Translations under genes and position numbers: made by a program
The notes under the pieces: generated by a model
Database searches by the model: none
Told to the model about the DNA's origin: nothing
What the model saw: only the letters and a program-made list of their open reading frames with translations
Assembly: GCA_012519005.1 (NCBI GenBank)
Contig: JAAYRB010000041.1
Location: 1 to 34,020, forward strand
Direction of reading: 5' to 3'
DNA: 34,020 bases
From: Clostridia bacterium
GTDB taxonomy: Bacteria; Bacillota; DTU086
Shown: positions 1-34,020 of the stretch, one piece after another
Position numbering within the stretch: the stretch's first letter is position 1
Layout of the letters: each line of letters starts with the position of its first letter

Positions 1-537
1 ATTTTTTAGGTTATCCAGCCCTTTCCCACTTCGTGCGATGGTGGGAATGACAGGGATTCCCAGTTCCTTGGATAAAGTTGGGGTATCTATGTGAATTTTT
101 TTTCTTTTCGCTTCATCAATTAGATTTAGGCAAACCAACACTTTGGGGGTTATTTCCATCACCTGGAGCACAAGGCTTAAATTGCGTTCCAGTGAAGTGG
201 CATCGACGACCACCACGGTAATCTGGGGTTTTTCAAAGCATATAAAATCCCTTGCCACCTCCTCCTCGGCGGAGGGCGATAAAAGAGAGTAGATGCCCGG
301 TAAATCAACCAGGGTAAATTTATATCCCCCTACCATAAAATGCCCCTTGGCCTGAAGAACAGTTTTGCCCGGCCAATTGCCTGTATGTTGATTCAGGCCG
401 GTAAGAGTATTGAAAACCGTGCTCTTCCCTGTGTTGGGGTTTCCGGCAAGGGCCACAACTCTTTCTGTTTTTTCACCTGCTGTAGGGATTTGCTTGCGGT
501 AAATATACTCAATCTCCGCGGGGGAAGCCCCTTTCAT
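1..537 (-). CDS. feoB: Ferrous iron transport protein B, N-terminal part (runs off window)
   Basis: FeoB is the Fe(II) permease with a cytosolic N-terminal GTPase domain. Only the first 179 codons are present; the reading frame is open to base 1, so the membrane domain lies outside. The visible part is the G domain: P-loop GNPNTGKST (about residues 32-40), G3 motif DLPG (about 78-81) and a G4-type NLID. The ATG at 537 follows GGAGGTG on the minus strand, which lies inside the end of feoA, so the two genes overlap by 29 bases and are probably translationally coupled. The family assignment is firm. Whether the rest of the gene is intact cannot be seen. Confidence 0.95.
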   Translation of the reverse strand, partial: MKGASPAEIEYIYRKQIPTAGEKTERVVALAGNPNTGKSTVFNTLTGLNQHTGNWPGKTVLQAKGHFMVGGYKFTLVDLPGIYSLLSPSAEEEVARDFICFEKPQITVVVVDATSLERNLSLVLQVMEITPKVLVCLNLIDEAKRKKIHIDTPTLSKELGIPVIPTIARSGKGLDNLKN

Positions 538-781
538 TGGAGACACCTCCCTCCACGCACAGCACCATAGATGCTTCTTCCTTCCTTAAAGCAATCAAAA
601 CCCCTTTTACAAGGTAAGCTGTGGGATCCCCAGTGGGACTTTTCCTCACGGCTTTCACCGCCGTACCTTCCACAAATCCCAGGTCCATTAACCTCCTTTT
701 AATAATATCTTTTCCGGTGATTTTTTTAATTGAACCGGTTTTCCCCATGGGGATCAAACATAGGGGTCTAAGATTCTCCAT
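509..781 (-). CDS. feoA: Ferrous iron transport protein A (FeoA)
   Basis: A 90-residue SH3-like FeoA protein, the usual small cytosolic partner of FeoB. It has the typical family layout: an opening that sets up the SH3-like fold, the segment RRLMDLGFVEGTAV near residues 29-42, then GDPTAYLVKG and a final strand. It lies directly upstream of feoB in the same minus-strand operon and overlaps it by 29 bases. Because the feoB ribosome binding site is inside feoA, expression of the two is likely coupled. Regulation by Fur or DtxR is usual for feo genes, and an MntR-like regulator gene lies about 2.6 kb away, but no consensus box was recognised here. Confidence 0.93.
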   Translation of the reverse strand: MENLRPLCLIPMGKTGSIKKITGKDIIKRRLMDLGFVEGTAVKAVRKSPTGDPTAYLVKGVLIALRKEEASMVLCVEGGVSNERGFPRGD

Positions 782-840
782 GTCTCACACCTCCATAAAA
801 ATGAAAAATTGTTTCCTGCGGCTAAATTTATATCTAGCTC

Positions 841-863
841 AGAATATGTTTTGAAAATATTCT
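841..863. promoter_or_regulatory. Inverted repeat in the feoA upstream region, possible operator
   Basis: Perfect 7-base arms AGAATAT and ATATTCT are separated by 9 bases, about 60-80 bases upstream of feoA. On the minus strand TTCAAA and TATAAA, 17 bases apart, could be a weak promoter overlapping the right-hand side of this dyad as read toward feoA. That is a sensible place for a metal-responsive repressor. The dyad is seen directly; its function is inferred, and it does not match the classic Fur or DtxR consensus. Confidence 0.35.
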
Positions 864-920
864 TTGTTCCATATAATCTTTGGGAAAGAATGTAAGCTGC
901 AGTTCCTCAGCTATGGACAG

Positions 921-1011
921 TATCCATGGGATATCCCTTGGGGGGGGGTGACTGTTTATTGATGGAGGGATGTAATTTAAGGTATATGGATACCGTTTTT
1001 AATGTACCTTA
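921..1011. promoter_or_regulatory. Cluster of dyads and a G9 run upstream of the chemoreceptor
   Basis: The gene-free stretch 782-1119 holds several perfect dyads: TATCC/GGATA (921-933), the palindrome GGGATATCCC (928-937), GGTAT/ATACC (981-994) and TAAGGTA/TACCTTA (978-984 and 1005-1011). A run of nine G lies at 940-948. This looks like a regulatory region for the chemoreceptor starting at 1120, but no clear sigma-A promoter was identified. Confidence 0.3.
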
Positions 1012-1119
1012 TACAAATAGTAGATTTTGGTAGGAAATTGTCTGATTTTGTTGAAACACATAGTGTGTTATACCATAACTGCCTCATTATACAAATTTTA
1101 GAAAGGGGAGTGCTGGCCC

Positions 1120-3228
1120 GTGAAATTAAGAACCAAAACTTTATTAAAAATTCTACTGCCTATATTGATCACCTTTATCATTATTTTTTCCTTGGTTGGA
1201 TTGAGTTTTTATCAGGATGAAAGAGAGGATGCCACCCTCCTAGCGGAGACTACAGCAATGAATTATGCCAATGAGATCAAGGCAGAGTTGGAGGTATACT
1301 TGGATTCCGCCCGGGGTACAGCTGATACCCTAGAAGGTCTCACAACCCGTGGCGGTGTGGACAGGGAAGCAGTGAATGCCATTTTAAGCAGTATTCTTGC
1401 CAATAATGAGGGCTTTTTCGGTGTATGGGCCTGCTTTGAGCCGGATGCCTTTGATGGTGAGGATAGTCTATACATAAATGCACCCACCCATGATGAGACG
1501 GGGAGGTTCATCCCCTACTGGTATAGAGAAGGTTCCACCATGAAAAACGAGGCCCTACAAAACTATCAGGTGAAGGGGGAGGGGGATTACTATCTGCTGG
1601 CATATGAATCCGGTGAAGAGACGGTTTTGGAACCCTATACCTATGACGCGGGTGGATCCACTGCCCTTATGACTTCTTTTTCTGTTCCGATTAAACTTGA
1701 TGGAAAAGTAATTGGAGTAACGGGCGTGGATGTGCTTCTTGATGAGCTGCAGGAGATCGGTGCCAAGGCGGAGTTGTACAGCACAGGTTTTGGGAGGCTC
1801 ATCTCCTATGAAGGGAATTTAATCATCCACCCCGATGAAAATAGTATTGGAAAGCCCGCCGGGGAATTTGCCTCCGGGGATGACAAGGGCGCCCTGGAAA
1901 GGATCCGGTCAAGGGAAACCTTCAGTGAAAGTCTATACTCTGAGGTGCTGGATAAGGATGTGCTAAAATCTTTTTCTCCGGTGGTGATAGGTGGTACCCA
2001 GACTCCATGGAGTTTCAGTGCCGTTGTTCCCCATGAGGAAGTCTATGCCGGGGTTCAGGAATTGTTGTTGAAGGTGGGCTTCATATGTTTGGCGGGGCTT
2101 TTAATTATCGGCGCCACAGCCTTTGTGGTCTCGGGGAACATAGTTAAATTTATTGATGCCATCAGGGAAAGGGTGGAGGTACTGGCGGATTATGATTTTA
2201 CCTTCCATGATGGGACCCTTGCCGCTGATCTCCTGAACAGAAAAGATGAGATTGGTCAAATTACCAGGGCAATCAAGACCATGAGGGATAATATTGTTGA
2301 TTTGATAGCGGAAATTACCAGGGGGGGAGAAAGTGTTGCCGCTGCGGCCCAGGAGTTAACTGCCGCATCCCAGGAGGCGGCATCCGCATCTCAGGAAGTT
2401 GCGGAAACTATTGAAGGTATCGCCAGGGGTTCCAATGAACAGGCAAGGGACACAGGGGAATCCGCGTCAAGGGTAAAAGAAATAGAGACCGTCATAGATA
2501 TGGCCGGCAAGAATATAGGGCTGCTGAACGGGGCCCTAGTGGAAATAAACCAACGTAAAGATGAAGGTTTTGACGCTATCAGGACACTGGTGGAGAAAAC
2601 CGAGGAAAGCAATGAGGCCGCAGTGGAAATCTATGGAATTATTGTGAGCAATAATGACAGCGCTGATAAGATCGAGGATGCCAGCGGAATGATCGAGAGT
2701 ATCGCAGACCAGACCAATCTCCTTGCCCTCAATGCTGCTATCGAGGCGGCCCGGGCAGGGGAAGCTGGTAGAGGTTTTGCAGTGGTGGCGGATGAGATCA
2801 GAAAATTGGCGGAACAGGCCAACAGCTTCACCCAAGAGATCAAATTGGTCATAGATGAACTTAAAACCCGTTCTCAGGGGGCTGTCCATACCATGGACTC
2901 CGTGAAGGAGATTGTGGGTGCCCAAAATGAAAGCGTAAAGGAAACCAGGAATATATTTGAATTGATAGCAGATTCTATTGGATCCACGGAGGCCACCATC
3001 CAGCTGTTAACGCAGGGAGTGGACACACTGAATGAGAATAAAAATCAGCTGGTGGATCTGATACAAAACCTATCCTCTTCGGCGGAGGAAAATGCCGCAG
3101 GAACCCAGGAAGCCTCCGCCGCGGCGGAAGAACAAGCAGCCTCCAGCAATGAGATTTCCAGGGCCAGCGAAGGGCTGGCACAAATAGCTGAAAATCTACA
3201 GAGGCTTATTGATAGATTCAAAACTTGA
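1120..3228 (+). CDS. Methyl-accepting chemotaxis protein with extracellular dCache-like sensor
   Basis: A 702-residue transmembrane chemoreceptor. It has TM1 at about residues 9-30, an extracellular region of about 285 residues with the layout of a double Cache sensor, TM2 at about 318-338, a HAMP segment, and a long cytoplasmic coiled-coil signalling domain. The conserved hairpin tip is clear: [20 protein letters not shown] followed by [13 protein letters not shown] (about residues 530-567). It would signal through CheA/CheW to the flagellar motor. The ligand is unknown; dCache domains commonly bind amino acids or small acids. There is no CheR-docking pentapeptide at the C-terminus. The GTG start follows GAAAGGGGAG by 9 bases. 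No other chemotaxis gene is nearby. Confidence 0.93.
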
Positions 3229-3279
3229 TGCCCTACCTTACCCCCGGGATTAGACCTTGATTTTTTATGGGTAGGGCAT
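3228..3279 (+). terminator. Long-loop hairpin after the chemoreceptor, possible terminator
   Basis: Ten-base perfect arms ATGCCCTACC (3228-3237) and GGTAGGGCAT (3270-3279) begin at the last base of the chemoreceptor stop codon. The loop is 32 bases and there is no U-tract after the stem, so termination efficiency is doubtful; the T6 run lies in the loop. Confidence 0.4.
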
Positions 3280-3406
3280 TTACATGGTCATGAACGGCGG
3301 CAATAAAACAAAAAAGTTATAGGGGCATGGCCCATATAATATACCTAGTAATGGCAGCCGTACAGCAGTATACAAAGCAGTTGGGCTGGCGGAATAGGGT
3401 GAGGTA

Positions 3407-3865
3407 ATGGAAAGTATGGAATTCAGAACCGCAAGGGGTTATGAGCTCATTGACCGACAGGTGAAGGGCTTGACGGACAGTATGGAGGACTACCTAGAGA
3501 TGATCTACAGGATGAGCAGGGGCGAAAAAGATATTAGAACCAGCGACCTTGCAGAGGCTCTAAATGTGAGGCCCTCCTCGGTGAGTAAAATGATTCAAAA
3601 ACTAGATTCCAGCGCGCTGGTGACCTATGAAAAGTATGGGGAAATAAAATTAACTCAAAAAGGCTGGGAGTTGGGGGAATTTCTGTTTTTCCGCCATAAT
3701 ATACTGGGAGAATTTCTTGAACTGCTGGGTGTAAAAAAAAATCTCCTACAGGAGATTGAAAGAATGGAACATAATATCAGCCAGGAGACCCTGGATTGTG
3801 TCGTTAAACTTGTTAGCCGCGCCAAAAGCAAACCCCGACTATGGGACAGATTCTATAATGGATAA
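3407..3865 (+). CDS. DtxR-family metal-dependent regulator, MntR-like
   Basis: A 152-residue cytosolic DNA-binding repressor of the DtxR/MntR type without the C-terminal SH3 domain. A winged helix-turn-helix (SDLAEALNVRPSSVSKMIQ, about residues 46-64) is followed by the dimerisation and metal-binding domain. Compared by eye with Bacillus subtilis MntR, all six metal ligands appear conserved: Asp28, Glu31, His97, Glu118, Glu121 and His122. This favours Mn(II) or Fe(II) sensing. It has about 20 extra N-terminal residues relative to MntR. GGGTGAGG (3397-3404) precedes two in-frame ATGs, at 3407 and 3416; the second has the better spacing. No manganese transporter lies next to it; feoAB and znuABC in this window are candidate targets by proximity only. 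Confidence 0.9.
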   Translation: MESMEFRTARGYELIDRQVKGLTDSMEDYLEMIYRMSRGEKDIRTSDLAEALNVRPSSVSKMIQKLDSSALVTYEKYGEIKLTQKGWELGEFLFFRHNILGEFLELLGVKKNLLQEIERMEHNISQETLDCVVKLVSRAKSKPRLWDRFYNG

Positions 3866-3876
3866 TATTTAACAGT

Positions 3877-4413
3877 TCAGCCTGTGGGGATCCGGGATAT
3901 TTTTGTTCTCCGCGGGGGGCGGGTTCTTTTTATTCTGTTTTCAGTTTTCTGAGTTTCAATAAACAGGTCATCATGCCCAAATTTGATAGCCGTAAAATTA
4001 TTCAATATCCCAAATAGAGTATGTCCCAGGTATGAGGAAAAAGCAGTTCTTGCTGTGGTGGGGTAAACTAGATTACTCTTTCCCAGGGTGCCCAAAAAAC
4101 CATATAGGACAACCCATGTGATACTGCCGGATGCCACACCCTTGGGCAGCCAGTTCTTTTTGCCCGTGCGGCGTAAAAAACAGGTATGGGAGATCCCCAG
4201 GAGCAGGGCAATGGAATAATCTGCGATGGTTCCCACCAGCTGGCCCAAGGGGGTTTTAATATCCCTCCCATGCAGGAAAAAGGCCGCCGCCGTGTCAGTA
4301 AAGCTCCTGCCGGCATACCCTCTTTTTTTAAGGGTGCCCATGAGCATGCCCTTACCCAAATTTGCAATGACTCCCGTAATCATACCTAGAATAAGGCCGT
4401 CTTTAATTTTCAA
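3877..4413 (-). CDS. Unknown polytopic membrane protein
   Basis: About 178 residues with roughly four hydrophobic segments (LILGMITGVIANLG near the start, IADYSIALLLGI, SITWVVLYGFLGTLG, and a C-terminal amphipathic part) and a basic tail rich in Arg and Lys. I do not recognise the family. The TTG at 4413 is chosen because AAGGAG lies 9 bases before it. An ATG six codons upstream (4431) has no ribosome binding site of its own, and that AAGGAG falls just after it. The gene is convergent with the MntR-like gene (11-base gap) and divergent from ktrB. Confidence 0.7.
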   Translation of the reverse strand: MKIKDGLILGMITGVIANLGKGMLMGTLKKRGYAGRSFTDTAAAFFLHGRDIKTPLGQLVGTIADYSIALLLGISHTCFLRRTGKKNWLPKGVASGSITWVVLYGFLGTLGKSNLVYPTTARTAFSSYLGHTLFGILNNFTAIKFGHDDLFIETQKTENRIKRTRPPRRTKISRIPTG

Positions 4414-4585
4414 AGGGCTTCGCTCCTTCATGGTCTACATTTATACTTTATTGTTGGTGATCAAGGGAAAATTGATACATAGATTCGTATTTTTAGGCCA
4501 TATTGCAGGCATGTTTTTTTTAAGGCGGACCTCCTGCCGAAGTATTTGTGGTTCTATTGGGATAGCCCTTTGCAGGAAATGGGTG

Positions 4586-4629
4586 TATAATAATTTTTTG
4601 AGTGTATGGTTATTGGGGGAAATAAATTG
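4586..4629 (+). promoter_or_regulatory. Minus-10 box, SD and TTG start of ktrB
   Basis: TATAAT (4586-4591) would place the transcript start near 4598. That is only about 8 bases before the ATG at 4606 but about 30 before the TTG at 4627. GGGGGA (4615-4620) is 6 bases before that TTG, so the TTG is the likely start. The minus-35 is poor. I saw no ydaO-type (c-di-AMP) riboswitch in the 213 bases between the two divergent genes. Confidence 0.5.
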
Positions 4630-5985
4630 AAGACCTTGAGTGGGTTAAAAGCTGACAATATAAGGAGAAGGAAGCATCTCAACCCTCCACAATTCCTGGC
4701 CGCCATGTTTCTTATTATGATCCTAGTGGGTGCGATTCTGTTATCCATGCCCATCTCGCAGAAAGGCGGCGTAAAAGTGGGAATATTGGATTCGTTTTTT
4801 ACCTCCACCTCGGCGGTTTGTGTTTCGGGGTTGGTGGTTGTGGATACAGCTGACTCCTTTAATATCTTTGGCCAGTTGGTCATCATGTTTCTAGTCCAAT
4901 TGGGTGGTCTTGGTTTCATGACCGCCGGAGTGATGGTGGCCCTTCTGCTTGGTAGAAAAGTATCTTTGAGGGGAAAGATAATCCTGCAGGATGCCTTCCA
5001 GTATCAGACCGTTGATCAGGTGACAAAGGTCATCGGACATGTGGCTTTCACCGCCATAACCATCGAGATCATCGGTGCCGTCGCTCTGGGGCTTATATGG
5101 ATGGGGGAATATGGTCCAAGGTCTTTTTATCTCGGTTTATTCCATTCCATCTCCGCGTTCAATAATGCTGGTTTTGACATTTTCGGGGGTTTTCAAAGCC
5201 TGTCAACCTATAAGGGAGATGTCTTGACCCTATCTATAATCATGATTCTCATAGTTCTGGGCGGTTTGGGTTATGCAGTTATCTGGGGAATTCTTCAGCG
5301 TGGAAGGGGTAAGAGGATTACATACCACGCCAAGGTCGTCCTCATAACCACATTTGCCCTTCTCGTAGTGGGCTTTATAGGTACATATTTATTGGAAAGC
5401 AGCAACCCCGCTGCCATGGGCGCGCTGCCTTTAAAAGATAAAATTTTAAACTCATTATTTTATTCCGTTACATCCAGATCCTGCGGCTTCAACACCTTGG
5501 ACATGGGCGACTTTACACCGCCTTTTCTTTTCCTATTGATCATCCTCATGTTCATAGGGGCATCCCCTGGTTCCGCCGGTGGAGGAATAAAAACAACGGT
5601 TTTTGCCACAATTATCGCTGCTAGGTGGAGCAATATTCGAGGGGAGAGAAATGTCAATTTATTCAAAAGGAGGCTTGCAGAGGAGGTGGTAATAAAAGCA
5701 GAAACCATTGTTTTCCTTTCCCTGCTGCTTGTAATGGCCGTGACCATGATTTTAAGCATAACGGAGGAACTGCCCTTTTTGAATATACTCTTCGAGGCTG
5801 TATCTGCTTTTGGGCCTGTGGGTCTCTCCACGGGCATTACTCCCCATCTCAATCCCATCAGCAAATTGACCCTTATTTTCACCATGTATGCGGGTAGGCT
5901 GGGGCCCCTGACTTTGGTCTATGCTCTGGGCAGTAGAAGTAGGGGATTATTTGAATATCCCAAAGGTTATTTAAATCTTGGTTAG
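4627..5985 (+). CDS. ktrB: Potassium uptake channel subunit KtrB (TrkH family)
   Basis: A membrane pore protein of the Trk/Ktr/HKT superfamily, about 452 residues from the preferred TTG start, which moves K+ (usually coupled to Na+). The four pore-loop signatures are present in order: SAVCVSGL, SAFNNAGFD, TSRSCGFNT and SAFGPVGLSTG. Each carries the selectivity-filter glycine expected of K+ uptake proteins. GASPGSAGGGIKTT lies in the region of the intramembrane gating loop. The gene is followed after 12 bases by ktrA, which encodes the regulatory ring, so the two form one operon. The length fits Gram-positive KtrB rather than the longer proteobacterial TrkH. Confidence 0.93.
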   Translation: MKTLSGLKADNIRRRKHLNPPQFLAAMFLIMILVGAILLSMPISQKGGVKVGILDSFFTSTSAVCVSGLVVVDTADSFNIFGQLVIMFLVQLGGLGFMTAGVMVALLLGRKVSLRGKIILQDAFQYQTVDQVTKVIGHVAFTAITIEIIGAVALGLIWMGEYGPRSFYLGLFHSISAFNNAGFDIFGGFQSLSTYKGDVLTLSIIMILIVLGGLGYAVIWGILQRGRGKRITYHAKVVLITTFALLVVGFIGTYLLESSNPAAMGALPLKDKILNSLFYSVTSRSCGFNTLDMGDFTPPFLFLLIILMFIGASPGSAGGGIKTTVFATIIAARWSNIRGERNVNLFKRRLAEEVVIKAETIVFLSLLLVMAVTMILSITEELPFLNILFEAVSAFGPVGLSTGITPHLNPISKLTLIFTMYAGRLGPLTLVYALGSRSRGLFEYPKGYLNLG

Positions 5986-5997
5986 GGGGTGGGTCTT

Positions 5998-6684
5998 GTG
6001 GGTCAATACGCTGTCATCGGTTTAGGAAGGTTTGGGGAAAGTGTGGCCAGATCCTTGATGGCCATGGGTCATGAAGTACTGGCCATTGACATATCCGAGG
6101 AGAAAATACAGGAAATTGCGGATTTTGTCACGGAGGCAGTGAGGGCCGATGCGAAAAACGAGGAATTTCTTAGAAGCATGGATATGGCCGGCTTTGATGC
6201 AGTGGTGGTGTCCATGGCCCAGGACATAGAGGCAAATATCTTAGTGACCATGCAGTTGAAAGGGCTGGGGGCAAAATACATTGTGGCCAAGGCCCAAAGC
6301 CAACTTCACGGGGAAGTCCTGGAGAGAATTGGGGCAGATAAAATCATCCATCCTGAGTGGGATATGGGGGAAAGGATCGCCCATCTGCTCACATCCTCCC
6401 GCAGCATCATGGACTATATTGAGCTGTCCCCCCATTACTCTATTTTTGAATTTTTAAGCCCCCAGGGCTTTCATGGTCAATCCCTGGGCCAGCTGGACCT
6501 AAGGGCAAAGTACAGCATTTCAGTCCTGGCAGTGAAAAGAGGGGAGGAAATATTCATAGCGCCGGGGGGCGATTTCACCTTTTATGAAGGGGATATCATC
6601 ATAGCTATTGGGCCAAAGGATATTGAGGGGACTCTTTCACAGATTGGGGGATCCAGGAGGGTCAAATTCACTTTTGGGTTGTGA
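5998..6684 (+). CDS. ktrA: Potassium uptake regulatory subunit KtrA (RCK/TrkA-N)
   Basis: A cytosolic RCK protein that forms the nucleotide-gated ring under KtrB. The N-terminal Rossmann domain begins YAVIGLGRFGES with the GxGxxG nucleotide-binding motif, followed by the acidic end of strand 2 (VLAIDIS) that contacts the ribose. The C-terminal half (about residues 135-225) is a TrkA-C domain, the usual c-di-AMP-binding part in Gram-positive KtrA. The GTG at 5998 is preferred because GGGGGTG ends about 6 bases before it; another in-frame GTG at 5989 lies within that SD. About 228 residues, normal for the family. Confidence 0.93.
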   Translation: MGQYAVIGLGRFGESVARSLMAMGHEVLAIDISEEKIQEIADFVTEAVRADAKNEEFLRSMDMAGFDAVVVSMAQDIEANILVTMQLKGLGAKYIVAKAQSQLHGEVLERIGADKIIHPEWDMGERIAHLLTSSRSIMDYIELSPHYSIFEFLSPQGFHGQSLGQLDLRAKYSISVLAVKRGEEIFIAPGGDFTFYEGDIIIAIGPKDIEGTLSQIGGSRRVKFTFGL

Positions 6685-6689
6685 TTTCC

Positions 6690-6719
6690 TTTACATGCAC
6701 TGCTTTAATGCAGTATAAT
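6690..6719 (+). promoter_or_regulatory. Sigma-A-type promoter for the orphan histidine kinase
   Basis: TTTACA (6690-6695) and TATAAT (6714-6719) are separated by 18 bases, immediately after ktrA. A small dyad ACTGC/GCAGT lies in the spacer just ahead of the minus-10. The kinase gene therefore probably has its own promoter apart from ktrAB. Confidence 0.6.
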
Positions 6720-6736
6720 GTTAAGTAAATAAATGG

Positions 6737-8305
6737 ATGATATTCATGGTTTTACCTAAACTGGGGGCTGTTTTTATGTCAATGGTTTTTCCTAAGGGGG
6801 ACAGGCTGGCGGTGGTGCTTCTGGTTGTGTTGGGTGTGACCCTTTTAACTGCCAGGTTTGTGAAGCCGTCGGTACCAGTTAAGGGTTTTATTGCTTTGCA
6901 TACTTTATTGAATCTCTTTGTTTCCGTACTGGTATTTGTGTCTTTTGCAATGGTTTGGTTCATTTTCCGTGGGAATAAGGGTTCTTTAAACTGGACATAT
7001 GCAATGATGTTTTTCGCGGCTGGTTCCTTTTTTATTTCATTTGTTGTGGTTATTGATCTGATGATTGGAACAAGCAGCTCCCGGAGTCACCTATGCTTTT
7101 ATTTTTTTCTATCCCTTTTAGCCAATCTTTTTACCAGCCTGGCCTTCTTTTCCATAACATCTTCTATGCTGAATTCTAAGGGATGTACAAAGAAATTCTA
7201 CCCCACCGCTTTTTGTATCCTGATTTTTATATTGACTGCCAGTACTATATATCTTCACAAAACCCCTCATCCAATAATCTATGAGGTCATTCCAGCCCTT
7301 TCCATCTTAGCAATATATTTGCTGTGCTCTCGGTATGTTAAAAGGCTTGGGTTAAACCTCGGGACAAAAATTCGAACACTGTTATATAGGGCCGCAGTCC
7401 TTATTATTTTGGCCCAACTGGGCGCCCTCCCCCATGTTTTGGATAATCAGATCTGTCATATTTTGACCCATTTATACCTGGCAATGGCATATATCTATTT
7501 TTTTAGGGCGCTGCTGTTGTCCTTGGAAGAAAAGCCCCCAGGTAAGCTCTGCCTGAACAGACAATTTCGTGATTATGATCAGCTTTACACATTGGGGGAA
7601 GTGGCAGCAGCAACGGTGCATGAGATCCGCAACCCCCTCACCACAGTGAAGGGGTTTCTGCAGATTATTCAACAGAGAATAAACAAGGAGCAGGATGTGG
7701 CCGCACAAGATTTGAATATGTATACTACATTGATGCTCAGTGAACTGGATCGTACCAACTGTCTCTTGGAAGAGTTTCTTCTTTACTCCCGGCCGGGTCA
7801 AGAGGAGTATAAAGTAGGGGATTTGAGGGCTGTGGTAAATGAAATAATGCCCATCGTGAAAAATCAGGGCCTGTTAAAAGGGGTGGAAGTTCATGAGGAC
7901 ATCTCTGATTTCCCCATCCCTGTTCATTTGAATCCCCATCAGATGAAGCAGGTATTATTAAACTTGACCACCAATGCCTTTGACGCCATGGAGAAGAGCC
8001 CCAGTAAAAATCTGAATATATACTGCGGCATAAATGAAGATGGCGGTAAGGTAATACTAAGGGTGTCTGATACCGGCACGGGTATTGGCCCAGAAATAAT
8101 GGGCAGGATATTTGACCCCTTCTTCAGCACAAAGATGTTGAGGAGTGGAACCGGGCTGGGCTTGGCCGTGGTCAATACCATCATCAGGAATCACGGCGGC
8201 AGGATCAGTGTGGAAAGCTGTGAAGGGAAGGGCACCCATTTTATCATCGAACTTCCCCATGATCTGATATATAGTCATAATGCCGCCCATGCAATCCCGG
8301 GCTAA
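6737..8305 (+). CDS. Orphan membrane sensor histidine kinase (KinB/NtrB-like catalytic core)
   Basis: 522 residues. The N-terminal half (about 1-260) has about seven hydrophobic helices and no obvious extracellular ligand domain. The C-terminal half is a HisKA/HATPase_c core: H-box TVHEIRNPLTTVKGFLQ with the phosphorylated His near residue 295, N-box NLTTNAFDAM, G1 DTGTGIG, F-box FDPFFSTK and G2 GTGLGLAV. No response regulator is adjacent, a layout typical of sporulation phosphorelay kinases such as KinB, so Spo0F or Spo0A is a possible partner (inference). It follows ktrA after 52 bases but has its own promoter. The exact start is uncertain: ATGs at 6737 and 6746 both lack a strong SD. Confidence 0.88.
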   Translation: MIFMVLPKLGAVFMSMVFPKGDRLAVVLLVVLGVTLLTARFVKPSVPVKGFIALHTLLNLFVSVLVFVSFAMVWFIFRGNKGSLNWTYAMMFFAAGSFFISFVVVIDLMIGTSSSRSHLCFYFFLSLLANLFTSLAFFSITSSMLNSKGCTKKFYPTAFCILIFILTASTIYLHKTPHPIIYEVIPALSILAIYLLCSRYVKRLGLNLGTKIRTLLYRAAVLIILAQLGALPHVLDNQICHILTHLYLAMAYIYFFRALLLSLEEKPPGKLCLNRQFRDYDQLYTLGEVAAATVHEIRNPLTTVKGFLQIIQQRINKEQDVAAQDLNMYTTLMLSELDRTNCLLEEFLLYSRPGQEEYKVGDLRAVVNEIMPIVKNQGLLKGVEVHEDISDFPIPVHLNPHQMKQVLLNLTTNAFDAMEKSPSKNLNIYCGINEDGGKVILRVSDTGTGIGPEIMGRIFDPFFSTKMLRSGTGLGLAVVNTIIRNHGGRISVESCEGKGTHFIIELPHDLIYSHNAAHAIPG

Positions 8306-8346
8306 ACCCGGTAAACCCCGATATGTTACCTTTAATGGGGACCTGC

Positions 8347-8604
8347 TTATTTTCTCAGCGCCCTATAGGTACTCCTGCTGCCGCTGTAGAGTCCCACGGA
8401 GGACAGGCCCATGACAATACCTACCAGAATTGCTTCCCTGGGCTGCCCCGGTGCAATATATACAAAGGCGGCGGTGAACCCAAGAACTAAGGATAGAATA
8501 GGGGATAACCAGCGGGGGAAGCCAAACCTTTTAGCCAGCTCAATAATACCCACGATGGCAGGTATCAATGAGATGCCGTAGACATGAAACTCCATGTATT
8601 CCAA
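8347..8604 (-). CDS. Small two-helix membrane protein, holin-like, function unknown
   Basis: 85 residues with two hydrophobic segments (about 9-25 and 32-52, plus a weaker third near 58-75) and a basic C-terminus. A TTG start is supported by GGAGGGAG just upstream; the internal ATG at 8595 is too far from it. The topology resembles small phage-holin-like proteins that occur outside prophages in Clostridia, but there is no lysin or phage gene near, so a lytic role is not supported. Convergent with the histidine kinase gene, 41 bases apart. Confidence 0.65.
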   Translation of the reverse strand: MEYMEFHVYGISLIPAIVGIIELAKRFGFPRWLSPILSLVLGFTAAFVYIAPGQPREAILVGIVMGLSSVGLYSGSRSTYRALRK

Positions 8605-8682
8605 GTTTCTCCCTCCATTGGGGGTTTGTTTATATTGATATATACGAAGATTTTATTTAAAATATCCCAGGTTTATTGCATT

Positions 8683-9504
8683 TCAGCCTTTGAAATACCT
8701 GAAATACCCGTATAATTTCTTGCAGAGGATTACGGACATCAACTGCAGTAAAGAAAACAGGACTATGGTTCCCCCCGGGGCAAGGGATAAATGGAAGGAG
8801 ATCAGCAGGCCCACCAAAACACCTGTGATGGCCATCAGCACAGAAATCAGGGCGGCAGCCCTGAAACTCCCCGCCAATTGCAGGGCTGTGGCAACGGGGA
8901 TTGTCATCAGGGAGGACACAAGCAATATACCCACAATCCTCATGGAAGCCGCCGCTGTAACAGCTGTCAAAAGAGTGAAATAGATATTGATTGTGTTGAC
9001 TGGGATACCTGCTAGAGCAGCACCTTCTTCATCAAAGGAAATATAAAATAAAGCTTTGTAGAGCAGAGTGGTAGATATGATCACCAGCAGGCCCACGGAA
9101 ATAATGATATAGAGATCCATCTCAGTGACGGCAATTATACTTCCGAATAGATAGCTGAGGATGGATGCCGTATTTCCCTTTCCTAAACTGATTAAAATTA
9201 CCGCCAATCCCATCCCACCGGACATGATCAAGGCAATGGCCAAATCCGCATGTTTTTGATAATGTTTCCTGAAATATTCGATGCCCAGTGTACCAAAAAT
9301 GGCAAAAATCATGGCGGATAATGTGGCATTGATCTGGGCTACAAGTCCGGCGGCCACCCCGGCAAAGGAGATATGGGAAAGGGCATCCCCGATGAGGGAC
9401 AGCCTCCTCAGGACAAGGAAAATGCCCATAAGAGGGCTGATGATTCCCACAATTATTCCCGCCGCCAAAGCGCGCTGCATGAATCCATACTGTAGGATTT
9501 CCAT
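8683..9504 (-). CDS. znuB: Zinc/manganese ABC transporter permease (ZnuB-like)
   Basis: 273-residue integral membrane permease of the ABC-3 family with about eight hydrophobic helices. It opens with MQRALAAGIIVGIISPLMG followed by FLVLRRLSLIGDALSHISFA, a stretch typical of ZnuB/AdcB/MntB-type permeases. It is the last gene of the minus-strand operon znuA-znuC-znuB and begins one base after the znuC stop, so translation is probably coupled. Substrate choice rests on ZnuA, whose ligand set looks zinc-type. Confidence 0.92.
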   Translation of the reverse strand: MEILQYGFMQRALAAGIIVGIISPLMGIFLVLRRLSLIGDALSHISFAGVAAGLVAQINATLSAMIFAIFGTLGIEYFRKHYQKHADLAIALIMSGGMGLAVILISLGKGNTASILSYLFGSIIAVTEMDLYIIISVGLLVIISTTLLYKALFYISFDEEGAALAGIPVNTINIYFTLLTAVTAAASMRIVGILLVSSLMTIPVATALQLAGSFRAAALISVLMAITGVLVGLLISFHLSLAPGGTIVLFSLLQLMSVILCKKLYGYFRYFKG

Positions 9505-9505
9505 C

Positions 9506-10270
9506 TCATTCCCCCTCTGCCAGGTGAAGATGATAAAATTGGCTCAAAAAGCCATCCCTTTCCTTGAAAAGTTGTTTCTTCATATATTCCTTGGGGTTGT
9601 GCTCGATGATCTCCTGATTGTAGATGCATACCATCCTGTTGACCCTTTGTGCCGCCGAAATAATATCATGGGTGACCATGATCAGGGTGAGCCTATGATT
9701 CTCATGCAGCCCTGAAAGAAGTGTATACAGGGAGGATTGGGATTCCGTATCTATACCTGCCATGGGCTCATCCATAAATATGAGATCCGGTCTTGTTACT
9801 AGAGTGCGGGCAAGAAACACCCTTTGCTGCTGCCCTCCTGACAGTTTACCCACCATGGAGTCCGCGCAGTGGGAAAGACCTACCAGCTCTAGAACCTCCC
9901 GGACTCTTTCCTTATGTTGAGTTTTCAGAAATTTGAATAATCCCAGGTGGGCTGATTGGTGGGCCTCCAGCACTTCCTTTACTGTTGCTGGAAATGTGGG
10001 GTCAAAAGCGGCAGCCCTTTGGGGAATATATCCTATCCTGTCCCATTGGTTAAAAGATGCTGGATCTTGCCCCATAAGAGTGATACTTCCCCTATTTGGT
10101 TTCAAAAGACCCAACATAATTTTCAATAGAGTGCTTTTTCCGGATCCATTGGGGCCTACAACGGCAATGAAATCCGACTGCTGAATATTTAGATTTGCAT
10201 TGCTCAGAATCGGCTTGTTGCCGTAGGAGAAGGATAAATCCTTCACTTCTAAGATGCTTTTTTTACTCAT
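9506..10270 (-). CDS. znuC: Zinc ABC transporter ATP-binding protein (ZnuC-like)
   Basis: The cytosolic ATPase of the importer, about 254 residues. Walker A GPNGSGKST, Q-loop in RIGYIPQ, signature LSGGQQQR, Walker B LIFMDEP and the switch His in MVTHD are all present, so it should be active. The ATG at 10270 overlaps the end of znuA by 8 bases and has a GGGG element just before it. A longer reading from a TTG at 10285 lacks an SD. It sits between znuA and znuB in one operon. Confidence 0.93.
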   Translation of the reverse strand: MSKKSILEVKDLSFSYGNKPILSNANLNIQQSDFIAVVGPNGSGKSTLLKIMLGLLKPNRGSITLMGQDPASFNQWDRIGYIPQRAAAFDPTFPATVKEVLEAHQSAHLGLFKFLKTQHKERVREVLELVGLSHCADSMVGKLSGGQQQRVFLARTLVTRPDLIFMDEPMAGIDTESQSSLYTLLSGLHENHRLTLIMVTHDIISAAQRVNRMVCIYNQEIIEHNPKEYMKKQLFKERDGFLSQFYHLHLAEGE

Positions 10271-11198
10271 TTTGCCCCAGGGCAATCTTTAGCTGCTCTA
10301 AATTGTCATACATCAATGTCATATAATTTTCACCTCTACTCTCCTGTTCCTTTGTCAATGTACCTATGGGATTCAGAAAAAGGATTTCTGATTGGGTTTC
10401 GTCAGCTAAGGTTTTGGTCACCTTGATGCTGCTCAAGGGTTCCGAGAAAATATAGCCTATCCCATGGGTTTTTAGCAGTTTTATCAATTCCCCAAGATAT
10501 GCAGGGTTTGGTTCGCTTTCCTCCCCCATTCCCATGATGGAAATTTGTTTTAGATCATATCTAGCTGCCAGATAGCCGAAGGCCCCGTGGGTGACCACGA
10601 ATTCCTTTCCCTCACATTTACGAAGTGTTTCATCGTAATCCCTGTGAAGTCCATCCAATCTCAGGGCCAGGGAGGTGAAGTTTTCCCCATAGCTGTCTTT
10701 GTTTTTCTTGTCTACTTTTATCAGGGTTTCCGCTATGGCCTCCGCCATATTTTTAGCCATCACGGGATCAAGCCAAAAATGGGGATCCGCTGTGTCCACA
10801 GGATACCCAGGATCATTTCCCTGGGGGAGTTGATCGTAGACTACCTCAGCAATTTGAAGGACTGACACATTTTCCCCTAGGGATCCGGCTACCTTTTCCG
10901 CCCAAGGCTCCAAACCTGCCCCGTTATATATGAAAAGGTCAGAGGATTGAAGATCTACAATTTCCTTGGGTGAGGGTTCGTAGGTGTGAGGATCAGAAGA
11001 GGGGGGCAGTATCTCCACTATATCCGCATGATCCCCGGCAATCTCGGAAGCAAGATAATATATGGGGTGGATGCTGGTGTAGACCTTCGTCCTGCCGGTG
11101 TGGGGGTTTCCTTTTTTGGGGTTTTCAGTACAGCCTGAGATTAAAAAAGCAGCCAGCAGCAGTTGGAGGAGCAGGATTACCACCGTGAATCTTTTCAT
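10263..11198 (-). CDS. znuA: Zinc-binding lipoprotein of ABC importer (ZnuA/AdcA type)
   Basis: 311-residue metal-binding receptor anchored outside the membrane. A signal peptide ends in the lipobox LISGC (Cys23). Candidate ligands are His71 (DPHTYEP), His140 (DPHFWLDP), His204 (VVTHGAFGY) and Glu253 (FSEP). A His at the third position matches zinc receptors; manganese receptors such as PsaA have Glu there, so zinc is the likely substrate. The His-rich loop seen in many ZnuA proteins is replaced by a short Asp/Pro-rich stretch. It is the first gene of the operon and follows a promoter region full of dyads. Confidence 0.92.
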   Translation of the reverse strand: MKRFTVVILLLQLLLAAFLISGCTENPKKGNPHTGRTKVYTSIHPIYYLASEIAGDHADIVEILPPSSDPHTYEPSPKEIVDLQSSDLFIYNGAGLEPWAEKVAGSLGENVSVLQIAEVVYDQLPQGNDPGYPVDTADPHFWLDPVMAKNMAEAIAETLIKVDKKNKDSYGENFTSLALRLDGLHRDYDETLRKCEGKEFVVTHGAFGYLAARYDLKQISIMGMGEESEPNPAYLGELIKLLKTHGIGYIFSEPLSSIKVTKTLADETQSEILFLNPIGTLTKEQESRGENYMTLMYDNLEQLKIALGQNE

Positions 11199-11254
11199 TG
11201 ATTATCCCCCCTAGGGTTTCCGATGTTGAGGACAAGAGCCATCTAAGTACTACT

Positions 11255-11327
11255 ATTATATAAAAAGGATCCTTAGAATACCATCTAATGGTAAATATTT
11301 AGATTAAATATTTTATGATAATGATGA
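11255..11327 (-). promoter_or_regulatory. znu promoter with three stacked palindromes
   Basis: On the minus strand a TATAAT minus-10 lies at 11260-11255. Upstream come three dyads: AAGGATCCTT (11265-11274, inside the promoter spacer), TACCATCTAATGGTA (11279-11293, near the minus-35) and a perfect 9-base-arm palindrome AAATATTTA/TAAATATTT around GAT (11293-11313). A Fur-like half site GATAATGATGA follows at 11317-11327. The minus-35 is poor. The arrangement suggests a repressor such as Zur. The gene-free stretch 11199-11532 also holds the leader of the divergent His-rich gene. Confidence 0.45.
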
Positions 11328-11461
11328 GCGGGACGGCTTGCACCAACAAACTTGGATTCGCGGGGAGCATTATCCGGGTGATTCCACACATTTTACATAC
11401 TCTTGCCATAAAGCCTCTAAATAAATAGGGTATACTGATTTTGGGGATGGGGTAAAGCCCT

Positions 11462-11481
11462 CCCCGGATACGCAACCGGGG
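11462..11481 (+). promoter_or_regulatory. GC hairpin in the leader of the His-rich gene
   Basis: CCCCGG (11462-11467) and CCGGGG (11476-11481) form a six-pair stem with an eight-base loop about 50 bases before the start codon. There is no U-tract, so it is not a standard terminator. A minus-10-like TATACT lies about 30 bases upstream without a good minus-35, which would suit activator-dependent transcription. Confidence 0.35.
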
Positions 11482-11532
11482 TTTCCATCGTATTTTACAA
11501 TTTTTTGGGGAACAAATTTTTGAAGGGAGGTT

Positions 11533-12087
11533 ATGATGATGAAAAGAATTTTATTGATAGCAATTGCCCTGCTGCTGGTAACAGCCTTAGCTGTTCCTGT
11601 TCTCGCCCACGGGGGTGGTGGCTTTGGCGGTGGTATGGGGATGGGACATGGCCACAGCCGCAGTCACGGCCACGGCCATAGTCACGGTTATTGCGGAGAC
11701 TGCCCTCTCTATGACGACCCTTCTTCGCAGGATGTCCGGGATCAAATGCATGAATATAGGGATAATCACCATGAATTGAGGGAGAAAATGTGGGATGCAA
11801 GGGATACGAGGCAGCAGAAGGCCAGGGAGGCTTGGGAAAATAATGACTCCGTAACCTTGGAAAAACTAAGATCTTGGAGGGGTGAAATGCAGAATTTTAG
11901 AGATGAGGCGGCACCCCTATACCAGGAAAAATCCGAAATTCGGGATCAGTACAGGGAAGCAGCATCCCAAAGGGATTTTGAAAGTACAAAGGATCTAGGG
12001 CAAAGAATGGTGGATTTAAGTAAAAAGATTTATGAGATGAGATTGGGTTTTTTCGATAGGCTTCAGTCCATACTGGGAAAACTGTAA
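11533..12087 (+). CDS. Secreted His/Gly-rich CpxP/Spy-like protein
   Basis: 184 residues with a Sec signal peptide (about 1-25, ending VPVLA). A metal-binding-looking stretch follows: GGGMGMGHGHSRSHGHGHSH, then YCGDCP, a CxxC pair (about 53-58). The rest (about 65-184) is charged and helical, like the CpxP/Spy/ZraP group of envelope stress and metal-binding proteins. It contains two RDQ(M/Y) turns rather than a clear LTxxQ motif, so the family call is tentative. GGGAGG precedes the ATG. A strong terminator follows. It lies next to znuABC (divergent) and 1.3 kb before a two-component pair whose kinase shares the GMGMG...SHGHG pattern, so a link to metal or envelope stress is likely. Confidence 0.75.
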   Translation: MMMKRILLIAIALLLVTALAVPVLAHGGGGFGGGMGMGHGHSRSHGHGHSHGYCGDCPLYDDPSSQDVRDQMHEYRDNHHELREKMWDARDTRQQKAREAWENNDSVTLEKLRSWRGEMQNFRDEAAPLYQEKSEIRDQYREAASQRDFESTKDLGQRMVDLSKKIYEMRLGFFDRLQSILGKL

Positions 12088-12121
12088 TATAAACTGAAAA
12101 TATTCTGTAGATTACTTGGAC

Positions 12122-12144
12122 GGCGGCATTTGCCGCCTTTTTTT
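12122..12144 (+). terminator. Intrinsic terminator after the His-rich gene
   Basis: GGCGGC/GCCGCC six-pair stem with an ATTT loop, directly followed by seven T. A textbook rho-independent terminator 35 bases after the stop codon. Confidence 0.9.
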
Positions 12145-12159
12145 ATTCACTTCTGCTCA

Positions 12160-12169
12160 CCCCCCCCCC
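12160..12169. repeat. C10 homopolymer
   Basis: Ten consecutive C lie between the terminator and the truncated MFS gene. Runs this long are prone to slipped-strand change and to sequencing error. A matching G9 run lies at 940-948. Confidence 0.8.
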
Positions 12170-12239
12170 TTCTTTTATTAAATCCAAACCTGTAAGACCT
12201 CCCTTTAATCACGGAAAATTCAGCCAAATAGATGTATAA

Positions 12240-12377
12240 AATCAATTGGGGCTCATCAAGGGTGTGACTTTGACTGGAGTCATCCCAAGAAGCTTTGTAG
12301 AAACCAATACTAAAGCACATTTCCAGATCATAGATGGTGAAAAGGTGCAGGATCCATTCCATGATGACCGTTCCTAA
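12240..12377 (+). pseudogene. Possible remnant of an unidentified gene before the MFS fragment
   Basis: An open frame of 45 codons without a start codon lies between stops and reads protein-like (for example TGVIPRSFVETNTKAHFQ and IIDGEKVQDPFHDD). It ends where the MFS-like sequence begins in another frame. It may be the tail of a gene joined to the MFS fragment by deletion. No family was recognised and it could be chance. Confidence 0.25.
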
Positions 12378-13188
12378 AAATATGAGGGGCTTTAGTTCAG
12401 CCATAATCAACTCAGGGATGGCCATTGGTTTGGCCATCGGTTTGGGTGTTGCAGGTCCCGTTTATCTGTTTTTTAACAATTGGAGGGCGCCTTTTCTCTC
12501 ACTAGCTATTCCCACCATGCTTGTTGCCCTCATATATCAAGCCGTGATGAGGGATGCAAGACCAGCGGAAAAAGTGACTGTGCCCTGGTCTGAAATTCTC
12601 GGTAACAAGAATCTGATGCTGCTGAATGTGGCCATATTTTGTTCCCAGTACGGTTTTTGGACTGTTTTGACCTGGGGCCCTACATTTTTCATGGCGGAAC
12701 GGGGGTTGAGCCTAACGGTTTCTGGGCTTTATACCGCAATTGTGGCTGTGACTGCCATACCCGCCGGCATCTGGTTCGGAAGGAACTCAGATCGTTTTGG
12801 CCGAAAAAAGCTTGCCCTCATCATCCTGCCCCTGACAGCTCTAACCGTTGCCGCCATGGGGTATGTCATGTCGCTGCCCATGCTTGTTGCAGCTTTAATT
12901 GCCTATGGAATAGTAGGAAAATTCTCCTTTGATCCCGTTTCTGTGTCTTGGGTGGGCGACCATGTGGCCCGAACAAATCCGGAGGCAATGGGAACGGCCA
13001 TAGCTGTATTCAATATGAGCGGTATGTTATCATCCATCGCAGCCCCCGTGGTGGTAGGATGGATCAGGGATATCACTGGTTCTTTTGTTGGCGGCTTCTA
13101 CCTTGGGGCGGTAATATTGCTCATTGGTATGGTGGTAGTAGCATTCATCGATGAGACCGTTGAGGAGAAGAAAACAGCCTCCGCCTAG
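12334..13188 (+). pseudogene. MFS transporter, 5'-truncated
   Basis: 284 codons that match only the middle and C-terminal part of a 12-helix major facilitator permease. Recognisable sequence starts at PKNMRGFSSAIINSGMAIG (near TM4-TM5); the first three to four helices, about 120-130 residues, are missing. The interdomain motif DRFGRKKLA, which normally follows the second-half helix pair, is present. The first 13 codons look unrelated and there is no ribosome binding site before the first ATG. The rest is free of stops, so the loss is probably recent. It is unlikely to transport anything. A strong terminator follows it. Confidence 0.75.
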
Positions 13189-13226
13189 GCAGCGGCCGAG
13201 GTGGGGAATTGCAAGATCATAATTCA

Positions 13227-13272
13227 AAAGGGACGACGGTGATTAAACAAATTCTCACTGTTGTCCCTTTTT
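13227..13272 (+). terminator. Strong intrinsic terminator
   Basis: A 16-pair stem (13227-13242 with 13255-13270, two G-U pairs) with a 12-base loop ends in a run of T. It separates the MFS fragment from the two-component genes. Confidence 0.88.
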
Positions 13273-13362
13273 ATTTAGATACGGATTGTTTCACACGGAA
13301 AGTGATTTAATTTAGAAAACCTCCGAATTGTTGTAAAATGTATACAGCCTTTATTTAGAAAC
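13272..13362 (+). promoter_or_regulatory. Upstream region of the two-component genes with repeated WATTTAGA motif
   Basis: TATTTAGAT (13272), AATTTAGAA (13309) and TATTTAGAA (13352) occur on the same strand, and a fourth copy TATTTAGAT lies at 11296 in the znu/His-rich intergenic region. They may be binding sites of the response regulator, but the motif is AT-rich and short. A palindrome TGTATACA lies at 13339-13346. Confidence 0.25.
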
Positions 13363-13420
13363 AAAGCTAATCCATAGGGAAGTTATTATGGGCTTTACTT
13401 CCAGGGGGGAATAGATAAAA

Positions 13421-14098
13421 TTGAAGACTGTTTTTATTCTGGATGATGAGAGGGCCATTTTGGATTTGATAAGTAAATATTTGACCAAGGAAGGTTACTC
13501 TGTGGAAACTTTTCTAAATGCAGAGGATCTGCTCAAAAGGATAGAAATAAAGATGCCCGATATGTTTGTTCTTGATATCATGCTGCCGGGCGGGATGGAT
13601 GGTTTGGAATTATGCCGACATTTAAGGACCGTGACAACAACTCCCATTATCTTTGTATCTGCCAAGGGTGAGGAGCTGGATCGGATCTTGGGTCTTGAAC
13701 TGGGGGCCGATGGCTATCTCACAAAGCCCTTCAGCCCCAGGGAATTGGTGGCCTATATTAAAACTATTTTTAGAAGGGTGGATTTCTCCAATGAAGCCCC
13801 TTCTTTGATCGAGTATGGGGATTTGAAGCTGTCCGTGGAGGAAAGATGGGCTTCAGTAAACTCCAAGGATCTGGAGCTCACTGCAAAGGAGTTTGATCTA
13901 TTGAGCAATCTCTTGGGAAATATCAACAAAGCCTTCAGCCGTCAGGAACTTTTGGATAGAATTTGGGGTTATGACTATGTAGGGGATATACGGGTTGTGG
14001 ATGATTTGGTTAAAAGGCTTCGCAGGAAACTAAGGGAGGCGGGGGCAGCCGTGGGCATCTCCACGGTGTGGGGCTATGGATATAAAATTGGGGAATAG
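13421..14098 (+). CDS. OmpR/PhoB-family response regulator
   Basis: 225-residue DNA-binding response regulator. The receiver domain has the acidic pair in FILDDERAI, the phospho-acceptor Asp in MFVLDIMLPG (about residue 51), the switch Ser in IIFVSAKG and the Lys in LTKPFSPRE. The C-terminal half is a winged helix (ELTAKEFDLLSNLL through VWGYGYKIG). The recognition helix reads DLVKRLRRKL where many family members have VxVHIRRLRxKL. The TTG start follows GGGGGGA by 11 bases. It overlaps the kinase gene by 23 bases, so they are co-translated partners. Likely targets are the nearby envelope/metal genes and itself (inference). Confidence 0.92.
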   Translation: MKTVFILDDERAILDLISKYLTKEGYSVETFLNAEDLLKRIEIKMPDMFVLDIMLPGGMDGLELCRHLRTVTTTPIIFVSAKGEELDRILGLELGADGYLTKPFSPRELVAYIKTIFRRVDFSNEAPSLIEYGDLKLSVEERWASVNSKDLELTAKEFDLLSNLLGNINKAFSRQELLDRIWGYDYVGDIRVVDDLVKRLRRKLREAGAAVGISTVWGYGYKIGE

Positions 14099-15533
14099 AT
14101 TTAAAAGTTTTTCTGCTAAAATTGCATTGGGATATATCATACTGCTTGTGGTTTCTTTTTTAGTGGTGGGTTTTTCATTCCATGGGCTTGTTACGAAATT
14201 CCTGGTCAGGGACGCACAGGATTCCCTGCTGCGTGAAGGTGAGGCTATGATGGAGGCGGCCGCCCTTCAACCGCCGGGTAATGCCGGTATGGGTATGGGC
14301 CCCCGCGGCTCCCATGGTCATGGGCCCGGACATGGGGGTAGAAGGCGGCTTGTTCTGGGTACCCGTTTAGTTCAGGGGGATTATATATTTACTGACCTGG
14401 ATTTGAATATTATGGATAGCAGCAGGCCGGATTTGTTCCCTATAAATTCCACTGTTACGGGCCCCATAGGGGATGTCCTGCTAAAGGAAAGGCTGACCCC
14501 TGGATCAGGGCTTCGTTTTTCCACCGGGGATTTTGTGGCCGTGGCTTTGCCAGCTGCCGGTGCAGGGAGCGAGGTATCCGGCATCTTAATTTTGTTGGCT
14601 GCTGTGGATATCGTTGAGGGTATTTCCTGGGAAATCGCCAGGCTTCTCCTGATTATTTTAGCTGCGGCATCCCTTCTTGGGATATTGCTGGCTTTAGCGC
14701 TGGGAAGAAGTATATCTCGACCCCTGGGATTTCTAAAGAAAAAGGCGAGGGATATGGCTTCCAGGGATTTTTCCCATAAGGTGGACATTCGAACCGGGGA
14801 TGAGATGGAGGAGTTGGGAGAGGCCTTCGATTTGATGAGGGAGAAATTGATGGAGTACGATGCTGCCCAGCGTAGATTCCTTCAAAATGCTTCCCATGAG
14901 CTAAAAACCCCATTGATGTCCATCCAAGGCTACGCCGAGGCGGTGAAAGACGGGGTAGTTGATGGTGAGGAAGAAGTGGACAGAAGCATGGATGTGGTTA
15001 TTCGGGAAAGCCAACGTTTAAAAGATATGGTGGAGGATATTATTTTCCTCTCAAAGCTGGAAAATTTTGAAGAGCAGTATGACTATAATGAAGTTGAGAT
15101 TGAGGAGCTGCTTCATGAGGCAGTTGAATCGGTACAGGGATTTGCAGGGGATCGAGGTATAACTCTAAGGTTTTCCCCGGACACCATGACCAGCCTTTAC
15201 TGCGACGGGGAAAAAATGCTTCGGGTATTTGTAAATATATTGGGCAATGCCGTCAATCATGCCTCTGACGAGGTGGCAATATCTGTGGAGCAAGCAGGAG
15301 ATGGGTGTAAAGTAATCTTTCAGGATGATGGGGAGGGCTTTACAGAGAAGGATCTGGATCGGCTTTTCGACAGGTTTTATAAGGGCAGCGGCGGGGGCTC
15401 TGGTCTTGGCATGGCTATCGCCCGCACCATCGTGGGGAACCACGGTGGGGGGATTACAGCCGACAATACGGATATGGGCGCCAGGGTGGTGGTTCTTCTG
15501 CCCGGCGGCGTAAAAATGAAGGGTCAAATATAA
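14076..15533 (+). CDS. Membrane sensor histidine kinase with His/Gly-rich extracellular segment
   Basis: 485 residues: TM1 (about 15-37), an extracellular sensor of about 150 residues, TM2 (about 187-210), HAMP (about 212-262), then HisKA with FLQNASHELKTPLMSIQGY (His near 274) and HATPase_c with NILGNAVNHA, DDGEGF, FDRFYKG and GSGLGMAIA. The extracellular part carries GMGMGPRGSHGHGPGHGG (about 71-88), close in style to the secreted His-rich protein encoded upstream. This suggests metal sensing or direct contact with that protein, as CpxP contacts CpxA. It is coupled to the response regulator gene by a 23-base overlap and followed by a terminator. Confidence 0.92.
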   Translation: MDIKLGNRFKSFSAKIALGYIILLVVSFLVVGFSFHGLVTKFLVRDAQDSLLREGEAMMEAAALQPPGNAGMGMGPRGSHGHGPGHGGRRRLVLGTRLVQGDYIFTDLDLNIMDSSRPDLFPINSTVTGPIGDVLLKERLTPGSGLRFSTGDFVAVALPAAGAGSEVSGILILLAAVDIVEGISWEIARLLLIILAAASLLGILLALALGRSISRPLGFLKKKARDMASRDFSHKVDIRTGDEMEELGEAFDLMREKLMEYDAAQRRFLQNASHELKTPLMSIQGYAEAVKDGVVDGEEEVDRSMDVVIRESQRLKDMVEDIIFLSKLENFEEQYDYNEVEIEELLHEAVESVQGFAGDRGITLRFSPDTMTSLYCDGEKMLRVFVNILGNAVNHASDEVAISVEQAGDGCKVIFQDDGEGFTEKDLDRLFDRFYKGSGGGSGLGMAIARTIVGNHGGGITADNTDMGARVVVLLPGGVKMKGQI

Positions 15534-15536
15534 ATT

Positions 15537-15561
15537 AGGCCCCGGTTGGTATCCGGGGCCT
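15537..15561. terminator. Hairpin terminator between convergent genes
   Basis: AGGCCCCGG and CCGGGGCCT make a perfect nine-pair stem with a seven-base loop, four bases after the kinase stop. The T-tract after it is short, so it may work in part by stem strength. It could also serve the DUF1028 gene on the other strand. Confidence 0.7.
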
Positions 15562-15585
15562 TTGTGCTTGATAGTTAAGGGTTTT

Positions 15586-16470
15586 TTATTTCACTTGATT
15601 CATCATGAAATCCAGTACATCTCCGTCAATATATCCGTCCTCAGCAATACGGTCATCAAAGTTTTCTGTGAGGTAGTAGGTCTTCAATGCTTCCTGCAGC
15701 TCCTCGGTCCAATTTCCTGAGTAAGCCCCCTGGAAGTAATCCAGCTGAATCAGGGCCTTGGCGATTTTTTTCTCCACATCTCCCTCTATTTTGCGAATCC
15801 TATCAGGATCAGTTTTAGTAAAATAAAGCTTGTGCAGATCATAGATCCTCATCAATTCCTTGATGGGGTTCGGATGGTCGTCCACCCTCAGATCAATGAA
15901 CCGATCGTTGAACCCACCGTAGCCACCCTCTGGCTTTACCACCAATATAGCCGCGGATTGCATTCCCCGACTGTCCCCGCCGGCGTCCTGTGCCGCATCC
16001 AATGCTTCGAGAAGCCTTGAGGCCAGATCACCCTGGGATTTTTCGAAAACCTCCGCCATTTGGGTTACTGTTTCCTCATTCACCAGGATATTGCCCTGGC
16101 AGGCATAATTTTCCCCTGTCACACCCCCGGCCCAGGGGAAGCATTCTTTTCCTGTGAAGCTGGCAGCGTTGCCCTTGGCATCCACAATACCCACTTGTCG
16201 GTATTCCTTTTTTCCATCATCCTCCAGCAGAATATTCAATGCTTCCTGGGGGGTATGGCCCTTTTCCAGCAGCTCCAGACCCCGGGGCCCAAAGCTGGTA
16301 TTGGCCCAGGATTGGGTGGCTACTGCCCCCACCCCGGCCTTGGCCCAGGGCACGGCATTTCCCACCGCCAAAAATTTAGATTGTACCGCTATCCCCAGCT
16401 CGTCATTTTCCGGATCCGCCGCCACGATGGAATATGTGGCGATCACATCTTTCATATTTGGACTCTTCAT
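15586..16470 (-). CDS. DUF1028 family putative Ntn-hydrolase with C-terminal peptidoglycan-binding-like segment
   Basis: 294 residues. The N-terminal 210 or so match DUF1028: TYSIVAADPENDELGIAVQS, VGAVATQSWANTSFGPRGL and GGVTGENYACQGN are recognisable, and the family has an Ntn-hydrolase-like fold. The C-terminal 65 residues resemble the peptidoglycan-binding-like segment often found in this family. Most relatives begin Met-Thr-(Phe/Tyr)-Ser-Ile; here that Thr is residue 12, so if it is the nucleophile the N-terminus would have to be trimmed. No signal peptide, so cytosolic. GGGAGGT precedes the ATG. It is the last gene of the dpp operon, which suggests it acts on imported peptides. Its substrate is unknown. 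Confidence 0.85.
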   Translation of the reverse strand: MKSPNMKDVIATYSIVAADPENDELGIAVQSKFLAVGNAVPWAKAGVGAVATQSWANTSFGPRGLELLEKGHTPQEALNILLEDDGKKEYRQVGIVDAKGNAASFTGKECFPWAGGVTGENYACQGNILVNEETVTQMAEVFEKSQGDLASRLLEALDAAQDAGGDSRGMQSAAILVVKPEGGYGGFNDRFIDLRVDDHPNPIKELMRIYDLHKLYFTKTDPDRIRKIEGDVEKKIAKALIQLDYFQGAYSGNWTEELQEALKTYYLTENFDDRIAEDGYIDGDVLDFMMNQVK

Positions 16471-16489
16471 TATTTATACCTCCCGATGA

Positions 16490-17410
16490 TTATTGTTTCA
16501 GCCTTGGATCAAGGGCGTCTCTTAGGCCATCCCCCAATAAGTTCAGGGATAAAACCACTATAAAGATGGCCATACCCGGCAGCAGTGATATGTGGGGGGC
16601 GGCCCTTAGAAAATCCTTGCCATCACTGAGCATAACTCCCCATTCAGCTGTGGGAGGCTGTGCCCCCAGCCCTAAAAAACTCATACCCGAGGCGGCAATG
16701 ATCATCCAGCCCACATCCAGTGTAGCCGCCACGATGATGGGGGATAGGGAGTTGGGCAGGATATGCTTAAACAGAATACGCAAATCCGAGGCCCCCAAGG
16801 CCTTTTGAGCCTCGATGTATTCCTGTTCCCTAAGGGACAGCACCGTACCCCGCACAATCCTGGCATAGTAGGGTATCCCCACGATGGAAATGGCAATCAT
16901 GGCATTTAAAAGGCCGGGGCCCAGGGCGGCAATAATTGCTATGGCCAGAAGCACATAGGGGAATGCCATAAGGATATCAATGAATCTCATGACCAGTGTA
17001 TCAAAAAACCCCTTATAATAGCCGGCTAAAAGTCCGATGGTAATCCCAAAAAACATGGCTATCCCCACGGCGGTGAAACCGATGGCCACGGAGATTCTAC
17101 CGCCGTATAGCAGACGAGTAAGCATATCCCGGCCCAAATGATCTGTCCCCAGGATATGCCCCGGTGTACCCATGGGCAGTAGGCGGTTGGAATTGACGAC
17201 GGTATTGGGATTATGGGTGCTGATGATAGGTGCCAAAACAGACACCAAAACGACAGCAATCAGTATACAACCCCCGGCCACGGCCAGTTTATCCTTTTTT
17301 AGCCGGCGCCATGCTTCCTGCCCCGGTTTCAACTGTTCAATTTCCAAACCATCATGGGCCTCGTGTGCCGCCTGGGATTCAAGGTTATCTATATTGGTCT
17401 GTGCCTGCAT
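16490..17410 (-). CDS. dppC: Peptide ABC transporter permease, DppC/OppC type
   Basis: 306-residue inner permease with a cytoplasmic N-terminal extension (about 45 residues), about six helices and the EAA loop EAQKALGASDLRILFKHILP that docks on the ATPases. The OppC N-terminal segment LKKDKLAVAGGCILIAVVL and the motif GTDHLGRDMLTRLLYGGRIS are typical. Start ATG with GGGGGC upstream. It follows dppB after 15 bases and precedes the DUF1028 gene after 19 bases. Confidence 0.93.
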   Translation of the reverse strand: MQAQTNIDNLESQAAHEAHDGLEIEQLKPGQEAWRRLKKDKLAVAGGCILIAVVLVSVLAPIISTHNPNTVVNSNRLLPMGTPGHILGTDHLGRDMLTRLLYGGRISVAIGFTAVGIAMFFGITIGLLAGYYKGFFDTLVMRFIDILMAFPYVLLAIAIIAALGPGLLNAMIAISIVGIPYYARIVRGTVLSLREQEYIEAQKALGASDLRILFKHILPNSLSPIIVAATLDVGWMIIAASGMSFLGLGAQPPTAEWGVMLSDGKDFLRAAPHISLLPGMAIFIVVLSLNLLGDGLRDALDPRLKQ

Positions 17411-17425
17411 TTAATCAGCCCCCGA

Positions 17426-18373
17426 TCAGTTATAAGAGATGCGTGGATCAAGGAAAGCGTAAACAACATCCACAATTAAATTAACAAAAACATAGGTGGT
17501 GGCGACAAACAGGATAGTTCCCTGTACAAGGGGAAAATCCCGGGCTAGGATGCCGTTTACCATCAATGTTCCTATCCCCGGCCAAGCGAAAACTATCTCT
17601 ACCAACACTGCACCGGAGAGTAGAAATCCAATCTGCATACCCACCACGGTGACAATGGGAATCAAAGCGTTTCGCAGGGCATGTTTATATGTTACTATCC
17701 TTTGTGACAAGCCCTTAGCCTTTGCGGTCCTCACATAGTCCTGTCGGATTACTTCCAACATGCTGGATCTGGTCATCCTTGCTATTTCCGCCATGGAACC
17801 GGTGGCCAGGCTTATCCCCGGCAAAATCAGGAAGGGAAGCATGCTCCCAAAGCCCGTCTGACCCGGGGGATACATACCCGATACAGGAAGCCAGCCCAAT
17901 TTAAGACCGAAAATAATTTGGAGTATAAGGCCGAGCCAAAATACAGGTAGGCAAAAACCTACCAATGCCATGAACATCAAGAAACGGTCGCTGAAGGAGT
18001 ACTGCCTGGTGGCCGAAATAATCCCTGCCAACATACCAAAGCTGACAGCGATGAAGGCGGCAAAGACGGTGAGAATGGCGGTGGCTTTAAACCTTGTGAT
18101 CACAAGGGGCAATACTTCCCGCTTAAGCTGAATCGACCGTCCCCAATCCCCCTTTAGAACATTGGTTATCCACTGAAAATACTGTCTATGAAGGGGTAGA
18201 TCCAATCCCAATTGATGCCTTAGGGCATCTAGGGATTGCTGTGTGGCTTTTGGTCCCAGGATAATTTGCGCTGGGTCCCCCGGCGATAGATGTAGAATTA
18301 AAAAAACCAATATTGAAACCCCTATCAATACGGGTAATAGTGCAAGCAAACGCTTGAGTAAATATTTTAACAT
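17426..18373 (-). CDS. dppB: Peptide ABC transporter permease, DppB/OppB type
   Basis: 315 residues, the partner permease of DppC. It has the family opening YLLKRLLALLPVLIGVSILV, the loop HLSPGDPA, the docking segment RTAKAKGLSQRIVTYKHALR, and the C-terminal FAWPGIG and DPRISY motifs. SD GGGGTG is 7 bases before ATG. A GC-rich hairpin lies in the short gap to dppA upstream. Confidence 0.93.
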   Translation of the reverse strand: MLKYLLKRLLALLPVLIGVSILVFLILHLSPGDPAQIILGPKATQQSLDALRHQLGLDLPLHRQYFQWITNVLKGDWGRSIQLKREVLPLVITRFKATAILTVFAAFIAVSFGMLAGIISATRQYSFSDRFLMFMALVGFCLPVFWLGLILQIIFGLKLGWLPVSGMYPPGQTGFGSMLPFLILPGISLATGSMAEIARMTRSSMLEVIRQDYVRTAKAKGLSQRIVTYKHALRNALIPIVTVVGMQIGFLLSGAVLVEIVFAWPGIGTLMVNGILARDFPLVQGTILFVATTYVFVNLIVDVVYAFLDPRISYN

Positions 18374-18397
18374 ACCGGATCACCCCTGAGAAATTAC

Positions 18398-18424
18398 GCC
18401 GGGTGGATGCTCGTCACACCCGGC
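18398..18424 (-). promoter_or_regulatory. Intra-operon hairpin between dppA and dppB
   Basis: GCCGGGTG and CACCCGGC form a perfect eight-pair stem with an 11-base loop in the dppA-dppB gap. No U-tract follows on the minus strand. Such hairpins behind a binding-protein gene often stabilise its message and lower expression of the distal genes. Confidence 0.5.
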
Positions 18425-18435
18425 ATCACATATGA

Positions 18436-20016
18436 TTACTCTAATGTTACTTTACCAAAGCGGAATATGCCCGTGGGATGAAGCTCAAATCCCTTGATGT
18501 TATTTTTCATAGCAACGATCTGGGTTTCGTGATCCACAACAATCAGGGGAGAATCAGCCATGATCAGTTTTTGGGCTTCCTCATACATTTCAATCCTCTT
18601 GTCTTGGTCAGATAGGGTTCTAGCTTCCCTAAGAATTTTGTCTACCTCAGTGTTCTTGTAGAATGCCTCGTTGAATCCAGCGGTGGGCCACTGCTCGCTG
18701 CTCAATAGAATGTAGAGGAAGTTATCTGGGTCACCATTATCCCCCATCCAGGACATTTCGTGCATCAGCACATCATTTTCTTCCAAGGGCATGAAAACCT
18801 TGTCCAGATAGGTTCCCCATTCGACCTGCTGAATATTGGTTTTGATTCCCACTGCTTCCAGATCGGATTGGATAGCTGTGGCCATACTCACCGGCTGCTG
18901 CATTCCGGAACCGGATTTAGGAATATAGAAATCCACTTCGATTCCATCTTCATAGCCGGCTTCAGCCAACAGTTCCTTGGCCTTTTCTGGATTGTAGCTG
19001 TAGTCCTGCACATCTTCTGTGTAGCTCCAGATAACGGGAGGTAAGATGTTTTTGGCTTCTACACCGGTACCCATTAGAATATTGTCCACAATATCCTTCT
19101 TGTTAATGGCATAGTTGGCCGCCTGACGTACTTTCACATTGTCAAAGGGTTCTCTCTGGCAGTTCAATGCCAGGTACCAGGTATGCATGCCCGGCTGTTC
19201 CGCCACCAATAGATCCTCATTATCTTTCAGACGCTGTAAATCATCGGGAAGGATACCCACGATAAAATCAATATTTCCTGATTCCAGTTCTGTTAGACGG
19301 GTTTGATCCTCCACAATTGGTCTAAAAATTAGCTTGTCTATTTGAGGCTCATACTTCCAATAGTCCTGGTTCTTTTCCAAGACAACCTCTACCCCCGGTT
19401 CCCAGCTAACAAATTTGTAGGGGCCGGTTCCCACGGGGTTTTGCGAAATGTCCTTACCATGTTCCTCAATGGCACTGGGGCTGGACATGGCCGCAGAGTG
19501 CATGGCTATATTGCCCAGAAATGGAGCGAAAGGCTCGTTCAAGATGAATTTAACTGTGTATTCATCCACAACTTGAACTTCCTTGACCATTCCAAAGGTG
19601 AAATCGGAATAGGCAAATTCCCCAGTGTCATGGAAGGGGTGCTCTGTGTCTATTTGGCGGTCAATATTGAATTTCACCGCATCCGCATTGAAGGGGGTGC
19701 CGTCATGGAATTTTATATCTTCCCTTAGATAAAATGTATATTCTAGGCCATCTTCAGAGATATCCCAATCCGCTGCAAGGCCCGGCTCCAGTTCAGTGCT
19801 CCCATCCTTGAACTCCACAAGGTTGTCATAGAGATCCATAGCAGCCCTACTGGAGTTATAATCCGTTACCTGGGCGGGATCTAAGCTGGTGGGTTCCGCC
19901 TGAATTCCTATGACCACACTGCTGTCTCCGCCCGCCGCACCACCGCCGCCGCCTCCACATCCCGCGGCCGCCAGAACAATCAATCCCAAAGCCAGTAAAT
20001 AGGCGATCTTTCTCAT
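18436..20016 (-). CDS. dppA: Peptide-binding lipoprotein, DppA/OppA family
   Basis: 526-residue solute-binding protein (SBP_bac_5). A signal peptide with lipobox AAAGC (Cys20) is followed by a long Gly linker, so it is anchored to the outer face of the membrane. Family features: TSLDPAQVTDYNSSRA near the N-terminus, LREDIKFHDGTPFNADAVKF and DISQNPVGTGPYKFVSW. It captures short peptides or similar compounds for DppB/C. The exact ligand cannot be read off; neighbours point to peptides, perhaps cell-wall derived. It sits after the two ATPase genes rather than first in the operon. AAAGGA precedes the ATG at a rather long spacing. Confidence 0.93.
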   Translation of the reverse strand: MRKIAYLLALGLIVLAAAGCGGGGGGAAGGDSSVVIGIQAEPTSLDPAQVTDYNSSRAAMDLYDNLVEFKDGSTELEPGLAADWDISEDGLEYTFYLREDIKFHDGTPFNADAVKFNIDRQIDTEHPFHDTGEFAYSDFTFGMVKEVQVVDEYTVKFILNEPFAPFLGNIAMHSAAMSSPSAIEEHGKDISQNPVGTGPYKFVSWEPGVEVVLEKNQDYWKYEPQIDKLIFRPIVEDQTRLTELESGNIDFIVGILPDDLQRLKDNEDLLVAEQPGMHTWYLALNCQREPFDNVKVRQAANYAINKKDIVDNILMGTGVEAKNILPPVIWSYTEDVQDYSYNPEKAKELLAEAGYEDGIEVDFYIPKSGSGMQQPVSMATAIQSDLEAVGIKTNIQQVEWGTYLDKVFMPLEENDVLMHEMSWMGDNGDPDNFLYILLSSEQWPTAGFNEAFYKNTEVDKILREARTLSDQDKRIEMYEEAQKLIMADSPLIVVDHETQIVAMKNNIKGFELHPTGIFRFGKVTLE

Positions 20017-20082
20017 TCTTTTTCAGTCCTTTCTAATAGTTTTATTTGTTCCCATATAAATAGAATCAACATGGTGGCTTGT

Positions 20083-21069
20083 TTATCCGGCGGCATCCCT
20101 CCTAACCTTGTGACAGGCCACATGATGCCCCACTGAATATTCCACCAGTTCCGGCTCCCTATCCCGGCAAAGGTCAAAGGCATCGGGACAGCGGGCGCAG
20201 AAACGGCAGCCCTTGGGGGGATCTATGGGGCTCATTACATCACCTTTTAGGATAATGCGCTGCCTCCTAAGTCCCGGATCCGGAATGGGTATGGCTGATA
20301 AAAGCGCTCTAGTATAGGGATGTAGGGGGTTGCCGTACAGTTCTTGACTATCTGTGATTTCCATGATCTTACCTAAGTACATGACGCCCACCCTGTCGCT
20401 GACATGCTTCACAACATTTAGCCCATGGGCGATAAAGAGGTATGTCAAGCCAAGCTCATTCTGTAGATCCTCCAGTAAGTTCAAGACTTGGGATTGGATG
20501 GACACATCCAATGCAGATACCGGCTCATCGCAAACAATGAGTTCAGGGTTTACGGCCAAGGCCCTGGCAATACCCACCCTTTGGCGCTGCCCGCCGCTGA
20601 ATTCATGGGGGTATCTGCTGGCATGATAGCTGCTGAGGCCCACATAATCCAGCAGTTGTCGCACTCTTTTCTTGGCCCCCATCCCTTGGGCCAGACCGTG
20701 AATATACAGAGGTTCGGCAATAATATCCCCAATATTCATCCTAGGATTCAGCGAGCCGTAGGGGTCTTGGAATATGATCTGCATCTTTCTTCGGAGTCTT
20801 TTTTGTTCACTTCCCCTTAGGTCATATATGTTTTGGTTCTCAAAATAAACTCCACCCTCTGTAGGTGTGAGCAAATTGATGATCAACCTACCTAGGGTGG
20901 ATTTGCCGCATCCGCTTTCCCCAACCAATCCCATGGTCTCCCCTCGGTTTAAGTGGAAATCAACCCCATCCACCGCCTTGAGCCACGAAAGGGTCTGGCC
21001 GAAGAAATTTGTTTTCACTGGAAAGTGCTTTTTTAGATTTTTTACTTCGAGATAATGCTCAGCACACAT
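20083..21069 (-). CDS. dppF: Peptide ABC transporter ATPase, DppF/OppF type
   Basis: 328 residues. Walker A GESGCGKST, signature FSGGQRQR, Walker B LIVCDEPVSALD and H-loop AHGL are present. In the H-loop the sequence is LFIAHGLNVV where most relatives have IAHDL. The C-terminal oligopeptide ATPase extension carries the cysteine cluster CRFCARCPDAFDLC, which in this family can hold an iron-sulfur cluster. The gene overlaps dppD by 11 bases; ATG after GGGGGAG. Confidence 0.93.
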   Translation of the reverse strand: MCAEHYLEVKNLKKHFPVKTNFFGQTLSWLKAVDGVDFHLNRGETMGLVGESGCGKSTLGRLIINLLTPTEGGVYFENQNIYDLRGSEQKRLRRKMQIIFQDPYGSLNPRMNIGDIIAEPLYIHGLAQGMGAKKRVRQLLDYVGLSSYHASRYPHEFSGGQRQRVGIARALAVNPELIVCDEPVSALDVSIQSQVLNLLEDLQNELGLTYLFIAHGLNVVKHVSDRVGVMYLGKIMEITDSQELYGNPLHPYTRALLSAIPIPDPGLRRQRIILKGDVMSPIDPPKGCRFCARCPDAFDLCRDREPELVEYSVGHHVACHKVRRDAAG

Positions 21070-22045
21070 TTTTTTTCTCCCCCGGAAAATGACATCGGAC
21101 TAGATGTTCATCATTGTAACGCAGCAGCTCGGGCGGCTGCGTTCTACAGCATTCAACGGCTTTTGGACATCTGGGTGCGAAGCGGCAGCCTTCAGGATAG
21201 TGAATGGGATTTGGGACAACACCATCGATAACAAACAGCTTCTTATGCTCCACATCAAGGCGCGGTATTGATCTTAAAAGGCCATCCGTGTAGGGATGGG
21301 CTGAACCACTAAAGATTGTCGCCGCGTCAGCGTACTCCACGATTTGTCCCGCATACATCACTGCCACCCGGGTGGCCATTTCTGCCACCACCCCCAGATC
21401 ATGGGTAATTATTAAGATTGCCGTGCTGAACTCTTCCTGGATCTGCTTCATCAAATCCAGTATTTGTGCTTGAATTGTCACATCTAGAGCCGTGGTAGGC
21501 TCATCGGCGATGAGCAGTTCAGGGTTACAGGCCAAAGCAATGGCAATCATCACCCTCTGACGCATACCCCCGCTCAGCTGATGGGGATAATCCCTGATGC
21601 GTTTCTCCGGTGCCGGTATGCCCACCAGCTTAAGGAGCCTTACAGCCTGGTCTTTTGCCTCTTCTTTGTTGAGCTTCTGGTGGACCGTGAGGACTTCCTC
21701 AATTTGGTGGCCTATTTTAAACACCGGATTTAATGAGGTCATGGGCTCCTGAAAAATCATTGCTATCCTATTCCCCCGGATTTCCCTCATTTTATTCTCC
21801 GACAGCGAAAGCAGATTGCGGCCGTGTAGGTTGATGCTTCCGGAAACAATTTTGCCCGGCGGCTGGGGTATCAGCTGCATGATAGAGGAGGCCAGGATGC
21901 TTTTGCCGGATCCTGATTCCCCAACTATTGCCAGGGTCTCCCCGGCATTGATACCCAAATCCACGCCATCAACGGCCTTTACAACCCCTGAATCAGTATA
22001 AAAGTACGTTTTTAGGCTTTTTACTTCCAATAATGTACCCGCCAC
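21059..22045 (-). CDS. dppD: Peptide ABC transporter ATPase, DppD/OppD type
   Basis: About 328 residues from the GTG at 22045, chosen because GGGGGAA lies 6 bases before it; a TTG seven codons upstream has no SD. Walker A GESGSGKS, signature LSGGMRQR, Walker B LLIADEPTTALD and H-loop ITHDLG are intact. The C-terminal extension has the oligopeptide-ATPase cysteine cluster (CRFAPRCPKAVECC). It is the first gene of the six-gene operon dppD-F-A-B-C-DUF1028. Confidence 0.92.
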   Translation of the reverse strand: MAGTLLEVKSLKTYFYTDSGVVKAVDGVDLGINAGETLAIVGESGSGKSILASSIMQLIPQPPGKIVSGSINLHGRNLLSLSENKMREIRGNRIAMIFQEPMTSLNPVFKIGHQIEEVLTVHQKLNKEEAKDQAVRLLKLVGIPAPEKRIRDYPHQLSGGMRQRVMIAIALACNPELLIADEPTTALDVTIQAQILDLMKQIQEEFSTAILIITHDLGVVAEMATRVAVMYAGQIVEYADAATIFSGSAHPYTDGLLRSIPRLDVEHKKLFVIDGVVPNPIHYPEGCRFAPRCPKAVECCRTQPPELLRYNDEHLVRCHFPGEKKNVC

Positions 22046-22202
22046 AAATATTTCCCCCAATAGCAAAAGAACTTTCCATATTCAGTACATATTTTCAATT
22101 TTGTTTCAGTTTTTCCTGCTACCGTGTCAAAATGTTTTTGCCTTTCTAGGGCCTGCTGGTAATACTTGGAGGGAAATCAGCCCTTAAAAGATGTAATTTT
22201 GG

Positions 22203-22232
22203 TTGACATGCCATCGGGAAAAGGCCTAAAAT
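22203..22232 (+). promoter_or_regulatory. Sigma-A promoter for the ATP-grasp gene
   Basis: A perfect TTGACA (22203-22208) and TAAAAT (22227-22232) are 18 bases apart, giving a leader of about 190 bases before the start at 22429. The 383-base gene-free region 22046-22428 also holds a TTGACA on the minus strand (22129-22124) without a good minus-10 for the dpp operon. Confidence 0.65.
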
Positions 22233-22266
22233 AGAACATAGAGTATCAAGGGGTAACAATCAAGAG

Positions 22267-22291
22267 CATGTGCAAGATGTGCTTGCATGTG
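22267..22291 (+). promoter_or_regulatory. Leader hairpin of the ATP-grasp gene
   Basis: CATGTGCAAG (22267-22276) and CTTGCATGTG (22282-22291) pair over ten positions (two as G-U in RNA) around an ATGTG loop. No U-tract follows. Further on, AAAGGAGG (22327-22334) is a strong SD-like sequence with no start codon behind it. Confidence 0.4.
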
Positions 22292-22428
22292 CCATATTCA
22301 CGGTGATATATGGTTCTAAAATGGCGAAAGGAGGCATAAACTAGGCAAAAAATTTAAATTACTGGTTTTATAATGAGGCAGTTGTAAATTTATTCATAGA
22401 AGTAAATTTATAGGAAGGGTTGTGAAAT

Positions 22429-23529
22429 ATGAAAAATAGGGTTTTCTTCTTATTTAATACCGTGTCCATTGAAGAGAAATTGGAAAGCAGAGCATATAAC
22501 GAATGTGCAAACCCTTTGACGGTTGCGGCTGTTTACGAGGCCCTACAGAAAACCGGGTGTGAGATCATCCCCATCAATGTGTTGAATCCCAGGCAGGTGG
22601 AGGAGTACGCCTGTAAATATCACCCAGTGGATATTGCCTTCAATATCGCTGAAGGTTTTCTGGACATACCTACCACCCTATATGATGGTACCGGGGCCAT
22701 GAAAACAAGGAAGCTGCTGAAAACCTTGGGGATACCATCCACTCATTCTTGTCCTGAAGTAATGAAGATTTGTCGGAATAAAAATTTGACCCATGATGTT
22801 CTTTCGGGTGCGGGGATAAATGTCCCCATTCATGGAGTGATTCACCCGGCATCCCATATGTCCCTTATCTCCCAAATCAGGGATCTGGAAAGCAAGCTGG
22901 ACTACCCCATGTTTGTGAAACCGGCGGGGGGAGGAAGCAGTATCTGTATAGATGAAAATTCCATTGTATGGGACAGACAAGGGCTGGTCCAAAGAATTGA
23001 GTTGGTGCGGGCGGTTCTGGGTGACTATCCCATTTTGGTTGAGACCTATTTATCCGGTGTGGAATACACGGTAGGGGTAATGGGGGGTGTCGCTGACAGC
23101 ATCATCCTTCCCATTATTGAGTTTCCCGAGGATATTGGGGTTAGATCGCTTCAGTGCAAGGCCGCCTCTAAGGAGGCAGCTGTGGAATTTTTGGGGGTCG
23201 ACGACCCAGGAAGTGTTGAGCTCATAGATATGGCTGCACGCTCCTTCCAGGAATTGGGGGCCAGGGATATTATACGGATTGACATCAAAAAGGACAGTAT
23301 GGGCAGGTGTTATGTGATAGACGTTAACGGCACACCCTCCCTTTCAAATACTGCATCCATCGTGAAGATGTCCCAGGAGGCCGGTGTTTGTCTGGAAGGG
23401 TTGATCAGTATACTTCTTTATAAGGCAATGCTCAGGGAAGGCGTTGCTCCCGGCGGTCAGCTGGTTGAGATGGTTTCAGAGCCCTCACTTAAGCTTCGCT
23501 CCTACTATGAATACGAACTGGCAATATAG
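22429..23529 (+). CDS. ATP-grasp ligase, D-alanine-D-alanine ligase-like
   Basis: 366-residue cytosolic ATP-grasp enzyme that should join two amino-acid-like substrates with ATP. The Ddl-type layout is visible: an N-terminal domain with FNIAEGF (the VFNxxEG-type motif), the central YPMFVKPAGGGSSICI ATP-binding strand and loop, ETYLSGVEYTVGV, and the Mg-binding end IIRIDIK...YVIDVNGTPSLSN. The central part lacks the usual length between the ATP loop and the omega region. Housekeeping Ddl is possible, but a paralogue using imported amino acids or dipeptides fits its place next to the dpp operon and an aminotransferase. SD AGGAAGGG precedes ATG. Confidence 0.82.
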   Translation: MKNRVFFLFNTVSIEEKLESRAYNECANPLTVAAVYEALQKTGCEIIPINVLNPRQVEEYACKYHPVDIAFNIAEGFLDIPTTLYDGTGAMKTRKLLKTLGIPSTHSCPEVMKICRNKNLTHDVLSGAGINVPIHGVIHPASHMSLISQIRDLESKLDYPMFVKPAGGGSSICIDENSIVWDRQGLVQRIELVRAVLGDYPILVETYLSGVEYTVGVMGGVADSIILPIIEFPEDIGVRSLQCKAASKEAAVEFLGVDDPGSVELIDMAARSFQELGARDIIRIDIKKDSMGRCYVIDVNGTPSLSNTASIVKMSQEAGVCLEGLISILLYKAMLREGVAPGGQLVEMVSEPSLKLRSYYEYELAI

Positions 23530-23558
23530 TGCTTTACATTAAGGTGCAGCATATTTCA

Positions 23559-23586
23559 AGGGGTGATGGGGCTGCTGATTACCCCT
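23559..23586. terminator. Hairpin between convergent ATP-grasp and aminotransferase genes
   Basis: AGGGGTGAT and ATTACCCCT pair over nine positions (one G-U) with a ten-base loop. The sequence after it on the plus strand is AT-rich with T5 about 16 bases on. Probable but not ideal terminator. Confidence 0.55.
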
Positions 23587-23592
23587 ATGTAA

Positions 23593-24741
23593 TCATTTAT
23601 TTTTAAAATATCTTCCCAATCTTCTCATCCCTTCGCCAATATTCTCCAGGGAATTGGCGTAGGAAATTCTTAGATAACCTTCTCCCCTGGAACCAAAGTC
23701 AATACCTGGGGTCAGAGCAACCTTTGCTTTATCCAGGATATCGAAGGCAAGCTTGTATGAGTCATCGGAAAATTTACCGGCATTTGCAAAAACATAGAAG
23801 GCACCGGTGGGTTCCCCTTCAATTTCTAGGCCCGTATCTTTGATGTTTTTGAGTATAAATTTACGGCGGGTATCATATTCCTGACGCATTTTTTCCACAT
23901 GCTTGCTGCAGTACTTCAGGGCGGCAATGGCGGCATGTTGGACGAAGGAATTGGCACAGATGAATAAGTTTTGCTGCATATTGCGTATTGCTCTCATCAG
24001 TTCCTTTGGCACGATGGCATACCCAAGTCTCCAGCCCGTCATGGCATAAAGCTTGGAGAATCCATTGACGACTATTGCATGATCATCAAATTCCAGGATG
24101 GAATGGGCTTTTTCCCCATAGGTGAGGCCATGGTAGATCTCATCGGAGATGATGGGGATATCCAGCATGGATAGGGCTTCCAAATTTTCCCGCGGGAGTA
24201 CGGCACCTGTGGGATTGGAGGGGGAATTGACCACCAAGGCCGCGGTTCGGGAATTGATGGATTCCTTTATTTTGTCCACGGGGTAAAGATAATTATTTTC
24301 CTCCTTTACATGGAACGGGATGGGGATACCCCCGGAGTATTTGATGAAATTTGGATAGCATGAGTAATGGGGGTTTGAGAGCAGCACCTCATCTCCGGAA
24401 TTCAGCAAGGCGGAAAAGACCAGAAGCATTGCTGGGGAGGTCCCAGATGTGATGACCACTCTATCCGGCGTAATCCCAACATCATAATTTTCATGATAAT
24501 ACCTGCATATTTCCTCTCGGAGTTCAAGGAGGCCCTGGCTGTGGGTATAATGAGTATGTCCCTCCCCCATGGCCTTGGCCGCCGCCTCCTTTATAGGTTC
24601 CGGAGTATCAAAGTCCGGCTCCCCAATCTCAAGGTGGATGATATCCTCCCCCATTTTCTCCATTTCCTTAGCTTTTTCCAGCACATCCATCACTATGAAG
24701 GGAGTAACTGCTGAAGCTCTACTTGATATTTTGCCTTTCAA
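23593..24741 (-). CDS. Class I/II PLP-dependent aminotransferase (AspC/PatA-like)
   Basis: 382 residues, cytosolic fold-type I aminotransferase. Substrate and cofactor motifs are in order: GEPDFDTPEPIKEAA (about 40-54), THYTHSQGLLELRE, SGTSPAMLL, NSPSNPTG (about 172-179), ISDEIYHGL, and the Schiff-base lysine in VNGFSKLYAMTGWRLGY (Lys230). The substrate arginine near the C-terminus appears in LRISYA. Amino donor unknown; aspartate, alanine or branched/aromatic residues are possible. The TTG start has GGTGGTG 7 bases upstream. It lies in a peptide-use neighbourhood, so it may deaminate amino acids released from peptides. Confidence 0.9.
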   Translation of the reverse strand: MKGKISSRASAVTPFIVMDVLEKAKEMEKMGEDIIHLEIGEPDFDTPEPIKEAAAKAMGEGHTHYTHSQGLLELREEICRYYHENYDVGITPDRVVITSGTSPAMLLVFSALLNSGDEVLLSNPHYSCYPNFIKYSGGIPIPFHVKEENNYLYPVDKIKESINSRTAALVVNSPSNPTGAVLPRENLEALSMLDIPIISDEIYHGLTYGEKAHSILEFDDHAIVVNGFSKLYAMTGWRLGYAIVPKELMRAIRNMQQNLFICANSFVQHAAIAALKYCSKHVEKMRQEYDTRRKFILKNIKDTGLEIEGEPTGAFYVFANAGKFSDDSYKLAFDILDKAKVALTPGIDFGSRGEGYLRISYANSLENIGEGMRRLGRYFKNK

Positions 24742-24895
24742 TATTATGCACCACCATGAAGTATATTTTTATTATTGCCCTTGTAAATACTTAATTGTTT
24801 TATGTTTAAATCCTTCCCATGCTCCATATATGGGCTTGCTAAAAAACCTTAAAATATTTGCGATAAAACCCTGTATTCATTTGCTGACCGGGTAG

Positions 24896-24942
24896 AAAAG
24901 AAAAAACCGAGGGAGTGTATTGGTTAGTGTACCGCCCTCAGT
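24896..24942 (-). terminator. Terminator-like hairpin upstream of the aminotransferase gene
   Basis: Arms ACCGAGGG (24906-24913) and CCCTCAGT (24935-24942) pair with one mismatch. On the minus strand the stem is followed by TTTTTTCTTTTC. No minus-strand gene lies directly upstream, so it may be an attenuator in the aminotransferase leader. Confidence 0.45.
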
Positions 24943-24980
24943 TTATATTGTCCCGTATGTATCTGTGTATATTTACCATA

Positions 24981-25018
24981 GGAACAATACGAGGGAGAAA
25001 TCCCATGTGGGCTGTTCC
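24981..25018. ncRNA. Candidate structured RNA element with GAAA-capped stem
   Basis: Outer stem GGAACA (24981-24986) with TGTTCC (25013-25018) encloses GGGA-GAAA-TCCC (24993-25004), a four-pair stem with a GNRA tetraloop when read on the plus strand, i.e. toward the MFS gene 210 bases downstream. The pairing is visible; a role as a leader or small RNA is inference. Confidence 0.3.
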
Positions 25019-25227
25019 CTGAATAAAATGGACTTGACTTTACCTGGATAAAAAACAATAATGTGTTGTAGGACATGTGGGCAACTTTACAAGTGCAGGC
25101 CCCCTGTCAGAGGTTTGTCCGCTGATCAAAATATTCTCTTGTATCCACTATCCGCTGGTTCCTCTGTCCGTAAACTTAACTTTGGACGGCTAAACATTAT
25201 TCCATTACAAGGTAAAGGGGAATATAT

Positions 25228-26517
25228 ATGCGGAATGCTAAAAATCCATGGCTTATGACGGCATTGATTATTTCAGGTATCGGGATTTCCTATATTTATC
25301 AGATGGCACCTTCCCCCCTGCTGGGCATTTTGAGGGCGGAATTCGGCATACAAAGTGATGCCCTACTTAACCTGTCGGTTTCAATCATATTTCCTTTAAT
25401 GATCGCGGCCAGCATTGGCGGCGGGTACATTGAACAGAAAATTGGCAATAGAAATCTATATATATTGACATTGTTTTTCCTTGGTGCAGGAATTTTAATG
25501 AACTATATTTCTCAAAGCTATACGGTATTCTTAGCTTCCCGGGCAGTATTTGGTATCGGCTTTGGGCTGGGAATACCTTTTATTGGTGCGGCTATCATGA
25601 ACTGGTATACTCCGGCTCAGCAGGAAAAAATGAATACTATCAACGGCTTATTTCCTTTCGCCGGGACAATGATCAGCTTTGGGCTTCTGGTGCCCCTATA
25701 CAAAATATTTGGTGATTCCTGGAGATCGGCATTGGGAATTTGGGGCTTGGGGATTATTCTCATTGCTGTGGTTTGGATAACTTTTGTCAGACCCGAGGAT
25801 AGATTCACCGGGGGTTCCGGTGATGTCCAGGGGGAAAAAGGGCTGTATCGCAATTTATGGAAGAGAAGAAGCATCAAGCTGTTGTGTCTCATTTTTATAT
25901 GTGATATAACCTGTTTTTCATATTTGAGTACAATCCTGCCCACTTTTATGAAGCTCATTGGCAATTTGACTGAGCAAACAGCTGGACTCATATCAGCCTT
26001 TGCATTCCCCGGCGTGGGAGTTGTGGGGGCATTCCTGGGCGGTGCCCTGATGTCCATGATCGGGAAGCGCAAGCCCCCAATGGCTTACGGGCAGCTGCTG
26101 AAATTTTTGGGTCTCGTGTTGGTTGTTTTTGGAGCAAATATTTCCCTGCCATTGGTGGTTGTTGGTTTGGCCTGCTATGGGCTGGGGGATGGGCTTTGGA
26201 TGCCGGCTGTGTACATGTTGGGGATGGAGTTGGACGATATGAATCCCACAAGGGTGGGTGCGGCCTTTGCATTATTTATTTCCTGCGGATATGCTGCCGG
26301 TTTTATTTCCCCGGTTTTAGGTGGGTGGTTGACGGATTTTCTGGCCCCCCTATCCGGGGCGCCCAACGCATCCTTAGGTCATGTTTTTGGGCTAAAGTGG
26401 AGTCTCTTTATTTTTGCTTTTGCCAATCTTATAAGTTTTGTCTCTGTCCTTCTCCTTGATGAAACAGGGCCGGGCAAACTGTTAAAGCAGGGTGTTGAGG
26501 AGCCTGTGAAGGCGTAA
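25228..26517 (+). CDS. MFS transporter
   Basis: 429-residue 12-helix major facilitator permease. The loop between helices 2 and 3 reads GGGYIEQKIGNRNLY, helix 4 has ASRAVFGIGFGLGIPFIGA, and the second half has GGALMSMIGKRKPP. It is closest in style to cyanate/oxalate-type anion or sugar-phosphate MFS carriers, but the substrate cannot be assigned. AAAGGGG lies 7 bases before the ATG. Convergent with the GntR regulator gene. It is not related in detail to the truncated MFS at 12334. Confidence 0.88.
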   Translation: MRNAKNPWLMTALIISGIGISYIYQMAPSPLLGILRAEFGIQSDALLNLSVSIIFPLMIAASIGGGYIEQKIGNRNLYILTLFFLGAGILMNYISQSYTVFLASRAVFGIGFGLGIPFIGAAIMNWYTPAQQEKMNTINGLFPFAGTMISFGLLVPLYKIFGDSWRSALGIWGLGIILIAVVWITFVRPEDRFTGGSGDVQGEKGLYRNLWKRRSIKLLCLIFICDITCFSYLSTILPTFMKLIGNLTEQTAGLISAFAFPGVGVVGAFLGGALMSMIGKRKPPMAYGQLLKFLGLVLVVFGANISLPLVVVGLACYGLGDGLWMPAVYMLGMELDDMNPTRVGAAFALFISCGYAAGFISPVLGGWLTDFLAPLSGAPNASLGHVFGLKWSLFIFAFANLISFVSVLLLDETGPGKLLKQGVEEPVKA

Positions 26518-26525
26518 CAAAAAAT

Positions 26526-26562
26526 AAGCCCCAGTGCCTCAAATAAATTGGGGAATGGGGCT
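26526..26562 (-). terminator. Hairpin terminator serving mainly the minus strand
   Basis: AGCCCCA (26527-26533) and TGGGGCT (26556-26562) pair perfectly. Read on the minus strand it is followed by TATTTTTTG, so it would stop the GntR transcript; on the plus strand there is no U-tract. The 172 bases between it and the GntR stop hold no convincing gene. Confidence 0.6.
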
Positions 26563-26734
26563 GTAGAGCAATATAAAATAAATAGATGCTCCTTCCAAGG
26601 CTTTGGTTGTTTTATTACCATTGCTTTGGGGGGAGCATTATTATTGACGGGTTATGGACTTCATGGGTTTTGTCATGATGTTCTTTGGAAAACCTTGCCC
26701 GGCCCTTTGCACTCTAAGGTTCACGAATAGTGAT

Positions 26735-27490
26735 TTATTTTTCGTTGGATTTTGGTGTTTTTTTGCGGATATCCTCATCAATATTTAGCAGTATTTGACG
26801 TTCTGTGTGCAAGAGGTGTTCAAGCATCAAATCATAGGCCTTCGATGATTCCTTGTTCTTGATTGCATCAAGGATTTTCAAGTGATCCCCTATGGATGTT
26901 TCAGATCCTCCACCAAAATGTGATTTGCGCCTGCTGTCATACAGCAGCTCATGAAGGGTCTCAAGCAGCACTAACAGCATGCTGTTATTGGCTGCCTTGG
27001 CTATGGCGAAATGAATGGCACTGTCTTCCTTTACCGTAATATCGTTTTTCTTGAGTGCTTCCTCTTGCTTTTTAATACAGTCCTCGATATGTTTTATATC
27101 TTTCTCTGTGGCTCTTTTGGCTGCCAGGGAAGCTATATTGGGTTCAATGATTTTCCTCAATTCTAAGGGTTCTGCCATCATATTCCTGGGTATGGCCGAC
27201 ATTATCTGGACCATATTTGTCACAAGTATCTCATTGCTGACTTTCAGATGGCTACCCTTTCCTCCGGCCAGCTGGGTGGCGGATCCCTGCCTCCGCTCGA
27301 TCAAACCTTTTATCTCCAGTATTGTGAGAGCCTGACGAATCGTTGTGCGGCTCACATTGAAACTTGATGCAAGCTCATTTTCGGAAAAAAACTTTTCCCC
27401 CGGTTTTAGATCACTTTTAAGAAGTATTTCTTCCAGCTGTTCCGCGATGTCTTCGTAAAGGCGTTTTCGATTCACTTTCCGTATTTTCAA
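26735..27490 (-). CDS. GntR-family regulator, FadR subfamily (FCD domain)
   Basis: About 251 residues. The N-terminal winged helix contains LKPGEKFFSENELASSFNVS and RTTIRQALTILEIKGLIERR, the GntR signature. The C-terminal all-helical FCD domain has His in position to bind a metal (IHFAIAKAANNSMLL, and HLLHTER). The TTG at 27490 is chosen because GGGAGGTG is 7 bases before it; a GTG at 27541 has no SD. It probably represses the GGT and transporter genes through the tandem GGTATACC site and itself through a GTATAC at its minus-10, in response to an organic acid or amino acid derivative. Confidence 0.9.
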   Translation of the reverse strand: MKIRKVNRKRLYEDIAEQLEEILLKSDLKPGEKFFSENELASSFNVSRTTIRQALTILEIKGLIERRQGSATQLAGGKGSHLKVSNEILVTNMVQIMSAIPRNMMAEPLELRKIIEPNIASLAAKRATEKDIKHIEDCIKKQEEALKKNDITVKEDSAIHFAIAKAANNSMLLVLLETLHELLYDSRRKSHFGGGSETSIGDHLKILDAIKNKESSKAYDLMLEHLLHTERQILLNIDEDIRKKTPKSNEK

Positions 27491-27564
27491 GTGGTTCACC
27501 TCCCGTATTCCTATCATGGTATTTCGTGGATTTAACTGCACAATGGTTATGAGCTTGTGTTCTT

Positions 27565-27594
27565 AGTATACATTTTAGCCACCCCGAGATGCAA
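27565..27594 (-). promoter_or_regulatory. Promoter of the GntR regulator gene
   Basis: On the minus strand TTGCAT (27594-27589) and TATACT (27570-27565) are 18 bases apart. The minus-10 overlaps a GTATAC core like that of the divergent operator, which would allow autoregulation. Confidence 0.5.
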
Positions 27595-27621
27595 CTGTCA
27601 ATGAGCAAAAACAAACTCCCA

Positions 27622-27762
27622 TCAGAGCCCTTCTTCTTTTTGGTATGTTGACAGGCCAAATTTTTCTTTAAGTTTGCCCACTTCAATTGAAATAGTCCCG
27701 GGGTTAAAAGTGATGCCCCTATCCAGTACGCTTCTGTTTACTTGAATGACCCATTCATTATT
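27622..27762 (-). pseudogene. Probable gene remnant in the GntR-GGT intergenic region
   Basis: A 46-codon open stretch without a start codon reads like real protein (RSVLDRGITFNPGTISIEVG, then KLKEKFGLSTYQKEEGL and a stop). It could be the C-terminal end of a lost enzyme. I do not recognise the family. The 621-base gene-free region 27491-28111 otherwise holds promoters, operators and repeats. Confidence 0.35.
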
Positions 27763-27805
27763 TTAGCCCTGGTGATGGACCAGGTTTCCAAAGTATTTGG
27801 AATCC

Positions 27806-27827
27806 CGGTATACCCTTACGGTATACC
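27806..27827. promoter_or_regulatory. Tandem palindromic operator, likely GntR site
   Basis: Two identical copies of CGGTATACC (27806-27814 and 27819-27827) are spaced by CTTA, giving a 13-base period. Each contains the perfect palindrome GGTATACC, which fits the (N)GT-N-AC pattern bound by FadR-type GntR proteins. It lies 10 bases upstream of the minus-35 of the GGT promoter. Confidence 0.65.
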
Positions 27828-27837
27828 ATATTTTCTA

Positions 27838-27865
27838 TTGACTCCTGCTAAAAGATTGCTAAACT
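27838..27865 (+). promoter_or_regulatory. Promoter for the gamma-glutamyltransferase gene
   Basis: TTGACT (27838-27843) and TAAACT (27860-27865) with 16-base spacing, just downstream of the tandem operator. Transcription from here would give a leader of about 240 bases. Confidence 0.5.
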
Positions 27866-27876
27866 GTAGTTAGTGG

Positions 27877-27932
27877 ACAAGTGGACATGAGTACAAGAGA
27901 GCAAGATGACAAGATGGCAGGCGGGCAAGTAG
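27877..27932 (+). repeat. Degenerate octamer tandem repeat in the GGT leader
   Basis: Seven consecutive 8-base units fit the loose consensus RCAAGWKG: ACAAGTGG, ACATGAGT, ACAAGAGA, GCAAGATG, ACAAGATG, GCAGGCGG, GCAAGTAG. The array begins at about the predicted transcript start. Confidence 0.6.
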
Positions 27933-28015
27933 GGGGACGGCATCAATCAGCGAGGAGGTGGAGGGAAAACACAAATTCATAGACTGCAGCGGTCACGAAT
28001 TAAACATAGGGAACA

Positions 28016-28058
28016 GCCGAAATATTTGAAAAAGAGTATTCATCTTACATTTTCGGGC
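28016..28058 (+). promoter_or_regulatory. Leader hairpin before GGT
   Basis: CCGAAA (28017-28022) and TTTCGG (28051-28056), extended by a bulged G-C on each side, form a stem followed by CTTTTAG. It may be a weak attenuator about 50 bases before the start codon. Confidence 0.3.
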
Positions 28059-28111
28059 TTTTAGATGTACAGCAAGGTGTATTTTTATTAAATCAAAGAA
28101 AGGAATGTTTT

Positions 28112-29752
28112 ATGATGAAATTTGATCATAATATGTATCATTTTAATTCACGTCGTAGAACAGCCTATTCCAAGAACGGTATGGTGGCCTGCTCCCATCC
28201 CTTGGCAGCGGAAGCTGGGCTTCGTATGCTGAACAAAGGCGGCAACGCCATTGACGCCGCCGTGGCTATGGCAATGATCCTTCCTGTGGTAGAACCCAGT
28301 GCCACAACATTTGGCAGTGATAACTTCGCAATATTCTGGGCAAAAGATGAACTTCACGGCATGAGCTCCTCCGGCTGGACACCCAAGGCCATGACCTACG
28401 ATTACATCAAGGAAAAAGGTCTTGAATCCATCCCATACGGCGGCTGGGACTCGACCACGGTGCCGGGCTGAGTAAGGGGCTGGGTAAATCTTATTGAGAA
28501 ATTTGGTAATCTGACTCTCGCCGATGTTGCACAACCGGCCATTGAGGTTGCAGAAGACGGGCATCCCATGACCCCCTATGTTGTGGGCTCCTTTGATAAA
28601 TGGTTTGATATTTTTAGCCCACATTTGACACCTGAACTCATTGATAATTTTAAATCTATCTGGTACAGGGATGGCAAGCCTCCTGCACCGGGCCAACTAT
28701 GTAAATTCCCTGAAATGGCAAACTTCTTACGTGAAGTGGTGGAAACCAATGGAGAATCTGTGTACAGCGGGAAAATTGCCCAGGCAATAGTTGACCTTTC
28801 CAAGCGTACCGGCGGTCATTGGGAAATGGAAGACTTTGAGGGCTTTGACTCTATATTTCACGATCCACTGAGAGTGAACTACCGCGGTTATGAAGTATGT
28901 GAACTACCTCCCAACGGGCAGGGTATTGTGGCTCTCATAGCTCTGAATATCCTAAAAGGTTTCGACTTTGGGCCAAACGATTTCGGTACCCCGCGGACAT
29001 TGCACCTCCAAATGGAGGCAATTAAACTAGCCTTTGCCGACGCGAAAAAATATATTGCCGACGAAGAATACATGACAGAGGTCAGCTGTGCGGATCTTCT
29101 AAGCGAAGAATATGCCGCGGAACGCCGTGCATTGATTGACATGAATTGTGCTCAAGACTTCAAAGCAGGCAAACCTCTTGGCAGCGATACAGTATACTTT
29201 GCCGCGGCGGACACCAATGGCAATATGATCTCCATGATCCAGAGCTGCTTCACCCCATTCGGATCCGGCGTGGTGATACCAGAATATGGTCTATCACTAC
29301 AGGCCCGTGGTGCTTGTTTCACCATTGAAGAAGGCCATGTGAACAATGTGGGACCCCACAAGCGTCCCTATCAAACAATTATTCCGGCCTTTCTAATGAA
29401 GGACGGGAAACCTGTGGGACCCTTTGGAGTAATGGGAGGCTATATGCAGCCCCAGGGTCACATGCAGGTGGCTATGAACATGATCGATTTCCACATGAAT
29501 CCCCAGGATGCCTTGGATGCTCCCCGCTTCTGCTGGAGTGACAAGCTGAACTTCGACATCGAGGATCATTTCAACCCTGCGGCAGTGGATATATTGGTTC
29601 GCAAAGGCCATGAAATTGCCACCCATAATGCCTACACCGGCGATTACTGCGACCGCCCCTTCGGACGTGGCCAAATCATATTGCTGACGGAGGATAATAC
29701 CCTCATGGGCGGAACCGAAGGCCGTGGCGACGGTGCCATTTACTGCAAATAG
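28112..29752 (+). pseudogene. ggt: Gamma-glutamyltransferase with one in-frame TGA (codon 120)
   Basis: GGT/YwrD-type Ntn-hydrolase that transfers or hydrolyses gamma-glutamyl groups. The full frame is 546 codons, broken only by TGA at 28469-28471, in the conserved stretch TVPG-stop-VRGWVNLIEKFG; the part after it is in the same frame and well conserved. N-terminal features (AAEAGLRMLNKGGNAIDAAV) and the small-subunit start GSDTVYFAAADTNGNM, with Thr360 as the expected nucleophile, are intact, as are PFGSGVV and GGYMQPQGHMQV. No signal peptide. Options are a recent nonsense mutation, a sequencing error, or recoding of TGA (Cys is a plausible ancestral residue). Followed by a DASS transporter gene in the same direction. 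Confidence 0.85.
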
Positions 29753-29806
29753 TGTTTAACTAATAAATTTGTTGATATCCTGACTAGGGGCTAATCCTTA
29801 GATGGG

Positions 29807-29840
29807 CCCGGCGGCAGACTCCAACCCTCTGCTTGCCGGG
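29807..29840 (+). promoter_or_regulatory. Hairpin between GGT and DASS genes
   Basis: CCCGGC and GCCGGG plus GCAGA and TCTGC form an 11-pair stem with a small internal loop and nine-base apical loop. No U-tract follows, so it is more likely a message-stability or partial-termination element than a full terminator. Confidence 0.5.
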
Positions 29841-29932
29841 TCTGGATACAGCCCAACATGGGATTGGCAGGTACCAAGGATATTTAATGTAGTTATGATA
29901 TGAATTTAACATGGAAAAGGAGGTAATAGCTC

Positions 29933-31384
29933 ATGGCTAAAGCTGCGGCAGAAAAAGCAACGACAAATAAGGAAGAAGAAGTGAAAAAAAACCCCATGAT
30001 TAAAAAATATATTTGGGAAATAGTCGCAATTATCATTGCTTTAGTTATTTCCTTCATGGAGCCACCGGCGGGTTTGACCAGTGAGTCCATGATAGTTCTG
30101 GGCATTGCTATCTGGGCCATAATCAACTGGGTCATACGACTCTTCGATGAGTATGTTACTTGTTTTGTCATGGCTATCGGATGGTATGTCCTCGCCAATG
30201 TGGAATTGGGTGCCATTTTCAGCGGCTTCTCCGGATCAACATTTTGGCTTCTGATCTCTGTTGTGGGTTTGGGAGCAGCCGTTAGTGCCAGCGGCCTTCT
30301 TAAACGTATCTCAATTCTGCTTTTGAAATTCTTTAAACCCACCTACGTGGGGCAAATCCTTGCTTTTGCATTGGCGGGGGCTATAATTTCTCCTCTTATC
30401 CCCAGTACTACGGCGAAAATGGCCATCATGAGTCCCCTTGCCTTGGGTATTGCCAATGAACTGGGCCTTACCAAGCGGGGAGCAGGAAGGGCCGGGTTAT
30501 TGGTGGCTTTGTGGTTGGGAGTAAATATCAGTGGTAACTTCTTTATCAACGCTTCTTTCCAAGGTTTTATGGTTCTAGGTTTATTGCCTGAGGCATCCCA
30601 ATCGACTTACACATGGATGAACTGGTTCTTGAGATCACTACCTTGGACAATCGTTATGATGGTGATGTTCCTAGGTTTTATTCTCTTTGCCTATAAGGAG
30701 AAGGGTGCGAATATCATCACGAAGGATTATATCAACGATCGCCTAAAAGAAGCAGGTCCCATGACTAGGGACGAAAAGATTGTTGCACTGGTTATGGCTG
30801 GCTGTCTATTGATGTTCATTTTGGAAGCTCATATCGGCTTTTCCTCCATGAGCACCGCTGTACTTGGTTTTTCAATTTTGCTCATGACTAAAGTAATCGG
30901 TGCCAAGGAGTTCCAAAACAATATGATGTGGCCCATGATGTTCTTCATTGGTTTTACCCTGGGCATGGGTGATGTCTTTGGTGCCGTTGGGTTGACGGAC
31001 TGGCTAGGGCATGTGTTGAGTCCCCTTGCGGCCAGCTTGAGCAACCCTTATATGTTTGTGGCGGTGCTAGCCTTAATCACATATGTAGTACGTATTCTAA
31101 TACCTCAAGTGCCAAGCAATATATTGATGATTACTTTACTCTATCCATTGGCGGTGCAATTGGGTATGGATCCATGGGTTGCCGCCGTAGTTATTTACGG
31201 TGCCAGCGTTGTGTTCTACCCACTATATGTACACCCCAATATGTTGATTGGCTATACCCAGGCTGGAGCAGATGAATATATCAATGTCAATAGCCTCCTC
31301 AAAGCCAATATTGCCTATATGATTATCAACATTATTGGTTTCTGGGCATGTATCCCCTTCTGGAAGATGCTGGGGATGATGTAA
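29933..31384 (+). CDS. DASS/SLC13-type anion:Na+ symporter
   Basis: 483 residues, about 11-12 helices, of the divalent anion:sodium symporter group (dicarboxylates, citrate, sulfate). Two helix-hairpin motifs of the SNT type are seen in modified form: LIPSTTAKMAIM in the first half and PQVPSNILMITLLYP in the second. The N-terminus has a charged cytoplasmic tail rich in Ala, Lys and Glu. AAGGAGGT is 8 bases before the ATG. It follows GGT after 180 bases with no good terminator between them, so they may be co-transcribed. The substrate may be a dicarboxylate such as 2-oxoglutarate or a gamma-glutamyl-derived acid (inference). Confidence 0.85.
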   Translation: MAKAAAEKATTNKEEEVKKNPMIKKYIWEIVAIIIALVISFMEPPAGLTSESMIVLGIAIWAIINWVIRLFDEYVTCFVMAIGWYVLANVELGAIFSGFSGSTFWLLISVVGLGAAVSASGLLKRISILLLKFFKPTYVGQILAFALAGAIISPLIPSTTAKMAIMSPLALGIANELGLTKRGAGRAGLLVALWLGVNISGNFFINASFQGFMVLGLLPEASQSTYTWMNWFLRSLPWTIVMMVMFLGFILFAYKEKGANIITKDYINDRLKEAGPMTRDEKIVALVMAGCLLMFILEAHIGFSSMSTAVLGFSILLMTKVIGAKEFQNNMMWPMMFFIGFTLGMGDVFGAVGLTDWLGHVLSPLAASLSNPYMFVAVLALITYVVRILIPQVPSNILMITLLYPLAVQLGMDPWVAAVVIYGASVVFYPLYVHPNMLIGYTQAGADEYINVNSLLKANIAYMIINIIGFWACIPFWKMLGMM

Positions 31385-31420
31385 GGCCAACCGCCATTAA
31401 ATTCGGTTGTAATTTAGATC

Positions 31421-31472
31421 AAAATAATCCCGTCATACCAATGATATAAACATTGGACGGCGGGATTATTTT
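31421..31472. terminator. Bidirectional intrinsic terminator
   Basis: AAAATAATCCCG (31421-31432) and CGGGATTATTTT (31461-31472) pair perfectly, with an inner stem CCAATG/CATTGG. A-runs and T-runs on both flanks let it stop the DASS transcript and, on the other strand, the ferredoxin transcript. Confidence 0.85.
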
Positions 31473-31488
31473 GTGTTTTCTAATATCC

Positions 31489-31734
31489 TCAATCTTTTTT
31501 CATGGCCAAGGTAATATCGTCCTTTTCTTCTTCCTCTGAATCCTCAATAATTGCATCGGTGGGACAGGAATCCAAGGCTTCGTATGCTAGATCCTCCAGT
31601 TCCTCCGGCACTTCATCCACTTCTGCTTCCGCTATTCCATCCTCATCCCAATGGAAGATTTCCGGGCAGGTGTCTATGCATGCACCGCAGGAAATGCAAA
31701 GATCAGGATCAACATATACTCTGATGGCAACCAC
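31489..31734 (-). CDS. Monocluster [4Fe-4S] ferredoxin
   Basis: 81-residue electron carrier. CISCGACIDTCP supplies three cluster ligands (Cys13, Cys16, Cys19) and SCP in DSCPTDAI (about residue 57) the fourth, with an extra Cys23 as in Desulfovibrio gigas ferredoxin. The C-terminal tail is unusually acidic and Lys-containing (EDSEEEEKDD). The GTG start overlaps the GGAGGT that should serve as its SD, and an upstream in-frame stop rules out a longer form, so the true start may be a few codons downstream or the SD is atypical. Partner enzymes are not in the window. Confidence 0.88.
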   Translation of the reverse strand: MVAIRVYVDPDLCISCGACIDTCPEIFHWDEDGIAEAEVDEVPEELEDLAYEALDSCPTDAIIEDSEEEEKDDITLAMKKD

Positions 31735-31806
31735 CTCCGTTTTTTGCTCTATTTATTGTGATCGAATTTCCCTTTATTATACTTTTATTCTCTGAATATT
31801 GAGCAT

Positions 31807-33843
31807 TTATTGTGATTGTAATTTTTCTGCTAATTCATCAATATCCGTGATTGGTTTTTGGCAGGAAAAATTACGGCAAAGATGGGCGGTGGCCTTATTA
31901 CCTATTTGTTCCCTTTGGGAGGCGGAGGGCAGGATCCTGTGCATATCTCCGGAGTCCTTGCCTGGTTTTTTCAGCACAGCACCCAATTCCGGCAGGTAGC
32001 TGTTATTTATAACCTTCAGCATTTCCTTGACCATATCATCTTTCTTATCTCCGACAATGGTGATTTCCCCGGCACCTGCATGATCCAAAAATACAGCTTG
32101 AAGAAAATGGGTAAAACCCAGTGGCGATTCATTCACTGTATTGCCAAAGAATCTCTGTTGGGACTCGATGGATTCCCTGAAGGACTGATCGCCGGTCAAA
32201 TGGTACAGACGCAGCATATTTACGGCGGCGGCGGAATTCCCTGAGGGTACAGCCCCATCATATAATTCCTTGGGGCGAACCAGGAGATCCTCGGCATCAT
32301 CCCCATAGAGATATAACCCCCCTTCCTCCGTATCCCAAAACAGCTTCATCATGTCCCTGTGAAGCTCCAAGGCCAATTCCAAATGTTTTAGATCAAAGTT
32401 TGTTTGATACAGCTCCAACAGACCCCAAATCAGAAATGCATAATCATCGACATAGGCGAGGTATGCCGCTTCTCCGTCACGATAGCGGGCCAAAAGCCTG
32501 CCATCGTCCCTTCGCAAGTTCTTCATTATAAATGTCAGGGCTTTTTCTGCGGCTTCGTAATATTCAGGCTCATCCAACACCCTGGAATTGTAGGCTAGGG
32601 CTGCAATCATCAGTCCATTCCAGGCAGTGAGAATTTTGTCATCCTTATGGGGATGAATCCTTTTTTCCCGATGGGAGAAAAGCCTTTTTCTTGCATCATC
32701 AAAGCCTTTTACCGATCCACTTTTTATTAGATTGGGGATGCTGGCTCCTTCAAAATTTCCCCTACGGGTAATATCATAGGTCTCACAGTAGGCCTCACCT
32801 AATTCCTCTCCCAGCACTTTCTTTATTTCCTCCGGAGTCCATATATAAAATTTACCTTCCACCCCTTCGGAATCTGCATCCTCGGCGGAATAAAACCCCC
32901 CTTTTTCATGGCTCATATCCCTTAAAATATATGTGAATATTTCCTTCACAACTTTTTTATAAAGGGGTCTTTGGGTGGCTTGGTAGGCTTCCCCATAACA
33001 TAGGGCCAGGAGGGCATTATCATAGAGCATTTTTTCAAAATGGGGTACCAGCCACTTTTGATCCACGGAATATCTGGCAAACCCAAAGCCTATATGATCA
33101 TATATACCCCCCCGATACATGGATTCAAGGGTCTTCTCCACCATGTCCAGGGCCTTTTCATTGTTAGTAAGTCTCCAGTAACGCAAAAGAAAGGTCAACT
33201 GATGGGGGCTGGGAAATTTCGGTGCTGTACCAAATCCCCCATCCCCGGGGTCAAAGATTTCCTCTAAATGATGATAGGCCCTATGGAGTATATCTTTCTT
33301 CAGCTCCCCCGGGGAATGATGAAATACCTGTTTTTCAACAATCTCAGTAATTTGATCCCCGGAAGATATGAGATCCTCCCGATTATTATCCCAGGCTTCA
33401 TGGATGGATTCTAAGAGCTCCATAAGGCCGGGCATTCCCTGCTGGGAATGTTTGGGGAAATAAGTGCCGGCATAGAAAGGTTTTTGTTCCGGGGTGAGAA
33501 ACACCGTCAGGGGCCATCCCCCGGAACCTGTCAGGGCTTGGCAGAAAGACATATATATGGTGTCAATATCCGGGCGTTCCTCTCGATCCACTTTTACTGC
33601 TACAAAATATTTGTTTAGGATTTCCGCCACTTCTCCATCTTCAAAGGATTCCCTTTCCATCACATGGCACCAATGGCAGGTGGAGTAGCCTATGGACAAA
33701 AAAATGGGCTTGTCCTCACCTAAGGCCCTGTCAAAGGCCTTCTCACCCCAAGGATACCAGTCCACGGGATTATGGGCGTGCTGTAAGAGGTATGGGGATT
33801 TCTCATCTGCTAGACGATTGGAAACTTTATTTAAGGCAGTCAT
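31807..33843 (-). CDS. Thioredoxin-domain protein, DUF255/YyaL (SPATA20-like)
   Basis: 678 residues. The N-terminal DUF255 thioredoxin-like domain opens [20 protein letters not shown] and has the signature [16 protein letters not shown] (CxxC near residues 55-58), followed by [10 protein letters not shown] and [11 protein letters not shown]. The remaining 500 residues form an alpha/alpha-barrel region with glycosidase-like repeats ([14 protein letters not shown]). No signal peptide. The molecular role of the family is not established. AGGGTGA precedes the ATG. It is separated from the ferredoxin gene by 72 bases. The 177 bases after 33843 hold no gene. Confidence 0.92.
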
Positions 33844-34020
33844 TTTATCACCCTATATTGTAAATATAATAATTTATTATGCCCATAAATTCTGTGGGTA
33901 CAAATATTTAGCCCCTTTTCCAATGTGATAGGGTGGCATTGCCCCAGCGATTTTCACCCAGAAATGTACAGATTCCAGGGCGACATAACCAGAGAACAAA
34001 AGACAAACCATGAACATATA

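Follow-up and report, generated by a model that had tools for sequence, protein, structure and literature searches.

A secreted helical protein and a sensor kinase with paired His/Met/Gly-rich stretches: a candidate metal-gated accessory module in a Clostridia bacterium

Layout of the locus

The window, i.e., the whole 34,020-nt stretch of contig JAAYRB010000041.1 that was analyzed (Clostridia bacterium, GCA_012519005.1), contains a gene for a secreted, His-rich protein and, downstream on the same strand, an OmpR-type regulator and a sensor histidine kinase (Table 1). The His-rich gene lies 1.33 kb upstream of the regulator gene and 2 kb from the kinase gene, with the regulator gene and an MFS gene that has lost its N-terminal third in between; the regulator gene overlaps the start of the kinase gene. 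A zinc importer, pointed out beside the pair in an earlier, sequence-only reading, is indeed present as a divergent ZnuABC-type system, 334 bp from the His-rich gene. That reading also proposed a Gram-positive counterpart of the CpxP-CpxA pair. Omp85 was not found in the host genome (97.6% completeness), which is consistent with a single-membrane cell and fits the proposal. Elsewhere in the window, a MASE3-like membrane sensor kinase without an adjacent regulator follows TrkH/TrkA-like genes (6737-8305), and a protein with DUF1028 and peptidoglycan-binding domains (15586-16470) adjoins dipeptide/oligopeptide ABC transporter genes (16490-20016, minus strand).

Table 1. Positions of the genes and sequence features discussed, in window coordinates.
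Feature	Position	Strand	Basis or detail
ZnuABC-type zinc importer, divergent from the His-rich gene	8683..11198	-	domain matches
Permease of the importer	8683..9504	-	
ATPase of the importer	9506..10285	-	
ZnuA	10263..11198	-	
TTTATTTAGA motif 5′ of the His-rich gene	11416..11425	-	motif scan
His-rich gene: secreted helical accessory-type protein assigned to the W family, with a His/Met/Gly-rich N-terminal insertion	11533..12087	+	184 aa; held-out W profiles, AF2 helices
GMGMGHGHSRSHGHGHSHG stretch at the junction of signal peptide and helical core	11632..11688	+	residues 34-52
Intrinsic-terminator-like stem-loop 3′ of the His-rich gene	12122..12144	+	GGCGGCATTTGCCGCC then TTTTTTTATT
MFS transporter remnant	12334..13188	+	PF07690 match begins at position 113 of 347
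Three TTWATTTAGA motifs (13270, 13307, 13350) 5′ of the response regulator gene	13270..13359	+	candidate regulator sites
OmpR/PhoB-type response regulator, TTG start	13421..14098	+	domain matches
Sensor histidine kinase (p-helix, extracytoplasmic PAS as modelled, HAMP, HisKA, HATPase)	14076..15533	+	485 aa
GMGMGPRGSHGHGPGHGG stretch in a disordered kinase loop that joins the p-helix to the first PAS strand	14286..14339	+	residues 71-88

On a transcriptional link between the two genes, the sequence points both ways: a terminator follows the His-rich gene, but a repeated motif is common to both upstream regions. The secreted gene's own terminator and the MFS remnant preceding the regulator gene argue against tight coupling. 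The motif TTWATTTAGA, a 10-mer picked after inspecting these same upstream regions, has four matches in the window where 0.17 would be expected; three lie upstream of the regulator gene, one upstream of the His-rich gene, and none elsewhere. Genome-wide, a twelve-letter form was found seven times (three upstream of the regulator gene) versus eight times for a reversed-pattern control. Taken alone, the motif has weak genome-wide support; it is a lead, not proof, for a possible regulon common to the regulator and the His-rich gene.

The secreted protein, the kinase, and their stretches

In the AF2 model of the secreted protein, computed from its single sequence, the signal helix is followed by disorder across the His-rich segment (pLDDT <50 at residues 21-36 and 38-51) and then by three long helices (residues 62-102, 108-144, and 148-181). 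In a Foldseek search with this model, ZraP (3lay) stood high in the list by probability (0.93) and TM (0.79 on the target, over 75 residues) but not by E-value (1.7). The sequence-only reading had called the protein CpxP/Spy-like, a label that its sequence does not support: there was no match to PF13801 or PF07813 at E 0.1 with the full-length protein or at E 10 with the core, the core scored only 10.4 bits (E 0.39) against a profile of the Bacillota PF13801 core, and inspection against the family alignment showed that the two LTxxQ motifs are not present. Filing the protein under PF13801 was dropped on the basis of these profile searches.

Direct homology searches with the His-rich protein gave no matches in 100 relatives, nor did a search of three genomes of the same family turn up a homolog. 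A PDB sequence search was of no help, its match to a zinc transporter being one of low complexity. A phylum-wide search gave weak matches only, several of which adjoin regulator-kinase pairs; these matches led, through a subfamily alignment and a profile search, to a family of secreted helical proteins of about 180 residues, named W in this analysis, with no confident Pfam match and a few sub-threshold coiled-coil matches. A broad W profile from which the window protein was held out scored 24.8 bits with the full-length protein and 15.0 bits with the core (0 of 4,000 shuffles). A second profile, built from the W proteins linked to the window's kinase clade and again excluding the window protein, scored 31.7 bits with the core (E 6.8e-8), a value reached by none of 10,000 shuffles, the best of which scored 11.9 bits. 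All core scores were computed with the His-rich low-complexity part removed. An E-value of 5e-21 from an early iterated profile was discarded because the protein had entered its own profile. As judged by the held-out profiles, the secreted protein is a member of this uncharacterized family.

The regulator consists of a receiver and a winged-helix domain, is the regulator of the overlapping kinase, and forms with it an OmpR-type two-component system. A Pfam scan of the kinase identified HAMP, HisKA, and HATPase domains but neither a named sensor domain nor a cytoplasmic PAS; the protein has two transmembrane helices. When modelled by AF2 with 22 aligned kinases, the sensor region took the form of a PAS core of five strands together with a long p-helix and the second transmembrane helix; among solved and modelled structures, those of WalK (9a5d, 7dud, 4ywz) came closest. 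The sensor is thus modelled as an extracytoplasmic PAS domain. A first scan of genome contigs with the kinase found no relatives. In a tree built from the regulator together with the kinase core, the window pair grouped with those of loci L137, L051, and L063 at 100/100, and in all three a small secreted protein is encoded beside the regulator-kinase pair.

The His/Gly pattern noticed earlier in the secreted protein and the kinase ectodomain is real. When the 31 long, non-overlapping ORFs in the window are ranked by their highest Gly/Met/His fraction in 18 residues, these two come out on top (0.83 and 0.78, respectively), and the third-ranked ORF reaches 0.50. Fractions of at least 0.72 were found in 10, and GMGMG in three, of 1303 neighborhood proteins, a set pre-enriched for such genes. 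GMGMGHGHSRSHGHGHSHG sits after the Sec-type signal peptide of the secreted protein and GMGMGPRGSHGHGPGHGG between the two transmembrane helices of the kinase, where residues 75-86 have pLDDT below 50. Both stretches are His-rich with HGHG spacing, and CGDC follows the secreted one. The GMGMGHGHSRSHGHGHSHG stretch is missing from aligned homologs of the secreted protein. At the GMGMGPRGSHGHGPGHGG site, kinases of the clade have no stretch in L051 and L063, a Gly/Met/His loop in L137, L327, and L363, and a Met/His loop in L329. In both partners, the His stretch is an insertion specific to this lineage and does not define the family. Since most kinases and W proteins homologous to the window pair are without it, metal cannot be the family's general signal.

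Related stretches also occur elsewhere. The same-clade kinase of L329 (4508-5896), whose loop reads GYWQRGMMHQYMTYHML, has no recognized secreted neighbor; a second kinase in L295 (392-1927) carries PMGKGMSKGYGTGGMGMG in its ectodomain, with no secreted partner recognized in the fetched stretch. On contig C55 of the window's own genome, a 192-aa protein with RGHGHGHGHG (L001, 55-633) is the sole forward-strand match, besides the His-rich gene, to a DNA pattern coding for HGHGH.

Conserved adjacency and paired occurrence

Outside the window, 17 of 18 W genes have a regulator or kinase gene within about 1.5 kb. The order W-regulator-kinase occurs in the window's kinase clade in L063, L334/L348, L338/L350, L351 (Alkaliphilus pronyensis), L352, and L355 (Paenibacillus), and was seen in several MAGs as well as in these two genera; Paenibacillus sp. 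Soil522 is one relative that has it. The W gene is divergent from the regulator gene in two Clostridium species (L356, L359), and the order is kinase-W in L332 and L361; a PF13801-like gene occupies the W position in L137/L346, and a weak one is found in L363. No such secreted-protein gene was seen beside the clade kinases of L326, L328, L330, L331, L347, L353, and L362, or beside more distant Bacilli kinases. The window order is therefore one that recurs in the clade, with the addition that an MFS fragment lies between the W and regulator genes. Fourteen loci share a different arrangement, a regulator-kinase-lipoprotein-W cassette. In examples of this cassette (L058, 3787-7045; L059; L281-L288; L290-L293; L295), the lipoprotein ends like ...LDTISDSDLE, and both small proteins had no confident Pfam match where scanned.

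Other secreted helical families show similar neighborhoods. A regulator and/or kinase gene was near PF13801-type genes in 18 of 41 fetched neighborhoods; the link is weaker for DUF2680 (7 of 30 short neighborhoods), which may be another partner family. In L149, the gene for a DUF2680 protein with a Gly/Met/Cys-rich tail (2249-2695) diverges from that of a kinase whose ectodomain carries a Gly/Met/Arg stretch. With the W-regulator-kinase order beside a related kinase in at least six other loci, the supposition that the secreted protein and the kinase go together is supported. Pairing of the secreted protein with a two-component system is well supported, and the conserved unit is the secreted partner together with that system.

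The stretches themselves also occur in pairs. In 40 kinase-partner pairs, all nine stretch-bearing kinases have a partner that also bears one, versus 9 of 31 kinases without a stretch (p = 1.8e-4, by a statistic that ignores phylogeny); when sister loci were counted once, by hand, the proportions were about 6/6 versus 6/21 (p about 0.003). The pairing is one-way, in that partner tails are frequent where the kinase has none. The correlated presence proposed as a check therefore holds from kinase to partner and fails in reverse. This positive result depends on the wider 40-pair set, to which stretch-free W-family pairs contribute much; in 22 pairs, mostly Spy-type, stretch strengths were not significantly correlated (Spearman). 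Kinases beside PF13801- or W-type genes carried a stretch of at least 0.44 in 8 of 22 cases, compared with 3 of 50 control kinases drawn mostly from the same genomes (p = 0.002), and in 5 of 15 after removal of the window and its near-copies (p = 0.013). One of the three stretch-bearing controls, that of L149, adjoins a DUF2680 protein with a Gly/Met-rich tail. The sequence-only reading had named a stretch-free kinase beside a His-rich gene as counter-evidence. This was not seen in the window's kinase clade, where most kinases and partners lack a stretch; in other clades, partners with Gly/Met-rich tails are common beside stretch-free kinases (9/31 pairs).

Proposed mechanism and relation to known systems

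CpxP binds to CpxA, from which stimuli displace it (PMC4160245), the sensor of CpxA is an extracytoplasmic PAS (PMC11078701), and, according to work cited in PMC10848872, E. coli ZraP acts as a repressor only in its zinc-bound state. Modelled on the action of CpxP on CpxA and of ZraP on ZraS, the three genes would form a module of secreted accessory protein, response regulator, and PAS-sensor kinase, in which the three-helix W protein most likely provides negative feedback, damping the kinase by way of the extracytoplasmic PAS domain. Both partners would have gained, in this lineage, a flexible His/Met/Gly stretch beside a folded domain, and a transition metal (Zn, Ni, or Cu) on these stretches would change how the accessory protein holds the kinase, thereby gating kinase output. 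The analysis establishes the genes, their folds as models, the conserved adjacency, and the paired occurrence of the stretches; we infer direct contact, the sign of the regulation, and metal binding, and metal gating is plausible. We give this reading as a whole, a CpxP/ZraP-like accessory module in which the stretches on both partners let metal gate kinase output, a probability of roughly 45%. It is rather unlikely that the proposal holds in its fuller form, with matched metal-binding tails that were co-acquired, metal bridging the partners or competing for them to gate a Gram-positive CpxP-like system, and the tails serving as an evolvable metal-input module on a metal-independent pair.

Alternatively, the secreted protein could be the kinase's partner while the stretches are flexible linkers or cell-wall tethers without a role in metal, the signal being envelope stress or misfolded protein. 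His is absent from most stretch sites in the partners and kinases of these families, many stretches elsewhere are rich in Gly/Met/Arg rather than His, and paired composition could come from a shared low-complexity expansion; however, both window stretches are His-rich with HGHG spacing, CGDC follows the secreted one, and a zinc importer adjoins, and we consider this account somewhat unlikely. The importer and its distance from the divergent His-rich gene would also suit a secreted zinc buffer or scavenger for ZnuABC that has lost its link to the kinase; the MFS remnant would mark the break, and the His-rich gene has its own terminator. We regard such a buffer as quite unlikely, given that His-free core homologs adjoin the same kinase clade with no evident zinc importer among the genes displayed, that the kinase also carries a stretch, and that the upstream motif is shared with the regulator gene and found nowhere else in the window. 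That the shared composition is a coincidence of two independent low-complexity expansions is very unlikely: the stretches are short, and secreted helical proteins of the phylum often carry Gly/Met/His tracts, but the pair ranks first and second in the window and every stretch-bearing kinase has a stretch-bearing partner.

Control of envelope-stress kinases by CpxP and ZraP has been described in proteobacteria, and a search of the literature that covered a minority of subscription papers found no described Gram-positive CpxP-like pair. Our data point to a wide association in Bacillota between PAS-sensor OmpR-type systems and secreted helical accessory proteins, which come from at least two families (PF13801 and the unnamed W, with DUF2680 as a weaker third); the association extends to genomes without an Omp85 match. 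An accessory-controlled stress response in Gram-positive-type bacteria thereby becomes directly testable, and the paired His/Met tails can serve as a natural experiment in the gain of a new input by a sensor.

The module is a new variant on the accessory-protein/two-component theme. Like CpxP-CpxAR of Escherichia coli, it joins a small secreted helical protein to an OmpR-type regulator and a kinase whose sensor is an extracytoplasmic PAS, with the genes side by side (PMC4160245; PMC11078701). Unlike that system, its secreted protein has no LTxxQ, PF13801, or PF07813 match, its host has no Omp85 match, and both partners carry His/Met-rich stretches. The modelled helical hairpin resembles ZraP (E. 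coli, Salmonella) at a Foldseek E of 1.7, but a sequence match to ZraP is missing. ZraR is a sigma-54 type regulator, whereas that of the window is of the OmpR/PhoB type. Metal-dependent repression in ZraP-ZraSR (PMC10848872) is a precedent for the gating proposed here. The sensor region has its best structural match in WalK, yet the kinase scores 190 bits against the WalK equivalog cut-off of 725 and has no cytoplasmic PAS by Pfam. WalK itself is modulated by the accessory proteins YycH/YycI. Finally, the window protein differs from the Bacillota PF13801 Metal_resist proteins in its core score and in the missing LTxxQ motifs, and the locus resembles theirs in that they too lie beside two-component systems, several of whose kinases have the same sensor domain with Gly/Met/His stretches in its loops.
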